From positions 43,682-107,681 of the forward strand of contig CASFKY010000053.1 of NCBI GenBank assembly GCA_949295465.1: a stretch of 64,000 nucleotides of DNA, given 5' to 3'. The notes beneath the pieces are model-generated. The model was not told where the DNA came from. It saw only the letters and a program-made list of their open reading frames with translations, and searched no databases. The stretch comes from an uncultured Oscillospiraceae bacterium. Lineage in GTDB: Bacteria; Bacillota; Clostridia; Oscillospirales; Ruminococcaceae. Numbering within the stretch: the first letter of the stretch is position 1; each line of letters begins with the position of its first letter. This document shows, in pieces, positions 1 through 64,000 of this stretch. Made by a program: the position numbers and the translations under genes.

Positions 1-850
1 TCTCGCCGGAAAAGACGGTGAGGCTCACCTTGTCCAGGGTGTGCACCCCTTCGGCACTCACGGCGCTCACATCCTTGAGCACCAGCCGGGGAGCCGGCGC
101 CTTGGGCAGAGGCCGGTCCAGGTGCAAATCCACCTTCTGGCCCACCATCATCTCGGTGAGGGAGTCGGCAGTGGCCTCGGCGGTGTTCACCGTGCCCACA
201 TACTCGCCCTTGCGCAGCACGCTCACCCGGTCCGACAGGGTCAGCACCTCGTGGAGCTTGTGGGTGATGATCACCACCGCCTTGCCGTCCGCCTTCATGT
301 TGCGCAAAACGGCAAAGAGCTTGTCCGTCTCCTGGGGGGTGAGCACGGCGGTGGGCTCGTCCAGAATCAGGATCTGGGCCCCCCGGTAGAGCACCTTCAC
401 GATCTCCACCGTCTGCTTTTCGCTCACCGACATGTCATAGATCTTTTTGTCCGGGTCCAGCTCGAAGCCGTACCTCTGGCAGATCTCCTTCACCCGGGCT
501 GTCACCGCCCGGATGTCGTAGCGGCCTTTTTCCTCATAGCCCAGAGCGATGTTCTCGGCGGCGGTAAACACGTTCACCAGCTTGAAATGCTGATGCACCA
601 TGCCGATGCCCAGCGCAAAGGCGTCCTTGGGGCCCCGGATTGTCACAGGTTTTCCGTCCACCAAAATCTCGCCGCTGTCCGGGTAATAGATGCCCGAGAG
701 CATGTTCATGAGGGTGGTCTTGCCGCTGCCGTTTTCGCCCAGCAAAGAGAGGATCTCCCCCTTTTTCACGGTCAGGTTGACCCCGTTGTTGGCCACCACC
801 TGCCCGAACCGCTTGGTCAGGTTGCGGCATTCGATCGCGTTCTGCTCCAC
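1..850 (-). CDS. ABC transporter ATP-binding protein, BMP/nucleoside type (partial, 3' end outside window)
   Basis: ATPase subunit of an importer that powers uptake of nucleosides or a related sugar-like substrate at the membrane. The visible 283 codons contain one full nucleotide-binding domain: Walker A GENGSGKTT, Q-loop HQHFKLV, a signature region MSVSEKQTVEIVK that departs from LSGGQ as is usual for the RbsA/YufO group, Walker B ILILDEPTAVLTPQE and the switch histidine in IITHKLHEV. A second domain begins near the window edge, as expected for the double-domain family of about 500 residues. The GTG start at 850 follows GGGAGATGATACA. It lies downstream of the BMP lipoprotein gene in the same direction, so the two form one transport operon; permeases should follow outside the window. 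Confidence 0.9.
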   Translation of the reverse strand, partial: MEQNAIECRNLTKRFGQVVANNGVNLTVKKGEILSLLGENGSGKTTLMNMLSGIYYPDSGEILVDGKPVTIRGPKDAFALGIGMVHQHFKLVNVFTAAENIALGYEEKGRYDIRAVTARVKEICQRYGFELDPDKKIYDMSVSEKQTVEIVKVLYRGAQILILDEPTAVLTPQETDKLFAVLRNMKADGKAVVIITHKLHEVLTLSDRVSVLRKGEYVGTVNTAEATADSLTEMMVGQKVDLHLDRPLPKAPAPRLVLKDVSAVSAEGVHTLDKVSLTVFSGE

Positions 851-893
851 TGTATCATCTCCCGCCTATAGTCTGTCTCATATCATTGTCTAA

Positions 894-953
894 ACCCAAA
901 ACCGGCGGGGCAGCGGCGGCCGGAACTTCCGGCTGCCGCCGGCCCCGCCGGCA
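894..953 (-). terminator. Long intercistronic hairpin between binding protein and ATPase genes
   Basis: A very GC-rich imperfect inverted repeat (about 902-951) fills the gap between the lipoprotein stop and the ATPase start, followed on the minus strand by TTTTGGGTTT. It may act as a partial terminator or 3' stabiliser so that more binding protein than ATPase is made, which is common in ABC operons. The T-run is weak, so full termination is unlikely. Confidence 0.5.
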
Positions 954-979
954 AATCTCGCTATGTTCTGCGGGCCGGA

Positions 980-2242
980 TCAGACCATCTGGTTCAGCTC
1001 GGTGATGCCGTCGATGACGAAGGCAAAGGCAGGGGCGCTGGCCAGGGTGGACTCGGCAAAGGCGCCGTCCACAATGTACTCCTGACCATGGTAGAACTCA
1101 TCCAGGTCCTCGGTGGCAGTGGTGGTGATGGTCTGGCCGTCCACCGTCCAGGTGGAGGTGTCGAACACCTTCAGGCTGCCGTCGATGATGGCGCTCTCCA
1201 CCTCGGCCACCTTGGCCTTCACGGCCTCAATGTCCTCAAAGGCATTCTCGTTCAGATCGGTGATCCGATCGGCGCCCTCGTCGTAGCCCTGGCACCAGTC
1301 GGTGACGATGGTCTCACCGTCCAGCATGCACTGGGTGGCATAGATGTAGTAGGGAGCCCAGTTGATGGAGGCGCTGGTGAGAGCCCAGTTGGGGGCAGCC
1401 TCCAGCATGCTGATGTTGTAGCCCACGTCGGGCACGCCGGCAGCCTCACAGGCAGTGGCCGCGCCGGTGGTGTCGGCATGCTGGCTGATCAGCACGCAGC
1501 CGTCGGCAATGAGGGCCTCGGCGGTCTCCTTCTCCAGAGCCTGATCCGCCCAGGAGCCGGTGTATTTCACTTCCATGGTGGCGCTGGGGCAGACGCTGCG
1601 CACGCCCAGGAAGAAGGCGGTGTAGCCGCTCTTCACCTCAGCGTAGCTGTAGGCGCCCACATAGCCGATCTTGCAGGCGTCCTCGGTGAGGGTGCCGTCG
1701 GCGATCATCTCGTTCAGCTTCATGCCGGCCACCACGCCGGAGACGTAGCGGCTCTCAAATACCCGGGTGAAGTAGTTGTGCATGTTGGAAAGGCCGGAAG
1801 AGGCAGCCTGGTAGCCGGTGGCATGGCAGAACTGCACCTCGGGGTACTCCTCGGCAGCCTGGATCATGTAGCCCTCAAAGCCGAAGCTGTTGCCGAACAC
1901 GATCTGGCAGCCCTGCTCGGCCAGGTCCACCGCGGCCTCGTAGCACTCGTCTCCCTCGGGGATGTTGTACTTGATGATGACCTGGTCATCGGTCAGGCCC
2001 AGCTCGTCCTTCATCTCCTGGATGCCGTTGATGTGGGCCAGGGAGTAGCCCTCGTTCTCGTCACCAATGAGGATGACGCCCACCTTCAAATCTTCCTTGG
2101 CGATGCCGGCAACCTGGGAAGCGGCAGTGGAAGAAGCAGTGCTGGCAGCGGTGCTGCCGGTGCTTTCGGACGAAGAGCCGGAACAGGCCGCCAGGCTGAA
2201 AGCCATTGCAGCGGACAGCGCCAGTGCAAGAATCTTTTTCAT
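980..2242 (-). CDS. BMP family ABC transporter substrate-binding lipoprotein
   Basis: Extracytoplasmic lipoprotein that binds the substrate (nucleosides in characterised PnrA/BmpA relatives) and delivers it to the membrane transporter. The 420-residue product starts with MKKILALALS, has a lipobox LAAC with the cysteine at residue 20, then a Ser/Thr-rich tether. The mature part opens with KVGVILIGDENEGYS and contains GNSFGFEGYM and GVRSVCP, typical of the BMP fold. The ATG at 2242 follows GGAGGG with good spacing. It is the first gene of an operon with the ATPase downstream and has its own promoter at 2356-2384 and a structured leader. Substrate identity is inferred from the family only. Confidence 0.9.
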   Translation of the reverse strand: MKKILALALSAAMAFSLAACSGSSSESTGSTAASTASSTAASQVAGIAKEDLKVGVILIGDENEGYSLAHINGIQEMKDELGLTDDQVIIKYNIPEGDECYEAAVDLAEQGCQIVFGNSFGFEGYMIQAAEEYPEVQFCHATGYQAASSGLSNMHNYFTRVFESRYVSGVVAGMKLNEMIADGTLTEDACKIGYVGAYSYAEVKSGYTAFFLGVRSVCPSATMEVKYTGSWADQALEKETAEALIADGCVLISQHADTTGAATACEAAGVPDVGYNISMLEAAPNWALTSASINWAPYYIYATQCMLDGETIVTDWCQGYDEGADRITDLNENAFEDIEAVKAKVAEVESAIIDGSLKVFDTSTWTVDGQTITTTATEDLDEFYHGQEYIVDGAFAESTLASAPAFAFVIDGITELNQMV

Positions 2243-2280
2243 TGAAGCAATTCCCTCCGTGATGTTTCTTGTGACAGATC

Positions 2281-2336
2281 CCGCCGGATCGCCGGCGGAA
2301 AGCGAAAAATAATTTGCCCCGGACGATGCCCGGGGC
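2281..2336 (-). promoter_or_regulatory. Structured 5' leader of the BMP operon (two hairpins)
   Basis: Two perfect hairpins lie between the promoter and the first gene. The upstream one has arms 2330-2336 and 2316-2322 (7 bp, GCCCCGG) and is followed on the minus strand by AAATTATTTTT, so it looks like an attenuator. The second has arms 2292-2298 and 2281-2287 (CCGCCGG, 4-base loop). No known riboswitch core was recognised. Confidence 0.45.
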
Positions 2337-2355
2337 GAAAGAATTTTACAGCTCT

Positions 2356-2384
2356 ATTGTACAGGAAAACCCCACCGGGGGCAA
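2356..2384 (-). promoter_or_regulatory. Promoter of the BMP operon
   Basis: Minus strand TTGCCC (2384-2379), 17-base spacer, TACAAT (2361-2356). It is the best sigma-A-like match upstream of the lipoprotein gene and leaves a leader of roughly 105 bases. Confidence 0.55.
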
Positions 2385-2486
2385 CACATATCGGTCACAG
2401 AATTGACACCAATTTTTCACAGGCTTTTGTAGCTTTTGACCGAAATCGTCGACCTTTTTAGGGCAAAAGTATGACTTTTCCTTGTT

Positions 2487-3062
2487 TTATGCCTCGGCCG
2501 GAGCCAGGCCCAGCTCGTCCATGTGGGCCCGCATCCCCTCGATGCACAGGCCGATGACTTCCTCCAGGGGCATATCCAGCATCTCGCATCCCTGCCGGAT
2601 CAGCTCCCGCTTGATCTTGGCGGCAAACTTTTTGTCCTTGAACTTTTTCTTGACGCTGGACACCTCCAGATCGCTCAGCTTGCCGGGGCGCATACGGGCG
2701 GTGGCCCCCACCAGGCCGGTAAGCTCGTCCACCGTGAAAAGGCTCTTTTCCATGGGGGTGAGGGGCTCCACATCGGTGCAGCCGCCGTACCCGTGGGCCA
2801 GAATGGCCCGGATGGCCACCTCGTCGTCCACCCCGGCAGCCCGCAGTTCGTCGGCGGTGTGGTGCAAATGCTCCTCGGGGAACTGCTCGTAATCATAGTC
2901 GTGCAGATATCCCACTGCCTCCCAGTAGGCGGGGTCCTCCCCGAAATGCCGGGCCATGGCGCCCATGGCGGCGCTCACGCCGATGGCGTGCTCAAACAGA
3001 TGCTGCTGGGTGGTGGTGGTGGCCAGAAGGGCTTTGGCCTGTTCCATGGTAAGCTGAGACAT
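2487..3062 (-). CDS. HD-domain phosphohydrolase-like protein
   Basis: Small (191 aa) cytoplasmic protein with an HD metal-dependent phosphohydrolase fold. Visible motifs are an early histidine in LFEHAIGVS, the HD pair in VGYLHDYDYE and a later AILAHGYGG, in the order expected for compact HD proteins of Clostridia. The ATG at 3062 follows AAGGAGAGG. It starts 37 bases after the folT-like gene and has no promoter of its own that I can see, so it should be co-transcribed under the THF riboswitch. That context suggests a role linked to folate, for example removal of phosphate from a pterin precursor, but the substrate is unknown and this is inference. Confidence 0.8.
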   Translation of the reverse strand: MSQLTMEQAKALLATTTTQQHLFEHAIGVSAAMGAMARHFGEDPAYWEAVGYLHDYDYEQFPEEHLHHTADELRAAGVDDEVAIRAILAHGYGGCTDVEPLTPMEKSLFTVDELTGLVGATARMRPGKLSDLEVSSVKKKFKDKKFAAKIKRELIRQGCEMLDMPLEEVIGLCIEGMRAHMDELGLAPAEA

Positions 3063-3099
3063 ACAAACCTCTCCTTTTCACAATGGGGCTTTCTGCCCC

Positions 3100-3720
3100 T
3101 TACAGCCAGGGGATGCGGCCGGTCTCGTTGCCGGTGGCCGGGACAAGGCCGCTTTTATACAGCGCGGGCAGCAGGATTCGGAACACCGCCGCCAGCAAGA
3201 GCACTTCTATCGGCAGCATCAGGGTGTTTTTGAGGAGGCCGGCGGTGAAATAATAGTAGTAGCCCTTGCCGTAGAGCATGGCTTTCCAGACGCTGCCCAG
3301 CAATACGTTGATGCCGTAGTTGATCACCAGCCGCAGCACCACCAGCCGCAGGATGTTGATCCGGCGGTGAAACAAAAACAGCCCGTAGATCAGCCCCGAG
3401 AGCATGGCGGTGAGCATATAGCCGGGGAAATAGGGGTCTCCGAAGCTGGAGACGAGAAAGCCCAATGTGTCGATGACCGCCCCGGCCAGGATGCCCACCG
3501 AGGGCCCGTAGACGCAGCAGCCCACCGAGATGACCAGAAAGCTGAACTGGATCTTGAGGGTGTTGCCCAGCAAAAAGACGGGCATTCCCTGCAGGATGAT
3601 GGCCATGGCTGAGACAAGGCCTGCCAGGGCCAGCATCCGCACGCTTTTGAGCTGGGCGTTGGCCTGCCGCCAGTAGGCGGCGCCAAGGGGAAAGGCGGGT
3701 GCAAGACTGTTTTGCTGCAT
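3100..3720 (-). CDS. folT: Folate-family ECF transporter S component
   Basis: Membrane substrate-capture subunit of an energy-coupling-factor importer, which works with a shared EcfAA'T module encoded elsewhere. The 206-residue protein is hydrophobic with about six membrane segments. The N-terminal segment around SVRMLALAGLVSAMAIIL and the later DTLGFLVSSFGDPYFPGY resemble folate S components. The ATG at 3720 follows AAGGAGG with nine bases spacing. Identification as folate-specific is strengthened by the THF riboswitch just upstream (3843-3953), which in known Firmicutes controls folT. The HD-domain gene follows in the same transcript. Confidence 0.85.
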   Translation of the reverse strand: MQQNSLAPAFPLGAAYWRQANAQLKSVRMLALAGLVSAMAIILQGMPVFLLGNTLKIQFSFLVISVGCCVYGPSVGILAGAVIDTLGFLVSSFGDPYFPGYMLTAMLSGLIYGLFLFHRRINILRLVVLRLVINYGINVLLGSVWKAMLYGKGYYYYFTAGLLKNTLMLPIEVLLLAAVFRILLPALYKSGLVPATGNETGRIPWL

Positions 3721-3842
3721 AAAAACATACCTCCTTTTATGTCAGCGGTTCAGGCTGCAAAAAAGGAAGCAGAAACATGGAATGGAAGACCGGGCCCGGC
3801 GCGCAGGCCGTCCCTCTCTCCCCGTTCACCTGCACGCCTTTT

Positions 3843-3953
3843 GCAGCAGCGGGATGCAGGGCCGGCACCGCAAGTTTCCTCTCGGCTCCTTTTCGTCCGC
3901 TCCACAACTCCCCGTTGGTGCGGCACTTAACGCGCAGGCCCTTACTCTGCGAA
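3843..3953 (-). ncRNA. Tetrahydrofolate (THF) riboswitch
   Basis: Minus-strand leader of the folT-like gene. It shows the hallmark conserved pieces in order: GAGTA (about 3946), GCGTTAAGTG (3933-3924), ACGGGGAGTTG (about 3917-3906), GACGAAAAGG, and the closing GCATCCCGCTGC. GCAG at 3950-3947 can pair with CTGC at about 3849-3846 as the P1 stem. The element starts just after a promoter at 3961-3989 and ends about 120 bases before the start codon. In known cases THF binding reduces expression of folate transport or synthesis genes. Confidence 0.9.
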
Positions 3954-3960
3954 CAGTCCT

Positions 3961-3989
3961 ATTATAAGCCCCCTTGCGCCCGCTGGCAA
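3961..3989 (-). promoter_or_regulatory. Promoter of the THF riboswitch-folT-HD transcript
   Basis: Minus strand TTGCCA (3989-3984), 17-base spacer, consensus TATAAT (3966-3961). The start point falls right at the 5' end of the riboswitch. Confidence 0.75.
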
Positions 3990-4001
3990 GGCCCTCTTTG
4001 T

Positions 4002-4030
4002 TTGCACGGCCCCGCCGGGGATGCTATACT
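4002..4030 (+). promoter_or_regulatory. Promoter of the M3 peptidase gene
   Basis: TTGCAC (4002-4007), 17-base spacer, TATACT (4025-4030). It is back to back with the minus-strand promoter at 3961-3989. It also shows that open frame upstream of 4125 is not translated. Confidence 0.65.
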
Positions 4031-4124
4031 ACCATATAAAGAGCGCACCCCTGCCGGGCCCGGGCCCGGCACCGAGGATTTTGCGGGGATTTTCCCCTTG
4101 TATTTTGATTCAGGAGGCTTTTGC

Positions 4125-5813
4125 ATGAAATTCACCGAATTTCCCTATCACCGGCCGGACGTGCCCGCCCTGCTGGCCGCCTACCGGGAACTGACCGACC
4201 GGGTTGCCCGGGCCGGGGACGACCAGGAGCTGCTGGCTCTCTGGGAGGAACACGAAAAGCAGGACGAGGCCTACAGCCAGATGGCCCGCCTGGCCCAGAT
4301 CCGCCACACCATCGACACCCGGGACGAATTCTACAACGGCGAAAATGACTTTTTTGACCAGAACAACCCGGGGGTGAGCAACGCCCAGCTCTCCTTTTAC
4401 CGGGCCTGCCTGGCCAGCCCCCGCAGGGAGGCCCTGGCCCGCCGGTACGGCGAGATCCTGCTCACCATCCTGGAACTGGCGGTGCGGGGGGCCGACGACC
4501 GGGTGTTGGGGCTGATGCAGGAGGACAACGCCCTGGTGAGCCGGTACCAGAACCTGTATGCCGGCGCCCTGGTGGACTTTGAGGGCCAGAAGCTCACCCT
4601 GCCCCAGTTGGGCCCCCACAAGCAGAGCCTGGACCGCGCCAAGCGCCGGGAGGCCTTCTGCGCCGAGGGCGAGTGGTTCGACGCCCACCGGGAGGAATTT
4701 GACGAGATCTACGATCGGATGGTGGCCAACCGGAACGCCCAGGCCCGCACCCTGGGCTTTGAGGATTACTCCCAGCTGAGCTATCTGCGGATGGGCCGGA
4801 TCGGCTACGGCCCCAAAGAGGTGGAAAGCTACCGCCGCCAGGTACTGCGGGATCTGGTACCCCTGGTGAAGCGTTTGCAGGAGCTGAAATTCCGCCGGGT
4901 GGGCCTTTCCGACCCGAAGTTCTACGATCTGCCGGTCTATTTCCGGGACGGCAACGCCCTGCCCCACGGCACCCCGGACCAGCTGCTGGAGGGCTGCCGG
5001 AAGATGTACCGGGAGCTGAGCCCCGAGACCGCCGAGTTCATCGACTTCATGTTTGACAACCAGCTCTTTGACCTGCTCACCAAGCCCGGCAAGGCCCCCG
5101 GCGGGTATATGGAGCAGATCAGCGGCTACGCCCCCTTTGTCTTCTCCAACTGGAACGGCACCTCGGGGGATGTGGACGTGATCACCCACGAGATGGGCCA
5201 CGCCTTCCAGGCCTATATGGCCCAGAAGCAGGGGCTGATCAGCGAGCTGTTCAGCCCGGGCATGGAGAGCTGCGAGATCCACAGCATGAGCATGGAGTTT
5301 CTCACCTCCCCCTGGCACCACCTGTTCTTTGGCCCCGACACCGCCAAGTACCAGCTGGCCCACGCCGAGGACAGCGTCTTTTTCCTGCCCTATGGCAGCC
5401 TGGTGGATGAGTTCCAGCATCTCATGTACCGCCAGCCCCACCTGACCCCCGAAGAGCGCAACCGCACCTGGCTGGAGCTGGAGCGCCGCTATCGCCCCTG
5501 GATCGACTTTGACGGCCTGCCCTTCTACGGCCGGGGCGCTGGCTGGCAGCGGCAATTGCACATCTACGAGTGCCCCTTCTATTATATCGATTACTGCCTG
5601 GCCCAGACGGTGGCCCTCCAGTTCTTCACCGCCTTCCTCCACAACCCGAAGGACGCCTGGCAGCGGTATCTGACTCTGGTGAAAAAGGGCGGTACCGAGA
5701 GCTACGCCGGACTGGTACAGTCGGCGGGCTTTGCAGTGCCCTTTGAGGACGGCAGTCTGGCCCCGGTGGCCCGGGAGGTGGCCCGCTGGATCGAGACCCA
5801 CCAGCAGGTATGA
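4125..5813 (+). CDS. M3 family oligoendopeptidase (PepF-like)
   Basis: Cytoplasmic zinc metallopeptidase that cleaves oligopeptides. The 562-residue protein has the thermolysin-type site HEMGH near residue 355 within DVITHEMGHAFQAYM, and the third-ligand glutamate region MESCEIHSMSMEF some 25 residues later, both typical of M3. Length fits the oligoendopeptidase F branch. The frame is open 350 bases further upstream, but that stretch contains the THF riboswitch complement and two promoters; the ATG at 4125 follows AGGAGG and starts MKFTEF, so it is the start chosen. It is monocistronic and ends in a bidirectional terminator. Confidence 0.92.
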   Translation: MKFTEFPYHRPDVPALLAAYRELTDRVARAGDDQELLALWEEHEKQDEAYSQMARLAQIRHTIDTRDEFYNGENDFFDQNNPGVSNAQLSFYRACLASPRREALARRYGEILLTILELAVRGADDRVLGLMQEDNALVSRYQNLYAGALVDFEGQKLTLPQLGPHKQSLDRAKRREAFCAEGEWFDAHREEFDEIYDRMVANRNAQARTLGFEDYSQLSYLRMGRIGYGPKEVESYRRQVLRDLVPLVKRLQELKFRRVGLSDPKFYDLPVYFRDGNALPHGTPDQLLEGCRKMYRELSPETAEFIDFMFDNQLFDLLTKPGKAPGGYMEQISGYAPFVFSNWNGTSGDVDVITHEMGHAFQAYMAQKQGLISELFSPGMESCEIHSMSMEFLTSPWHHLFFGPDTAKYQLAHAEDSVFFLPYGSLVDEFQHLMYRQPHLTPEERNRTWLELERRYRPWIDFDGLPFYGRGAGWQRQLHIYECPFYYIDYCLAQTVALQFFTAFLHNPKDAWQRYLTLVKKGGTESYAGLVQSAGFAVPFEDGSLAPVAREVARWIETHQQV

Positions 5814-5821
5814 CTTTAGAC

Positions 5822-5860
5822 AAAAAGAGACTCTTTGCCAAGGCAAAGAGTCTCTTTTTT
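5822..5860. terminator. Bidirectional terminator
   Basis: Near-perfect hairpin, arms about 5822-5839 and 5842-5859 (GAGACTCTTTGCC and its complement), with A-run before and T6 after. It serves both the peptidase gene (+) and the glycosyltransferase gene (-). Confidence 0.9.
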
Positions 5861-5874
5861 ATGGGTTTCGGGAT

Positions 5875-6837
5875 TTATTCCTGCGGAGGACGCTCGTCCT
5901 CCTCCTCGCTGGTGGTCTTGGCGATGTAGATGGGCCGGCGCTTGACCTCCAGGTAGGTCTTGGCCAGGTACTCTCCCACCACCCCGGTGCAGAACAGCTG
6001 GACGCCGCTGCACAAAAGCAGGATGCAGATGGTGCTGGGCCAGCCGGCGGTGGGGTCCCCGAACAGGAGAGCCCGCGCCACAATGAACACGATGCCCACA
6101 AAGGCGCACAGGCAGAAGAAGAGCCCGATGAGGGCCGCCAATGCCAGGGGCGCGGTGGTGAAGCCCACGATCCCCTCGATGGAATAGAGGAAGAGCTTCC
6201 AGAAATTCCACTTGGTCTTGCCGGCCACCCGCTCCACATTCACATATTCAAACCACTTGGTGCGAAAGCCCACCCAGCTGAAGATTCCCTTGGAAAACCG
6301 ATTGTATTCCCCCAGGGCCAGCACCGCGTCCACCATCTTGCGGCTCATCAGCCGGTAATCCCGGGCGCCGTCCACGATCTCGGTGTCGCTCATCTTATTG
6401 ATGATCTTGTAGAACAGCCGGGCAAAAAAGCTGCGGATGGGCGGCTCCCCCTGGCGGGTGGTGCGCCGGGTGGCGGCGCAGTCGTACTCTCCGCTGAGCA
6501 ATTGGTCCAGCATCTGAGGCAAAAGGCTGGGCGGGTCCTGCAAGTCTGCGTCCAGCATGGCCACATAGTCTCCCCGGGCCGCCTTGAGCCCCGCATAAAT
6601 GCCCGCCTCCTTGCCAAAATTCCGGCTGAAAGAGACAAAGCGCACCCGGGCGTCCTTTTGGTGCAGGGCCCGGGCCTCCCGGAGGGTGTTGTCCCCGCTT
6701 CCGTCGTCCACAAAGATGAACTCAAACTCGGCGCCGTGGCTCTCCTTCATCTGGGCAGCCACCCGGGACGCCTCCCGATAAAACAGGGGCAGGGCCTCCT
6801 CCTCATTGTAGCAGGGCACCACCAGACTGATCAGCAT
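5875..6837 (-). CDS. Family 2 glycosyltransferase, DPM1/GtrB type
   Basis: Membrane-associated transferase that probably moves a sugar from a nucleotide donor to a polyprenyl phosphate carrier. It has the GT2 start SLVVPCYNEEEALP, the DxD-like VDDGSGD and MLDADLQDPP, the SRNFGKEAGI and RLMSR regions of the GtrB/DPM1 group, and two C-terminal membrane helices (about residues 210-270) followed by a short charged tail. The ATG at 6837 (320 aa) is preferred because GGAAGGAG lies upstream; an in-frame start at 6912 falls in the -10 box and is excluded. The carrier-linked sugar would be used by an integral membrane transferase such as the GtrII-like product at 45859, which is inference. Confidence 0.88.
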   Translation of the reverse strand: MLISLVVPCYNEEEALPLFYREASRVAAQMKESHGAEFEFIFVDDGSGDNTLREARALHQKDARVRFVSFSRNFGKEAGIYAGLKAARGDYVAMLDADLQDPPSLLPQMLDQLLSGEYDCAATRRTTRQGEPPIRSFFARLFYKIINKMSDTEIVDGARDYRLMSRKMVDAVLALGEYNRFSKGIFSWVGFRTKWFEYVNVERVAGKTKWNFWKLFLYSIEGIVGFTTAPLALAALIGLFFCLCAFVGIVFIVARALLFGDPTAGWPSTICILLLCSGVQLFCTGVVGEYLAKTYLEVKRRPIYIAKTTSEEEDERPPQE

Positions 6838-6903
6838 ACCCCCGGCTCCTTCCTCCCCGTCCCGCATGATTTTTAGGATTCGGGACAGGCTATCTCTGTA
6901 AGT

Positions 6904-6932
6904 ATTATACAAATCCGCCGCCGGCTTGTAAA
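6904..6932 (-). promoter_or_regulatory. Promoter of the GT2 gene
   Basis: Minus strand TTTACA (6932-6927), 17-base spacer, TATAAT (6909-6904). Confidence 0.65.
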
Positions 6933-6974
6933 GCCGGCCCGGGGTGGCCTGCGGGCCGGAAGCAGGAGCCTTCC

Positions 6975-8552
6975 ATGACAGAATATCTTTTTTACGGCGG
7001 CCCCATCCTCACCATGGAACGCCCCTCCGACGCGCCCGAGGCCCTGACGGTGCGGGAGGGTCGGATCCGGGCCGTGGGCACCTTTGAGGCGCTGCGGGCC
7101 CAGAGCCCGGGGGCCTGGCTGATCAACCTGAAGGGGCGGGCCCTGCTGCCCGCCTTTCTGGACTGTCACGGCCACTTTGTCCAGTATGCGGGTACCCTGG
7201 AGCGGGCCGACCTGACCGGCTGTGCCAGCCTGGAACAGCTGGCGCGGCGGATGAACAATTTCATCCGTCAAAACGGCATCCAGCCGGGCCAGACGGTGGT
7301 GGGCTTTGGCTACGACCCTGCCCGCATGGAGGGCTGCCAGCCGGACCGGGCCCTGCTGGACAGGGTGAGCCGGGTCCACCCCATCCTCCTCATCCACCGC
7401 AGCGGCCGGATGGGGGTGCTGAACAGCCTGGCTCTGGCCACACTGGGCCTGGCGGAAGACGTCCCCGACCCGCCCGGCAGCCGCTACGGCCGGGACGGGG
7501 CCGGCCGGCTCACCGGCCTGGTGGAAGGAGAGGCTTTTTGTGCCCTGAGCGGCGGCCTGGCCGACTCGCCCGGGGAACGGCAGGCACTTGAGCTTCTTCA
7601 AAAGGCCCAGCAGCTCTATTTTTCCCAGGGGTTCACCACCGCCCAGGAGGGCTTTGCCCAAAGCTATGAGGCGGGACTGCTGCGCCGGGCCGCCGACGAG
7701 GGGCTTCTTCAGCTGGACCTGGTGGGCTATGCGGATATTCGGGGCCACGCCGACCTTCTGCCCCAAGAGCCGGCCCGGCGGCAAAGCTACCAAAATCATT
7801 TTCGGATGGGCGGCTATGCGCTCGCCTTGGACGGCACCCCCCAGGACCGGGCCGCCTGGACGAGGGAGGACTACGCCGACCAGCCCGGCTACCGGGGAAC
7901 GTCCCTCCTCTCCGGGCAGGAAATCACCGGCTTGGTGGCTCTGGCCCGGGCCCGCCGGGCCCAGCTGCTCTGTCATTGCAGCGGGGACGAGGCGGCGGCC
8001 CGGTTCCTGGCGGCCCACGCAGAGCCCTCGCCCTGCCGGGACGTACTGCTGGGCGCCCAGCTGGTGCGGCCCGACCAGATGACTGCCCTGAAAAAGGCCG
8101 GCATCCTGCCCAGCTTTTTTGTGGCCCACACCCACTATTGGGCGGACAGCTGCCTGCGCTTTTTCGGCCCTGCCCGCACCCTTCTTTCCAGCCCGGCGGC
8201 CAGCGCCCGGGCGGCGGGGCTGCCCTACACCTTCCACAGCGACAGCCCGGTGCTGCCCCCCAGCGCCCCGGAGATGCTCTGGTGCGCCTGCAACCGGCGC
8301 ACCGGCCGGGGCCTGGAGCTTTCCCCCGAAGAAAAGCTGCGGGCCTGGGATGCGCTGCTGGGCCTGACCCGATACGGTGCCTGGCAGTATGGGGAGGAGG
8401 CGGAAAAGGGCACCCTGACCCCCGGCAAAAAGGCCGATCTGGTCATTCTGTCGGCCGACCCCCGCACCCTGCCCCCGGAAGAGCTGCTGGAGCTGACCGT
8501 GGAGGCCACCTTCAAGGAGGGGGTGCCGGTCTACCGGCGGGAAAAGCCCTGA
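6975..8552 (+). CDS. Amidohydrolase family protein (YtcJ-like)
   Basis: Metal-dependent hydrolase of the amidohydrolase-3 group, 525 aa, substrate unknown. The N-terminal small beta domain (YFYGGPILTM type opening, here EYLFYGGPILTM) leads to the metal motif DCHGHF near residue 59; later come GYALALDGTPQDRAAW, LLCHCSGDEAA and the active-site aspartate region FHSDSPV, and the C-terminal GTLTPGKKADLVIL that closes the composite beta sandwich. Length is normal for YtcJ proteins. The ATG at 6975 follows CAGGAG. It is divergent from the GT2 gene and alone on its strand, ending in the terminator at 8566-8620. Confidence 0.88.
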   Translation: MTEYLFYGGPILTMERPSDAPEALTVREGRIRAVGTFEALRAQSPGAWLINLKGRALLPAFLDCHGHFVQYAGTLERADLTGCASLEQLARRMNNFIRQNGIQPGQTVVGFGYDPARMEGCQPDRALLDRVSRVHPILLIHRSGRMGVLNSLALATLGLAEDVPDPPGSRYGRDGAGRLTGLVEGEAFCALSGGLADSPGERQALELLQKAQQLYFSQGFTTAQEGFAQSYEAGLLRRAADEGLLQLDLVGYADIRGHADLLPQEPARRQSYQNHFRMGGYALALDGTPQDRAAWTREDYADQPGYRGTSLLSGQEITGLVALARARRAQLLCHCSGDEAAARFLAAHAEPSPCRDVLLGAQLVRPDQMTALKKAGILPSFFVAHTHYWADSCLRFFGPARTLLSSPAASARAAGLPYTFHSDSPVLPPSAPEMLWCACNRRTGRGLELSPEEKLRAWDALLGLTRYGAWQYGEEAEKGTLTPGKKADLVILSADPRTLPPEELLELTVEATFKEGVPVYRREKP

Positions 8553-8565
8553 ACAAGCCCCAAAC

Positions 8566-8620
8566 ACGGCGGCCCTCCGCCCGGAAAACTCCGGGCAGCG
8601 GGCCGCCGTTCTCTCTTTTT
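8566..8620. terminator. Terminator between amidohydrolase and ybjQ-like genes
   Basis: Hairpin with outer arms 8566-8575 and 8600-8609 (ACGGCGGCCC) and an inner CCCGG/CCGGG stem, followed on the plus strand by TCTCTCTTTTTAT. Confidence 0.8.
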
Positions 8621-8930
8621 ATTTCCACTTGACGGCAGTGCCGTAGGCCATCACCTCGGCCGCCGACTGCATGACGCTGGCCGAGGCGTACCGAAGTCCC
8701 AGCACCGCGTCGGCCCCCATCTCCTCGGCCTCATGGGCCATCCGGCCGGTGGCGATCTGCCGGGCCTCGATGAGCATCTCGGTGTAGTCCTTCACCTCGC
8801 CGCCCACCAGGCTCTTCATGGCGCTCATGAAATCCTTGCCGAAGTTTTTGGAATACACCACGCTGCCCTTGACGGTGCCCAGCACCTCAAACTCCCGGCC
8901 CGGCCAGTTCTCAATAGTTACGATAGTCAT
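8619..8930 (-). CDS. YbjQ family protein (UPF0145)
   Basis: Small cytoplasmic protein of 103 aa, complete and of normal size for the YbjQ family. Recognisable features are the N-terminal GREFEVLGTVKGSVV, the central EARQIATGRMAHEAEEMGADAV and the end EVMAYGTAVK. The family forms oligomers and has been described as a putative heavy-metal-binding fold, but no reaction is established. The ATG at 8930 follows AAAAGGAG. It overlaps the 3' end of the MerR gene by 20 bases, so it is translationally coupled to it and belongs to the same transcript. Confidence 0.88.
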   Translation of the reverse strand: MTIVTIENWPGREFEVLGTVKGSVVYSKNFGKDFMSAMKSLVGGEVKDYTEMLIEARQIATGRMAHEAEEMGADAVLGLRYASASVMQSAAEVMAYGTAVKWK

Positions 8931-9561
8931 CTTCTTCTCCTTTTCTGATTTCTTTTACCCGCTGGATGAGGGCCGCGATCACGCCTGCCCCGCAGATCAG
9001 CGGGATTGCCACCAAAAACACCATCACCGGCAGGGGCGGCGCCTCTTCCGGCTGGCTGAGGAAGGCCCAGAGCATCAGGGCGGCGGTGAATATCATCAGC
9101 GCCAGAAAGATGGACGCCCCCAGCGCCGCCCCCAGATAGGCCTGCCTGCGATCGGTTTTTTGAATATTCACAAAGGGCACCCCCTTTTTCTCCTCGGTAT
9201 TCAGATCCTCCAGGAAGGCCCGGGCGTCCAGATCGCTGAGGGCGGCCGGCCCCTCCTGAAGCCGCCGGCAAAGGCTGGCCGCCGCTTCCAGACCGGCCTG
9301 CCGGTTTTGCAGCAGCAGCTGGTGGCGGGCCATTCCCTCCCGCAGGGAGAGCTGCCCCTCCAGCATGGCCTTCACCTCGGCGATGGGCACATCCAGCTTG
9401 CGCAGCAGCTTGATCCGCCGCAATATCTCCACATCCTCCTGGCTGTAGCTGCGGTAGCCGTTGCTCACCTCCCGCCGGGGACTCAGCAGCCCCTGGGATT
9501 CATAATACCGAATGTTCTTTTTGGTGACCCTCACCAGTGATTCCACCTCATTGATCTTCAC
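8911..9561 (-). CDS. MerR family transcriptional regulator with C-terminal membrane helices
   Basis: DNA-binding regulator (216 aa). The N-terminal winged helix is intact (VRVTKKNIRYYESQGLL, then NGYRSYSQEDVEILRRI), followed by a helical dimerisation segment. Instead of a metal-binding tail it ends in two hydrophobic helices (about residues 141-166 and 175-198) and a charged tail, so the protein is likely membrane-attached. The GTG at 9561 is chosen because AGGAGG lies nine bases upstream; the earlier in-frame ATG overlaps the -10 box. The promoter has the 19-base spacer and dyad typical of MerR-controlled promoters, which indicates autoregulation. It shares a transcript with the ybjQ-like gene. 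Confidence 0.88.
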   Translation of the reverse strand: MKINEVESLVRVTKKNIRYYESQGLLSPRREVSNGYRSYSQEDVEILRRIKLLRKLDVPIAEVKAMLEGQLSLREGMARHQLLLQNRQAGLEAAASLCRRLQEGPAALSDLDARAFLEDLNTEEKKGVPFVNIQKTDRRQAYLGAALGASIFLALMIFTAALMLWAFLSQPEEAPPLPVMVFLVAIPLICGAGVIAALIQRVKEIRKGEEDDYRNY

Positions 9562-9586
9562 CTGGAGTCTTCCTCCTTTCAAGAGC

Positions 9587-9617
9587 ATGATACACCTTCC
9601 AGCGGGCGGAAGGTCAA
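9587..9617 (-). promoter_or_regulatory. MerR-type promoter and operator
   Basis: Minus strand TTGACC (9617-9612), an over-long 19-base spacer, TATCAT (9592-9587). The spacer region holds a perfect dyad ACCTTCC-7-GGAAGGT (9594-9614). Over-long spacers with a central dyad are the classic target of MerR activators, which untwist the DNA; the gene just downstream is a MerR gene. Confidence 0.82.
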
Positions 9618-9736
9618 GGGTTTCTGTGCAGATGCGCGGGATTGTTCCGTTTGCTGTTTCGTGCTTTTTTGTGCCGTGCGCCTAAGGAACGATTTTCGGA
9701 GACTGTAAAGCTGCCTTCCCGCCGGGGGAATCTTTG

Positions 9737-9773
9737 CAAAAAAGCCCCGGCGCCAAAAATCGCGCCGGGGCTT
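9737..9773 (-). terminator. Terminator of the DEAD-box helicase gene
   Basis: Hairpin AGCCCCGGCGC / GCGCCGGGGCT with an 8-base loop, followed on the minus strand by TTTTTTGC. Confidence 0.88.
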
Positions 9774-9786
9774 TGGGCAGCCGGGC

Positions 9787-10971
9787 TCAGAAATAGCTGC
9801 GGATCTGCCATTTGTCGGTTTTTTCTACCTTTTCCTCCACCAGCTTCTGGTGGGCCTCGTCAAACTTCACCGGGCGGCACAGCTCGGTGTTGCGGGTGAG
9901 GCGCAGCAGCTCGTTCACCCGCTTTTCCTCCTCGGGGGTGTACATCAGGTAGCTGACCCCCTCCCGCCGGGCCCGGCCGGTGCGGCCGATGCGGTGGGTG
10001 TAGTGCTCGTTGGACTCGGGCACGTCGTAGTTGATCACCGCGTCCACATCCTCCACGTCGATGCCCCGGGCGGCCACGTCGGTGGCCACCAGCACGTTCA
10101 GCTTGCCCTCCTTGAAGGTGGTCATGATCTTGTTGCGCTCGGCCTGGGAGAGGTCGCCGTGGAGGCAGTCCACATTAAAATTCAGCCGGGCCAGCTGGTT
10201 GCCCAGGGTGGCGGTGGTGAACTTGGTGTTGCAGAACACCATCACCCGCTCATACCCGCCGGAAAGGATGATCTGGGCCAGATCGGCCAATTTGTCCCGC
10301 CCGGTGGTGCGCAGCTTGTACTGGTGGATCTTGGGCAGGCTCTCTTCCACCGGCTGGACGGTGATCTCCTCCGCATCCCGCTGGTAGAGCCAGCCGATGT
10401 CCATTACTTCCCGGCTGATGGTGGCGCTGAACATGGACAGGCTGCGCCGGGCTTTCATGATGTCGATGATGTGCCGCACATCCTTGTAAAAGCCCATGTT
10501 CAGCATCTCGTCGGCCTCGTCCAGCACCACCATGGTGACGGCGCTGATGTCCACGGTGCGGCGCTTCACATGGTCCATCAGACGGCCGGGGGTGGCCACC
10601 AGGATCTGGCAGCCCTTTTTCAGCTGGTCGATCTGCTTTTGCATGTTGGCGCCGCCGTACAGGCAGGCGATGCGAATCTTGGGCAGGAAATAGGCCAGAT
10701 CCCGCAGGTCTCCGGCAATCTGCTGGGCCAGCTCCCGGGTGGGGGCCAGGATCACCGTCTGGGGCTGGGCCTTGTCCTGGTCCACCTCCTGGATCACCGG
10801 GATGCCGAAGGCACAGGTCTTGCCGGTGCCGGTGGGGGCTTTGGCGATCACGTCCTTGCCTCTGAGCATCACCGGGATGGCTTTCTGCTGCACCTCGGTC
10901 ATCTCCACAAAGCCCATCCGCTCCACCGCCTGCTGGATCTCGGGCAGGAGGGAAAGTTCCGTATATTTCAT
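9787..10971 (-). CDS. DEAD/DEAH-box ATP-dependent RNA helicase
   Basis: RNA helicase of 394 aa, acting in ribosome assembly or RNA decay. All core motifs are present: Q-motif with EVQQKAIP, motif I APTGTGKT, Ia PTRELAQQ, Ib TPGR, II DEAD (VVLDEADEML), III SAT, IV-VI with VLVATDVAARGID and HRIGRTGR. It lacks the long C-terminal RNA-binding extension of DbpA/CshA types, so it is a minimal helicase. I chose the ATG at 10971 with AAAGGA upstream; an ATG five codons and a GTG nine codons upstream are possible but have poor spacing. Monocistronic, with promoter and terminator of its own. Confidence 0.93.
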   Translation of the reverse strand: MKYTELSLLPEIQQAVERMGFVEMTEVQQKAIPVMLRGKDVIAKAPTGTGKTCAFGIPVIQEVDQDKAQPQTVILAPTRELAQQIAGDLRDLAYFLPKIRIACLYGGANMQKQIDQLKKGCQILVATPGRLMDHVKRRTVDISAVTMVVLDEADEMLNMGFYKDVRHIIDIMKARRSLSMFSATISREVMDIGWLYQRDAEEITVQPVEESLPKIHQYKLRTTGRDKLADLAQIILSGGYERVMVFCNTKFTTATLGNQLARLNFNVDCLHGDLSQAERNKIMTTFKEGKLNVLVATDVAARGIDVEDVDAVINYDVPESNEHYTHRIGRTGRARREGVSYLMYTPEEEKRVNELLRLTRNTELCRPVKFDEAHQKLVEEKVEKTDKWQIRSYF

Positions 10972-11020
10972 AGTTTCGTCCATTCCTTTATATTTCACAA
11001 TATTTCAAGAGATTTTTTTC

Positions 11021-11049
11021 ATTATAGCACAGCCGCCCCGAAAGCGAAA
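11021..11049 (-). promoter_or_regulatory. Promoter of the helicase gene
   Basis: Minus strand extended -10 TGCTATAAT (TATAAT at 11026-11021) with a poor -35 (TTTCGC, 11049-11044) at 17 bases. Confidence 0.55.
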
Positions 11050-11075
11050 GCCCCGCCTCCCCCCTCAAAAAAGCA

Positions 11076-11104
11076 TTGTCCCCCGCCCGGAATCGTGTTA
11101 TGCT
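11076..11104 (+). promoter_or_regulatory. Promoter of the darA-like gene
   Basis: TTGTCC (11076-11081), 17-base spacer, TATGCT (11099-11104). Confidence 0.5.
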
Positions 11105-11189
11105 AAGGGTAGGCCCACAAGGGCCGGCCGGGCAGCTTTTGGGCCCCGGCGGGCCCGGCGCCCCTGACTTTGCCAAGGAGGTACTTACC

Positions 11190-11540
11190 ATGGGAAACGA
11201 ATCCAAGAACAAGCTGATCCTGGCCGTGCTGCAGGGCGAGGACTATGACGACACCGTCTACGAACTGAACCGCAACGGTTTCTTTGCCACCCTGCTCAGT
11301 TCTACCGGCGGCTTCTTGAAAAAGCGCAGCGTCACCCTGATGATCGGCGTCTCGGCCGACCAGGCCGACCAGGTGCTGGCCATCCTGAAAAAGCGGGCCG
11401 GCAAGCGCACCGAGACCATCTATCAGTCCATGGCGCCCCTGAACGGGCATTCCGCCGCGCTGCCTGCGGTGCCGGTGGAGCGGGAGGCCGGCGGCGCCGC
11501 CATCTTTATTTTGGACCTGGAGTCTTTGCAGAAATTCTGA
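11190..11540 (+). CDS. darA: PII-like cyclic-di-AMP receptor (DarA/PstA family)
   Basis: Small trimeric signal-binding protein (116 aa) related to PII. The family hallmarks are visible: N-terminal KLILAVLQGEDYDDTVYELNRNGFFAT, then LLSSTGGFLKKRSVTLMIGV and the beta strand near the C-terminus. STGGFL is the part that contacts c-di-AMP in characterised DarA proteins. The protein has a 15-residue more variable loop before the final AAIFILDLESLQKF strand. The ATG at 11190 follows AAGGAGG. It is monocistronic, preceded by its own promoter and followed by a strong terminator. Downstream partners of DarA are unknown in most species. Confidence 0.88.
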   Translation: MGNESKNKLILAVLQGEDYDDTVYELNRNGFFATLLSSTGGFLKKRSVTLMIGVSADQADQVLAILKKRAGKRTETIYQSMAPLNGHSAALPAVPVEREAGGAAIFILDLESLQKF

Positions 11541-11612
11541 GGCGCCTGCCGGGAAAGGGGCGGCCTCTCCCCGCCTCTTTCTGTATATCCGCCGCGCCAA
11601 ACTCAAAACACC

Positions 11613-11663
11613 AAACGCCGGCCTGTGCGTCCCCCTTTGCGGGGCACACAGGCCGGCGTTTTT
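11613..11663. terminator. Bidirectional terminator between darA and HU genes
   Basis: Long hairpin AACGCCGGCCTGTG / CACAGGCCGGCGTT with an inner CCCC/GGGG stem, TTTTT on the plus side and an A-rich arm giving GTTTGG on the minus side. Confidence 0.85.
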
Positions 11664-11679
11664 GGCTCGAAAACCCGGA

Positions 11680-11955
11680 TTATTTGCTGAGTTTCTCTTT
11701 CAGACGACCGCTGGCCTTGAAGCCGGGGATCGTCGTGGGTTGCAGCTGACTGGATACCTTGGTTTTGGGATTGGTGAAGGACTTGGTTTTGCGTTCCCGC
11801 ATCTCAAAGCGGCCGAAACCCGCGATGGTGACCTTATCCCCCTCCCGCAGTTTCTCCACGATGGTATCAAAAATACCATCCATCACAGTTTCTACCATCG
11901 GCTCCGAAATACCGGTATCTCGTGACACCTTTGTGATCAACTGGGATCTGGTCAT
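11680..11955 (-). CDS. hup: HU family DNA-binding protein
   Basis: Nucleoid protein of 91 aa that bends and compacts DNA as a dimer. The order is helix-turn-helix-like dimerisation region (MTRSQLITKVSRDTGIS), then KVTIAGFGRFEMRERK and the DNA-embracing arm KTKVSSQLQPTTIPGFKASGRLKEKL. The usual conserved arm proline is seen in the form QPTTIPGFK, and the arm motif RNP is replaced by FTNPKT, a mild variation. The ATG at 11955 follows GGGGGAAG. It stands alone with an AT-rich upstream region. Confidence 0.9.
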   Translation of the reverse strand: MTRSQLITKVSRDTGISEPMVETVMDGIFDTIVEKLREGDKVTIAGFGRFEMRERKTKSFTNPKTKVSSQLQPTTIPGFKASGRLKEKLSK

Positions 11956-12088
11956 ACTGAAACACTTCCCCCTTACTTTGACTTTTTTCAGCGGACTTCT
12001 GCCTACTGGCGTTTTTTATTATGAAGCATTGCCGACCCATCTTCCCTCTATCTCATTTATACAGGCAAACTATAGTTTCGGCTTTACC

Positions 12089-12117
12089 ATTTTACGTTAT
12101 TTTTTGAGCTTTTGCAA
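12089..12117 (-). promoter_or_regulatory. Promoter of the HU gene
   Basis: Minus strand TTGCAA (12117-12112), 17-base spacer, TAAAAT (12094-12089). It lies in the AT-rich gap 11956-12231; the rest of that gap shows no gene, only a leader of about 130 bases. Confidence 0.5.
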
Positions 12118-12231
12118 GACTGTTTTCTTTCCTTTTTTTCCGCTTTGAAAATCTTCCTGTTGAATCGACATTTTTTTGCCGAACTTTTTTGTTACGAAAT
12201 TGTGTATTTTTTTGTTTTTAACAACATTAAC

Positions 12232-12269
12232 AAAAAAGGGCCCCGCCGAAGCGTCGGCAGGGCCCTTTT
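12232..12269 (-). terminator. Terminator of the pyr-car operon
   Basis: Hairpin GGGCCCTGCCGA / TCGGCGGGGCCC (one bulge or mismatch) followed on the minus strand by TTTTTTG, 40 bases after the carB stop. Confidence 0.88.
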
Positions 12270-12309
12270 GTCTGGTATCTTTTTGGGGTCTTGCGGGGAA
12301 AAAATCGCC

Positions 12310-15511
<3,202 letters not shown>

Positions 15512-15519
<8 letters not shown>

Positions 15520-16618
15520 TTCCCTTGGCCTCCTTGCTCTTCTTGATACGGTCCACAAAGCGGTCGAACAGGAACTCCACATCCTTGGGGCCGCCGCAGG
15601 CCTCGGGATGGAACTGGACCGTGAAGCAGTTCCACCGGCTGTACTCGACGCCCTCGCAGGTGCCGTCGTTGGCGTTCACATGGCTCACCTTGCCGGCCTC
15701 GGCGGGCAGAGTGTCGCCGTCCACCGCGTAGCCGTGGTTCTGGCTGGTGATAAAGGTGCGGCCCAGGGCAAAGTCGGTGACCGGCTGGTTGGCGCCCCGG
15801 TGGCCGTATTTCATCTTGACGGTGTGGGCCCCCGCCGCCAGGGCGGTGAGCTGGTGGCCCAGGCAGATGCCGAAGGCCGGGATGCCGCTGTCCAGCATGG
15901 TGCGGATGTTCTGGATGATCTGGGTGTTGTCGGCCGGGTCGCCGGGGCCGTTGGTGAGCATCAGGCCGTCCGGCTGGAGGGCCATCACCTGCTCGGGGGT
16001 GGTCTGGGCGGGCAGCACCGTCACCTTGCAGCCCCGCTTGACCAGGCAGCGGATGATGTTCTTCTTGCAGCCGTAGTCCATGAGGGCCACATGGATCTTG
16101 CCCTCCTGGTTGAGGGTATAGGGCTCCTTGCAGCAGACTGTCTCCACCGCGCCGGTGATGGTGTAGGCCTGGATCTTGGCCATCAGCTCCTCCAGGGCCG
16201 GGGCGTCGGCGGGGTCGATTTCGGTGGTGATGGCCCCGTTCATGACGCCGCTCTCCCGCAGAATCCGGGTGAGGCGGCGGGTGTCCACCCCCTCGATGCC
16301 GATGATCTTGTTCTCTTTGAGGAAGGCATCCAGGGTGGTCTCACTGCGCCAGTTGGAGGGATGCTGGCAGGCCTCCCGCACGATGTAACCCCGGCACCAT
16401 ACCCGGTCGGACTCCTTGTCCTGGCTGTTCATGCCGTAGTTGCCGATAAGGGGATAGGTCTGGGTGATGATCTGGCCGTAGTAGCTGGGGTCGGTGAGGG
16501 TCTCCTCAAAGCCCACCATGCCGGTGGTGAACACCACCTCGCCCACAGTGGTGCCGGGCATGCCCACCGAGCTGCCCTGCAAAACCAGGCCGTTGGCCAG
16601 GATGAGATATGCTTTCAT
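15512..16618 (-). CDS. carA: Carbamoyl-phosphate synthase small (glutaminase) subunit
   Basis: Hydrolyses glutamine and passes ammonia to CarB. The 368-residue protein has the N-terminal CarA-specific domain (MKAYLILANGLVLQGSSVG, GEVVFTTGMVGFEETLTDPSY) and a C-terminal class I amidotransferase domain with the nucleophile cysteine in FGICLGHQLTALAAG and the His-Glu pair in VQFHPEACGGP. The ATG at 16618 lies 24 bases after the pyrE stop. Gene order carA-carB with an 8-base overlap ensures equal synthesis of both subunits. Confidence 0.98.
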
Positions 16619-16642
16619 AACGGTACCTCTTTTCTGCGGGTT

Positions 16643-17254
16643 TCAGGCGTTGATGGTCTGCACGGCCTGCTCTTTCATCTTGCGGCTGCCCAGATGCACC
16701 AGGGGCAGCTTGCCCTCCTTGCAGATGGGGCACTCTTCGGGGGTGTAGCTGGGCAGTTCCAGCTTGAGGGCGCTGGCCAGGATGGGGATGGGCGAGGGCT
16801 TGTCGGCGGTGGTGCGGTCCACCACGCAGGTGATGCCCAGGCAGACGCCGCCCGCCTCCTCGATGACCCGCTTGGTTTCCAGGCTGGAGATGCCGGTGGT
16901 CACCACGTCCTCGGCGATGATGCACCGCTCGCCCGGATGGATGGTGAACCGCTTGAGGGTCATCACATTGTCCACCCGCTCGGTGAAGATGGCCCGCTTG
17001 CCCAGCTGGCGGCCCAGCTCGTAGGCGTACACAATGCCGCCCATGGCCGGCCCCACCACCACGTCAATGGGGGTATCCTTCAGTTTTTCGGCCACCAGAG
17101 CCATCACCTGCTCGCACTTGTCCGGGTACTGCTGCAGGTAGGCCATCTGGCAGTAGGCGCCCGAGTGGCGGCCGCTGCTCAAAAGGAAGTGCCCTTCCAG
17201 GAAGGCCTCGCACTCCCGCAGGATCTCTTTGGGCTGTACCGTCTTCTGTTCCAT
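16643..17254 (-). CDS. pyrE: Orotate phosphoribosyltransferase
   Basis: Joins orotate and PRPP to give OMP, fifth step of UMP synthesis. The 203-residue protein has the OPRTase opening LLSSGRHSGAYCQMA, the active-site region VVGPAMGGIVYAYELGRQLGK and the PRPP-binding motif CIIAEDVVTTGIS. A C-terminal extension with CPICKEGKLPLVHLGSRK contains a CPxC pair, as in several clostridial PyrE proteins, possibly binding a metal. The ATG at 17254 is preferred to one three codons upstream because AAAGGA then has eight bases spacing. A 163-base AT-rich gap separates it from pyrD. Confidence 0.96.
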   Translation of the reverse strand: MEQKTVQPKEILRECEAFLEGHFLLSSGRHSGAYCQMAYLQQYPDKCEQVMALVAEKLKDTPIDVVVGPAMGGIVYAYELGRQLGKRAIFTERVDNVMTLKRFTIHPGERCIIAEDVVTTGISSLETKRVIEEAGGVCLGITCVVDRTTADKPSPIPILASALKLELPSYTPEECPICKEGKLPLVHLGSRKMKEQAVQTINA

Positions 17255-17329
17255 CGTAAACATCCTTTCTCTTCCCGTCTTTCCGTCTTATCACCATTGC
17301 CCCGTGGGGCGTTTTGTCTTCATCCTGAA

Positions 17330-17343
17330 TATTTTATCCCAAT
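17330..17343 (-). repeat. 14-base element before pyrE, identical to one before pyrF
   Basis: ATTGGGATAAAATA on the minus strand within the pyrD-pyrE gap; the same 14 bases occur at 19986-19999 in the pyrC-pyrF gap. The gap also repeats ATATTCAGGA twice. It could be a regulatory or processing element, or chance in AT-rich spacers. Confidence 0.5.
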
Positions 17344-17417
17344 TTTCCTGAATATAAAAGGGGTTTATGCAAGAATATTCAATTTTAACGAATTTTTATT
17401 CACATTTCCCCGAATTT

Positions 17418-18344
17418 TCAGGGCCGGGCGCAGCCCCGGATCTCCGCGAGGCTCTCAACGCCGTTGGCCTCCATCCAGGCCTCCATCTCCTCATAGATGC
17501 GGTTGATAGAGCGGGGGTCCACAAAGTTGGCAGCCCCCACCTGGACGGCCTGGGCGCCGGCCATGATGAACTCCAGGGCGTCCCGGCCGGTGGCAATGCC
17601 GCCCAGGCCCACCACCGGGATTTTCACGGCCCCCACCGCCTGCCAGACCATCCGCAGGGCCAGAGGCCGAATGGCCGGCCCTGAGAGCCCTGCAAAGATG
17701 TTGTCAAACACCGGGCGGCGCTTTTCCAGGTCGATGGCGCAGCCCTGGAAGGTGTTGGTGAGGCTGAGGGCGTCGGCGCCGGCCTCCTCCACCGCCCGGC
17801 ACATGGCCGGGATGTCCTCGGCCTGGGGGCTGAGCTTGACCATCAGGGGCTTTTTGCAGGCGGCCCGCACCCGGCGCACCACCTGGGCCGCAGCCTCGGC
17901 CTTGACCCCGTACACCATGCCCCCCTGCTTCACATTGGGGCAGCTGATGTTCAGCTCGATCATGTCCGCGCTGCTGGCGCTGAGCAGGGCCGCGCCCTCC
18001 TCATATTCCTCCTCGCTGTGGCCGCCCAGGTTGGCGATGATGGCCACCCCGGCCGGGCGCAGCTGTGCCTCCATCTGGGGCAATTCCACCTGGATGAAGT
18101 GCTCCACTCCGGGGTTTTGCAGCCCGATGCTGTTCATGAGGCCGGCGGGGGTCTCCCACAGCCGCTCGCCCTCGTTGCCGTACTGGCCGTGGAGGGTGAG
18201 GCCCTTGCCGCACACAGCCCCCAGCTTGGGCAGATCTACCATGTGGGCGTACTCCACCCCGTAGCCGAAGGTGCCGGAGGCCCCCATGAGGGGGCTGTTC
18301 ATCTCAAAACCCAGCAGGCTGGTTTTCAGTTCCGGCTTGCTCAT
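17418..18344 (-). CDS. pyrD: Dihydroorotate dehydrogenase B, catalytic subunit
   Basis: FMN enzyme (308 aa) that oxidises dihydroorotate to orotate, working with PyrK to pass electrons to NAD+. Class 1B is shown by the active-site cysteine in LNISCPNVKQGG, by the neighbouring pyrK and by motifs NSIGLQNPGVEHF, VKLSPQAEDI, SLTNTFQGCAIDLEKRRPVF and VGLGGIATGRDALEFIMAGA. The ATG at 18344 overlaps the pyrK stop in an ATGA arrangement, so the two are translationally coupled in the same order as in Bacillus. Confidence 0.97.
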   Translation of the reverse strand: MSKPELKTSLLGFEMNSPLMGASGTFGYGVEYAHMVDLPKLGAVCGKGLTLHGQYGNEGERLWETPAGLMNSIGLQNPGVEHFIQVELPQMEAQLRPAGVAIIANLGGHSEEEYEEGAALLSASSADMIELNISCPNVKQGGMVYGVKAEAAAQVVRRVRAACKKPLMVKLSPQAEDIPAMCRAVEEAGADALSLTNTFQGCAIDLEKRRPVFDNIFAGLSGPAIRPLALRMVWQAVGAVKIPVVGLGGIATGRDALEFIMAGAQAVQVGAANFVDPRSINRIYEEMEAWMEANGVESLAEIRGCARP

Positions 18345-19111
18345 TCTCCGAACACCTCGCTTCCCTCAAAGACCGGGCCGTTCTTGCAGACCGAGCGGGG
18401 CCCCTCCTTGGTGTGGCAGGTGCAGCCCAGGCAGGCCCCGATGCCGCAGGCCATCTTGTTTTCCATGCTCACCAGGCAGCGCACCCCGGCGGCAGCACAT
18501 TTCTGGTATACGCCCCGCATCATGGGCACCGGGCCGCAGGTGAGAATCAGATCGTATTTTTCCGGCTCCAGCATCTCGGTGACCAGCCCGTGGAAGCCGA
18601 ACCGGCCGCTGTCGGTGGCCACCCGCACCACCTCACACAGACCCCGGAAGCTCTCCATGGCGAAGGGCTCATCCCGGAAGCCGAAGTAACCGTCCGGCCG
18701 GATGCCCCGGCCGTTCAGCTCCTTGGCCAGCTGGTAGAGGGGGGCGGTGCCGATGCCGCCGCCCACCAGGGCCAGGCGGGCCCCCTGGGGGATGGCTTGC
18801 ACATCAAAGCCATTGCCGGCCGGGCCGGTGAGCTGGATGGCGTCCCCTGCCTCCAGCTGAGACAGCCGGCGGGTGCCCTCCCCCTTGATCTCGTAGAGAA
18901 ACTCCACCGTCTTTTTTCCCTCGTCCCAGTGGTGCAGGCTGATGGGGCGGGAGAGGAAGGGCCCTTCCCCCAGCCCCCAGCACCGCAGCATAAAGAACTG
19001 GCCCGCATGGGGCAGGTGCTCCGGGTCACCCCAGCTGGCGCTCAGCAGCCGCACCGTATCGGTGAGGGCGATCTGATCCAGCACCACGCTGTCACAGCAG
19101 ACTGCAGGCAT
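18341..19111 (-). CDS. pyrK: Dihydroorotate dehydrogenase B, electron transfer subunit
   Basis: FAD and [2Fe-2S] protein (256 aa) that links PyrD to NAD+. The FAD-binding region shows PFLSRPISLHHWD, the NAD domain LALVGGGIGTAPLYQLAKEL, and the C-terminal cluster cysteines are in MACGIGACLGCTCHTKEG followed by CKNGPVFEG. The ATG at 19111 is chosen because AGGAGG lies nine bases upstream; a TTG two codons earlier is too close. Its start lies inside the last codons of pyrF (20-base overlap). Confidence 0.96.
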   Translation of the reverse strand: MPAVCCDSVVLDQIALTDTVRLLSASWGDPEHLPHAGQFFMLRCWGLGEGPFLSRPISLHHWDEGKKTVEFLYEIKGEGTRRLSQLEAGDAIQLTGPAGNGFDVQAIPQGARLALVGGGIGTAPLYQLAKELNGRGIRPDGYFGFRDEPFAMESFRGLCEVVRVATDSGRFGFHGLVTEMLEPEKYDLILTCGPVPMMRGVYQKCAAAGVRCLVSMENKMACGIGACLGCTCHTKEGPRSVCKNGPVFEGSEVFGE

Positions 19112-19961
19112 GGGCAATATCCTCCTTCATCCGCACACATTCGTTGTAGGCGGCCTCATCAAAGGCCACACCCTCCTGCTTTTTGTAGGCCAGCAGGACG
19201 CCTCGGCTGGAGTTGACCGTGCCGCCGTTGCCCTTGTTCAGGTAGCGGGCGATGTCCTCGGCCTTGCCCCCCTGGGCCCCATAGCCGGGGATGAGGAAAA
19301 AGGTGGAGCCATACCGGGCCCGGATCTCCTCGGCCTCCTCGGTGTGGGTGCCGCCGATGACCAGGCCAATGGAGGAATACCCCTTTTCGCCCATGTAGTC
19401 CCGGCCCAGCTCCACCAGCTTGTCGCCCACCAGGTCGTACACATGGCGGCCGTCGGCCAGCTTCTCGTATTCAAAATCCTTGGCGCCCCCGTTGGAGGTG
19501 CGGCAGAGCACGAACAGTCCCTTGCCGCTCTTCTGGGCGTAGGGCAGATAGGGGCTGATGGAGTCCAGCCCCATATAGGGGGCCCGGGTGACGAAGTCCG
19601 CCTCGAAATCCCCCTCAAAATGGCCCTTGGCATACATCTCGGCGGTCTTGGCAATGTCGCCCCGCTTGATGTCGGCAATCACCGGGATGCCCGCCTGGCG
19701 CACCATGGCCAGGGTGTCCCGGTAGGCCCGCATCCCGTCCAGGCCCAGGGCCTCATAATAGGCCACCTGCACCTTGTAGCAGCCGGCCACCCCCTTGGTG
19801 GCCTCCAGGATGGCCCGGTTGAAGCGGACGATGTTCTCACCGCAGGTGAGCTCCGGCTTGACGAAATCCGCGGGCAGATAGGAAAAATCGGTGTCCAGGC
19901 CCACGCACACCGGGCCCCGGCTCTCCACCGCCTGGTAGAGCTTGTCCATATTGGTCATCAT
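19092..19961 (-). CDS. pyrF: Orotidine-5'-phosphate decarboxylase, type 2
   Basis: Final step to UMP. The 289-residue length and sequence match the long type 2 family rather than the 230-residue type 1: opening SRGPVCVGLDTDFSYLP, catalytic ADIKRGDIAKTAEMYA with the Asp-Lys-Asp charge network, and LVIGGTHTEEAEEIRARY and FLIPGYGAQGG for phosphate binding. The ATG at 19961 follows AAGAGG. Located 42 bases after pyrC. Confidence 0.97.
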   Translation of the reverse strand: MMTNMDKLYQAVESRGPVCVGLDTDFSYLPADFVKPELTCGENIVRFNRAILEATKGVAGCYKVQVAYYEALGLDGMRAYRDTLAMVRQAGIPVIADIKRGDIAKTAEMYAKGHFEGDFEADFVTRAPYMGLDSISPYLPYAQKSGKGLFVLCRTSNGGAKDFEYEKLADGRHVYDLVGDKLVELGRDYMGEKGYSSIGLVIGGTHTEEAEEIRARYGSTFFLIPGYGAQGGKAEDIARYLNKGNGGTVNSSRGVLLAYKKQEGVAFDEAAYNECVRMKEDIAHACSLL

Positions 19962-19985
19962 TCTATACCTCTTGTATATCTATAT

Positions 19986-19999
19986 TATTTTATCCCAAT
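19986..19999 (-). repeat. 14-base element before pyrF, copy of 17330-17343
   Basis: ATTGGGATAAAATA on the minus strand between pyrC and pyrF, identical to the element before pyrE. Function unknown. Confidence 0.5.
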
Positions 20000-20003
20000 C
20001 GTT

Positions 20004-21188
20004 TTACTCTTCATCCCGGTAGGTCATCCGGCCGCCCTTGAATGTGTACTTCACCCGGCCATAGAGGGTGGCGCCCCCAAAGGGGGTATTGTGGCTCTTG
20101 GAGTGGAAGCGGCTGGGGTCCACCACCCAAGGGGTGTCCAGATCCGCCAGAACCAGGTCGGCGGCATAACCCAGGGCCAGCTTGCCCCGGCTTTCCAGCC
20201 CCAGCACCCGGGCGGGGCCGGCGCTCATCAGTTCGCTCAGGGTGCTCAGGGGCAGGCCCTTTTCCCGGCAGAGCTTGGTGTAGCAGACCCCGAAGGCGGT
20301 CTCACTGCCCACCATGCCCGCGGCCCCCTTGGCCTTGTCCTCCTCGGAGTGAGGGGCGTGATCGGTGCCGATGGCGTCCACCATGCCCACCTTGATGGCC
20401 TCGATGAGGGCGTCCACATCATAGGCCTTGCGGATGGGGGGATTCACCCGGTACTGGCAGACCGAATCGTCAAACCACAGGTGGTGGGGGGTGACCTCAC
20501 AGGTCAGGCGGGCGCCCTTCCACTTGGCCTCCTGGATGGCCTCAATGGCCTCCTTGGTGCTCACATGGGCCATGTGCAGGTGGGTGCCGTAATACTGGCA
20601 CAGGTGGATGTTGCGGATGGTCTCGATGTTCTCGGCCAGCCGGTAATCCCAGGGGCTGATGTTGCTGTCCTCGGCGTGGCTCATGATCACCACGCCCCGG
20701 TCGGCACAGATGGCGAAGGCCTTGGCCATCACCTCGTTGTTCTGCACCCCGTGACCGTCCTCGGTGACGGCCCGCACGCTCTCAGGCATGGTCTTGAGGT
20801 GGTCCAGGGTGTGGCCGTCGAAATCCCGGGTGATGGAGAGGGTCTGGTGCACGTCGCACAGCCCCACCCGCCGGGCCTCTTCGGTGACGGCAGCCGCGAT
20901 CTGGGCGCTGGAGCAGACCGGCTTTGTGTTGGGCATCAGGTTGCAGAACACATAGCCCCCCGCCGCAGCAGCCGCGCTGCCGGTGGAGATGTCCTCCTTA
21001 TATTCAAAGCCGGGGGTGCGCCAGTGGGTGTGGGTGTCGATGAAGGCGGGCAGCAGGGTCAGGCCCCGGGCGTCCAGAGTCTCTTCCCCGTCGGCTGCAA
21101 GGTCCAGCCCCAGGGCGGCAATCACCCCGTTTTGCACCAGAACTTCGATCTTCCTGCCCTCTGCGTCCTTGGCATTTTTGATGAGCAT
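20004..21188 (-). CDS. pyrC: Dihydroorotase, class I-like
   Basis: Zinc hydrolase (394 aa) that closes carbamoyl aspartate to dihydroorotate. The metal motif DTHTHWRTPGFEYKEDISTG, the later HLHMAHVSTKEAIEAI and the catalytic IGTDHAPHSEEDK are in the standard order, and the composite beta domain closes with KLALGYAADLVLADLD. The ATG at 21188 follows GGAGAGG; a longer in-frame reading into 21233 would cross the leader. It is the first gene of the operon. pyrB, which makes its substrate, is not in the window. Confidence 0.95.
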   Translation of the reverse strand: MLIKNAKDAEGRKIEVLVQNGVIAALGLDLAADGEETLDARGLTLLPAFIDTHTHWRTPGFEYKEDISTGSAAAAAGGYVFCNLMPNTKPVCSSAQIAAAVTEEARRVGLCDVHQTLSITRDFDGHTLDHLKTMPESVRAVTEDGHGVQNNEVMAKAFAICADRGVVIMSHAEDSNISPWDYRLAENIETIRNIHLCQYYGTHLHMAHVSTKEAIEAIQEAKWKGARLTCEVTPHHLWFDDSVCQYRVNPPIRKAYDVDALIEAIKVGMVDAIGTDHAPHSEEDKAKGAAGMVGSETAFGVCYTKLCREKGLPLSTLSELMSAGPARVLGLESRGKLALGYAADLVLADLDTPWVVDPSRFHSKSHNTPFGGATLYGRVKYTFKGGRMTYRDEE

Positions 21189-21248
21189 AGCGCCCTCTCC
21201 TCTCTTTTTCTCTTTTCGGTTTTCCTGCCCCATGGGGCGGGAATGGGC

Positions 21249-21280
21249 AAAAAAAAACTTTTCCCCGAAAGGGAAAAGTT
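21249..21280 (-). terminator. Intrinsic terminator in the pyr leader (attenuator)
   Basis: Perfect hairpin with arms 21271-21280 and 21256-21265 (AACTTTTCCC and complement, 5-base loop) followed on the minus strand by nine T. It lies after the operon promoter and 60 bases before pyrC, so it can only act as an attenuator. A 24-codon leader ORF ends on its first bases. Confidence 0.88.
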
Positions 21281-21353
21281 AAAAAGCGAAACAAACCGGC
21301 GCCAGAACGGCCGGCACAAAAACAGTTTGAAAGGCCGTGCGCTGGTATTTCAT
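21279..21353 (-). CDS. Candidate pyrimidine operon leader peptide
   Basis: Possible 24-codon peptide starting MKYQRTAFQTVF and ending with VCFAF and TAA. The stop codon overlaps the first bases of the attenuator stem, and the last third of the ORF is U-rich (TTTGTTTCGCTTTTT). This layout is the same as in enterobacterial pyrBI, where UTP-sensitive pausing lets a trailing ribosome block the terminator. The weak point is the ribosome binding site: AGAAGG lies only two or three bases before ATG. No homolog is recognised; the call rests on position. Confidence 0.45.
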   Translation of the reverse strand: MKYQRTAFQTVFVPAVLAPVCFAF

Positions 21354-21429
21354 TTCCTTCTGACCGCCCTTTCCGCAAAATGGGGGGCTGCCCCTTGTGC
21401 AGGCCGCAGTCCCCTGTTTATTGTCCTTA

Positions 21430-21458
21430 ATTCTATCATATGGTATCGGGGGTGTCAA
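21430..21458 (-). promoter_or_regulatory. Promoter of the pyr operon
   Basis: Minus strand consensus TTGACA (21458-21453), 17-base spacer, TAGAAT (21435-21430). The leader is about 235 bases. I found no PyrR-binding loop (ARUCCNGNGAGGYU) in it. Confidence 0.85.
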
Positions 21459-21548
21459 TTGTTCCCTTTTACCAAAGAAATTCTGCCGGGAAAAGCGAAA
21501 TATGGCAGTTTCTTGACCCGGATTTTTCTCTTCCTCCCCCAAGGCCGC

Positions 21549-21585
21549 AAAAAAGGCGGGGCCCCCAAAGGGCCGCGCCTTTTTT
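21549..21585 (-). terminator. Terminator of the foldase lipoprotein gene
   Basis: Hairpin of GC-rich arms GGCGCGGCCC / GGGCCCCGCC (one mismatch) followed on the minus strand by TTTTTTG. Confidence 0.8.
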
Positions 21586-21620
21586 GCAAAATCATCCCGA
21601 AACTGCTCCCATGCCGCCGG

Positions 21621-22661
21621 TCAGCGGATGTTCTTTGGGCTGTAGACCTTCATGGCCTTCTCGTCCAGGTTGTGGGGCAGGGCCGCGCCCTCCTGGGCGT
21701 ACATCTCGTCCAGCTCGTCCCCCTTCATCTCCACCAGGGCGGTGTCCCGCACGCTGTCCAGGGTGTAGGTATCCCAGATATTCTGGCCCTGGTACACCAT
21801 CAGCATGGCGCCGCTCTCGATCACCGACACCTGGCCGGCGCCGGTGGCCAGAATAGCCTGGGAAACATCCTCCCCGAAGGTGTCCGCCGAGCCGGGGGTG
21901 TAGCTGAGGCTGCTCATGTAGTTGGTCAGCTCATCCTCACTGTACTCCTGGCCGGCCAGGGGCAGGGCCTGGGGCAGATAAGTCTCGGCCACCTGGGTCA
22001 TGTCCTGGCCCTCCTCCAGCGCCGCCTTCATCTCTTCGGCGATCTGCTGCATCTGGGCCTTGGTGTCGTCATCCAGATAGCTGTAGGTGGTGTAGTCCAT
22101 CAGGGGCAGGGCAATATACTGGCCCTGGCGGAAGTTCTCGTTCACATAGGTTTCCAGCTCCTCATCGGACACCGGGTCGGTGCCGTCCGGGCCGTAGATC
22201 ATATCCACCAGCTGGGTTACCTTTACTGCGCCCTCCATGTAGGTCTGGAGCGAGGCCTTGCCGATGCCGTTTTCCTCCAGGGTATCGCCGTAGCTCTGCC
22301 ACATGGTGTCGGCCTGGCTGGTGGCGAAATCGATCTCATCCTGGCTCAATTCGCCCCCCAGCTCCTTGTACTTGGTCTCGGTGGCGGCATAGTATTCCAG
22401 GCTCTTGAGGGTCTCGGCCGCCACATAATCGGCGCCGTTCTGCTCGGTGCCATCCTCCAGGGTGAGGGTGGCCTTCAGCACGTTGTCCTCGGTGGTGAGG
22501 CTCTTGGCATTCTGGTAGGCATTGTACTGATGCAGCAGATAGATGCCTGCGGTGATCTCCACGTCCCCGATGGTACCCACCGACGCGGGGGTGGTGAGGG
22601 TGCAGCCCGCCAGGCTGAGGCTCAGCACACAGGCGCTCAGGGCGGCGATCTTTTTCTTCAT
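21621..22661 (-). CDS. PrsA-like foldase lipoprotein (peptidyl-prolyl isomerase family)
   Basis: Exported lipoprotein of 346 aa likely to help folding of secreted proteins outside the membrane. The N-terminus MKKKIAALSACVLSLSLAGC has a lipobox LAGC with cysteine at residue 20. The mature part is helical and shows the SurA/PrsA chaperone pattern; the region ALPLMDYTTYSYLDDDTKAQMQQ followed by EEMKAALEEGQDMTQVAETY is in the position of a PpiC parvulin domain but is too diverged to claim isomerase activity. Many Clostridia carry such degenerate copies. The ATG at 22661 follows AAGGAG. Monocistronic. Confidence 0.75.
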   Translation of the reverse strand: MKKKIAALSACVLSLSLAGCTLTTPASVGTIGDVEITAGIYLLHQYNAYQNAKSLTTEDNVLKATLTLEDGTEQNGADYVAAETLKSLEYYAATETKYKELGGELSQDEIDFATSQADTMWQSYGDTLEENGIGKASLQTYMEGAVKVTQLVDMIYGPDGTDPVSDEELETYVNENFRQGQYIALPLMDYTTYSYLDDDTKAQMQQIAEEMKAALEEGQDMTQVAETYLPQALPLAGQEYSEDELTNYMSSLSYTPGSADTFGEDVSQAILATGAGQVSVIESGAMLMVYQGQNIWDTYTLDSVRDTALVEMKGDELDEMYAQEGAALPHNLDEKAMKVYSPKNIR

Positions 22662-22724
22662 AAGCGGGGTCTCCTTACAGTAAGCAAACTGTGCCGCCGG
22701 CGCCGGGCCGGCGGCAACAGGTTT

Positions 22725-22753
22725 ATTATACCGCCCGTTCGCCCTGTTTGCAA
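22725..22753 (-). promoter_or_regulatory. Promoter of the foldase gene
   Basis: Minus strand TTGCAA (22753-22748), 17-base spacer, consensus TATAAT (22730-22725). A GCCGCCGG-rich hairpin (about 22692-22714) sits in the leader. Confidence 0.75.
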
Positions 22754-22798
22754 CAAAGCCAGGTCAAAAACGGGCTTTCTTTTGGCCGTGCAGGCCCA

Positions 22799-23161
22799 TT
22801 ACCCCGCTTCACTCTGCCCCGCCGGTACCTTTGGGCGGTGCTGCTCGCCCCAGTCACACATGGCGTCCAGGATCGGGATGAGAGAGCGGCCCTTTTCGGT
22901 GAGGCTGTACTCTACTTTGGGCGGGATCTGGGGGTACTCCTCCCGGTGCACCAGCCCGTCGGTTTCCAATTCTTTCAGCATGGCGCTGAGCGTCTTGTAG
23001 GAGATGGTGCCGATGTACTTCTTCATCTCATTGAAGCGCACCACCCCGAATTCGGACAGGCAGTAGAGGATGGTCATCTTGTATTTGCCCTGGATCAAAG
23101 ACAGGGTATAGCTGAAGCCGGTCTCCTCCAGTTTCGCTTCGGCAATGCAGGACAGGCTCAT
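22799..23161 (-). CDS. HxlR family transcriptional regulator
   Basis: Small winged-helix DNA-binding protein (120 aa). The family pattern is clear: FSYTLSLIQGKYKMTILYCLSEFGVVRFNEMKKYIGTISYKTLSAMLKELETDGLVHREEYPQIPPKVEYSLTEKG is the HTH and wing in order, followed by LIPILDAMCDWGEQH. Cysteines are present (CIAEAK, YCLSE, MCDWG), so a thiol or aldehyde sensor is possible as in some HxlR proteins. The ATG at 23161 follows AAAGGAG. The regulated gene is not evident, as both neighbours have their own signals. Confidence 0.88.
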   Translation of the reverse strand: MSLSCIAEAKLEETGFSYTLSLIQGKYKMTILYCLSEFGVVRFNEMKKYIGTISYKTLSAMLKELETDGLVHREEYPQIPPKVEYSLTEKGRSLIPILDAMCDWGEQHRPKVPAGQSEAG

Positions 23162-23228
23162 GGGGCGTTCTCCTTTGCTTATATTCCTTATATATAAATC
23201 ATGGCTCTCCGTGGGGGATTTTTCTTTC

Positions 23229-23257
23229 AGGATAACCCGCCTCCCGGGCCTTGTCAA
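23229..23257 (-). promoter_or_regulatory. Promoter of the hxlR-type gene
   Basis: Minus strand TTGACA (23257-23252), 17-base spacer, TATCCT (23234-23229). Confidence 0.65.
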
Positions 23258-23377
23258 CCGCCTCTTCCTCCAGCCGGCGCAGTCTCTCGTCTGCAAAGGA
23301 GTTATCTTGAAAGGGCACGCCGGGAGCAGACCCGATAATCCCGTCTTTCTCTTTGACTTCTCCCCTATAAAGGAAGA

Positions 23378-23410
23378 CCCCGCCGGGTGTTCTGAGCCCG
23401 GCGGGGTTTT
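23378..23410. terminator. Terminator after mfd
   Basis: Perfect 10-bp hairpin CCCCGCCGGG / CCCGGCGGGG with a 9-base loop; the minus strand continues TCTTCCTTT and the plus strand TTTTCTGTTTTC. Confidence 0.65.
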
Positions 23411-23443
23411 CTGTTTTCTGTGTTTTGAGGCCTGCTCATCCCC

Positions 23444-26400
23444 TCAGCCGGCGGTTTTGTCCGCCTCGTCCATCTTTTCCAGGGTCATGCGCAGGATGTC
23501 CAGGGGTTTTTCGCCGGTCTTGACCCGCACCGACAGGTAGGGCTTGGCCGAGGCGTTCAGGGTGATGCGGCCGGTCAGGTCGGTGAGCAGGGGCCGCAGT
23601 TTCTGGGGATTCAGCCGGTCGGAGTAGAGGATCAGGTTCTCCCCCTTCTGCCCCACCTCATACACTCCCACCCGGGCGGCGGTCACCCGGGCCAGGCTCA
23701 CGTCGATGAGGCCGCTGACGCTGGGCGGCACATCCCCATACCGATCAATGAGCTCATCCAGCACATCGGCCGCGTCCTCGGGGGTGGACACCGCTGCGAT
23801 CCGCTTGTAGGCTTCGATCCGGCCCGGTGCGTCGGGGATATAGTTCTCGGGGATATAGGCGTCCACCGTGATGTCGATGAGGCAGTCGCTCTTGTCGGGG
23901 GCGGGGGCCTCTCCCTTGGCCTCGGCCAGGGCCTGGCCGAGCATCTTCATATACAGCTCATATCCCACCGCCTCCATATGGCCGTGCTGGCTCTGGCCCA
24001 GCAGGTTGCCGGCGCCCCGGATCTGCAAGTCCCGCATGGCGATGCGGAAGCCGGAGCCGAAGCTGGTGAACTCCCGGATGGCCGAGAGCCGCTTGGCGGC
24101 GATGTCGGTGAGCACTTTGTCCCGCTGGAAGGTGAAGTAGGCGTAGGCCTTGCGGCCCGAGCGGCCCACCCGGCCCCGGATCTGGTACAGCTGAGCCAGC
24201 CCCATCCGATCGGCGTTCTCAATGATGAGGGTGTTGCAGTTGCGCACGTCGATGCCGGTCTCGATGAGGGTGGTGCAGACCAGGATGTCGATCTCCCCGT
24301 TCAGCAGCTGCTGCCACACCTTGGAGATCTGCTCCTCGGTCATCTTGCCGTGGGCCACCCCCACCCGGGCCCCGGGCACCATCTTGGCCACATGTTCGGC
24401 ACAGCTCTCGATGCTGTCCACCCGGTTGTGGAGGTAATAGGCCTGGCCGCCCCGGGCCAGCTCCTTTTTCAGGGCCTCGGCCACGATCCCCTCGTCGTAT
24501 TCCATCACATAGGTCTCAATGGGCTGGCGCTCGAAGGGAGGCTCCTCAATGGTGCTCATATCCCGGATGCCGCTCATGGCCATGTTGAGGGTGCGGGGGA
24601 TGGGGGTGGCCGAGAGGGTGAGCATATCCACCCCCAAAAAGGCCTCCTTCAGCTTTTCTTTGTGCTTGACCCCGAACCGCTGCTCCTCGTCGATGATCAC
24701 CAGCCCCAGGTCCTTGAATTTCACATCCTGGGAGAGGAGCCGGTGGGTACCCACCACCAGGTCCACGCTGCCGGCGGCCAGCCCCTTCAGGGTGGCCTGC
24801 TGCTGCTTGGAGGTGCGGAACCGGCTGAGCAGCCCGATGGTGAACTGGAAGGGCTCCATCCGGGAGAGCGCCGTGTTGTAGTGCTGCCAAGCCAGCAGGG
24901 TGGTGGGGGCCAGAATGGCGCACTGCTTGCCTCCCATCACGCACTTGAAGGCCGCCCGCAGGGCCACCTCAGTCTTGCCCACCCCCACATCGCCGCAGAG
25001 CAGCCGGTCCATGGGGCAGGGCTTTTCCATATCCCGCTTGATCTCGGCGGCGGCAGTGAGCTGGTCGTCGGTCTCGTCGTACTCAAATCGGGTCTCAAAA
25101 TCCCGCTGCCAGTCCCCGTCCTCGGGGAAGGCAAAGCCCTTGGCCTTCTGACGCTTGGCGTACAATTCCACCAGCTCCCGGGCAATCTCCCGGGCCGCGC
25201 CCCGGGCCTTGGTGCGGGCCCGGGTCCACTCGCTGCCACCCAGCCGGCTCAGCTTCACTTTCTCGCTGTCCCCCGGGGCGGTATACCGGCTCAGCAGGTC
25301 CAGCTGGGTCACCGGCACATAGAGAGTGTCCCCCTTGGCGTAGGTGATCTTCAGGTAATCCTTCACAACCCCCTGCAGGTCCAGCCGGCGGATGCCCGCA
25401 TACACCCCGATGCCGTGGTTCTGGTGCACCACATAATCGCCGGGGGTGATGTCGGTGAGACTGGAGAGGGCATTCTTGTTCTTTTTTGGCCGACGCTTTT
25501 CCGCTTCGGCGGCGCCGTGCCGCCGCCCGGTGATGAGGGCATACCGGGCAAAGGGGAACTGCACCCCGCCGGTGAGATGCCCCGGCCGCACCGAGACCAT
25601 CCCGGGGCCGGGCACCAGGTCCTTTTTATCGCTGGCCCGCAGCCCGGCCGCCGCCAGGTCCTTGGCCAGGGCGGCGGCGCCCCGCTCGGTGCCGGCCATC
25701 ACCGTCACCGCGTATCCCTGTTTGAGCAGCGGCTCCAGGTCTTCCCGCAGGGAGGCCACCTCCCCGCCCCAGGCGGGCAGGGCGTGGCAGGGCAGATCCA
25801 CCAGGTCCCGCAGGGTCAGATCCGGCAGGGTGCGGGCAAAGTTCTCGCTGGCCAGGGTGGGGTACAGGCTGGTCTGCCGGTTGAGCCAGCCCATATCCAG
25901 ATAGAAGTTGTCCAGCCCCGGGCAGAGGATCTTCTCCTCCAGCAGGCCCTTCAGCTCCTCGTCCCGCCTGAACTGGGTGGCCCGCTGGGCCTCCCGGATG
26001 CTGCCCGGCTCCTCCAGGGCCAACAGGGGCGAATCGAAGTATTCCAGCAGGGTTCCGGGCTTGGGGTACCGCACCCCCAGGTATTTGTCCAGGTCCTCGG
26101 GGATCAGCCCCCCGTCCAGCTGGGCCAGGTCCCCCTCCATGGCGGCCGCCAGGGTGCCCCGTCGCCGGGCGGGCGTCTTTTCCAGAAAGGCCCGCAGGGC
26201 CGCCGCCGTCTCGGCCGCGTCCCCGAACAGCACCTCCCGGGCCGGGGAGACGTGCAGCTTTTCCAGGCTGTCGGTGCGCCGCTGGCTCATCAGATCGAAG
26301 CTGGCCAGGGTGTCGATCTCGTCTCCCCAGAACTCGATGCGGGCGGGGGCCGCCTGGTCGGGCGGATACACGTCCACAATGCCGCCCCGCACGCTGAACT

Positions 26401-26899
26401 GGCCGGGCCCCTCCACCTGGCCCCGGCGGATATAGCCCGCGTCTGAGAGCCGCTTGACCAGCTCTTTTTCCTCAATCTCCATGGCCGGGCGCAGGGTAAG
26501 GGTATTGCGGCAGAACTCTTCGCGGGGCACCGTGTACTGCAAAAGCCCCTCTGCCGGCACACAGACCGCATCCAGCCGGCCGCCCACCATGCTGCCCAGC
26601 ACGGCCAGCCGGCGGTACTCGTACTCCCGGCTCACCCCCTCCACCGGGCGCAGCACCAGGTCCCGGCCGGGGAAGACTTCGGCCCGCAGCCCCAGAGCCG
26701 ACAGGTCCTGGGCAAAACGGGTGGCCTCCGCCTCCCCTGCCGTCACCACGATCAGGGGTTTTTCCATCCGGCGGCTCAAAAGGGCCAGCATCTGGGCCCG
26801 GCCCACCGGGGGCATCCCGAAAAGAGCCGTGACGCCGGGCTGTGAAAGCCCGGCGGCCAGCCTCTGGTATTCTTTTGTGGTCACAAACAGCTGTTTCAT
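23444..26899 (-). CDS. mfd: Transcription-repair coupling factor
   Basis: Large ATP-driven translocase (1151 aa) that removes stalled RNA polymerase and recruits UvrA. The N-terminal UvrB-like part (PGRDLVLRPVEGVSREYEYRRLAVL), the RNAP-interaction domain (TDITPGDYVVHQNHGIGVYAGI), then RecG-like helicase motifs GDVGVGKTEVALRAAFK, DEEQRFGVKHKEK and SATPIPRTLNMAM, TLIETGIDV, QIRGRVGRSGRKAYAYF, and the C-terminal TRCF domain are all present. Length is normal. The last gene of the glmU-pth-mfd transcript, 46 bases after pth, matching the conserved gene order of Bacillota. Confidence 0.97.
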   Translation of the reverse strand: MKQLFVTTKEYQRLAAGLSQPGVTALFGMPPVGRAQMLALLSRRMEKPLIVVTAGEAEATRFAQDLSALGLRAEVFPGRDLVLRPVEGVSREYEYRRLAVLGSMVGGRLDAVCVPAEGLLQYTVPREEFCRNTLTLRPAMEIEEKELVKRLSDAGYIRRGQVEGPGQFSVRGGIVDVYPPDQAAPARIEFWGDEIDTLASFDLMSQRRTDSLEKLHVSPAREVLFGDAAETAAALRAFLEKTPARRRGTLAAAMEGDLAQLDGGLIPEDLDKYLGVRYPKPGTLLEYFDSPLLALEEPGSIREAQRATQFRRDEELKGLLEEKILCPGLDNFYLDMGWLNRQTSLYPTLASENFARTLPDLTLRDLVDLPCHALPAWGGEVASLREDLEPLLKQGYAVTVMAGTERGAAALAKDLAAAGLRASDKKDLVPGPGMVSVRPGHLTGGVQFPFARYALITGRRHGAAEAEKRRPKKNKNALSSLTDITPGDYVVHQNHGIGVYAGIRRLDLQGVVKDYLKITYAKGDTLYVPVTQLDLLSRYTAPGDSEKVKLSRLGGSEWTRARTKARGAAREIARELVELYAKRQKAKGFAFPEDGDWQRDFETRFEYDETDDQLTAAAEIKRDMEKPCPMDRLLCGDVGVGKTEVALRAAFKCVMGGKQCAILAPTTLLAWQHYNTALSRMEPFQFTIGLLSRFRTSKQQQATLKGLAAGSVDLVVGTHRLLSQDVKFKDLGLVIIDEEQRFGVKHKEKLKEAFLGVDMLTLSATPIPRTLNMAMSGIRDMSTIEEPPFERQPIETYVMEYDEGIVAEALKKELARGGQAYYLHNRVDSIESCAEHVAKMVPGARVGVAHGKMTEEQISKVWQQLLNGEIDILVCTTLIETGIDVRNCNTLIIENADRMGLAQLYQIRGRVGRSGRKAYAYFTFQRDKVLTDIAAKRLSAIREFTSFGSGFRIAMRDLQIRGAGNLLGQSQHGHMEAVGYELYMKMLGQALAEAKGEAPAPDKSDCLIDITVDAYIPENYIPDAPGRIEAYKRIAAVSTPEDAADVLDELIDRYGDVPPSVSGLIDVSLARVTAARVGVYEVGQKGENLILYSDRLNPQKLRPLLTDLTGRITLNASAKPYLSVRVKTGEKPLDILRMTLEKMDEADKTAG

Positions 26900-26945
26900 C
26901 TCTCTGCCTCGCTCTGGGCCCCTGCCGCCGGCCCCAAGAGGGGTC

Positions 26946-27542
26946 TCAGCGGTTGTAGCGGTTCTGGGCCTCTCCCAGCTTGCCCTCCATGATCAGCAGA
27001 CAAGCCTTTTCCAGGTCATCCCACCGGCCCTCAATTGCCTTTCTGTCCTCGGCGGAAAAGCGCCCCAGCACCCAGTCGGCCAGGTCGTAGTCCGGGCTGG
27101 GTTTTTTGCCCACCCCGATCCGAATGCGGTTGAACTCCTGGCTGGAAAGGCTGGCAATGATGCTCTTGAGCCCGTTGTGCCCCCCCGCCGAGCCCTGGGG
27201 CCGGATGCGCAGTTTTCCGGGCTGCTGGTCGATGTCGTCGCACAGCACGATCACCCGCTGGGGCGGGATCTTATAAAAGGCCGCCAAGGCTCCAATACTG
27301 TTGCCCGACAGGTTCATGTAGGTCATGGGCTTGAGCAGGTAGACCTTCCGCTCTCCCTGCTGGGCCACCCCGTACAGCCCCTGGAACTTGGCCTTGGTCA
27401 CCGACACGCCCCAGCGGCGGGCCAGCTCATCCAGTGCCGCAAAGCCGGTGTTGTGGCGGGTGCCGTCGTATTTCGGCTCCGGGTTGCCCAGGCCGGCGAT
27501 CAGCCAGTCCTGCTGGCCGCTTTTTCCAAACAATTTCAGCAT
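26946..27542 (-). CDS. pth: Peptidyl-tRNA hydrolase
   Basis: Recycles tRNA from prematurely released peptidyl-tRNA. The 198-residue protein has all Pth markers: LIAGLGNPEPKYDGTRHNTGF with catalytic histidine, KPMTYMNLSG, the aspartate in VLCDDIDQQPGKLRIRPQGSAGGHNGLKSI and RIRIGVGKK. An N-terminal extension of about 12 residues (MLKLFGKSGQQD) precedes the usual start. A 13-bp intercistronic hairpin lies between it and the glmU-like gene. Confidence 0.96.
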   Translation of the reverse strand: MLKLFGKSGQQDWLIAGLGNPEPKYDGTRHNTGFAALDELARRWGVSVTKAKFQGLYGVAQQGERKVYLLKPMTYMNLSGNSIGALAAFYKIPPQRVIVLCDDIDQQPGKLRIRPQGSAGGHNGLKSIIASLSSQEFNRIRIGVGKKPSPDYDLADWVLGRFSAEDRKAIEGRWDDLEKACLLIMEGKLGEAQNRYNR

Positions 27543-27555
27543 GTTTTTCTTCCCA

Positions 27556-27586
27556 CAGAAGGCGGCGGAAATTCCGCCGCCTTCTG
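27556..27586 (-). promoter_or_regulatory. Intercistronic hairpin before pth
   Basis: Perfect 13-bp stem CAGAAGGCGGCGG / CCGCCGCCTTCTG with a 5-base loop, ending 14 bases before the pth ATG and close to its GGGAAG site. There is no T-run, so it is a likely processing or translation-tuning structure rather than a terminator. Confidence 0.5.
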
Positions 27587-27594
27587 CCGGGCCG

Positions 27595-28326
27595 TCAGCG
27601 GCCCTCTTCCTTCTTTTTCTTCTTTTTTGCGATGTAGGGGGTCAGCTTTTTGGCCGCGTATCCCTCGATGTTTTTTTGCCGGCTGCGGGCCACTGCCAGC
27701 GCCCCGGCGGGCACCTCCCCGGTGATGGTGCTGCCGGCGGCGGTATAGGCCCCGTCGCCCACCTTCACCGGCGCCACCAGATTGGTGTTGCAGCCGATGA
27801 ACACATAATCCCCGATCTCGGTGCGGTACTTGCCCACCCCGTCGTAGTTGCAGGTGACGGTGCCGCAGCCGAAGTTGCAGTACTCGCCCACATCGCTGTC
27901 CCCGATGTAGGTGAGGTGGCTGACGGTGCTGCCCTCGCCGAACACCGAGTTCTTGGTCTCCACAAAGGCCCCCAGGTGCACCCCTTTGGCGGTGACGGTG
28001 CCCACCCGGATGTGGGCAAAGGGCCCGATGGCCGCGTTCTCCCCCAGCTGGGAATCATACACCTGGCTGGCGTTCACGGTGCTGTTCGCGCCCACCACTG
28101 TGTTTTCCAACAGGCTGTGGGGCCCGATGACGCATCCCGGGCCGATGACCGTCTTGCCCCGCAGGATGGTGCCGGGCAGGATGGTGGCCCCCGGCGCGAT
28201 CTCCACCTCCGGGTCGATGTACACGTCCCGGGAAATAAACCGCACCCCGGCGGCCAGATGCTTTTCAAAAACGGCCTTGTATTGCTCTTCTGCGGCCAGC
28301 AGGGCCGCGGCGGCGCTCTGTTCCAT
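27595..28326 (-). CDS. glmU: Stand-alone GlmU-type glucosamine-1-phosphate acetyltransferase domain
   Basis: Left-handed beta-helix protein (243 aa) corresponding to the C-terminal half of GlmU, which acetylates glucosamine-1-phosphate on the way to UDP-GlcNAc. The nucleotidyltransferase half is absent: the gene starts cleanly at ATG 28326 after AAAAAGGAG. Arg107, Lys125, His137, Tyr140, Asn151, Asn160, Tyr161 and Lys166 have exactly the spacing of E. coli residues 333, 351, 363, 366, 377, 386, 387 and 392, so the acetyltransferase site looks intact. The tail ends in a lysine run (AKKKKKKEEGR). It sits at the glmU position of the glmU-pth-mfd order, without prs. Confidence 0.85.
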   Translation of the reverse strand: MEQSAAAALLAAEEQYKAVFEKHLAAGVRFISRDVYIDPEVEIAPGATILPGTILRGKTVIGPGCVIGPHSLLENTVVGANSTVNASQVYDSQLGENAAIGPFAHIRVGTVTAKGVHLGAFVETKNSVFGEGSTVSHLTYIGDSDVGEYCNFGCGTVTCNYDGVGKYRTEIGDYVFIGCNTNLVAPVKVGDGAYTAAGSTITGEVPAGALAVARSRQKNIEGYAAKKLTPYIAKKKKKKEEGR

Positions 28327-28352
28327 ATCGCTTCTCCTTTTTGGCGGGCCTC

Positions 28353-28384
28353 AAAAAAGGCCCGGCGGCCGGCTTTCGGGGCCG
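28353..28384 (-). promoter_or_regulatory. Hairpin with T-run in the glmU-pth-mfd leader
   Basis: On the minus strand a GC-rich hairpin (GGCCC...GGGCC, about 28383-28359) is followed at once by TTTTTTGA, upstream of the first gene. A second GGGCC/GGCCC pairing brackets the T-run. This looks like an attenuator or anti-terminator pair, of unknown signal. Confidence 0.45.
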
Positions 28385-28409
28385 GCAGTGTGCTGTATCA
28401 GTATTTATT

Positions 28410-28438
28410 ATTGTAATATATGCGCTGTGTTTGCACAA
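28410..28438 (-). promoter_or_regulatory. Promoter of the glmU-pth-mfd transcript
   Basis: Minus strand TTGTGC (28438-28433), 17-base spacer, TACAAT (28415-28410). Confidence 0.6.
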
Positions 28439-28577
28439 GGGCAGCAAAACAAAAATTTCCACCCAGTATAAAGTACCTCAAATTCCGAATCTTTGCAAGC
28501 AAAAAAGCAACAAGACGCACATATTTTAAAGACAAATCTTGTTCAAAATCAGGAAAAAAACAGTAGCGTACCGGCTG

Positions 28578-28607
28578 TTGGTTTGTTATAATAAGTACGC
28601 ATATAAT
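28578..28607 (+). promoter_or_regulatory. Promoter of ppdK
   Basis: TTGGTT (28578-28583), 18-base spacer, consensus TATAAT (28602-28607). The AT-rich stretch 28440-28600 between this and the divergent promoter holds no gene that I can see. Confidence 0.6.
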
Positions 28608-28675
28608 ATGCTTGATTTTATGTGCCATTTTTGCGGAGTTTTCCGCTGGATGAAATAATCTTTGGAGGTAGAGTA

Positions 28676-31342
28676 ATGAGCAAAAAGTATCTGTACTTTT
28701 TCGATGAAGGCACCAAAGCCTTCAACGGCGACATGACCACCATGAAGAACATTCTTGGCGGCAAGGGCGCCGGTCTGGCGGAAATGACCGCTGCCGGCAT
28801 GCCTGTTCCTCAGGGCTTCACCATCAGCACCGAAGCCTGCACCCAGTACTATGCCGACGGCCGTGAGATCAACGCTGAGATCACCGCCGACATCTTTGAG
28901 CATGTGAAGGGCCTGGAGAAGATCACCGGCAAGAAGTTCGGCGATGTGGACAACCCCCTGCTGGTTTCTGTGCGTTCCGGCGCCCGTATGTCCATGCCCG
29001 GCATGATGGACACCATCCTGAACCTGGGCCTGAACGATGAGTCTGTGGAAGGCCTGGCCAAGAAGACCAACAACCCCCGCTTCGCTTACGACTCCTACCG
29101 CCGTTTCATCCAGATGTACTCCGACGTGGTTATGGAAGTGGGCAAGAGCTTCTTCGAAGAGCGCATCGACGCCATGAAGGAGCGCAAGGGCGTGAAGCAG
29201 GACATCGAGCTGACCGCTGACGACCTGAAAGAGCTGGTTGTGGAGTTCAAGGACATCTACCGCGAGCATCAGGGCAGCGAGTTCCCCCAGGATCCCAAAG
29301 AGCAGCTGATCGGCGCCGTCAAGGCCGTGTTCCGCTCCTGGGACAACCCCCGCGCCAATGTGTACCGCAAGATGAACGAGATCCCCTACGAGTGGGGCAC
29401 CGCTGTGAACGTGCAGCAGATGGCCTTCGGCAACAGCGGCATGCGCAGCGGCACCGGCGTGGCCTTCACCCGCAACCCCGCCACCGGCGAGCACAAGCTG
29501 ATGGGCGAGTACCTGATCAACGCCCAGGGCGAGGACGTGGTGGCCGGCGTGCGCACTCCCTCCCCCATCAGCCACCTGCAGGAGCAGATGCCTGAGGTGT
29601 ACGATCAGTTCGTGGAGATCGCCACCCGCCTGGAGAAGTACTTCCGGGATATGCAGGACATGGAGTTCACCATCGAGGATGGCAAGCTGTTCATGCTGCA
29701 GACCCGCAACGGCAAGCGCACCGCGCAGGCCGCTCTGAAGATCGCCATCGACCTGGTGGACGAGGGCATGATCACCGAGCAGGAGGCTGTCCTGCGCGTG
29801 GAGCCCAAGCAGCTGGATACCCTGCTGCATCCCCAGTTTGACGCCGCTGCTCTGAAGGCCGCCGAGGCCATCGGCAAGGGCCTGGCCGCTTCTCCCGGTT
29901 CTGCCTGCGGCCAGATCGTCTTCTCCGCTGAGGACGCTGAGGCCAAGGTTGCTTCCAAGGAGATGCCCAAGGTTGTTCTGGTCCGTCTGGAGACCAGCCC
30001 CGAGGATATCGTGGGCATGCAGGTTTCTCAGGGCATCCTGACCGTGCGCGGCGGTATGACCAGCCACGCCGCCGTGGTTGCCCGCGGCATGGGCACCTGC
30101 TGCGTTTCCGGCTGCGGCAACGACAACGACGTGAAGATCGACTACGATGCCAAGACCTTCGAGATCAACGGCCACCTGTTCCATGAGGGCGACTGGATCT
30201 CCATCGACGGCTCCACCGGCAACATCTACGCCGGCCAGATCGCCACTGTGGCTGCCACCGAGAACCCCTACCTGCAGAAGTTCATGGGCTGGGCCGACGC
30301 TGCCCGCCAGCTGAAGGTGTTCACCAACGCCGACAACCCCAACGACGCCCAGAACGCCGTCAACATGGGCGCCGAGGGCATTGGCCTGTGCCGCACCGAG
30401 CATATGTTCTTCGCCGCCGACCGCATCAAGGCCGTGCGTGAGATGATCTGCGCCCGCACTGTGGAGGACCGCAAGAAGGCCCTGGCCAAGGTTGAGCCCT
30501 ATCAGCAGGGTGACTTCGAGGCCATGTACCGCATCATGGGCACCCGTCCCATGACCATCCGCTACCTGGATCCCCCTCTCCATGAGTTCCTGCCCACCAA
30601 GCCCGAGGAGATCGCCGAGCTGGCCGAGGATATGGGCATGAGCGCCGAAGAGCTGACCAACGTTGTGGAGAGCCTGCATGAGTTCAACCCCATGATGGGT
30701 CACCGCGGCTGCCGTCTGGCCGTGACCTACCCCGAGATCGCCGAGATGCAGACCGTGGCCGTGATCACCGCTGCCATCAAGGTGAGCAAGGAAATGGGCC
30801 AGATGATCGTGCCTCACATCATGATTCCTCTGGTTGGCGAGAAGAAAGAGCTGAAGTTTGTCAAGGACGTGGTGGTTGCCACCGCCGACAAGCTGATTGC
30901 TGAGGCCGGTGTGGACATGCACTACGAGATTGGCACCATGATCGAGATTCCCCGTGCCGCTCTGACCGCCGGCGAGATCGCCAAGGAAGCCGACTTCTTC
31001 AGCTTCGGCACCAACGACCTGACCCAGATGACCTTCGGCTTCAGCCGTGACGACGCCGCCAAGTTCCTGGGCGCCTACTACGATCACAAGATCTACGAGA
31101 GCGATCCGTTCCAGCACCTGGATCAGGTCGGCGTGGGTAAGCTGGTCAAGATGGCTGCCGAGGATGGCCGCGCCACCAACCCCAAGCTGGGTCTGGGCAT
31201 CTGCGGCGAGCATGGCGGTGATCCCTCCAGCGTGGAGTTCTGCCACAACATCGGCCTGGATTACGTGAGCTGCTCTCCCTTCCGTGTGCCCATCGCCCGG
31301 CTGGCTGCGGCTCAGGCTGCCATCAAGAATCCCCGGAAATAA
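28676..31342 (+). CDS. ppdK: Pyruvate, phosphate dikinase
   Basis: Interconverts pyruvate, ATP and phosphate with PEP, AMP and PPi; central in glycolysis or gluconeogenesis of anaerobes. The 888-residue protein has the N-terminal ATP-grasp part (KNILGGKGAGLAEM, SVRSGARMSMPGMMDTILNLGL), the swivelling phosphohistidine domain GGMTSHAAVVARGMG (His about 464) with the TxSxH signature, and the C-terminal PEP barrel with FGTNDLTQMTFG and the catalytic cysteine in GICGEHGGDP. The ATG at 28676 follows GGAGG. Codon use is unlike its neighbours (many GTT, CGT, GCT), as expected for a very highly expressed gene. Monocistronic. Confidence 0.98.
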   Translation: MSKKYLYFFDEGTKAFNGDMTTMKNILGGKGAGLAEMTAAGMPVPQGFTISTEACTQYYADGREINAEITADIFEHVKGLEKITGKKFGDVDNPLLVSVRSGARMSMPGMMDTILNLGLNDESVEGLAKKTNNPRFAYDSYRRFIQMYSDVVMEVGKSFFEERIDAMKERKGVKQDIELTADDLKELVVEFKDIYREHQGSEFPQDPKEQLIGAVKAVFRSWDNPRANVYRKMNEIPYEWGTAVNVQQMAFGNSGMRSGTGVAFTRNPATGEHKLMGEYLINAQGEDVVAGVRTPSPISHLQEQMPEVYDQFVEIATRLEKYFRDMQDMEFTIEDGKLFMLQTRNGKRTAQAALKIAIDLVDEGMITEQEAVLRVEPKQLDTLLHPQFDAAALKAAEAIGKGLAASPGSACGQIVFSAEDAEAKVASKEMPKVVLVRLETSPEDIVGMQVSQGILTVRGGMTSHAAVVARGMGTCCVSGCGNDNDVKIDYDAKTFEINGHLFHEGDWISIDGSTGNIYAGQIATVAATENPYLQKFMGWADAARQLKVFTNADNPNDAQNAVNMGAEGIGLCRTEHMFFAADRIKAVREMICARTVEDRKKALAKVEPYQQGDFEAMYRIMGTRPMTIRYLDPPLHEFLPTKPEEIAELAEDMGMSAEELTNVVESLHEFNPMMGHRGCRLAVTYPEIAEMQTVAVITAAIKVSKEMGQMIVPHIMIPLVGEKKELKFVKDVVVATADKLIAEAGVDMHYEIGTMIEIPRAALTAGEIAKEADFFSFGTNDLTQMTFGFSRDDAAKFLGAYYDHKIYESDPFQHLDQVGVGKLVKMAAEDGRATNPKLGLGICGEHGGDPSSVEFCHNIGLDYVSCSPFRVPIARLAAAQAAIKNPRK

Positions 31343-31378
31343 GATTTCCCCGGATTTGATGTGATTTTCTTCGCATAA

Positions 31379-31417
31379 TAAAGTCCCCCTTGATCTTTTG
31401 GTCAAGGGGGACTTTTT
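31379..31417 (+). terminator. Terminator of ppdK
   Basis: Perfect 13-bp hairpin AAGTCCCCCTTGA / TCAAGGGGGACTT with an 8-base loop followed by TTTTTG. Confidence 0.92.
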
Positions 31418-31557
31418 GTATTGCTTTTATTTGCCGGCAGTGCAAAAACACCCGGGCTTCTTGCTTGCCAGAGATGTAAAAGGGATTTTATAGCAGAGTG
31501 TCCACAGCATAGTTTTTCATCTGCTGTAAAAATATATAAAAAATTGCCGCAAAAATG

Positions 31558-31606
31558 TTGACTCGCAAATAACTATCTGCTATAATGCGGTTGTAAAGTT
31601 AACTTT
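31558..31606 (+). promoter_or_regulatory. Promoter with palindromic operator before the RHH-like gene
   Basis: TTGACT (31558-31563), 17-base spacer, TATAAT (31581-31586). A perfect 12-base palindrome AAAGTTAACTTT lies at 31595-31606, over the expected start point, a position that fits a repressor site. The rest of the gap 31418-31557 shows nothing I can name. Confidence 0.65.
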
Positions 31607-31660
31607 TAGCTTAATGCAAGCTATCTTTGTTTGTGCTGTACATGGAAAGGAAGGTTCGCT

Positions 31661-31831
31661 ATGAAACAGGAAAGAGAAAAGCAGCTTGTGGGTTTTCGGG
31701 CATGGGCCGACGAATACGCAGCCTTTAAGGAAATCTGCCATGAAATGAGAACCACGCCCACAGCAAAGCTGAACGAACTGATGAGAGAAGCAATCACAGA
31801 CTACAAAAGAAAAAAAGCGGAGGAAGAATAA
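31661..31831 (+). CDS. Small ribbon-helix-helix-like protein
   Basis: A 56-residue protein starting MKQEREKQLVGFRAW. The pattern of a short beta-strand-like segment (KQLVGFRA), then helix (DEYAAFKEICHEM), a turn with TTPTAKL, and a second helix (NELMREAITDYKRKK) resembles RHH/CopG repressors, which are often this short. It is not assigned with certainty. The ATG at 31661 follows GGAAGG; the reading upstream to 31631 lacks a site. A palindrome at its transcription start suggests that it controls its own promoter. It precedes a phosphatase gene by 53 bases; both are AT-richer than their surroundings. Confidence 0.65.
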   Translation: MKQEREKQLVGFRAWADEYAAFKEICHEMRTTPTAKLNELMREAITDYKRKKAEEE

Positions 31832-31884
31832 GCGGATACCCGGGCCATCGAATTGGCCGCAGGAACATAGAGGCAGGATAAAGG

Positions 31885-32583
31885 ATGTCTACATATGTGA
31901 TGAGCGATATTCATGGGGATTATCCGAAATACCAGCAGGCGCTGAAGGCCATCTGCTTGCAGGAAAACGATGTATTATATGTGCTTGGAGATGTGGTTGA
32001 CAGGGGAACCGGCTCTTGTAAGATACTTTTGGATATGATGTGCCATTTCAATATCATTCCAATACTTGGGAATCATGAATTTATGGCGATCTCTGTATTG
32101 TCAAAATTGGTGGAAGAAATAACAGAAGATACCCTTGTCGGATTTGATCAGAATTTTGTGATGGGCATGCTCACATGGTTTAAAAACGGCGGGCGAAATA
32201 CTTTGGCAGAATTTAAAAAGCTCTCGCCGGAAGATCGGCAATCCATCTTGGAATACCTGGAAGAATTTGAACTCTATGCAGAAACAACAGTCAATGGCCA
32301 AGAGTACGTTTTGGTCCATGCAGGGCTCCATAACTTTGCAGAAACCAAAAAGCTGAGCGATTATCAACTGCATGAAGTGATCTGGGGACCAACCGACTAT
32401 GACAAAGTGTATTTTGAAGATAAAATTCTGATTACGGGCCACACCCCGGTACAACTGATAACCCAAGGAAAAAGCGAAAAAATTCTCAAAATGAACAATC
32501 ACATCGCGATAGATTGCGGCTGTGGGTTTAACGGAAAATTGGGCGTGTTGTGCCTTGACACCATGGAAGAAATGTACTTCTGA
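31885..32583 (+). CDS. Metallophosphoesterase, PPP-type protein phosphatase-like
   Basis: Dinuclear-metal phosphatase of 232 aa. The PPP signature motifs are all present: MSDIHGDY (GDxHG type, here SDIHGD), LGDVVDRG, LGNHE, LVHAGL and ITGHTPV, in the order of bacterial serine/threonine or diadenosine phosphatases. The substrate cannot be told. The ATG at 31885 follows AGGATAAAGG. It follows the RHH-like gene in the same transcript and ends before the strong hairpin at 32769-32812. Its base composition and codon use (many AAA, GAA, TTT, ATT) are clearly AT-richer than the flanking genes, a sign of transfer. Confidence 0.87.
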   Translation: MSTYVMSDIHGDYPKYQQALKAICLQENDVLYVLGDVVDRGTGSCKILLDMMCHFNIIPILGNHEFMAISVLSKLVEEITEDTLVGFDQNFVMGMLTWFKNGGRNTLAEFKKLSPEDRQSILEYLEEFELYAETTVNGQEYVLVHAGLHNFAETKKLSDYQLHEVIWGPTDYDKVYFEDKILITGHTPVQLITQGKSEKILKMNNHIAIDCGCGFNGKLGVLCLDTMEEMYF

Positions 32584-32768
32584 GCAGGAAAAGACAATGC
32601 GAAATATCCTGAAATGACAGCGAGAAAGCACAAAAATGCCCTGTATTTCCTTAGCTTTCTCGCTCTCCTTCCCGCCCTTCCCCCTGAGGTCAAGACCGAT
32701 CAGGCACGGCAGGTGGGGCGTTTATCCAGGCTTTTTCTTCCCGGTTTTGTCCTTAAGCCCGCAGCACA

Positions 32769-32812
32769 TAAAAGAGGGCGCGCACAGCGGATGGCTGTGC
32801 GCGCCCTCTTTT
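32769..32812. terminator. Bidirectional terminator
   Basis: Perfect hairpin of about 18 bp, AAAAGAGGGCGCGCACAGC and complement with a 6-base loop, with A-run and TTTT on the two sides. It separates the phosphatase gene (+) from the surface-protein genes (-). Bases 32584-32768 hold nothing recognisable. Confidence 0.9.
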
Positions 32813-32863
32813 GTGTTTATTTTGGCCGGTCAGAAACCCGACCGCCGACAAATTTTATGCGTC

Positions 32864-34573
32864 TCAGCCGCGCTTTTTGCGCTTGATGGCCCAGGCCGCA
32901 GCCCCGGACACCACGATTACTGCCACCGCAGCCGCAACCCAGCCAAAGGAGGATTTGCCGGCCTGAGGCTCTTCGGGCTGCACGGTCTGAGGCTGGTCTG
33001 CCACAGGCTGCTCCGGCTCAGCCGCTTCCTGGACAGGCTCAGCTGCCTTTTCTGCCACCAGGAAATAGACCGAGCAATGGTCCAGATTCAAGGTCACAAT
33101 TCCGTCCTCGTCCACCTGGACAGTGTCGATACGCTGGGCCTTTCCGTCATCCGGCAGCCAGTAGAGGCCGCACTCCATCCCCGCAAACTCGGCGTTTTTC
33201 AGCTGGATCTGCAGCTGTGCCGGGCCGGGCAGCTGCCCGGAATAGGCCGTCTCAAAGCCAAACCAGGGGGATTCTCCGGCAACCTGGCCGATGCGCTCGG
33301 CCGCGGCCTCGCTCACTTCCATGGTGATGCCCGCGTCAAAGGCGCCGCCGGGCACCTGGGTGGATTCGATCTGATTGCCCGCAAAAATCCAGACAAAGCC
33401 GTCGTCTGCCAGCCGCAGCTCCGCATCCGGGCGCTCCTGCAACAGCTCAAAGGCCTTCTGGCTCACTGCGCTCTGGCGGGATACATCCAGCAGGACATTT
33501 TCCGTCTGCTGCTCAAAAGCCTCCATCACCTGCTGAGCGTTGTACAGCTTGCTCTGGGCAGGGGTGGCCCCGGTCTCCGCGCCGGTCTGCCCTGTGGTGC
33601 CCTGGGTAGAGGCCTGCGGCGCAGGAGCGGTTGTCTCATCGGCGGCCGGCGTACCGTTGCCCTCATTGACGGCAGGAGTATTGCTCTCCGGCTTTTTGGA
33701 GGGCTTGTTCTGCCCGGAAGGATTGCCGGACGTATCAGAGCCGCCCTCCTCGCCGGGATTCACCGTTTCGCCGGGCTGTTCCGGCACATTCTGATTCGGC
33801 TCTTCCACGCCTTCCAGCTCTCCGCTGGTGATCACATACTCCGAGCAGTGGTCCACCGTGATCAGATAATATCCCTCTGCCTCGTCATAGCTCACATCGA
33901 TCACCTCGGCAGGCACAATGGTCCCGTCCGATTTCACCCAGTACAGGCAGAGCTTGTCCACCCCTTCGGGAGGAACTTGGCTTGCCTTGATGTGCAGGAT
34001 TGCCCGGCCGGGCAGCTGGCCGTTGTGGCTCAGGTTTACCTCTTGCAGGATCTTGTCCTGATCGCCCTGAGGCAGGGAATCCACCGCGGCCTGAGCGTCC
34101 TCAGAAAGGCTTTCCTCCACGTTCAGGTTGGTGTCGATCTCCGGGTTGGTGATGGTCTGGAAATCCCACTGGGCGATCTTGCTGTTCTCCGTGTCCCGAA
34201 TGGGGAACTCCGCCGGCGCGCCGGCGCCCTGGATGGTTGCGAAGGCATCCGACGTCACCGTCATGCCGCCCTCCCCGGTCTCGCTCTTGACAAGGGGCAG
34301 CATCAGGGTGTCATCTTCCATCTGGGCGGTATCCAGGTCCACATTCAGACGGTCCAGATTCTCGGTGATGTAATAGGGAGAAGTATAGAGATGCAGGGTC
34401 TTATTGGTCAGCGGTTCCCCGGTGCTGCGGTTCTGCACCTGCACCGAGGGTTTGGAGCTGCCGTTCCAGTAGTTCTGTTGCAGATTCAGGGTATACTCCG
34501 CCGCGCCGGTGGGCTCTGCGGTGAGCTTATAGTCCAGCCCGTTGTCCACAAACCGGCACCAGATGGCGCTCAC
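32864..34573 (-). CDS. C-terminal half of a membrane-anchored surface protein (probably frame-shifted from 34570-37593)
   Basis: A 569-codon frame that begins GTGAGC, overlapping the previous stop by four bases. It has no signal peptide and no own ribosome binding site, yet ends with a membrane helix (FGWVAAAVAVIVVSGAAAWAI) and KRKKRG, so it makes sense only as the anchor half of the upstream exported protein. There is no LPXTG. The first residues continue the beta-helix pattern (WCRFVDNGLDY). Two copies of a domain of about 65 residues are seen, each running from QLPG(R/P)A through LYW to DHCS(E/V)Y, one near residue 255 and one near 500, separated by a Pro/Thr/Gly-rich linker. Confidence 0.75.
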   Translation of the reverse strand: MSAIWCRFVDNGLDYKLTAEPTGAAEYTLNLQQNYWNGSSKPSVQVQNRSTGEPLTNKTLHLYTSPYYITENLDRLNVDLDTAQMEDDTLMLPLVKSETGEGGMTVTSDAFATIQGAGAPAEFPIRDTENSKIAQWDFQTITNPEIDTNLNVEESLSEDAQAAVDSLPQGDQDKILQEVNLSHNGQLPGRAILHIKASQVPPEGVDKLCLYWVKSDGTIVPAEVIDVSYDEAEGYYLITVDHCSEYVITSGELEGVEEPNQNVPEQPGETVNPGEEGGSDTSGNPSGQNKPSKKPESNTPAVNEGNGTPAADETTAPAPQASTQGTTGQTGAETGATPAQSKLYNAQQVMEAFEQQTENVLLDVSRQSAVSQKAFELLQERPDAELRLADDGFVWIFAGNQIESTQVPGGAFDAGITMEVSEAAAERIGQVAGESPWFGFETAYSGQLPGPAQLQIQLKNAEFAGMECGLYWLPDDGKAQRIDTVQVDEDGIVTLNLDHCSVYFLVAEKAAEPVQEAAEPEQPVADQPQTVQPEEPQAGKSSFGWVAAAVAVIVVSGAAAWAIKRKKRG

Positions 34574-37500
34574 TGCCTGATGTTGGAATAGTAGTCTTCC
34601 TGCGCAGCGCAGGTATTGTTTTTCAGGGTGCAGTAGCTGAGTGCGCAGCCTGTGACGCCCAGCTCGCAGTTTTCAATGGTGGTATTCTTCACCACGCAGT
34701 TGTTGCCAATATACCCCTGGATGCCGGTGGTGCAGTTGCGGATGGTGCAATCCTGCACAGTAAAGCCGATCGAGGGATCTCCCCCGGTGTCTTTCTGCAG
34801 GATGCCGCCCCGCACGCCCTTACCGTCCAGCACCAGACCCTCCAGCGCAAAGCTGGGGGAGGGGGAGTTCACCGTGATGATGAACCCGCCCTGAGCGCCG
34901 CTCGCCCCGGTAAAGACGGCAGGATTCTCCGGGTCGGCACTGCGCAGGATCAGGTTCTTGCCGTCCAGATTCAGGTCCATGGGATATTCGCCGCCCTCCA
35001 GGACCACCACCGTGGGTTCGGAACCGATGGTAATGTCCTCCAGCACCTGCTGCAACGTATCCGGGTTGGCGGTAATTTCCTGGCCAGACGTATCTTTCTG
35101 AACCGTGAAGGTGTACCCGATGGTCACCTTTTCGGGCGTTTTTTCCATATCACAGCCAAAGGGGTCGTTGAGGCTGGGGCGGTTCAGCTCGATCTCGGCA
35201 TACACATCACAGCTGCCGGCCTTGCCGCCCGGCGTCAGGCGGACGCCAAAGCACTTGCCCTCCGGGTTGGAATATCCATTTCCGGAGAATACCGGGTCTA
35301 CCGCCTGGCTCTGGGAGATTTCTCCGTCGATTTTCAGGATCTCCTCATCCGAGCTGACAAAGCGGATGCTCTTGACCAGCTCGCTGGCAAAGCTGTATTT
35401 GCTTGCCAGATGATCTGCCGTATCCTGGAGCTTGTCGGAAATGTACTGTCTGGAATAGAGATACAGTTCAAAGGAGCCATCCTCCGCAAAGCGAGTGGTA
35501 TTCACCGGCTGAACGATGCCGCTGCTCAGCCCGCTCAGGCTCTCGGTGAGGGCAAGAGACTCGGTATAGGAGCGATGATAAAAGTCTGTGCCGGTCGAAT
35601 AATAGAGGGCCGACTCCTGGAATGCCCGGAAGTGATAGAGCAGCCGGCGCACGGTATCCCCCGACCGCAGTTCTACCTGAACCTCGCCGGGCACCTGGTC
35701 GCTGTTGAAATCCACACGGATGCTGGAAAGCCCCGGGGCCCAGATCACGCTGATACTCTGCGCGGCCTCGCCGGTGACCTGGGGGGCCTCGGTGAGCACA
35801 AGAGGCTGGCCGGCTTCATCCTGGACCGAGTAGAATTTTTGGGCCATAGAGGTGTTTTCCCCCACGCTGAGGGTCTCCATGTGGTCCGCCTGCAGGGCAG
35901 TTCCCCCTGCCCCCGAGATGGAGTAGCTGCCCTGTCCCAAAAGGGTATCCTGGCTGTCATAGATGGAGAAGGTGCGTTTTTCCATCGGATTGGACGGCTC
36001 CGTCATCTCCACAATGGGCATGATGGCCCAGGCCCATACGGTGCTGGTATTGCCCTCCTTGTCCTGATACTGCACCTGACGGGCAACCATCTGGAACGAG
36101 CCGGGATGCTCCTCATCTTCTACCCGAAGGACGCTGTTCGCCAGCTCTTCCCGGGTGGTGGCAGGCTTGCCGTCCGAGAGGGGGATCAGCGCGTAATTCT
36201 CCCTCAGAGAGGACATGTCGATATAAGGGTAGTGGATATCGGTGTATTCGTATTTGTCCCCTGAAATATACCTGGCCAGGGCATACTTCTCCGCCCCCAA
36301 GACAGAGATGTTGAAGCGGTAAATGCCACCGGACGCGGGCTGTGCACATACCCAATATACCGCGTCCCGTACGTCCGCAGAACTCAGGTCATACTCCAGC
36401 TGGAGGGTGGTCTGATCGTCCAGCAGGCGAGCCGTGATGCCCTGGGGCAGATCATAGCTCAGTTCTTCCTGGGTAAGGGAGATGGGAGTACCTCCCTCGT
36501 CGGGCGGGAGCATGCTGGGATACAGTCGGAGCTGGAGGCTCCCCTTTTGTCCCTCCGACAGGGTAATGGAGGGCTCGTCCACCCATCCGTTTTGGGGCTG
36601 GCCATCCCAATAACACCAGCTCAGCCATGTGCTGGATTTCGTGTACTGGAGGACGGAGGAATAGCTCTGCCCGTCCAGCTTGCTCACATAGTTCAGCGTT
36701 CCCTCCACCATGGTATAGTCGGGCAGCGCCGCCAGCGCCTCGGTGGGGTTCAGCTGTACCCCCTCCTGGGTGAAGTCTCCCAGGGTAAAATACCCGGCGA
36801 GATCCCCGCTGAGGGTCGGCTGCGAGATCACCCAGCCGGGATTGGCCTGGAAGCCCTCCAAAGAGGGGCTGGAGACAGAGCGGACCCCCAGGTCCACCTG
36901 ATACTGGTCCTGCCCTACCTGATTCACCTGGTTCGGGCCTGCGCTCACAGCGACCTCCACGCCTTTGTTTTCCACCGTCACGGTCAAGGATTCGTCGCCC
37001 GCCGTAAAGACGATGTCAAACGCAAAATCCGGGCTGATTCCGGCGAAGTAGTCCGCTTCCGCCTCGCCATTGATCACCCAAAAATTGTACACCGCATAGT
37101 TGTCGTTGAGTTCGGTGGCCCTCATGACCTCGGTGGGGATCTCCTGCCCGGTGGCGTGGGAGATCAGCTGTACCGTGGTGTCTGCCTTGAGCACCGGGTT
37201 GTTTTCATCGCCGCGGCAGAGGCTCATTTCTCCGAAAGACCAGCTGCTGAAAGAATCCAGCACAGCCCCGTCTTTCAGAGTCTGCTGTTCACCGTCGCCG
37301 GGCTGATACAAAAGGATCAGTTCCTCCTGCCCGTCGGCAGCTTCTTCGCCGGACGCTTCGGCGTTTGCCGGGGTCTGCTTGGCGGCATCCTCCTTTTGCG
37401 GGGCGCTCGCAGTTTCCCCGCCGTCCGATTCTGCATTCTCCGGGGTCTGCCCGGCCACTGACGCCGTCTGGGTTTCGCCGGGCTCCTGTGCCCAGGCGGG

Positions 37501-37593
37501 AACCGCCGGCACCATGGCGCTTGTCAGCAGGGCAGCGCCCAGCAAGAGGGCGGCCGCCCGGCGCGTCGCGCCGTGAATCCATTTCTGCACGTT
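34570..37593 (-). CDS. Secreted beta-helix surface protein, N-terminal part
   Basis: Exported protein of about 1007 aa that I cannot assign to a characterised family. The signal peptide is clear (ARG-rich start, LLLGAALLTSAMVPAVPAWAQ), followed by an acidic Glu/Ala/Thr-rich tether, several beta-rich segments, and near the C-terminus a right-handed beta-helix with repeats such as FTVQDCTIRNCTTGI and VVKNTTIENCELGV. The reading stops at TGA 34572 in mid-repeat; the rest appears in the -1 frame. GTG at 37593 is preferred as start because AGGAGG lies seven bases upstream; ATGs at 37599 and 37617 are alternatives. It lies 35 bases after blaR1-like, in the same transcript, so it is a likely target of that regulator. 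Confidence 0.75.
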   Translation of the reverse strand, partial: NVQKWIHGATRRAAALLLGAALLTSAMVPAVPAWAQEPGETQTASVAGQTPENAESDGGETASAPQKEDAAKQTPANAEASGEEAADGQEELILLYQPGDGEQQTLKDGAVLDSFSSWSFGEMSLCRGDENNPVLKADTTVQLISHATGQEIPTEVMRATELNDNYAVYNFWVINGEAEADYFAGISPDFAFDIVFTAGDESLTVTVENKGVEVAVSAGPNQVNQVGQDQYQVDLGVRSVSSPSLEGFQANPGWVISQPTLSGDLAGYFTLGDFTQEGVQLNPTEALAALPDYTMVEGTLNYVSKLDGQSYSSVLQYTKSSTWLSWCYWDGQPQNGWVDEPSITLSEGQKGSLQLRLYPSMLPPDEGGTPISLTQEELSYDLPQGITARLLDDQTTLQLEYDLSSADVRDAVYWVCAQPASGGIYRFNISVLGAEKYALARYISGDKYEYTDIHYPYIDMSSLRENYALIPLSDGKPATTREELANSVLRVEDEEHPGSFQMVARQVQYQDKEGNTSTVWAWAIMPIVEMTEPSNPMEKRTFSIYDSQDTLLGQGSYSISGAGGTALQADHMETLSVGENTSMAQKFYSVQDEAGQPLVLTEAPQVTGEAAQSISVIWAPGLSSIRVDFNSDQVPGEVQVELRSGDTVRRLLYHFRAFQESALYYSTGTDFYHRSYTESLALTESLSGLSSGIVQPVNTTRFAEDGSFELYLYSRQYISDKLQDTADHLASKYSFASELVKSIRFVSSDEEILKIDGEISQSQAVDPVFSGNGYSNPEGKCFGVRLTPGGKAGSCDVYAEIELNRPSLNDPFGCDMEKTPEKVTIGYTFTVQKDTSGQEITANPDTLQQVLEDITIGSEPTVVVLEGGEYPMDLNLDGKNLILRSADPENPAVFTGASGAQGGFIITVNSPSPSFALEGLVLDGKGVRGGILQKDTGGDPSIGFTVQDCTIRNCTTGIQGYIGNNCVVKNTTIENCELGVTGCALSYCTLKNNTCAAQEDYYSNIRQ

Positions 37594-37628
37594 CATTCCT
37601 CCTTGAATGTTCATTTCATCCTTGGTTT

Positions 37629-39380
37629 TTATGGTGAAGCAATCCTTTCCAGATTGCACTCCAGCTTTTGGACGGGATACAGGCAAAGAGGGTCTTCGTA
37701 GCTCTCCACCTCTACCCGCATCTGCCCTTCCCTGCCAATGTCGGTATCCGTCACATACAGGCGGGGCCGGGGCCATGGCTCATAGAAATATATCTCTCTG
37801 GTGGCGTCGTACACCAGCGGATCATGACAGGAAAAGCCCTCCAGAGCAAAGTACTCCTTTGCCAGCTCCCCCATCCGGCGCGCAGAAAAGGGCGGTGACT
37901 CCCCCTTGTCCTCGATGGCGCTCTCCATGCACACCCGCGCCACCGTCACCGGGGAAAGGCTCTGGGCGCTGAACTGGTCCTGGTCCAGGTTGGCAAACAG
38001 CCGCACCGCCAGCCGGGAGGCTTCGCTGCCGCTGTCCGCCAGCCGGATCCCCTCATACTTTTTCTGGGGCATCAGGCAGTCGGCCAGCGGAGCCTCCCGG
38101 TATTCGGTCTGTGTGAGATGTGCCACCAGGGTACCGGCGCCCGCCTGATACAGCCTTGCCCCGTTCTCCACATCCACCTCCATGTACACCTCGGCGGAAG
38201 TGCTGCTGTTGCAGTACACATGGATCTTTTGCACGGTCAGGGAGAGCTCCGCCAGCGGCTGGTACAAAGGGCGGAAATAGTCGGCGTCCAGGCTGGCCAG
38301 CTCGGACAGTGCCTGCACATCGCCGGTTTCCAGCGCCCGGGCCAGTTGGCCGGCAGCCTGCCGAAAGGCTTCCTGCCGGCTTTGGGAGACAAAGGGAGAG
38401 GAGACCGGCAGATATACATCGCTTTTCAGTACCGGGTTCGTGGCCGTACACAAAAAGACCAAGGTCGCCGCACAGCCCAGCAGCACCTCTGCCCAGCGGG
38501 GCAGACGTTTCCACTCCAGGATCCCTTCCACCCGCCGCACCAGGTCCTGCTCGCCGAACGCCTCATAGGCAACCGGCATCAGCCGCCGGCCGGCCCAGTC
38601 CACCAGGGTCTGGGCATAGGTGATCTGCTCCCCTTTTTGCAGCACCCGCAGTACCCGCACATCGCAGGCCTGCTCGATGTCCCGGGCCAGCAGCACTCTG
38701 GCCAGCCAGACAAGGGGATTGAACCAGTGCAGCAGCAAAGCCAGATTCCCCGCCAAAAGCAGCAGGTGGTCGCCGCAGCGCACATGCGTCATCTCATGCA
38801 GAAGAATGCACTTTTTGTCCGGCGCCTCTTTCAGATTTTCGGGCAGGAGGATACAGGGGCGAAAAAAGCCGAACACCAGGGGGCCCTTGACCTTTTTGGT
38901 ACACAGCACCGGCACCGGCCGGCGCAGCCCCACCTGGCGGCGGCAGGCCTCGCTCTCCTGGCCCGACAGTTCATACGCCCCCTTCAATGCCCGTCGCAGC
39001 CCCAGATACTGAACAAAAAACGAGCACAGCAGCGCGGCCATCCCCAAAAGCCAGAGGCCGCACAGCGCCGCCTGGACCTGTTTTTCCGCCAGGGGCTGCC
39101 CGCCGGCCAGGGATTGCGCCACCCCCGCCGTGTCCAGATAATCCAGCGAGAGCAGGGTCCCGCCCGGCCGCTCCAGCCGCCGGTGGAGCAGATTGTAGAT
39201 GCTCAGCGCGCTGGGCAGCGAGTAGGGCACCAACAGCCGGAACAGCAGCGGCACCCAGAGCAGGCGCCGAAACCCGGCCGCCCCGTAGGGGCGCAGCACC
39301 CAGCGCCCTGCCAGCACCAGCAAAAGCAGCAGCGAGGAGGCGATGCTCATATTCAGGATGGCAAAAAAGAGTCGGATCAT
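37629..39380 (-). CDS. BlaR1/MecR1-like M56 membrane metalloprotease sensor
   Basis: Integral membrane signal-transducing protease (583 aa) that would cleave or inactivate its BlaI partner. Membrane helices lie near residues 3-25, 38-55 and 105-125, the zinc site HEMTH is at 195-199 with the distal glutamate in DIEQACD, and a further helix is at about 299-312. The outer C-terminal domain (residues 320-583) is not the penicillin-binding sensor of classic BlaR1: I see no SxxK...SxN...KTG set. Its ligand is therefore something else. The ATG at 39380 overlaps the blaI stop by four bases. The surface-protein gene follows 35 bases later. Confidence 0.88.
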   Translation of the reverse strand: MIRLFFAILNMSIASSLLLLLVLAGRWVLRPYGAAGFRRLLWVPLLFRLLVPYSLPSALSIYNLLHRRLERPGGTLLSLDYLDTAGVAQSLAGGQPLAEKQVQAALCGLWLLGMAALLCSFFVQYLGLRRALKGAYELSGQESEACRRQVGLRRPVPVLCTKKVKGPLVFGFFRPCILLPENLKEAPDKKCILLHEMTHVRCGDHLLLLAGNLALLLHWFNPLVWLARVLLARDIEQACDVRVLRVLQKGEQITYAQTLVDWAGRRLMPVAYEAFGEQDLVRRVEGILEWKRLPRWAEVLLGCAATLVFLCTATNPVLKSDVYLPVSSPFVSQSRQEAFRQAAGQLARALETGDVQALSELASLDADYFRPLYQPLAELSLTVQKIHVYCNSSTSAEVYMEVDVENGARLYQAGAGTLVAHLTQTEYREAPLADCLMPQKKYEGIRLADSGSEASRLAVRLFANLDQDQFSAQSLSPVTVARVCMESAIEDKGESPPFSARRMGELAKEYFALEGFSCHDPLVYDATREIYFYEPWPRPRLYVTDTDIGREGQMRVEVESYEDPLCLYPVQKLECNLERIASP

Positions 39381-39748
39381 TGTTCCTTCTTTTTCTCGTC
39401 TATCATCGCCTGCAGCTCTGCCAGCGTGGCGTCAGACACCTTGTCGGAATCCAGGAAATTTGCAAAGAGCCTGGTAAAGCTGCCGCCAAACATCTTGGTG
39501 AGCAGGGTGTCGGTCTCTGTCTGCTGGATCTCACGGCGGCTGACCAGCGGGATCACCTGATACTTCGGCTCCTGCCGGCAGACGGCGCCCTTGGCCTCCA
39601 GCCGCTTGAGCACAATATAGGTGGTACTCTTTTTCCACCCGTATTGTTCCAGCATGTCCTCTGCCATCTGGGCGGCCGGCACCGGCCCTTTTTCCCACAG
39701 ATATTCCATCGCATTGAGCTCCGCATCAAACAGTTTCAATGTGCCCAT
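39377..39748 (-). CDS. BlaI/MecI family transcriptional repressor
   Basis: Winged-helix repressor of 123 aa, normal family length. It opens LFDAELNAMEYLWEKGPVPAAQMAEDM, followed by WKKSTTYIVLKRLEAKGAVCRQE (recognition helix and wing) and a C-terminal dimer helix (DKVSDATLAELQAMIDEKK). The BlaR1 cleavage region is in the usual place near residue 100 (NFLDSD). The ATG at 39748 follows GAAGGGAG. It is first in the operon; two copies of an 18-base palindrome flank its promoter and are likely its operators. Confidence 0.93.
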   Translation of the reverse strand: MGTLKLFDAELNAMEYLWEKGPVPAAQMAEDMLEQYGWKKSTTYIVLKRLEAKGAVCRQEPKYQVIPLVSRREIQQTETDTLLTKMFGGSFTRLFANFLDSDKVSDATLAELQAMIDEKKKEQ

Positions 39749-39774
39749 AGCTGCTCTCCCTTCTGCTCACAATT

Positions 39775-39792
39775 ATTTTATTGCAATAAAAT
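39775..39792. promoter_or_regulatory. Palindromic operator O1 of the BlaI-type operon
   Basis: Perfect 18-base palindrome ATTTTATTGCAATAAAAT between the start point and the blaI ribosome binding site. A second copy of the same type is at 39846-39863. Confidence 0.75.
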
Positions 39793-39801
39793 CTGTATTT
39801 T

Positions 39802-39830
39802 AGTTTAGCGGCTTTACCGGCGTTCGTCAA
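39802..39830 (-). promoter_or_regulatory. Promoter of the blaI-blaR1-surface protein operon
   Basis: Minus strand TTGACG (39830-39825), 17-base spacer, TAAACT (39807-39802), bracketed by the two palindromes. Confidence 0.7.
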
Positions 39831-39845
39831 CTGGTTTGGGCAAAA

Positions 39846-39863
39846 ATTTTATTCAAATAAAAT
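39846..39863. promoter_or_regulatory. Palindromic operator O2 of the BlaI-type operon
   Basis: 18-base palindrome ATTTTATTCAAATAAAAT differing from O1 only in the central bases. It lies upstream of the -35 box, 71 bases centre to centre from O1, so a loop or cooperative binding is possible. Confidence 0.75.
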
Positions 39864-39927
39864 CTTTTGCCCACATATTCAGGGCGCGGGCAGGCCCGGA
39901 CCCTGCCTCCCGCTGCTTTCCGGCAGC

Positions 39928-39962
39928 AAAAAGCCGGCGTTCTCTTGGGAGAACGCCGGCTT
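39928..39962 (-). terminator. Terminator of the sigma factor gene
   Basis: Hairpin AAGCCGGCGTTCTC / GAGAACGCCGGCTT with a 4-base loop, followed on the minus strand by TTTTTGC. Confidence 0.85.
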
Positions 39963-40011
39963 ATCAATTGTGTTGTCCCCGCCGGGCCGCCGGGTATTCC
40001 CGGCAAGGGTC

Positions 40012-40533
40012 TTATCCCTTTGCCTTGCTGGAAATTTTCTTGCGCATCCTTTGCAGGCACCGATACCCGCACTTTTTTGTCTGCTCATAGGGCAGCGACA
40101 GCATCCGGGCGATCTCGGCATAGGACATCTGATGCACACATTTCAGCAGCACGATGGTGCGCTCTTTTTGGGTGAATCCTTCCAGCAGCCAGGACGCCAG
40201 CAGATCCATTTCCGGGTTTTTTCTCTCCTCTTTCTGCTCGGCGGCAACCTGTTTTGCCCGCTCCCAGTTTCGGTTGCGCCGGTACAAATCCAGGGCTTTC
40301 CGATCGGCAATAGAGACGAGATAGTTTTTCAGGCTGCCCCTTTCCAGGCGGAATTTTTCCCACTGGAGGCAGAAGTCCGCCAGCGCCTCATATACGCACT
40401 CCCAGGCATCTTCGGGGTTTTGCAGGCGCCTGGCGCACACATACCACAACAGATGCCGGTACTGCTCCACCAGCAGGGCAGCCCCAGCCTCATAGTCCAG
40501 CCGCATCAAGCGCAGGATCTCCTCATCTTCCAT
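40012..40533 (-). CDS. ECF-like RNA polymerase sigma factor
   Basis: Sigma-70 family protein (173 aa) with only regions 2 and 4. Region 2 covers LLVEQYRHLLWYVCARRL...NPEDAWECVYEALADFC, and region 4 has ERTIVLLKCVHQMSYAEIARMLSLPYEQTKKCGYRCLQRMR. It is clearly related to the sigma part of the fused protein at 42458-44209 (shared EQY..L.W...ARRL.N.ED..ECV and IA.R.A.D..R patterns). No anti-sigma gene is adjacent. The ATG at 40533 follows AAGGGG; a GTG two codons earlier is less well placed. Confidence 0.85.
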   Translation of the reverse strand: MEDEEILRLMRLDYEAGAALLVEQYRHLLWYVCARRLQNPEDAWECVYEALADFCLQWEKFRLERGSLKNYLVSIADRKALDLYRRNRNWERAKQVAAEQKEERKNPEMDLLASWLLEGFTQKERTIVLLKCVHQMSYAEIARMLSLPYEQTKKCGYRCLQRMRKKISSKAKG

Positions 40534-40565
40534 CGGCACACCCCTTTGGGCGGCCCTTTGGCCGC

Positions 40566-40595
40566 CTTATAAGGGTATTCGGGAGATTGTGGCAA
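40566..40595 (-). promoter_or_regulatory. Promoter of the sigma factor gene
   Basis: Minus strand TTGCCA (40595-40590), 18-base spacer, TATAAG (40571-40566). A GGCGGCC/GGCCGCC hairpin (40550-40567) sits at the start point. Confidence 0.5.
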
Positions 40596-40647
40596 AAGGG
40601 GACAAAAATTTTTCTATTTTTTCAAAGATATACCGTTATATTATGCC

Positions 40648-41199
40648 TCAATACCAGTGGAAGCTGCCCTCTGATGTATTGGCGAAGCTCCCCCTCACAT
40701 TGGCATGATGGATGTAAATTTCGCGCCCGTCCGCCTCACAGCGATACCGACACTCGCCCGTTGGGCTGCGGTAGACCCTGCTCCACACCTGATTGTTGCC
40801 GTCGTAGATATACTGGGGCAGCAGCTCGTTGCCGCCCTCCTTGATGGGGGATTCCAAGTCGGGGGTGGGGCTGTCGTTTCCAAAGGTGCCGGAAAAGAGA
40901 GGGCCGATCAGGTACACATAGGCTGCGATGGCCAGCGGAATGGCCACCGCCAGGCCGATCACAATGCCGATGGCCTGGCCCAGCAGTTCTGGCTTGAAGT
41001 GGAACACAAACCACAGCACCCCGTGGATGGCCTCCTGGATCAGAAGGATCTTGAGCCCCACATGCTTTGCCAGGCCCCGGATCAGGGTCCACACCACGCC
41101 GATGAAGGTCATGAACAGGGCGAAGGCGACAAAGTCCTGGCCGGAGCCGGTCATCAGGCCGAGAAAGGTGAGAAAATAGGGAATGAACAGGGAGACCAT
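40648..41199 (-). CDS. Hypothetical membrane protein with a C-terminal soluble tail
   Basis: Unrecognised protein of 183 aa. It has about four membrane segments in the first 110 residues (IPYFLTFLGLMTG, FVAFALFMTFIGVVWTLI, IHGVLWFVFHF, AIGIVIGLAVAIPLAIAAYVYLIG), then a soluble tail of about 70 residues with YIYDGNNQVWSRVYRSPTGECRYRCEADGREIYIH. The tail looks like a short beta-rich domain. The ATG at 41199 follows AAAAGGAGG. It lies 16 bases after the TPR-like gene, so the two are one transcript, and the sigma factor gene follows with its own promoter. No function can be given. Confidence 0.75.
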   Translation of the reverse strand: MVSLFIPYFLTFLGLMTGSGQDFVAFALFMTFIGVVWTLIRGLAKHVGLKILLIQEAIHGVLWFVFHFKPELLGQAIGIVIGLAVAIPLAIAAYVYLIGPLFSGTFGNDSPTPDLESPIKEGGNELLPQYIYDGNNQVWSRVYRSPTGECRYRCEADGREIYIHHANVRGSFANTSEGSFHWY

Positions 41200-41215
41200 A
41201 TTCTATTCCTCCTTT

Positions 41216-42346
41216 TCAGCTGAACAGGCCGAACAGGCCCTTTTTCCTGGGCGCCTGCCCGGGCTGCGTCCCGCTGCTCGGGGCAGGCGAAGCTCCCTGC
41301 ATAAAGACCGGGCAGGATTCCGCTGCCGGCGCCGCACCTGCCGGGTATTCCCCGGAAAGATCGGGCAGCTGCCCTTTTTTCAGGGCGGATTCCATCACTT
41401 TGCCGTATTTTCTCTGCATCTTGGCATACAGCTCCCGATAGTCGGCAAAGTCGTTCGCGTATGCGCTGCGCTTGTCTGCGCTCAAGGCGGAGGACAGCTC
41501 GGTGGCCCGGTCAAAATGCCACTTGGCGTTGATCAGCTTTTCGCTCTTTTTGGCATTGCAGGCATCCAGGCACAGCGCCGCCCGGAAGTACTCGGCCAGC
41601 ACCGGGTAACCGGCCCGCTCCATCAGCGCGCATCCCCGCACCGCCACTGCCAGCCAGTATGCCTGGGAGGCTGCATCCTTTTTGCCCCCCTCAAAGGCTT
41701 CGGTCGCTGCAAGATAGTTTATCAGGGCCTTGTCTGTTACGCGGAAACTCTTGGTCTCCCCATTCAGGCTCAGCGCATACATCATGTCAAAACAGCGGCC
41801 ATACCCCTGCCAGTCCGTGTCGTCCATCAGGCCGGGTTTTTCCGCCCCGATTTTTTCGTACAGGGCGCAGGCCTGGGTATACAGCCTCAGCGCCTGGCCG
41901 TTTGCCTTGCTGTACACGGCCACATTCAGGGTGCCCGCGGCCTCCTCCCGCATGCGGTCCGCCAGGATCTTGCAGGCGCCGGCCAGCAGTACGCCGCTCT
42001 CCGCATCCCCCCGCTGGTAGGCCTTTTCCAGGCTCTCGGCGGCCTGCTCCGTCTTACCCTGCGCCATCAGGGCGCAGCCCAGGCGGTTCCAGCCCCGCCG
42101 GTCCTCCGGGGCAGTGCGCAGGTATTTTTCCGCATAGCGGGCCGCTTCGCCCATGTCCTCCCGCATGCCCTTGCCCATAAAGCTGAAATAGGACAGGGAC
42201 AGCGCAGCCGCCGCCGCATCCTGCTTTTCCAGCTCCTGGGCCTTCTGATAGGCCTCCTCCAGCTTCTCTGCGTCGATCAGGGCCTCGATCTCTTCGATCC
42301 GGGCACGGCGCTCTTCCGGGGGCAGTTTTGGTTTGCCAAACAACAT
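41216..42346 (-). CDS. Tetratricopeptide/Sel1-like repeat protein
   Basis: Cytoplasmic protein of 376 aa rich in paired helices. Clear TPR-like repeats cover residues 1-130: EALIDAEKLEEAYQKAQELEKQ, ARYAEKYLRTAPEDRRGWNRLGCALMAQGKTEQAAESLEKAYQRGD. The middle is also helical and the end (PGQAPRKKGLFGLF) mirrors the start motif LFGKPK. Such proteins are scaffolds, not enzymes. The ATG at 42346 follows AGGAGGAAAAAAT. It sits between the sigma-fusion gene and the small membrane protein, suggesting a role in the same envelope-related locus, which is inference. Confidence 0.7.
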   Translation of the reverse strand: MLFGKPKLPPEERRARIEEIEALIDAEKLEEAYQKAQELEKQDAAAAALSLSYFSFMGKGMREDMGEAARYAEKYLRTAPEDRRGWNRLGCALMAQGKTEQAAESLEKAYQRGDAESGVLLAGACKILADRMREEAAGTLNVAVYSKANGQALRLYTQACALYEKIGAEKPGLMDDTDWQGYGRCFDMMYALSLNGETKSFRVTDKALINYLAATEAFEGGKKDAASQAYWLAVAVRGCALMERAGYPVLAEYFRAALCLDACNAKKSEKLINAKWHFDRATELSSALSADKRSAYANDFADYRELYAKMQRKYGKVMESALKKGQLPDLSGEYPAGAAPAAESCPVFMQGASPAPSSGTQPGQAPRKKGLFGLFS

Positions 42347-42427
42347 ATTTTTTCCTCCTGGTTCCGGGGAATGTTCCAGACATTCCCTCTCTGTTATTGA
42401 ATTCGCGCCAAACGCCGGAACCGGGAC

Positions 42428-42458
42428 AAAAAAAGAGCCGCTTTCGCGGCTCTTTTTT
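42428..42458. terminator. Terminator of the sigma-fusion gene
   Basis: Hairpin AAAGAGCCGC / GCGGCTCTTT with a 4-base loop, seven A on one side and six T on the other. Confidence 0.88.
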
Positions 42459-44209
42459 CAGGATGGCACCTGTATCTTCAGCTCAAAGGGATGTTCCCAC
42501 CAGCAGGTGAAGGTGTTGCCCGCCCCGGTAGTCAGGAAGGGCGAGGCGCTCATGGCCTCCCGGGCAAATTCCACATCCAGCCCTGCAAAGGCCCCCGCAT
42601 CGTCGGTGAGGACCCGGCAGGAGGACCAGCCCCCCACAAAGGATTCCGGCGCGGGCAGCTCTGTCCCGGCCGAGAGGGTCAGCCCCTCCAGGGTCAGGTC
42701 CTCCCGGCCCGCGAGCGCAAAGGAGACAAAGAACCGCGCGCCTGTCCCGCCCTCCGAAAGGCCGGAGGCAATGGCCGGTGGAAACTCCCCGCTTATCTGC
42801 ATCTCCAGGGAGGCACCGGGCAGCTCCAGCACCTGCTGTTCCCCCTTTGCCACCGGGATGCGAACATCCTGCGGCAGGACCGCGGTGAGCATCAGCCCGG
42901 GAATGTGCAGCGTGTACTCGCCGGGTTCCAGGTCTCCGAATTCCCAGCGGGAATATTGGTCCGACCCGTAAGAGCTGAGGCCGGCGGCCCGGCCCTCGTG
43001 CCGCCCGCCCTCCCGGTCAATCAGGGTCAGGGTGGCCTCATCTCCCGCCGGGTCATACCGGCCGGATATGATGCCCGGGTCCACCGCAAAATTCTCCCCG
43101 CCCAGGGGGTACAGCTCCACGGCAACGCCCGTTTGTGACCGGGTGGGGATGGCCAGCACACCGCCCAGCTCTCCCAGGCCATAGACAAATTCCTCCGGGG
43201 AAATCTCCTGGGCAGTATCCAGCACAAAGGGCAGGCTCAGCCAGGAAAATTCCAGGCTGGCCACCGCCGCCTGACCCTTTGGGCGGGGCAGGCCCTCAAA
43301 AACCAGCTCCATCGCCAGGGAGTCCGCGGTGGATCGGGAGGCGTCCATCACCGTCATGGTCGGCCGATAGGATTCGCCCCCCAAAGAGAGGGAGGCATCC
43401 TGGAGCAGGTACAGGTCCCAGGACACCGGGTAGGTGCTGTTCCCTACGACCATAGGCATGGTGGCCTCGGTGCCGGGGCCCCGGCTGAGCTGGATGGTCA
43501 GGCTCAGCCGGTCCCCGTCCCAGACGCCTTCACTCAGCTCCACACTGCCCAGATCATTCTCCTGGTACACATCCCGGGCAAGAATCGCAAAGGAGCTCTC
43601 GGGGTCTGTGTTGACCCCATATCCCGGCAATACGCCGAAGTACCGCAGCAGCGCGTAGCCGCAGGCTGCCAGCAGGGCCAGCAAAGCCAGCACCAGGCCC
43701 ACAATGAGCATCCGCCGCAGCCGTTCCAGGCCGCGTTGCTGCCTTTTTTTCACTGTCTCGTAGGGCAGATCCAGCGCGGCGGCGATCTCCTTCGCAGTCA
43801 TGCCCGCAAAGTATTTCATCCGCAGGATCTCCGCATCCTGGGGGGAAAGCCTAGCCAGCGCCTCCTCCAGGTCCAGCCGGTCCTCCGCGCCGAGCCCGGC
43901 GGGGGCGGCCAGGTTTTCGGGCAGCTCCTCCCCCTCAAATCGCCACCCGGCCCGCCACTTGTCCACCGCCCGGCGCTGGGCGATCCGGGCAAGCCACCCG
44001 CCCAGCGTGCCCTTCTCGGGCTGATAGCGGGACCGCTCGAAATAAAACTGCGCAAAGGTCTCGTTGACGCACTCCCGCACGTCCTCCTCGTTGCAGAGCC
44101 GGCGGGCCGCCACCGCCCAGACAAGCCCCCCGTACTGCTCCATGATGGCCGCCATCCCCTCCTCCGGGTCCTTTTCCAGCAGAGCCATCCGCTGTGCATC
44201 CGTCTCCAT
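42458..44209 (-). CDS. Membrane-anchored sigma factor: sigma-70 domains fused to a membrane helix and large outer domain
   Basis: A 583-residue protein of unusual build. Residues 1-165 are an ECF-like sigma factor: region 2 (AAIMEQYGGLVWAVAARRLCNEEDVRECVNETFAQFY), then region 4 (LSPQDAEILRMKYFAGMTAKEIAAALDLPYETVKKRQQRGLERLRR). Directly after it comes one membrane helix (167-187) and then about 395 residues predicted to lie outside, beta-rich, starting FAILARDVYQENDLGSVELSEGVWDGDRLSL, which resembles outer domains of clostridial anti-sigma proteins (DUF4179-like; inference). It ends with DEHPFELKIQVPS-like strands. Sigma factor and its receptor would thus be one chain. The frame is unbroken across the junction. 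ATG 44209 has GAGG close upstream. Confidence 0.85.
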   Translation of the reverse strand: METDAQRMALLEKDPEEGMAAIMEQYGGLVWAVAARRLCNEEDVRECVNETFAQFYFERSRYQPEKGTLGGWLARIAQRRAVDKWRAGWRFEGEELPENLAAPAGLGAEDRLDLEEALARLSPQDAEILRMKYFAGMTAKEIAAALDLPYETVKKRQQRGLERLRRMLIVGLVLALLALLAACGYALLRYFGVLPGYGVNTDPESSFAILARDVYQENDLGSVELSEGVWDGDRLSLTIQLSRGPGTEATMPMVVGNSTYPVSWDLYLLQDASLSLGGESYRPTMTVMDASRSTADSLAMELVFEGLPRPKGQAAVASLEFSWLSLPFVLDTAQEISPEEFVYGLGELGGVLAIPTRSQTGVAVELYPLGGENFAVDPGIISGRYDPAGDEATLTLIDREGGRHEGRAAGLSSYGSDQYSRWEFGDLEPGEYTLHIPGLMLTAVLPQDVRIPVAKGEQQVLELPGASLEMQISGEFPPAIASGLSEGGTGARFFVSFALAGREDLTLEGLTLSAGTELPAPESFVGGWSSCRVLTDDAGAFAGLDVEFAREAMSASPFLTTGAGNTFTCWWEHPFELKIQVPS

Positions 44210-44321
44210 ATCCTCACCGCCGCTCTGTGCCTTTTCTCAGAGTATAGCAAAATCCGCCTGCATTTTCCCGTTTTTTTCTTCCTTGCATCAAATAGATTTT
44301 TTATTTTTCTCCTCCTCACAG

Positions 44322-44370
44322 GGCAGCAAACAGGCCCGGCGCTCTGAGCGCCGGGCCTGTTTTTGCTGCC
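44322..44370. terminator. Terminator after the methyltransferase gene
   Basis: Very long hairpin GGCAGCAAA..CAGGCCCGGCGCT / AGCGCCGGGCCTG..TTTGCTGCC; TTTTTG on the plus strand, TTTG on the minus strand. Confidence 0.7.
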
Positions 44371-44415
44371 CATTTTGATTTTTTCTGTCCTTCATTTTCG
44401 CTGTGCGCGGTCGGC

Positions 44416-45261
44416 TCAGATTGCCGGGCCGGGCTTTGGCTGCCCCAACTGCCAGAAGGCCACAGCCGAGGCCGCCGCCACATTGAGGGAGTCCACCCCG
44501 TGGGCCATGGGGATGCAGACGGTATAGTCGCAGTCCGCAATGGTGCTGCGGGCCAGACCGTCCCCCTCGGTGCCCAGCACAATGGCCAGCTTTTTCTCGG
44601 AGGCCAGGCGGGGGTCCCGCAGGTCCAGCGCCTGGCTGCTCAGGGCCATGGCCATGGTCCTGAAGCCCATCTCTTTCAGCCGGGCCATCCCCTCCTGCGG
44701 CCAGGAGGAGGGCTCCTCCCCCAACCGGGCCCAGGGAATCTGGAACACCGTACCCATGCTCACCCGCACCGCCCGCCGGTTCAGCGGGTCGCTGCAGGAG
44801 GGGGTGAGCAGCACCGCGTCCATGCCCAGGGCTGCCGCCGAGCGGAAAATGGCCCCCATATTGGTGGAATCCACCAGATTTTCCAGCACGGCCACCCGCC
44901 GGGCGCCCCGGCAGACCTCCTCAGCCTCGGGAGTCCGGGGCCGCCGCATGGCGCAGAGGATTCCCCGGGTGAGGGCGTAACCGGTAAGCCCCGCCAGCAC
45001 CTGCCGCTCGCCGGTATAGACCGGGATCTCCCCGCAAAGCCGGATCAGCTCGGCCCCCTGCCCTTCCAGATGCCGCTTTTCCATCAAAAGCGCCACCGGC
45101 TGGCACCCTGCCTCCAGGGCGGTGCGGATGACCTTGGGGCTCTCGGCGATGAAGATCCCCTTTTCCGGCTCCAGCCGGCTGCGCAGCTGGTTTTCGGTGA
45201 GCCGGGCAAAGAGATCCAGCTCCGGCTGGTGAAATTCTGTGATCTCCGTGATGCGGGCCAT
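44416..45261 (-). CDS. TrmH/SpoU family RNA 2'-O-methyltransferase
   Basis: SAM-dependent enzyme (281 aa) that methylates a ribose 2'-OH in rRNA or tRNA. The knotted SpoU domain is complete: motif 1 ENLVDSTNMGAIFRSAAALG, motif 2 LAIVLGTEGDGL and motif 3 IPMAHGVDSLNVAAASAVAFWQL. The first 110 residues form the substrate-binding domain (LTENQLRSRLEPEKGIFIAESPKVI), as in RlmB or TsnR-like members. The exact target is not evident. The ATG at 45261 follows AAGGAGG; it lies 12 bases after the thioesterase gene in one transcript. Confidence 0.92.
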   Translation of the reverse strand: MARITEITEFHQPELDLFARLTENQLRSRLEPEKGIFIAESPKVIRTALEAGCQPVALLMEKRHLEGQGAELIRLCGEIPVYTGERQVLAGLTGYALTRGILCAMRRPRTPEAEEVCRGARRVAVLENLVDSTNMGAIFRSAAALGMDAVLLTPSCSDPLNRRAVRVSMGTVFQIPWARLGEEPSSWPQEGMARLKEMGFRTMAMALSSQALDLRDPRLASEKKLAIVLGTEGDGLARSTIADCDYTVCIPMAHGVDSLNVAAASAVAFWQLGQPKPGPAI

Positions 45262-45273
45262 GGCGCCCCCTCC

Positions 45274-45678
45274 TTATCCCAGACAGTAAAAGGTAAAATC
45301 TCCCTCGGCCAGCAGCCGGCCGGTATCCGGCTCAGTCACCTGGGCCCGGGCAAAGCTCACGGTGCGCCCGCCCTTCACCAGCCGGGCCCGTGCCTCGATG
45401 CACCCCGCCGTGCTGGCCCGCAGAAAGCGGAAAGAGGAGTCCAGCGTCACATATTTGCAGCCGTCGCTGCGCACCAGCAACCCGCAGGCGATCTCCGCCG
45501 CCGCCATCATCAGCCCGCCGTGCACGCTGCCCATGGCGTTGAGGGAATCGGGGCCGATCTGCGCCTGCACCCGGGCCTCCTCCCCATCCAGATACGTGGC
45601 CCGGATGCCGTTGTGCCGCATAAAAGGGTTGGAGGCGTTTGCCTGTTCCCGCTGAACGCGGAATTTTTCTTCTTCCAT
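45274..45678 (-). CDS. PaaI family hotdog thioesterase
   Basis: Acyl-CoA thioesterase-like protein (134 aa) with the single hotdog fold. The family motif is GSVHGGLMMAAAEIACG, followed by the usual strand LDSSFRFLRAS and the end GRLLAEGDFTFYCLG. The substrate, probably an aryl- or acyl-CoA, is unknown. The ATG at 45678 follows AAGGAG. First gene of a two-gene transcript with the methyltransferase. Confidence 0.9.
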   Translation of the reverse strand: MEEEKFRVQREQANASNPFMRHNGIRATYLDGEEARVQAQIGPDSLNAMGSVHGGLMMAAAEIACGLLVRSDGCKYVTLDSSFRFLRASTAGCIEARARLVKGGRTVSFARAQVTEPDTGRLLAEGDFTFYCLG

Positions 45679-45719
45679 CGCGCTTCTCCTTGCTTTTGGG
45701 GTCTGTGACTTTGAAATCC

Positions 45720-45748
45720 ATTATACCAACCTTTGGGTCGGGGAACAA
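45720..45748 (-). promoter_or_regulatory. Promoter of the thioesterase-methyltransferase transcript
   Basis: Minus strand TTGTTC (45748-45743), 17-base spacer, TATAAT (45725-45720). Confidence 0.6.
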
Positions 45749-45783
45749 GGCCGGAGGAGGAAGCCTTCCCAGCCTTCCCCATT

Positions 45784-45812
45784 TTGCAAAAGGCCGGCCG
45801 ATATGCTATAAT
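45784..45812 (+). promoter_or_regulatory. Promoter of the GtrII-like-tsaE-tsaB transcript
   Basis: TTGCAA (45784-45789), 17-base spacer, consensus TATAAT (45807-45812). Confidence 0.75.
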
Positions 45813-45858
45813 TTCTAAAACTATGCCCTTTTATTCTTTTCTTTTTGAGGGGAACGCC

Positions 45859-47475
45859 ATGTCACAGCCTGCCGCCTCCGAGCCTACGGCCCTCTGCACG
45901 CCGGATGCTCTTTTGAGGAAACTCACCGCCCTGTTTGCCCCCGCCCACCGGCGGGCCGCCTTTTTGTGTGCCCTGGTGGGGGGCCTGCTCTGCCACCTCT
46001 ATATTCTCACCAACATGCTGCCGGAACACGACTGGCAGTACAACTTCTACGCAGACCAGAGCAAGGTGATGCTGGGGCGCTGGCTTTTGAAGTGGGCCTG
46101 CGCCCCCTCCTCCAACGCCATCCTGCCCTGGTTCACGGGGCTGCTGGTGCTGCTGTACCTGGCGCTGGCGGCGGTGCTGGTGGCGGACCTGCTGGAAATT
46201 CGCAGCCCGGTGCTGGCCGGCCTGGCCGGGCTGCTCATGGTCACCATGCCCAGCGTGGCCTCCGGCTTTGCCTATATGTTCACTGCCGACGGCTATTTTC
46301 TCAGTGTGTTGCTGGCGGTGGCCGCCGCTCGCCTGGCCTGTGCCCGGCGCAGGGTGCCCGGCACCCTGCTGGCGGCCCTGGCCCTGGGGTGCAGCATGGG
46401 CATCTACCAGGCCTATGCCGGGGTGAGCCTGGTGCTGTTCTGCGCGGTGCTGATCCTGCGCCTTCTCCGCAGCCAGCCCTCTTTCCGGGAGTTTTTCCTG
46501 GGAGCCCTGCCCATGGCCTTCTGTGTGGCGCTGGGTGTTCTGTTTTACTTTTTCATGCTCTATCTCTCCCTGGCCCTCAGCGGTCAGACCCTGGCCGACT
46601 ACCAGGGCATCAGCGCCCTGAGCGGCGGCGGCGGCCTCAGCGTGGCGGTGCTGCTCAACCGGCTGTATCTGCTGTTCAGCGCCTGGCGGGAGGGCGTGCG
46701 ATATCTTCTGTTTGATTTCCCGGCTTTGGGCCACTGGGCCTGGGGTCAGCGGCTGGTGTGGGCCATGTACCTGCTGTTGGCCCTGTTGCTGGTGGGCTGC
46801 GCCTGGGTGGGGCGGATCTGGAAAAGGCTCTGGGCCCTGCCGGTGCTGGCCCTGCTGCTGGTGCTCATCCCGCTGGGCACCAACTACGTGGAGGTGCTCA
46901 CCAGCGAGGTCAGCTCCCATCTGCTGATGCGCTACAGCCTGGTGGTTCCCTTCTTGCTGGACCTGGCCCTGACCCAGGTTCTGCTGGACAATCCCAAGGC
47001 CGCGCTGGCCCTGCGCCAGGCGGCGGGGATCCTGGTGCCTCTGGCGGCGCTGGGGCTCTGCCTGTGCTGGACCGTGCTGGTGAATATGGGCTACACCCAC
47101 ATGAGCTATCAGTATGAGCGGGTGTACAGCAACATGGTGCGGATGGCGGATCGGATCCAGCAGACCAAGGGGTACTATGCAGGCATCCCGGTGATGATCA
47201 GCAACAGCTACGCCGAGACGCTCATTGAGGGCGACGAGATCGACGTGACCGGCCTCACCGGCCTGGGAGGCATTGTCCAGTACGACGCCTACCACTATAT
47301 CTCTTTCCTGCGCACCTGGTGCGGGCTGGACGTGGAGGGCTGTGAGCCGGAAACGGCGGCTCAGATCTGGTCCACCCCGGAGTTCCAGGCCATGCCCGCC
47401 TGGCCCGAGAGCGGCTGTACCCAAGTGATTGAGGGGGTGCTGGTGGTCAAGACCTCCCCCACCGAAGAATCCTGA
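45859..47475 (+). CDS. GtrII-like membrane glucosyltransferase
   Basis: Integral membrane protein of 538 aa with about twelve hydrophobic helices. It carries the GtrII pattern: an outer acidic loop right after the first helix (LPEHDWQYNFYADQSKVMLGRWLLKW) and a C-terminal outer domain with YYAGIPVMISNSYAETLIEGDE and a Cys-Gly-Leu-Asp pattern. Members transfer glucose from a polyprenyl carrier to surface glycan in flippase-GtrB-GtrII systems. The GT2 of DPM1/GtrB type at 5875 could supply the carrier-linked sugar, but it is 40 kb away. The ATG at 45859 follows GAGGGG; the frame continues upstream across the promoter. Confidence 0.82.
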   Translation: MSQPAASEPTALCTPDALLRKLTALFAPAHRRAAFLCALVGGLLCHLYILTNMLPEHDWQYNFYADQSKVMLGRWLLKWACAPSSNAILPWFTGLLVLLYLALAAVLVADLLEIRSPVLAGLAGLLMVTMPSVASGFAYMFTADGYFLSVLLAVAAARLACARRRVPGTLLAALALGCSMGIYQAYAGVSLVLFCAVLILRLLRSQPSFREFFLGALPMAFCVALGVLFYFFMLYLSLALSGQTLADYQGISALSGGGGLSVAVLLNRLYLLFSAWREGVRYLLFDFPALGHWAWGQRLVWAMYLLLALLLVGCAWVGRIWKRLWALPVLALLLVLIPLGTNYVEVLTSEVSSHLLMRYSLVVPFLLDLALTQVLLDNPKAALALRQAAGILVPLAALGLCLCWTVLVNMGYTHMSYQYERVYSNMVRMADRIQQTKGYYAGIPVMISNSYAETLIEGDEIDVTGLTGLGGIVQYDAYHYISFLRTWCGLDVEGCEPETAAQIWSTPEFQAMPAWPESGCTQVIEGVLVVKTSPTEES

Positions 47476-47489
47476 AAGGAGTTTTGCCT

Positions 47490-47918
47490 ATGGAATACAT
47501 CACCCACAGCCGGGCCGAGACCGTGGCCCTGGGCGAAAAGATGGCGGCGGTATTGCCGGCCGGCTCTCTGGTGGCCTTCACCGGCGGGCTGGGGGCGGGC
47601 AAAACCGCCTTTTGCGAGGGGCTGGCCAAGGGGCTTGGCTGCCTGGACCCGGTCTCCAGCCCCACCTTTGCCATTGTGAACTACTACCGGGGGCCCCGCC
47701 CTCTGGCCCACTTTGACCTGTACCGCATCTCCACCGAGGAGGACCTGGCGGGGGCCGGATTTTACGATTATTTGGACGAGGGAGCAGTGGTGGCCGCCGA
47801 GTGGAGCGAAAACTTCACCGACCTGCTGGAGCCGGAGCATCCCATCCGGGTGGATATCCGCCGGATGGAGGACGAGGACAGCCGCAAGATCACCATCACC
47901 GGCTGCCCGGATATGTGA
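47490..47918 (+). CDS. tsaE: tRNA threonylcarbamoyladenosine biosynthesis ATPase TsaE
   Basis: P-loop ATPase (142 aa) of the t6A complex with TsaB and TsaD, modifying A37 of ANN-decoding tRNAs. Walker A GGLGAGKTAFCEGLAKGLG, then PVSSPTFAIVNYYRG and HFDLYRI, and the end motif AAEWSENF. Length normal. The ATG at 47490 follows GAAAGGAG with good spacing; one two codons upstream is too close to the site. tsaB follows after 12 bases. Confidence 0.95.
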   Translation: MEYITHSRAETVALGEKMAAVLPAGSLVAFTGGLGAGKTAFCEGLAKGLGCLDPVSSPTFAIVNYYRGPRPLAHFDLYRISTEEDLAGAGFYDYLDEGAVVAAEWSENFTDLLEPEHPIRVDIRRMEDEDSRKITITGCPDM

Positions 47919-47930
47919 GGAGCAAAGCGC

Positions 47931-48629
47931 ATGATCTGTATGGGTATCGACTCGGCCGGCCGCAGGGCCGGTGTGGCCCTGATGCGGGACGAGGAACTTT
48001 TGTACGAGGCCAGCCTGAACGCAGGCCTGACCCACAGCGAAACCCTTCTGGAACTGGCGGACGCCGCCTTCCGGGCCACGGGCCTGGGGCCGGAGCAGGT
48101 GGAGCTGTACGGGGTGTGCGCCGGGCCGGGCAGCTTTACCGGGCTGCGCATCGGGCTGGCTCTGGTGAAGGGGCTTGCCTTCCCCCATCACACCCCCTGC
48201 GCCGGCGTGAGCACCCTGGAGGCGCTGGCTCTGTGCCACCCGGTGGCGGGCACCCTGGTCAGTGCCCTGGACGCCCGCCGGGGCGAGGTGTACTGGGCCG
48301 CCTTTGAGGGGCCCGAGGGCCGCCGGCTCTGCCCGGACGCCGCCCAGAAGGCCGAAGCAGCGGCCGAATTTTGCAAAGTTTGTAAAAAGCCCCTCTTTTT
48401 TGTTGGTGACGGGGCCCTGCTGTGTTATAATAAGATTGGCCCGGAGGAGGGCGCTTTTCTGCTGCCCGCCGCCCTGCGGGGTTCCCGGGCCGTGGGCGTC
48501 TGCCTGGCGGCCCGTCGGATGCAGGCCGAGGGCAAGGCTCTGCCCCCGGAACTGCTGGTGCCCGAATATCTCCGCCTGAGCCAGGCCGAGCGGGAGCGGC
48601 AGGAAAAACTGCGCGCCGGCGAGGGCTGA
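47931..48629 (+). CDS. tsaB: tRNA threonylcarbamoyladenosine biosynthesis protein TsaB
   Basis: Non-catalytic ASKHA-fold partner of TsaD in t6A synthesis (232 aa). Hallmarks are ICMGIDSAGRRAGVAL, THSETLLELADAAF, VCAGPGSFTGLRIGLALVKGLA and the later ALDARRGEVYWAAF. The usual rimI and tsaD do not follow here; rpiB and upp come next. A good promoter-like element (48403-48431) lies inside the 3' half and may drive those genes. Confidence 0.94.
   Translation: MICMGIDSAGRRAGVALMRDEELLYEASLNAGLTHSETLLELADAAFRATGLGPEQVELYGVCAGPGSFTGLRIGLALVKGLAFPHHTPCAGVSTLEALALCHPVAGTLVSALDARRGEVYWAAFEGPEGRRLCPDAAQKAEAAAEFCKVCKKPLFFVGDGALLCYNKIGPEEGAFLLPAALRGSRAVGVCLAARRMQAEGKALPPELLVPEYLRLSQAERERQEKLRAGEG
48403..48431 (+). 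promoter_or_regulatory. Candidate promoter inside tsaB for rpiB-upp
   Basis: TTGGTG (48403-48408), 17-base spacer, consensus TATAAT (48426-48431), in a locally AT-rich patch of an otherwise GC-rich gene. Confidence 0.45.
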
Positions 48630-48708
48630 GGGCTTTTTCCATCAAAATCTGATCAAGTAAGAGCGGGCCCGCCTCTGTGCCCGCCTGGAACCGAAAGGAG
48701 CAGTTTGT

Positions 48709-49158
48709 ATGAGTGAAACCATCGCGCTGGCCGCGGACCACGGCGGCTTTGAGCTGAAAGAGCAGGTCAAGAAGCACCTGGAAGAAAAGGGCATCCCCTA
48801 CCAGGATTTTGGCTGCCATGAGCCGGTGTCCTGCGATTATCCCGACATGGCCCTGCCCGCCTGCGAGGCGGTGGTCAAGGGCGAATGCCGCTGCGCGCTG
48901 CTGTTCTGCGGCACCGGCGTGGGCATTTCCATGGCTGCCAACAAGGTCAAGGGGATCCGCGCCTGCTGCTGCAGTGATTCCTTCAGCGCCGAATACACCC
49001 GCCGCCACAACAACGCCAACGCTCTGTGCATGGGCGGCCGTGTGGTGGGCCCCGGCCTTGCCATCCAGCTGGTGGACATCTTCCTGTCCACCCCCTTTGA
49101 GGGCGGCCGCCACCAGCGCCGCATCGACAAGCTCACCCAGCTGGAAAATCGGCCCTGA
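48709..49158 (+). CDS. rpiB: Ribose-5-phosphate isomerase B
   Basis: Interconverts ribulose-5-P and ribose-5-P in the pentose phosphate pathway (149 aa). Signature: IALAADHGGFELKEQVKKHL, then DYPDMALPACEAV, catalytic cysteine in LLFCGTGVGISMAANKVKGIRAC, and HNNANALCMGGRVVG. It is next to upp: together they link ribose phosphate (PRPP precursor) and uracil salvage. Confidence 0.96.
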   Translation: MSETIALAADHGGFELKEQVKKHLEEKGIPYQDFGCHEPVSCDYPDMALPACEAVVKGECRCALLFCGTGVGISMAANKVKGIRACCCSDSFSAEYTRRHNNANALCMGGRVVGPGLAIQLVDIFLSTPFEGGRHQRRIDKLTQLENRP

Positions 49159-49263
49159 ACCCCGGCGGTTTCGGGGAAGGCACCGTCAGACTGCCCTCCT
49201 TGCCGCCAATTTGCCGCGCATGCGGCCGAAAGCCAATCTATAGAAAAAAGGGAGCGTAAAACC

Positions 49264-49896
49264 ATGAACAAGCAACCCATGATTGTCAGCCATCCTTTGA
49301 TTCAGCACAAGGTGAGCCTGCTGCGCAACAAGAGCACCGGCACCAAGGAATTCAAGGAGCTGGTGAGCGAGATCGCCATGCTGCTGTGCTACGAGGCCAC
49401 CCGGGATCTGCCCACCGAAGAGGTGGAGATCGAGACTCCCATCGCCGTGGCCCACACCCAGGTGCTGGCCGGCCGCAAGCTGGCCCTGGTGCCCATCCTG
49501 CGGGCAGGCCTGGGCATGGTGGACGGCATGCTGAGCCTGCTGCCCGCCGCCAAGATCGGCCATATCGGGCTGTACCGCAACGAGGACACCCTGGAGCCGG
49601 TGGAATATTACTGCAAGCTCCCCTCTGACATCCAGGAGCGGGAAGTGATCGTGCTGGACCCCATGCTGGCCACCGGCGGCAGCGCCCGGGACGCCATCAC
49701 CCAGATCAAGAAGCGGGGCGCCCAGAACATCAAGTTCATTGGCATCATCGCCGCCCCCGAGGGTCTCAAGGCCCTGCATGAGGCGCACCCCGACGTGGAC
49801 ATCTATGTGGCCGCACTGGACGACCACCTGAACGAAAAGGGCTACATTGTGCCCGGCCTGGGAGACGCCGGCGACCGCATCTTCGGCACAAAATAA
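49264..49896 (+). CDS. upp: Uracil phosphoribosyltransferase
   Basis: Converts uracil and PRPP to UMP, salvage route (210 aa, normal size). Opening [29 protein letters not shown], the [32 protein letters not shown] region, PRPP loop [16 protein letters not shown] and the C-terminal uracil site [18 protein letters not shown]. The ATG at 49264 follows GGGAG. The gap 49159-49263 before it contains no clear promoter. Confidence 0.98.
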
Positions 49897-49941
49897 AGGG
49901 CTTCTCCCCCCGCAGAATCCCGGAAGGAGGGGCTCCCCTTT

Positions 49942-50265
49942 ATGCTGAAACAGATGTCGTTCCCGTTTTTGATCTGCCTGGTGCTGTCCGGCGGGCTGGG
50001 AGTGGCGCTGTACCTCTTGGCCACCTACAGCTTCTTTGATTTTTACACCCGCCTGATCGTGCTTGCCTGCATTTTCCTGCTGCTGGCGGCGGTGTGGGCC
50101 GCCTTTATCGCCGAATGGCGGGAGGTGTCCCGGCTGCGCAGAGCCCGGCTGGAAGAGGCCCGGCGGCGGGCTCGGCAGGACCAGGAGCTGGAAGAACAGG
50201 CCCTTCGGGAGGCCGCCGCCCTGCTGAACGGTGGGACGACCCCCGGGGAAAAGTCAGGCCGCTGA
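49942..50265 (+). CDS. Small membrane protein with coiled-coil tail
   Basis: Unrecognised protein of 107 aa. Two hydrophobic helices (FLICLVLSGGLGVALYLLATY and LIVLACIFLLLAAVWAAFIA) are followed by a strongly charged Arg/Glu-rich coiled coil (LRRARLEEARRRARQDQELEEQALREAAALL). It lies 45 bases downstream of upp; a uracil-transport role cannot be claimed because it is far too small. Ends before a strong terminator. Confidence 0.65.
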   Translation: MLKQMSFPFLICLVLSGGLGVALYLLATYSFFDFYTRLIVLACIFLLLAAVWAAFIAEWREVSRLRRARLEEARRRARQDQELEEQALREAAALLNGGTTPGEKSGR

Positions 50266-50290
50266 ACCCGGCCATTTCCCTTTGCTGCTC

Positions 50291-50336
50291 AAAAGGCGGC
50301 GCACCCCCTGATTTGTGGGGTGCGCCGCCTTTTTTG
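50291..50336. terminator. Bidirectional terminator
   Basis: Hairpin AAAAGGCGGCGCACCCC and complement, loop of about 10 bases, TTTTTT after; shared by the + and - transcripts converging here. Confidence 0.9.
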
Positions 50337-50375
50337 CCGCGCAAAAAGGCAGGAGGGATTTCTCCGTCCTGCCTG

Positions 50376-50990
50376 TCAGGTTCCGTCTTTCTTTTCGCTC
50401 TGGCCGGTGCCGCCCTCCACCACGCCCTGGTGGGTGAGGACCCGGGCAATGGTGAGGAAAAAGCATCTCAGGTCCATCCCGAAACTGAGGCGGGCCACAT
50501 ACTCCCCATCCAGCTTTGCCTTTACCGGGATCTCCAGTTCGTCCCGGCCGTTCACCTGGGCCCAGCCGGTGAGGCCGGGGGTCACGTCGTTGGCGCCGTA
50601 CTTGTCCCGCTCTTCCAGCAGATCGTACTGATTCCAGAGGGCGGGCCTGGGCCCCACAATGCTCATCTGCCCCACCAGGATGTTCCAGATCTGCGGCAGT
50701 TCATCCAGGCTGGTCTTGCGCAGGAAATGACCGCTGCGGGTGATATAGGCGTCCGGGTGCTGCAAGAGATGGGTGGGCACATCCTTGGGGGTATCGGTGC
50801 GCATGGTGCGGAATTTCAGGATAAAGAACAGCTCCTTGCCCCGGCCCACCCGCTTTTGGCGGAACAGCACCGGCCCCGGGCTGTCGCACTTGATCCATAA
50901 CGAGATGGCCAGCAGCAGCGGGCTGAGCACCACCAGCGCGCAAAAGGAAAGCAGGATATCCAACCCCCGCTTGACAAACCGTTGATACAC
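50376..50990 (-). CDS. Polyprenyl-phosphate sugar-1-phosphate transferase (WbaP/PglC type)
   Basis: Membrane enzyme of 204 aa that starts glycan assembly by moving a sugar-1-phosphate from UDP-sugar to undecaprenyl phosphate. The fold is the minimal PglC-like core: N-terminal reentrant helix ([23 protein letters not shown]), [47 protein letters not shown] and the end [29 protein letters not shown]. It is downstream of the epimerase/dehydratase with 27 bases between, so the two work on the same sugar (bacillosamine-like in known pairs). Confidence 0.93.
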
Positions 50991-51017
50991 CGCGCTTGCT
51001 CCCTTCCTGCGGGCCGA

Positions 51018-52976
51018 TCAGTGGCCGGTCTGGCCCGGCTGGCCCTCTTTTCCCTCTTTTTCGTCCTTCATCATTTCCCGGTTGGGATGATAGGTGGGCA
51101 CCAGGTTCTCCAAAAGATACACCACCCGCTCGTCGTTGTGCTCTGCGGCCTGGCCCAGCAGCTGAAGGCCATCGTAAAAGGCCGCCAGGTCCACATCCAG
51201 ATTGGGGGCCACGAAGATCTTATTATGGGCCGTCTTCTGCATCTTATCCTGCTCGGTGTCCATCATCAGCTCTTCATAGAGCTTTTCGCCGGGGCGCAGG
51301 CCGGTCACCTTGATCTCCATATCCACCCCCGGCTCATAGCCGTAAAAGCGGATGAGCTTTTTGGCCAGGTCCATGATCCGCACCGGCTCGCCCATATCCA
51401 GCACATAGATGCTGCCGGAGTTGGCCATGCCGCCGGCCTGCAGCACCAGCCGGGCCGCCTCCTGGATGGTCATGAAATAGCGCACGATGTCCGGGTGGGT
51501 GATGGTGACCGGGCCGCCGGCCTTGATCTGCCGCTCGAACAGGGGGATGACGCTGCCATGGCTGCCCAGCACGTTGCCGAACCGCACCGCGGTGCACCGC
51601 ATGGTGGTATTCTGGGCAAAGGTCTGGATCAGCATCTCACACAGCCGCTTGGTGGCCCCCATCACATTGGTGGGGTTCACCGCCTTGTCGGTGGAGAGCT
51701 GCACAAACCGATCCACCCCGTGCTCGCTGGCGGCCACCAGCAGATTCTTGGTGCCGAACACGTTGTTTTTCACCGCCTCGGCGGGGCTCACCTCCATCAG
51801 CGGCACATGCTTGTGGGCGGCCGCGTGGAAGACCACCGTGGGGTGGTACTGCCGGAACACCTCGTCCAGCCGGGCCTTGTCCCGCACCGAGCCGATGAGG
51901 GTGAGGATGGGGGCATCCGCCCCATAGCGGAACTTGAGCTCACACTCCAGCTCATAGGCGCAGTTTTCGTAAATGTCAAAGATCAGCAGCTGCCGGGGCG
52001 AAAAGCGCATGATCTGACGGCACAGCTCGCTGCCGATGCTGCCGCCGCCGCCGGTGACCAGCACCACCTTGTCGGTGAGGTAGCCGCTGATCTGCTCGGT
52101 GTCCAGCCGGATCTCATCCCGGGACAGAAAGTCGGAGGTGTTCAGTTCCCGGAACCCTGCCTGGGGCGGGTTCCCGTGGGCATCCAGTACCTGGGGATCG
52201 CTGAGCATCCGCACCCGGCAATGGGTGCTGTTGCACAGGTTGACCACCTCGTTGAGCCTCTCGCCCTTGAGGGTGGGGATGGCAATGACGATCTCCCGGA
52301 TGCGGTACCGCTTGACCAGAGCCGGCACGTCGGAGATGCTGCCCCGCACCGGCACCCCCTGGATGCGCAGGTTGTGCTTGGCCACATCGTCGTCCACAAT
52401 CACCACCGGGTTGCCGAAGCCCGCATTCTTTTTCTGCTTGCACAGCCGCACCGCCCAGGCGCCCGCGTTGCCGGCCCCCACGATGAGCAGGGGCATCTGG
52501 GAACTGCGCAGCTGCTCGGGGGTGTAGGAAGGCGCCAGAAGCGGGTTGAAGCGGATCAGCTTCCAGAGCATGCGGATACCGCCCAGCAAACAGATATGCA
52601 GCAGTGCGCCGATACAGATCACGGTGCGGAACAATACGCCGTGCACATACTCGTTGCCGATGAGGATGATGCCGGTGGCCACGCACACCAGGGCCGCCAG
52701 GCGCACCAGGTCCCGGGTGCCGGCAAATTCCCACATCACCTCATACAGGCCGCCCAGCCAGAAGCAGAGGGCATAGGTGAGCAGCATCCAGGGCAGATGC
52801 TCCAGCATGGTGCCCCAGTGATGGTATACCACCTGATAGTCGAACTCAAAGCGGAGCATCATGGCGATCAGGTAACCTGCCACCACCAGCAGCAGGTCCA
52901 GCGCCATCAGCAGTACTCGGCGGGGGATGCCTCGCACCAGCTGAGGCGTGCCCTTAAATTGGGTGGGATTTTTCAT
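51018..52976 (-). CDS. Membrane nucleotide-sugar 4,6-dehydratase/epimerase (PglF/FlaA1/CapD family)
   Basis: A 652-residue protein. Four membrane helices lie in the first 150 residues (LLLVVAGYLIAMM, LEHLPWMLLTYALCFWLGGL and others), then a Rossmann-like domain (PLLIVGAGNAGAWAVRL) and an SDR domain with VLVTGGGGSIGSELCRQI, VVFHAAAHKHVPLMEVSPAEAVKNNVFGTKNL, STDKAVNPTNVMGATKR and PDIVRYFMTIQEAARLV. In relatives it makes UDP-4-keto-6-deoxy sugars. The ATG at 52976 has only a weak upstream site; a longer frame is open. First in the glycan transcript, before the sugar transferase. Confidence 0.93.
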   Translation of the reverse strand: MKNPTQFKGTPQLVRGIPRRVLLMALDLLLVVAGYLIAMMLRFEFDYQVVYHHWGTMLEHLPWMLLTYALCFWLGGLYEVMWEFAGTRDLVRLAALVCVATGIILIGNEYVHGVLFRTVICIGALLHICLLGGIRMLWKLIRFNPLLAPSYTPEQLRSSQMPLLIVGAGNAGAWAVRLCKQKKNAGFGNPVVIVDDDVAKHNLRIQGVPVRGSISDVPALVKRYRIREIVIAIPTLKGERLNEVVNLCNSTHCRVRMLSDPQVLDAHGNPPQAGFRELNTSDFLSRDEIRLDTEQISGYLTDKVVLVTGGGGSIGSELCRQIMRFSPRQLLIFDIYENCAYELECELKFRYGADAPILTLIGSVRDKARLDEVFRQYHPTVVFHAAAHKHVPLMEVSPAEAVKNNVFGTKNLLVAASEHGVDRFVQLSTDKAVNPTNVMGATKRLCEMLIQTFAQNTTMRCTAVRFGNVLGSHGSVIPLFERQIKAGGPVTITHPDIVRYFMTIQEAARLVLQAGGMANSGSIYVLDMGEPVRIMDLAKKLIRFYGYEPGVDMEIKVTGLRPGEKLYEELMMDTEQDKMQKTAHNKIFVAPNLDVDLAAFYDGLQLLGQAAEHNDERVVYLLENLVPTYHPNREMMKDEKEGKEGQPGQTGH

Positions 52977-53076
52977 TTTGACTTTCGATCCATTCTTTAT
53001 AATTCTTGCCCGCGCACAGCCAGGGCCGGCGGGCTGCAAGAAAGCAAGGTTTTATTGCATTTTACATATTTAGTAT

Positions 53077-53106
53077 ATTATACATGATTTCGGAGGCATT
53101 TGTCTA
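53077..53106 (-). promoter_or_regulatory. Promoter of the glycan transcript
   Basis: Minus strand TAGACA (53106-53101), 18-base spacer, TATAAT (53082-53077). The 324-base gap 52977-53300 otherwise holds the weak promoter of the plus-strand GT2 (TGGTATACT near 53214-53222). Confidence 0.55.
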
Positions 53107-53300
53107 TATTTTACCCCTGAATGCCCTTTCTTCCCTGCAATTTTCATAATTTTGCCCAAAGAAAGCAAAACGCCCAGATTTTTGTTTTTCTATGGTGCCG
53201 GCCCCCATTTCATGGTATACTGGAAAAGAAGTCTGCGCCTTGCTATTTTGGGCGCTTTTCTTCCTTATTGCGATTTATTTCTTCTGCAAGGAGAACGATC

Positions 53301-54323
53301 ATGAAGCTGATTACCTTTGCCGTGCCCTGCTACAACTCGGCAGCTTATATGGACCACTGCATCCAGACCCTGCTCAGCGCCGGGGAGGAGGCGGAGATCA
53401 TCCTGGTGGACGACGGCTCCACCGACGACACCCCCCAAAAAGCCGATGATTGGGCCAGCCGTTACCCCGGGATCATCCGGGTGATCCACCAGCCCAACGG
53501 GGGCCACGGGGAGGGCGTGAACCAGGGCATCCGCCATGCCGGAGGTCTGTACTACAAGGTGGTAGATTCGGACGACTGGCTGGACGAGGCCTGCCTCAAA
53601 ACCGTGATGGACCGCCTGCGGGCCTTTTCCCGGCAAAAGGCCCCCATTGATCTGGTGATCTGCAACTATGTGTACGAGCATGTGGAGGATCACACCAGCC
53701 GGGCCATCCACTACCGCACCGTATTCCCGGTGGACCGGCTCTTCACCTGGGCCGAGATCGGGCATTTTGCGCCCTCCCAGAACCTGCTGATGCACTCGGT
53801 GATCTACCGCACCCAGGTGCTGCGGGACAGCGGCCTTGTGCTGCCCAAGCACACCTTTTATGTGGACAACATCTTTGTGTACCAGCCTCTGCCCTATGTG
53901 CACAGCCTGTACTACCTGGATCTGGACCTGTACCGATACTTCATTGGCCGGGCGGACCAGTCGGTGAACGAGGCGGTGATGATCAAGCGGGTGGACCAGC
54001 AGCTGCGGGTGACCCGGCTGATGATGGAAAAGCCTGACCTGTTTGCCCTGCCGCCGGAGCAGAAAAAGCTGGCCCGCTATATGAAGCACTACCTGGCCAT
54101 GATGATGTGCGTCTCCTCGGTGTTCTGCACCCTGGCGGGCACCGCCGAGGCCCGGGCCAAAAAGCGCCGGCTGTGGGAGGATCTGAAAAAGCAGGATGTG
54201 CGGCTGTACCGCAAGTTCCGCTATTTCTATTTCAGCGCCGTCACCGACCTGCCGGGCCGGCCCGGCGAGGCCATGACCCGGGGCATTTACCGGCTGGCCC
54301 AGAAGCTGTTCAAATTCAACTGA
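53301..54323 (+). CDS. Family 2 glycosyltransferase (capsule or wall glycan type)
   Basis: Cytoplasmic transferase of 340 aa. GT2 start LITFAVPCYNSAAYMDHCIQTLLSAG, first aspartate in ILVDDGSTDDTPQKADDWA, second site KVVDSDDWLDEACL, and later DNIFVYQPLPYVHSLYYLDLDLYRY. It lacks membrane helices; the tail is basic. The ATG at 53301 follows CAAGGAGAAC. It is divergent from the epimerase gene and ends in a terminator at 54333-54372. Donor and acceptor are unknown. Confidence 0.88.
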   Translation: MKLITFAVPCYNSAAYMDHCIQTLLSAGEEAEIILVDDGSTDDTPQKADDWASRYPGIIRVIHQPNGGHGEGVNQGIRHAGGLYYKVVDSDDWLDEACLKTVMDRLRAFSRQKAPIDLVICNYVYEHVEDHTSRAIHYRTVFPVDRLFTWAEIGHFAPSQNLLMHSVIYRTQVLRDSGLVLPKHTFYVDNIFVYQPLPYVHSLYYLDLDLYRYFIGRADQSVNEAVMIKRVDQQLRVTRLMMEKPDLFALPPEQKKLARYMKHYLAMMMCVSSVFCTLAGTAEARAKKRRLWEDLKKQDVRLYRKFRYFYFSAVTDLPGRPGEAMTRGIYRLAQKLFKFN

Positions 54324-54332
54324 ATTTTCCTC

Positions 54333-54372
54333 AAAAAATCCCCCGTGCCGCAGGGCACGGGGGATTTTTTAA
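54333..54372. terminator. Bidirectional terminator
   Basis: Hairpin AAAAAATCCCCCGTGCC and complement with a 3-base loop, A-run and T-run on both sides. Confidence 0.92.
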
Positions 54373-54383
54373 TGGGATATTTC

Positions 54384-56348
54384 TCAATAGGCAATGTTCA
54401 GATCGCAGAGCTTGGGGATGCCGGGCACGCTGCCGTCGCTGGCATACTGCCACATGTTGTACCGGCCCGAGAAGTCCAGCACATCCCGGTACTGGGCAAT
54501 CCAGATCTGGTAATTGCTGAAGCTGGCCATGTTCAGCTGGTTATAGAACCAGCTGGCATAGGAGTAGACGCCGGCACTGTAGCCCGCATTGCGGATGGTC
54601 TCACAGAAGGCCACCGCGCAGGCGGTGCGCTCGTTGCGGCTGATGGAATCGGCCCGGCCCGTATCCCCCGCCACCTTCTCGGTGTCGAAGTAGATGGGGT
54701 AGCTCAGCTTGTAGCCGCTGCACAGCCGCAGCACCATGCTGGCCTCTTCCACCGCCTCCTCCTCGTTGATGGCCTGGCTGTAGAAGTACAGCCCCACCTG
54801 GAGCCCGGCAGCCGTGGCTCCCTGGATGTTCTGGCGGAAGTGGGAGTCCTCCACCAGGGCGCCGCTGCCGTAGCCCCGGTAGCCCACCCGGATGATGGCG
54901 AACTCATACCCGGCGGCCTTGACCTGATTCCAGTCGATATTCCCCTGGTATTTGCTCACATCCACGCCCCGGGTCTCCTGCTGGAGCACGCCGCTGGAGT
55001 TGAAGTGATAGGTAACGCCCCCGATCACCTGGCTGCCGGTGATCGGCTGGTGGGTCTCGGGGTCGAAGTAGTATTTTTTGCCGTCGATGGTGTTCCAGCC
55101 GGAGTAGAGCACCTGCCCGGTCTCGCCGGACACCGTGTCCACCGCCAGATCAAAGGGATACTCCTCATTGCTGGTCATGGTGTGGCTGTCCAGATCATAC
55201 AGGACGATCTCATCGGGCCAGGCGGCAAAATCCGCGCTGGCAAGCAGACGATTTCCCACCCAATTGCCCAGCTGACGGGCCCAGAGAGTGGGCCCGGAGG
55301 TGGAAGTGGCCTGGCTGAGGGCCGCCGAGGAGGCAGCGCCCGGGGTCGAGGCAGCCCCACCCGAGGGAGTGGCCTCAGGGGTCGGAGTGGCCTGGGGAGC
55401 CTGGGTGGGGGTGGGGCTCTCGGTGGCGGTCGGCGCCGGGGTGGCGGTGGGCTCCGGGCTTGCCGCCGGGGTCTGCTGAGGCACCGGGGTGGGCGTCAGG
55501 ATCACCGAGGGCACCGGCACCGGGGTGGGGCTGGGCCCGCTGGTGCGCACCGCCTTGATGAGGTAGCCGGTGGCCGTGTCGAACACCGGCTTGTAGTCGG
55601 TGACGGTACCGTCCTTCAGCAGCATATAGCCCTCATCGTTCAGCTTGGCGCCGGTGTACACCTGAAATTCCTCGCTGACGCTCTCGCTGGAGGACTCCAC
55701 ATATTCCACCGTATCAGAGGGCGGGGTGGCCACCGCATCGGCCACCTGACCGTAGATGTTGTCCTCCTGGGACTCCACCACCTGGCTGGACTGGACGATC
55801 TTGTCGGCCACTGCCGCCGTATCCGCCACATAGACCACTTTCTCCTTAACGGTCACGGTCTGGGGCTCGGGCAGTGCAAAGCCCTCTATCGGCTCCAGTT
55901 CCACCTGGTAGTCTCCCGGCTCCACCTTTTCCACCAGCAGGGTGCCGGTGTCCTGGTCCACCTCATAGCTCTGGGCTTTCTCGTCCTCATCGGTGATGAG
56001 CACCACAAAGGGCACCCCGGTGATGGGGTGTTCCTCCCCCTCCACCTCTTCCACCAGGTCCACGCCGATGCTCTGCTGGATGGTGGCGATCTCCATCTTC
56101 ACCTGCCGGAGTTCCGGGGTGGGGGTAGGGGTGGCTGTGGGCTCGGGGGTGGGGGTGGGGCTCAGCTGGGCCTGGGCAGCCGCATCCTGCCCGCTGCCCG
56201 AAAAGGCCCACACCGCCACGCCGGTGCCCAGGCCCGCAGTCAGGGTCACTGCCAGCAGGCCGCTGATCAGCAATTTATACAAGGGTACCCGGTTCATCCG
56301 ATTGACCGAAAAATACCGGGCAAAATCCCTGTTGTTTTTCCGTTTCAT
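54384..56348 (-). CDS. Membrane-anchored GH25 lysozyme with Pro-Thr linkers
   Basis: Cell-wall muramidase of 654 aa. N-terminal basic tail and one membrane helix (28-49), then a first P/T/E-rich linker, a beta domain (residues 80-250, with VPFVVLITDEDEKAQSY and GDYQVELEPIEGF, a collagen-binding-B-like fold), a long PTPT-rich linker (about 255-340), a wall-binding repeat pair (YSGWNTIDGKKYYFDPETH, IGGVTYHFNSSGVLQ), and the GH25 barrel from about 455: RGVDVSKYQGNIDWNQVKAAG, IIRVGYRGYG, YPIYFDTEKV and MWQYASDGSVPGI. Catalytic Asp and Glu are present (DVSKYQ, FDTE). ATG 56348 follows GGGAGGA. Confidence 0.92.
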   Translation of the reverse strand: MKRKNNRDFARYFSVNRMNRVPLYKLLISGLLAVTLTAGLGTGVAVWAFSGSGQDAAAQAQLSPTPTPEPTATPTPTPELRQVKMEIATIQQSIGVDLVEEVEGEEHPITGVPFVVLITDEDEKAQSYEVDQDTGTLLVEKVEPGDYQVELEPIEGFALPEPQTVTVKEKVVYVADTAAVADKIVQSSQVVESQEDNIYGQVADAVATPPSDTVEYVESSSESVSEEFQVYTGAKLNDEGYMLLKDGTVTDYKPVFDTATGYLIKAVRTSGPSPTPVPVPSVILTPTPVPQQTPAASPEPTATPAPTATESPTPTQAPQATPTPEATPSGGAASTPGAASSAALSQATSTSGPTLWARQLGNWVGNRLLASADFAAWPDEIVLYDLDSHTMTSNEEYPFDLAVDTVSGETGQVLYSGWNTIDGKKYYFDPETHQPITGSQVIGGVTYHFNSSGVLQQETRGVDVSKYQGNIDWNQVKAAGYEFAIIRVGYRGYGSGALVEDSHFRQNIQGATAAGLQVGLYFYSQAINEEEAVEEASMVLRLCSGYKLSYPIYFDTEKVAGDTGRADSISRNERTACAVAFCETIRNAGYSAGVYSYASWFYNQLNMASFSNYQIWIAQYRDVLDFSGRYNMWQYASDGSVPGIPKLCDLNIAY

Positions 56349-56390
56349 GAAAATCCTCCCAAAATCCGCCCAAAATAACGAATCAGTAAG

Positions 56391-56420
56391 AATATACCAT
56401 ATCCCGCGCGAATTTTACAA
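56391..56420 (-). promoter_or_regulatory. Promoter of the lysozyme gene
   Basis: Minus strand TTGTAA (56420-56415), 18-base spacer, TGG-TATATT (56396-56391). Confidence 0.55.
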
Positions 56421-56429
56421 GAGTTTCAG

Positions 56430-56449
56430 AAAAAAGGGAATCTTTTCCC
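56430..56449 (-). terminator. Terminator of the IclR-type operon
   Basis: Short hairpin GGGAA-4-TTCCC followed on the minus strand by TTTTTT, ten bases after the iclR stop. Confidence 0.65.
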
Positions 56450-56458
56450 TCTGCCCTC

Positions 56459-57259
56459 CTATCGGCGGAAGGCAGGCGGGCGATCCCGGGCAGGGTCATA
56501 GCCCAAAAAGGCGCAGATCTGGGCCGCCGCCCGGTTCAGAGCTTCCAGCGGTTTCAGGGCTTCACTCTCCGGCCAGGCCCGCACCGGCCCCCGCACCTCC
56601 AGCGCGGCAATGGGCTGATTGGTGTAGTCCCTCAGAGGCACGGCCAGCCCTCGCCAGCCCGGCTCGGTCTCCTCATGGTCCTGGGCATAACCCCGGGCCC
56701 GCACCATCACCAGCTCTCTGCGCAGGGCCGGCAGGGTGGCAGGCCCGCCGCCCCGAAGCCCCTTCAGCTGGGCCAGCTGTTCCAGCCGGCGGGCGTTCCA
56801 GCCGGTGAGCAGCAGCCTCCCGGAGGCGCTGGCCTGCAAGGGGGCCACATCCCGCCGGGGCAGAGCCCCGCCAGCCCTCTCCCCCGGCACCGCCTCGGCA
56901 CAGAGGGCAGTCATATCATATTCCCGCACCAGCAGGGCCGTCCAGCCGGTTTGCTGGGCGATCTGGTGCAGGTAGGGCAGGCACAGGGCGTGCAGCTGGG
57001 TATTGGCCCGGATGCTGTCTCCCAGGCGGCAGAACCCGAAGGTGAGCCGGTACAGGCCGGATTCCTCCTCCTGCACCGCATATCCGGCAGCCATCAGCGA
57101 GGCCAGAAAACGGTGCACCGTGCTGATGTTCGTGCCGCAGCCGGCGACAATATCCGACAGCCGCATGGCGTGGGGCTGCTCGGCCATAAATTCCAGCAGG
57201 TGCAGCAGCCGGTCCACCGAGAGGTTGGCCTGTCTGGAATCCAATTTTCCCTGTTCCAT
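56459..57259 (-). CDS. IclR family transcriptional regulator
   Basis: Regulator of 266 aa with an N-terminal winged helix (NLSVDRLLHLLEFMAEQPHAMRLSDIVAGCGTNISTVHRFLASLMAAGYAVQE) and the C-terminal GAF-like effector domain (LPYLHQIAQQTGWTALLVREYDMTALCAEAVPG, ... GYAQDHEETEPGWRGLAVPLRD). Normal length. The ATG at 57259 lies 12 bases after the last flavoprotein gene. As usual for IclR proteins, it probably senses the substrate of its operon; that operon is transporter plus three FAD oxidoreductases. Confidence 0.93.
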   Translation of the reverse strand: MEQGKLDSRQANLSVDRLLHLLEFMAEQPHAMRLSDIVAGCGTNISTVHRFLASLMAAGYAVQEEESGLYRLTFGFCRLGDSIRANTQLHALCLPYLHQIAQQTGWTALLVREYDMTALCAEAVPGERAGGALPRRDVAPLQASASGRLLLTGWNARRLEQLAQLKGLRGGGPATLPALRRELVMVRARGYAQDHEETEPGWRGLAVPLRDYTNQPIAALEVRGPVRAWPESEALKPLEALNRAAAQICAFLGYDPARDRPPAFRR

Positions 57260-57271
57260 GATCCTCCTTTT

Positions 57272-58720
57272 TCAGTTCAGGCGCACATTCTGCCTGCGCA
57301 GGGTCTCCTGCAACAGCTCTATGGTCACGTTCTGGGTGCTTCTCCCCTCCTGCAGGGACACAGCGGCGGCAGCGCCCGCGGCCTGCCCTGTGAGCACACA
57401 GCAGGATATGCTGCGGAAAGAGCAGAAGGCCAGCTCGTCCCCGGAAATACAGCGCCCTGCCGCCAGCAGATTGTCCACCTTCTGAGGTACCAGCGCCCGG
57501 TAGGGCACCTGGTAGTACCGGCCGGTGGTGGGAATGAGCAGCACCCCCCGGCCATCCACAAATTCCGGGAAGATACCCACACTGTCCTCAAAGCGCGCCT
57601 CGTTCATCACGTCGTCCGCCGTCAGCCGATACAGCCCGCAAATCCGCCGGGAATCCCGGGTGCCGATCTTCATGGCAAAATTGCGCAGCCGGGCCTTTTC
57701 AAAGCCGGGCAGATACTTGCGCATGGCCGTGAGGGCCCAAAGGGCGTTCTGCCGCCCCTGGATCTCGGCCCGGGTCAGGTCCCACACATCGGTACAGTCG
57801 ATCTGATTGAGGAAGACCAGGTTCATCTGGGTCACGCTGCCGTCCGTTCGGATGTCACTGTAGGTGCCGCCCAGGGTCACGTTGGGCATGGAGGGGATCA
57901 GCCCGCTCTCCTGCGCCTTCAAAAAGCAGTTTTCCAGGTAGGGGCTGAACAGGTCCATGAAGGAGTCCTCCCCTTCCTGGGACCAGTAGCCGCCCCAATC
58001 CCGATAGGTGGGGCGGCTCTCGGACTCAATGTAGCGGCGGAAGCGCAGGGTGTCCACCTGGCTCACATGAAACACCGGGGTCACCGCCATCAAGGCGCTT
58101 TTGGGCAGCTTTTCGCAGGGGGCCCCGGCACTCATGGCAATGTCGGCATCGCCGGTGCAGTCCACCACCCGCTGGGCAAAAATGGCCTGCCGGCCGGATT
58201 TGCTCTCGGTGATCACGCCCCGGATCTTGCCGTCTTCCACAATGGCCTCCACCGCCCGGCAGTGGAGCAGCGGCCGCACCCCTGCATCCAGCAGCATCTT
58301 GTCCGCCACATGCTTGAACAGCTCGGTATCCAGCGCGCTGCTGTCAGACTGACATTCCGGGTATGCCGCCCCCATCTTCCAGGCGGTCTCCTCGATCTCC
58401 CGCAGCAGACCGCCGGCTTCGACGGTGCCCTCGTGGCGATACCGGGCCACCGCCTCCACCCCGCACCGGGTGATGTTGCCCCCAAAGCAGCCGTAGCCCT
58501 CCACCAGAAGGGTGCGGGCGCCCACCCGGGCGGCGGCAATGGCGGCGGCGATACCTGCCGGGCCGCCCCCCACCACCAGTACCTGGGTCTGAGCCAGGGA
58601 AGGGAGATACCGGCCCTGCTCAAAATGGCTTTTCAGGGGCAGCCGGCTTTTTCGTTGTCGCCCCACTCCAGCCAATCTGAAAAATTCGTCCCCCGGGAGG
58701 GTCTGGCAGAATGTTCCCAC
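57272..58720 (-). CDS. FAD-dependent oxidoreductase (third of three paralogs)
   Basis: Flavoprotein of 482 aa of the FAD_oxidored (PF12831-like) type. After about 35 extra N-terminal residues comes the dinucleotide fold VLVVGGGPAGIAAAIAAARVGARTLLVEGYGCFGGNI, then the middle ADIAMSAGAPCEKLPKS and the C-terminal FAD contact NLLAAGRCISGDELAFCSFRSISCCVLTGQAAGAAAAV. It shares most of its sequence with the frame-broken paralog at 58898-60258. GTG 58720 is the start with AGGAAAGAAGG upstream; an ATG at 58768 overlaps the -10 box. The substrate is unknown. Own promoter at 58767-58794. Confidence 0.85.
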   Translation of the reverse strand: MGTFCQTLPGDEFFRLAGVGRQRKSRLPLKSHFEQGRYLPSLAQTQVLVVGGGPAGIAAAIAAARVGARTLLVEGYGCFGGNITRCGVEAVARYRHEGTVEAGGLLREIEETAWKMGAAYPECQSDSSALDTELFKHVADKMLLDAGVRPLLHCRAVEAIVEDGKIRGVITESKSGRQAIFAQRVVDCTGDADIAMSAGAPCEKLPKSALMAVTPVFHVSQVDTLRFRRYIESESRPTYRDWGGYWSQEGEDSFMDLFSPYLENCFLKAQESGLIPSMPNVTLGGTYSDIRTDGSVTQMNLVFLNQIDCTDVWDLTRAEIQGRQNALWALTAMRKYLPGFEKARLRNFAMKIGTRDSRRICGLYRLTADDVMNEARFEDSVGIFPEFVDGRGVLLIPTTGRYYQVPYRALVPQKVDNLLAAGRCISGDELAFCSFRSISCCVLTGQAAGAAAAVSLQEGRSTQNVTIELLQETLRRQNVRLN

Positions 58721-58766
58721 ATGGTTGTTGCCTTCTTTCCTGTGTTGTGTGAGGGGTGCCTTCTCC

Positions 58767-58794
58767 ATTATAGCGGCCCGGCCGGGCCAGGCAA
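58767..58794 (-). promoter_or_regulatory. Internal promoter for the third flavoprotein and IclR
   Basis: Minus strand TTGCCT (58794-58789), 16-base spacer, TATAAT (58772-58767), in the 177-base gap after the second flavoprotein. An AGGGCTG/CAGCCCT hairpin (58840-58872) just upstream may end the earlier transcript. Confidence 0.5.
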
Positions 58795-58897
58795 AGCGAA
58801 CCGGGCCGGCACCCAAAAAGCTTCACAAATACGCCAAAGAGGGCTGGGCCCGCACACGACGGGCACAGCCCTGGGAGGGACCCTGGAAAGGGTCCGC

Positions 58898-60258
58898 TCA
58901 GCGGATGCGCACATGCTGTTTTTCCAGCTCCTGCTGTACATGCCCCACGTCCACCCGGGAGGTGGTGGTGCCGTCCCGTACCGAGACCGCCGCTGCCACC
59001 CCTGCCGCCTGGCCGGTGGTGACACAGCAGGACATGTTGCGAAAAGAGACGTGGGCCACCCGGTCCCCCGAAATGCACCGCCCCGCCACCAGAAGATTGT
59101 CCACCTGTTTGGGCACCAGGCAGCGGTAGGGAATCTGGTAATACCAGCCGGTGGTGGGCAGGATCAGGTAGCCGATCCCGTCGATGAACTCGGGAAAATG
59201 CCGATGCTGTCTGCAAAGCGGCCCTGTTCCATCACATCCTGCTGGGTCAGGCGATACAACCCGTCCAGCTTGCGGGATTCCCGGCAGCCCAGAGTCATCC
59301 CAAAATTGCGCAGCTTGGCATTTTCAAAGCCGGGCACCTTTTTCCGCAGCACCTCCACGCATCGCATGGCGTTGCGCCGCCCGGTTATCTCGGCTCGGGT
59401 CAGGTCCTCCACATCGGTGCAGTCGATGTTGCTGATGAACACCACGTTCAGCTGGGTCACCTCTCCGTCGTCGGTGACGGTGCTCCAGGTGCCGCCCAGG
59501 CATACGTCCTTCTCCCCGGGCACCACGCCCTCGGTCACCGCCTCCACAAAGGGCCGCTCAAAATAGGGGCTGAACAGATCGTCCTCCTTGCCGGTGGTCT
59601 GGATGGACCAATAGCCGCCCCAGTCTTTATAGGTGGGTTTCAGCTCGTTTTTCACATATTCCTTAAAGCGGGCGGTGTCCACCCCCTTGCAGTGGAACAT
59701 GGTGGTGACGCTCATCAATTCGCTTTTGGGGGCTTTGGTGTAGGGCGCCCCCGCCAGGGCCACGATATCCGCGTCGCCGGTGCAGTCGATGACCCGCTGG
59801 GCCAGAATGGCCAGCCGCCCCGACTTGCTCTCGGTGATCACGCCCTTGATGAACCCATTTTCCAGGATGGCCTCCACCGCTGTACAGTGGAGAATGGGCC
59901 GGATCCCCGCCTCCTCCACCATTCGGTCGGCGGCATACTTGAACATCTCCGCATCCAGGGCCTGACTGGTGGACTGGCACTCCGGGTTTTTGCCCCCCAC
60001 CCGGATGGACATCTCCTCAAACTCGGGCACCAGGCCGCCGGCCTCGATGGTCCCATGGCGGTACCAGGCAAAGCCCTCCACCCCCACCTGGCTGATCACC
60101 CCGCCGAAACAGCCGTACCGTTCCAGGATGAGCACATCCGCCCCGGCCCGCTTGGCGGCAATGGCGGCGGCCAGACCAGCCGGGCCGCTGCCCACCACCA
60201 GCACCTCCACCGAGGCATGAACCGGGATCTCCCTCTCTTTTTCATGAATGGTCTGCAT
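58898..60258 (-). pseudogene. FAD-dependent oxidoreductase (second paralog), broken by a one-base frameshift
   Basis: Same family as 57272-58720. The N-terminal fold SVEVLVVGSGPAGLAAAIAAKRAGADVLILERYGCFGGVI and most of the chain read from ATG 60258. At about 59190 the frame goes wrong: after FADSIGIFP the current frame gives SSSTGSAT and stop, whereas the third paralog has IFPEFVDG. Adding one base (CCCGAG to CCCGGAG) restores EFIDGIGYLILPTTGWYY and then PKQVDNLLVAGRCISGDRVAHVSFRNMSCCVTTGQAAGVAAAV to 58898. So it is either a recent mutation or an error in the sequence. The start follows GGAGAACGCA, 18 bases after the first flavoprotein. Confidence 0.85.
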
Positions 60259-60276
60259 TGCGTTCTCCTTTTCTGT

Positions 60277-61602
60277 TCACAGGTCAGCGCCGCCAATCCC
60301 TTTGCCGCCCTGCCGGGCCATGGCCGCCGCCACCGCACAGGGGTCCACCCCTTGTACCGGGACCCCATCCCGGCAGGCCATGTCAGCCGCCAGGGCGATG
60401 CTCTGACCCATGGCCATGCACTGGGGCATCCCTCGCACCGAGGCAAAGGCCTTGTCGTCGGCACAGATGCAGCGGCCCGCAAACAAAAGATTTTCCAGCT
60501 GCCGGGGCACCAGGCAGCGGAAGGGGATGGTGTAATAGTCCCCCTCCCGCAGAGCTCTCTCGTTGGAATACTCCCTGGCGTCTCCCCGGAACACGTCGTC
60601 TATGGGATTGTCACAGGCCACGATTCCGTCCGGGAACTTGGTGGCTTCCCCGATCTCTTGGATGGTGAGGCAGTGCATCTCCTCCAGCTTTCGGGTTTCA
60701 CGGATGCCCAGGGTGGGGCCCAGCCGGGTGAGATAGGCCCTCTGGAAGCCAGGCAGCTCCTCCCGGCAGAACTCGGCCAGCTCAAAGCAGCGCCGGCGGG
60801 CCTCCTGCAATGCCTTCTGCAAGCCGGGCTCATCGAGCCCGTTCACCCCGGGCAGGGTGATGGTGTTGAAAAACACCGAACCTGGATAAAAGCCCCTGAG
60901 AAAATAGATCTCCCGGATGTCCGGGTGGAGCCGCCCCTGCCGGATCTCCTTTTCCGCCAGAGCGGTGTGGTACAGATCCGGCCGGGCAAAAGCCGCCTCC
61001 CAGTCCACCTGTTCCATAAAAAAGGTCAGGGTGGCCCCCATCATGCTGCCGTTCTGGTCTCCCAGACGGAAGGGCATCCCGGCCGCCGCGGCCAGGTCCC
61101 CGTTGCCGGTGCAGTCCAGCCAGATGCGGGCCGACACCTGTCTGTCCCCTTCCGGGCCGAACAGGCAGACCGAATCGATCCGAGTTTCCCGGCAGGACAC
61201 CGCGCGTATCCGGGTGGACAGGCGCAGACACACTCCGGCCTCCTTCAGCATCTCATACAGCTGAAAGAGGGCGTAGTCCGGGTCGTACACCACCTCCGGC
61301 CCAAACTCGGGGATGGCGCAGTCCCGCCGCTGAGCCCGGGGCGGATGGGCCTGGTACAGCCGCTGTACAAACTCCTCAAAAAATCCGCCGATGCTCCGGC
61401 CCAGGGGGTATCCCGCCCCCAGCATCATGCCGGGGCAGGCGCTCATCACTCCGCCGATTCTGTCGGAAGATTCCACCAGCAGGGTGCGCCGGCCGCTCCG
61501 GGCGGCGGTGACGGCGGCGGCAATCCCCGCCGGGCCGGCCCCCAGCACTGCGATGTCCCAGCTTTCCTCTCCGGGGCGGGCGGTCTGTGCAGAGCTGTGC
61601 AT
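60277..61602 (-). CDS. FAD-dependent oxidoreductase (first of three paralogs)
   Basis: Flavoprotein of 441 aa, more diverged from the other two. Fold motif DIAVLGAGPAGIAAAVTAARSGRRTLLVESSDRIGGV, middle RIWLDCTGNGDLAAAAGMPF, and the C-terminal NLLFAGRCICADDKAFASVRGMPQCMAMGQSIALAAD. It has the same order of elements as its neighbours, so all three probably act on one compound or on successive intermediates. The ATG at 61602 follows AAAGGA; a longer frame to 61662 lies in the intercistronic hairpin region. Unknown substrate. Confidence 0.85.
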   Translation of the reverse strand: MHSSAQTARPGEESWDIAVLGAGPAGIAAAVTAARSGRRTLLVESSDRIGGVMSACPGMMLGAGYPLGRSIGGFFEEFVQRLYQAHPPRAQRRDCAIPEFGPEVVYDPDYALFQLYEMLKEAGVCLRLSTRIRAVSCRETRIDSVCLFGPEGDRQVSARIWLDCTGNGDLAAAAGMPFRLGDQNGSMMGATLTFFMEQVDWEAAFARPDLYHTALAEKEIRQGRLHPDIREIYFLRGFYPGSVFFNTITLPGVNGLDEPGLQKALQEARRRCFELAEFCREELPGFQRAYLTRLGPTLGIRETRKLEEMHCLTIQEIGEATKFPDGIVACDNPIDDVFRGDAREYSNERALREGDYYTIPFRCLVPRQLENLLFAGRCICADDKAFASVRGMPQCMAMGQSIALAADMACRDGVPVQGVDPCAVAAAMARQGGKGIGGADL

Positions 61603-61646
61603 GGTTTGTTTCCTTTCTGCCGCGCTATTGGGCGGCTGCCCTTTTC

Positions 61647-61686
61647 GGGCCCTCTCTCCCAAAGGGGAGCTCGGGAGAGAGGGCCC
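61647..61686 (-). promoter_or_regulatory. Intercistronic hairpin between transporter and flavoprotein genes
   Basis: Perfect 14-bp stem GGGCCCTCTCTCCC / GGGAGAGAGGGCCC with a 12-base loop. There is no T-run. It could set an mRNA end or protect the transporter message. Confidence 0.55.
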
Positions 61687-61737
61687 TGCCCGTCCGGCCC
61701 TTTGTCAGGGCGGGCGGGAGTTTGCCGGGCAGACGGC

Positions 61738-63322
61738 TCATTCACCGACCAGCTCTTCCTCTTCTTCCGGCTTGCCGTAGATCTTTTCGCCGCTGTGCTG
61801 AGGAATGGGGAGCCCGTCGGGGAAGTCTTTTTTCAGCTGCTTGAAGAAACTGAGCACCAGGGCCAGAATCGCGAAGCAGACCGGGAACCCGAACAGGATG
61901 GACACCGTTTGCAGGGGAGTCAGGGCCTCAGGGTTGACCAGGTACAGCCCCAGGGACACCGCGCCGGCCAGGATCAGCCAGAAGGCCACGTTCCATTTCT
62001 GGGGTTCCTCGTCGCCCTTGATGCGGTTTTCGCAGGCGGCGGCCAGGGAATAGCCCACCGAGCAGTGGCCGGTGATGTAGGCCACCAGCACCAGAATGGT
62101 GAACAGGGCGATGATAAAGGTGCCGCCGGGCAGATTCTGGAACAGATCGATCACCACGCCGCCGCGGCCCTTTTCGTTCAGGGAAGTGTACAGGTCCACC
62201 TCGCCGGAAAGCTGCAGATCAATGCCGAAGGAGGGCAGTACCATGTAGAACAGCCAGCAGCCCAGGCTGCCCGCGCCCATGCCGCCCAGAACCATCTGCC
62301 GGATGGTTCGGCCCTTGGAGATCTTGGCAATGAACAGGCCGAAGGGCAGGGCGTACACGGCCCACCAGGACATGTAGAAGATGGTCCAGGCCTGAGGGAA
62401 TCCGCTGTTGTTGATGGGGTCGGTATAGGTGCCCATGTAGATGTAGTTCTGGATCATCAGCCCCAGAGAGTCCAGGGAGTGGTTGAAGATGAACCAGGTG
62501 GGGCCCAGCACCACCAGCAGGACCAGCAGCAGGATGAAGCCCCGCACGTTCCAGTCGCTGAGTTTGGCCACCCCTCGCTGCAGCCCGAAGATCAGGGCCG
62601 CCAGGGGGATAAAGGTCCACAGGGCCAGCAATGACCACGTTGGTCTCTTCCCAGCCCAGCAGGTAAGCGATGCCGCTGGAGATGGGAGGCGTGCCCAGCG
62701 CCAGGGAGGTGAACACGCCGCCCAGCAGCGCGAACAGGTACACAAAGTTGATGGCGTGGCCCGCCAGGCCGTCCGACCGCTTGCCCAGCAGGGGGCGGCA
62801 GTACTCGCTCATCTTCATGTTGCTCTTGCGCTTGACAAAGAAGAAGTAGCCGATGGGCACCGCGCAGGCCACATAGAAGGCCCAGGCCGAAAAGCCCCAG
62901 TTCCACATGCCGAAGGCCGAAGCCCAGCTCAGCGCCTCGGCGCTGCGGGGCGCCACCCCGAAGGGAGGTGCGTCGGACATCCAGATCCATTCCACTGCAC
63001 CCAGGTACAGCAGGCTGCCGCCGGTGCCGGAGGTGAGGATCATGCCCAGCCAGGTGAAGGTGGAATAGGCGGGCTTTTCACCGGGCGCGCCCAGTACCAC
63101 ATTCCCCAGACGGGAAAAGGCAAAATAGCAGCACAAGAACAGCAGACCCATCACTGCCAGCAAAAAGAACCAGCCCAGCTGATGGGTGGTGAAATCATGA
63201 ATCTGATTCAGCATGGTGTTGCTCTGCTCCGGGAAGGCAAAAAACACCACTCCCAGCGCCAGCGTCACGATGGTGGCCGGCCAGAATATCTTTTTATCGA
63301 TACCCTTACCGAAATTGCTCAT
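61738..63322 (-). pseudogene. BCCT family (betaine/carnitine/choline) transporter, frame broken near 62630
   Basis: Secondary transporter for quaternary amines with about 12 helices, roughly 528 codons. The first half (KKIFWPATIVTLALGVVFFAFPE, SGTGGSLLYLGAVEWIWMSD, NWGFSAWAFYVACAVPIGYFFFVKR) reads from ATG 63322, and the second half (WTFIPLAALIFGL, AWTIFYMSWWAVYALPFGLFIAKISKGRTIRQMVLGG) reads in another frame down to 61738. The change lies near 62630, after NVVIA; removing one G in ATTGCTG gives a smooth join. The family motif GRT-IR is intact. Either decayed or an error. The promoter is at 63450-63478. Confidence 0.85.
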
Positions 63323-63360
63323 ACCAAACGACCTCTCTTTCTGTGCGCCGCCCGGCCCCG

Positions 63361-63386
63361 ATGCGGTGTGTGAGAATGCACCGCAT
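63361..63386 (-). promoter_or_regulatory. Leader hairpin of the BCCT operon
   Basis: Perfect 8-bp stem ATGCGGTG / CACCGCAT with a 10-base loop in the roughly 120-base leader, 40 bases before the start codon. Confidence 0.4.
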
Positions 63387-63449
63387 GCCGCAGAACCCGG
63401 CAACTTTTTGGGGATCTTCAATCCGTCCTGAGATCCACTCTTTACTTAT

Positions 63450-63478
63450 ATTATATCGGTGGGTCCGGGGGGCTTCAA
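63450..63478 (-). promoter_or_regulatory. Promoter of the BCCT-flavoprotein operon
   Basis: Minus strand TTGAAG (63478-63473), 17-base spacer, TATAAT (63455-63450). The AT-rich stretch 63480-63684 upstream holds no recognisable gene. Confidence 0.65.
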
Positions 63479-63684
63479 TTGACCGAATCCATCATCTTTT
63501 TTTCCGCTTTTTATCCACAAAGACCTCTTAATTTTTGATAATCAAAAATACATTGCAATTTGTATAAAGAGATTCCCGCCCGGCTGTACAGGTTTCCAAG
63601 GACATCAAAAAGAGCCAAAACAACGAATCATGCTGTATTTTTTCAAAAATCCGCCTTCTTATTTGGATTCTTCTGTAAAAAAGC

Positions 63685-63734
63685 AAAAAAGCCCCCGGGC
63701 CTGTCCCGCGCAATCGATGCGCAGGACAGGCCCG
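63685..63734 (-). terminator. Terminator of the malic enzyme gene
   Basis: Hairpin with outer arms CGGGCCTGTCC / GGACAGGCCCG (63696-63706, 63724-63734) and inner GCGC pairing, followed on the minus strand by GGGGCTTTTTTG. A second hairpin (TCCGGC-CCGTC / GACGG-GCCGGA) lies at about 63785-63814. Confidence 0.75.
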
Positions 63735-63860
63735 GAGACCATACAAAAGAGGAATCAAAACTTATAGAAGCAAATCATTATAATGTCCGGCCCGTCTCCC
63801 GCTGACGGAGCCGGATTTCCCGGGGCTGCCGACAGACCCAAAAGCCCCCTTTCCGGCCTC

Positions 63861-64000
63861 TCAGATGCGGGCCACGCCGTCCTTGATGGCGGCCTCGGCG
63901 GCAGCCTTGGCCACCGCGTCCTTCACACGGGGATCAAAGGCCTTGGGCAGGATGTAGTCGGCGCACAGCTCCTCCTCGCTCACCAGACCCGCCAGGGCAT
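63861..64000 (-). CDS. NAD(P)-dependent malic enzyme, C-terminal fragment (5' part outside window)
   Basis: The visible 46 codons read ALAGLVSEEELCADYILPKAFDPRVK and end KDGVARI. The pattern (S/T)-EEL-x2-DYI(L/I)PKAFDPRV is characteristic of the end of the malic enzyme NAD-binding domain, which decarboxylates malate to pyruvate. With ppdK in the same window it would feed pyruvate to PEP. The small length limits certainty. Confidence 0.75.
   Translation of the reverse strand, partial: ALAGLVSEEELCADYILPKAFDPRVKDAVAKAAAEAAIKDGVARI

Follow-up and report, generated by a model that had tools for sequence, protein, structure and literature searches.

Whether a sigma factor, its membrane tether and a surface sensor can be joined in a single protein is the question raised by one gene in the 64,000-nucleotide stretch of Oscillospiraceae DNA analysed here (the window). 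The gene, which we call TM-sigma, lies on the minus strand, as do all features of the locus described below. The first-pass annotation had read it as one unbroken frame with a sigma half (residues 1-165), a single membrane helix and a large outer part, and this reading was confirmed, with a frame of 583 aa at 42458..44209. A search of the protein against Pfam and NCBIfam revealed matches above the cut-offs throughout the sigma half (43715..44209), namely Sigma70_r2 in region 2 (about 43940-44143; residues 23-90, E 1.5e-11, 44.3 bits against a cut-off of 24), Sigma70_r4 in region 4 (about 43715-43876; residues 117-165, E 3.9e-13, 49.1 bits against 24.1) and TIGR02937, the sigma70-ECF family (residues 19-168, E 2.9e-22, 79.1 bits against 42.9). 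No sigma region other than 2 and 4 is among the eight Pfam families listed for TM-sigma. With regions 2 and 4 both above their curated cut-offs, the sigma half is predicted to be an ECF sigma factor. An exact-peptide-pattern scan of the genome contigs gave two matches, which cover sigma residues only; such patterns can miss relatives.

A Kyte-Doolittle scan found a single membrane segment (best window 167-185), in agreement with the one helix claimed. In the AlphaFold2 model of full TM-sigma, built with 12 homologs (mean pLDDT 75.4, pTM 0.47), the predicted membrane helix (residues 167-188, 43646..43711) is continuous with that of region 4: helix 150-190 is unbroken, so that the recognition helix of region 4 extends into the membrane. 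The gap between the end of region 4 (residue 165) and the start of the membrane helix (residue 167) is about one residue, and the pLDDT is 72-77 across most of region 4 and the helix. The model thus upholds the earlier suggestion that the sigma is tethered by its own C-terminus right behind region 4, and this arrangement is conserved with the fusion. The helix contains a lipobox-like LAAC (residues 180-183, 43661..43672), whose Cys is present in 11 of 12 members of the fusion family, and is followed by a strongly conserved juxtamembrane stretch, RYFGVLPGYGVN (residues 189-200, 43610..43645), where the model is unsure (pLDDT below 50 at residues 192-204). The outer domain (42461..43609) is all beta in the models, with its first strand at residue 208 and its last residues at 581; the outer part is about 383-395 residues long, depending on the choice of helix end. 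The gene probably ends in a terminator consisting of a stem-loop and then a T run (42435..42452), which was read from the sequence, is absent from the mechanical terminator/promoter scan list and sits immediately before the next promoter motif (42401..42429).

A fusion created by sequencing error had been named as one danger to this reading, and homologs split at residue 165 as its sign. No homolog was split among the genomes searched, and the same fusion was found in 12 genes from 11 genomes of two families, each with one frame (open frames of 589-892 aa) across the sigma, the helix and the outer domain. Therefore, the fusion is not a sequencing error, and a split or frameshifted gene was ruled out. 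A query with the outer half found 5 of 197 genomes of the family, the own genome counted. A profile of the helix region matched 7 of 396 family genomes, six of which are counted as carriers; the seventh, G249, was dropped as a short match (query 7-46 of 200, frame of 140 aa, E 3.7e-4). In further sets, which overlap with the family set and with each other, this profile matched 6 of 394 genomes of the order, 4 of 20 genomes of the genus of G476, 4 of 250 genomes of the family of G476 and, in the class, 1 of 341 genomes, which is the own genome. Two other genes (L028 and L029) had been picked up via region 4 alone and were not kept as fusion genes; they are genes of the sigma2 type described below.

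The best-conserved stretch of the fusion family runs from PYETVKKR in region 4, through the helix, to LRYFG..PGYGVN. In three homolog pairs, omega was 0.07, 0.18 and 0.18 for the sigma half, 0.00, 0.13 and 0.14 for the membrane helix, and 0.15, 0.19 and 0.35 for the outer part, with synonymous change near saturation in the third pair. Judged by these ratios, both halves of the fusion are under purifying selection. A chance fusion or a degenerate gene without function would suit the rarity of the fusion (6 carriers among 396 family genomes) and the copy in G476, which is missing a start codon where one is expected and stops early. However, such an origin hardly accounts for 12 one-frame genes in two families, for the low omega in the three pairs tested or for the conserved neighbours and promoter sites, and we consider it extremely improbable. 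At the homologous start position, the G476 gene (L036 / L030, G476:C3) has neither ATG nor GTG nor TTG, and its early stop falls in the outer part. In a close relative of this copy, the fusion protein of G526 (L035, G526:C45), the helix Cys is replaced by Arg; the fusion gene may be decaying in this genus. The homologs of G008 and G127 (L014, L015 and L016; about 850 aa) match the outer domain of the window twice, which indicates that duplication can enlarge the outer part. The fusion proteins of G448, G765 and G526 are of similar length.

The outer domain had been likened to those of clostridial anti-sigma proteins, with DUF4179 as the profile to search for. A Pfam search with the 12 members matched 24 families, among which only sigma families and GerE (helix-turn-helix, seven members) occur in more than half of the members; GBD_IRG7_N was matched in six of the 12, with a best E of 7e-4. 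DUF4179 was found in none of the 12 at E <= 1, the outer domain of TM-sigma had no Pfam match, and a sequence search for solved relatives of this domain gave none up to E 10. When TM-sigma was aligned by hhalign with L006, the sole DUF4179 anti-sigma found in the genome, the probability was 0.3%. A DUF4179 identity by sequence was thus rejected. L006 itself (G000:C59) belongs to an ordinary separate pair, an ECF sigma of 170 aa and a DUF4179 anti-sigma of 479 aa with a score of 30.2 bits (cut-off 30.1) and one chance-level match among solved structures by sequence; the pair is a natural control for the fusion.

A Foldseek search using the full model placed 3FBQ ninth, as the first non-sigma match. 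This structure shows the part of BAS1627 that lies outside the cell; BAS1627 is an anti-sigma factor of the DUF4179 family and belongs to the ECF30 group (excerpts of PMC6066255). The outer part folded alone gave a better model (pLDDT 80.3, pTM 0.67 versus 0.47 for the full model), and with it 3FBQ ranked first (E 3.8e-4, probability 1.00), with a poor superposition (TM-score 0.20/0.26). All subsequent matches had E above 0.001, and many were Ig-like proteins. What stands of the claimed anti-sigma likeness is therefore a faint resemblance of the modelled fold only, with 3FBQ as the best solved match, and its DUF4179 side fell at the level of sequence.

Several parts of the locus escaped the first-pass annotation and are new here: a sibling sigma, an operon of a TPR-like gene and a membrane-protein gene, and a promoter motif shared by the two. 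The TPR-like gene (41216..42346, 376 aa) has TPR matches that are all below curated cut-offs, and the membrane protein (40648..41199, 183 aa) has no Pfam match at E <= 0.01. The sibling, sigma2 (40012..40539, 175 aa, or 173 aa from a start at 40533), is a soluble ECF sigma without a membrane helix (TIGR02937, E 7.3e-18). The order fusion, TPR-like gene, membrane protein and sigma2 is common to the own genome (G000), G031 and G151. In G384, sigma2 comes right after the fusion, with the TPR-like and membrane genes on a separate contig; a sibling sigma also comes right after the fusion in G448 and G765, which belong to the other family; and G008 and G127 carry sigma2 and the fusion on different contigs. 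Sigma2 is present in all six same-family carriers known, with orthologs in the other five that are 49-69% identical. When 80 genomes were searched with sigma2 at E <= 1e-15, every one of the 11 fusion genomes gave a match, to sigma2 or to TM-sigma, and the 69 non-carrier genomes, some of which are incomplete assemblies, gave none. Three genomes (G476, G526 and G691) have the fusion without sigma2. Of 197 genomes searched for the TPR-like gene, three have it, and each of these carries the fusion; it was not found in the carriers G008 and G127.

A tree with 26 rows places the 12 fusion sigmas and eight siblings in one clade (support 99/96), separate from six other ECF sigmas of the own genome. 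The siblings seem to branch inside the fusion sigmas, at a fork whose support of 94/95 is below the mark of the tool, and they stay together in only 73% of bootstrap trees. Three further features were seen around these genes. A pair consisting of a BlaI-type repressor and a BlaR1-type M56 peptidase adjoins sigma2 (37629-39748 of the window), and neither gene is matched in any other locus compared. At its C-terminus, the TPR-like protein has a KKKG(L/F)FGLF tail, conserved in the own genome, G031 and G151, that might bind the membrane. In both genomes of the other family, the sibling sigma is followed by a lipoprotein-like gene with a classic lipobox (L052:10894-12141 (+) and L056:5344-6600 (-)), a possible further member of the circuit in that family.

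The candidate promoter, TTGTCCC-N17-CGAAT, occurs 54 bases before the TPR-like gene (42401..42429) and 43 bases before the 40533 start of sigma2 (40577..40605). Reading of the upstream regions revealed it before both genes in the own genome, G031 and G151, and close variants in G384, G448 and G765; it was then found before the TPR-like gene of G384 and, as a CGAAA variant, before sigma2 of G127 and G008. Within the family, the motif is found at 11-12 of 12 bases and with a spacing of exactly 17 before sigma2 in six of six carriers and before the TPR-like gene in the four carriers in which that gene was found. In consensus scoring, 10 of 12 target promoters reached 11 or 12 of 12 bases, as none of 1000 shuffles each did. 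The sigma2 sites of the other family are weak, with 9 and 10 of 12 bases, and 175 and 13 of 1000 shuffles were as good. The motif is kept even where the target is on another contig than the fusion, as are the TPR-like operon in G384 and sigma2 in G008 and G127. In its -10 part, CGAA(T/A), the motif differs from the housekeeping TATAAT and is reminiscent of ECF -10 elements, for example CGTA and CGTC.

The strict motif also arises by chance. Across 47 genomes it has 14 sites, comprising seven target promoters, two sites elsewhere in carriers that look unrelated and five in 36 fusion-free genomes; the reversed pattern has nine matches in the same 47 genomes. The window contains exactly two strict sites, and with two mismatches allowed it gives four matches, not above chance (mean 4.9). 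One strict site lies about 50 bases before a 288-aa frame (L058, G010:C6); its genome gave no fusion, and the site may be due to chance or to another reader of the motif. At conserved positions, the strict motif has only two transcription units as targets, one of which encodes the sibling sigma.

No such motif was found before the fusion gene itself in G000, G031, G151 or G384. TATACT or TATAAT boxes can be seen by eye before this gene in the own genome, G031 and G151, and the mechanical scan of the window lists no sigma-70-type promoter there. Before the fusion genes of G008 C16, G127, G448 and G765 we found TTGTCC(C/T)-N17-ATAAT, with 2, 37, 1 and 1 of 300 shuffles each, respectively, as good; the site may be autoregulatory or equally an ordinary promoter.

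We propose that TM-sigma is a surface sensor and a sigma factor in one piece, in which cuts would free the sigma to act through the motif on sigma2 and the TPR-like operon, and we give this proposal about an even chance of being right. TM-sigma would be produced before the signal arrives and would sit in the membrane, the sigma half facing the cell interior and the beta domain the exterior. Since region 4 has its DNA-reading helix joined directly to the membrane segment, the sigma would probably be silent while tethered, forming no working holoenzyme. Since TM-sigma is without a cytoplasmic anti-sigma domain, we infer that tethering alone inhibits it. A signal sensed at the outer domain would lead to a site-1 cut outside the membrane, after which an RseP-type site-2 protease would cut within the membrane and free the sigma. 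The freed sigma would read TTGTCCC-N17-CGAA(T/A) and switch on sigma2, as a relay or amplifier, together with the TPR-like/membrane-protein operon. The genome contains a gene for an RseP-type protease (238.9 bits summed over the frame against a cut-off of 147.55). By analogy, release by proteolysis is most likely, much as in Pseudomonas IutY, which has a cytosolic sigma, a single transmembrane segment and a periplasmic domain and is activated by Prc and RseP (excerpts of PMC5411451). The site-1 protease of RsiV and RsiP is type I signal peptidase (excerpts of PMC6066255 and PMC8844934), and signal peptidase is therefore a fair site-1 candidate for TM-sigma. Against the proposal weigh the chance matches of the motif, its weak sites in the other family, the missing TPR-like gene in G008 and G127, the absence of a cytoplasmic anti-sigma domain, the empty scan for a sigma-70-type promoter before the fusion gene, the poor superposition on 3FBQ and the pTM of 0.47.

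The motif tracks sigma2 as well as TM-sigma, and the genomes with the fusion only are without the strict motif; therefore, sigma2 may be its true reader. TM-sigma would then not read the promoter and would be a membrane-bound anti-sigma or decoy-like regulator, its sigma fold serving to hold or tune sigma2 or RNA polymerase. A strict or one-mismatch motif accompanies sigma2 in all six same-family carriers, the strict motif was not found in G476, G526 or G691, and the fusion gene of G000, G031, G151 and G384 is without it. Sigma2 would in that case regulate its own gene, as many ECF sigmas do. However, TM-sigma has a complete ECF sigma as its sigma half, which is under purifying selection and scores well (TIGR02937 E 2.9e-22 versus 7.3e-18 for sigma2), and PYETVKKR of region 4 is invariant in 12 of 12 fusion proteins. 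In addition, sigma2 of G127 and G008 has a recognition helix almost identical to that of TM-sigma, and three genomes have TM-sigma without sigma2. We consider it rather unlikely that sigma2 is the sole reader, yet this possibility deserves to be kept in view.

TM-sigma could also be active while held in the membrane, recruiting polymerase to near-membrane promoters, with the outer domain altering pairing or position. It would then be a sigma counterpart of one-component membrane regulators like CadC and ToxR. This would be consistent with the absence of a separate anti-sigma domain, with the helix being the most conserved part, and with the position of both predicted targets beside the fusion gene in G000, G031 and G151, which would ease their reach from the tether. 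However, only about one residue separates region 4 from the membrane, so that polymerase has hardly any space; the predicted targets and the fusion gene are on different contigs in G384 (TPR-like operon), G008 and G127 (both sigma2); and IutY, the nearest studied protein in layout, needs proteolysis (excerpts of PMC5411451). Activity in the membrane thus appears improbable to us.

The conserved Cys of the helix suggests another way of release, in which the helix would serve as a signal of the lipoprotein type. Signal peptidase II would cut before Cys183, the outer domain would stay as a lipoprotein, and a site-2 protease would trim the tail and free the sigma. LAAC or LVAC is found at one position in 11 of 12 members, 16 nearly all hydrophobic residues lie between Arg166 and Cys183 in TM-sigma, an LspA gene is present in the genome (113.5 bits against 73.95), and type I signal peptidases provide the site-1 cut in RsiV and RsiP (excerpts of PMC6066255 and PMC8844934). 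However, G526 has Arg at the Cys position, the Cys is no better conserved than the helix residues beside it, and the residues after it are hydrophobic and conserved, unlike those of a lipoprotein in the neighbouring loci. Furthermore, a lipobox-like motif occurs in about 10% of other internal hydrophobic segments (9 of 91, nine sequences), as counted in a gene set taken mechanically from non-overlapping long frames. We see a slim chance for this route. A wider version is a long shot as well; in it, the recognition helix would double as the start of a lipoprotein-like signal, signal peptidase II would be the site-1 protease, and the freed sigma would hand over to a sibling read from the same promoter type.

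Returning to our proposal of a sensor released by proteolysis, TM-sigma gives the impression of a genuine sensor and switch in one piece, as far as its sequence and conservation tell. Its circuit is small and self-contained, could be rebuilt in a laboratory host and might serve as a one-gene surface sensor. Because it is without a cytoplasmic anti-sigma domain, TM-sigma asks directly whether membrane tethering of region 4 suffices to silence a sigma. Proteins that unite sigma and anti-sigma are rare. The first-pass annotation was right that the two are normally separate, yet one-piece forms are known in IutY and in ECF48, ECF52 and ECF53 (excerpts of PMC8999054 and PMC5411451). In a literature search that mostly covered papers outside subscription, we found no lipobox-bearing sigma and no one-piece sigma of the TM-sigma layout from Clostridia.

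IutY of Pseudomonas putida (ECF243) resembles TM-sigma in having a cytosolic ECF sigma, a single membrane segment and an outer domain in one polypeptide (excerpts of PMC5411451 and PMC8999054), and it is the only ECF sigma with experimentally characterized activation via proteolysis of a fused extension (PMC8999054, section 3.5.3). RseP acts on IutY, and a gene for an RseP-type protease is present in the genome of TM-sigma as well. Unlike TM-sigma, IutY has 374 aa and serves iron cell-surface signalling in a Gram-negative cell (excerpts of PMC5411451 and PMC8999054). The 24 Pfam families found in the 12 fusion members do not include FecR, the IutY type of outer domain, and no TonB-dependent receptor is among the six window genes scanned around the fusion. 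TM-sigma differs from IutY further in its all-beta outer domain, its sibling sigma and its distinct promoter motif. In ECF48, ECF52 and ECF53 of Actinobacteria, for example SCO4117, the ECF sigma is joined at its C-terminus to one or more membrane helices and an outer part, as in TM-sigma. However, these groups carry a zinc-finger domain, and ECF52 also has a proline-rich part and a carbohydrate-binding domain (excerpts of PMC5826349 and PMC8999054). In TM-sigma, region 4 passes directly into the helix with no such domain matched, and no zinc-finger family is among the 24 families of the 12 members. The ECF30 sigma/DUF4179 pairs, such as sigmaV-RsiV and BAS1627, include in the BAS1627 outer domain (3FBQ) the best solved match of our outer-domain model; these systems consist of two separate proteins (excerpts of PMC6066255), whereas TM-sigma, with no DUF4179 match in its sequence, is one chain.
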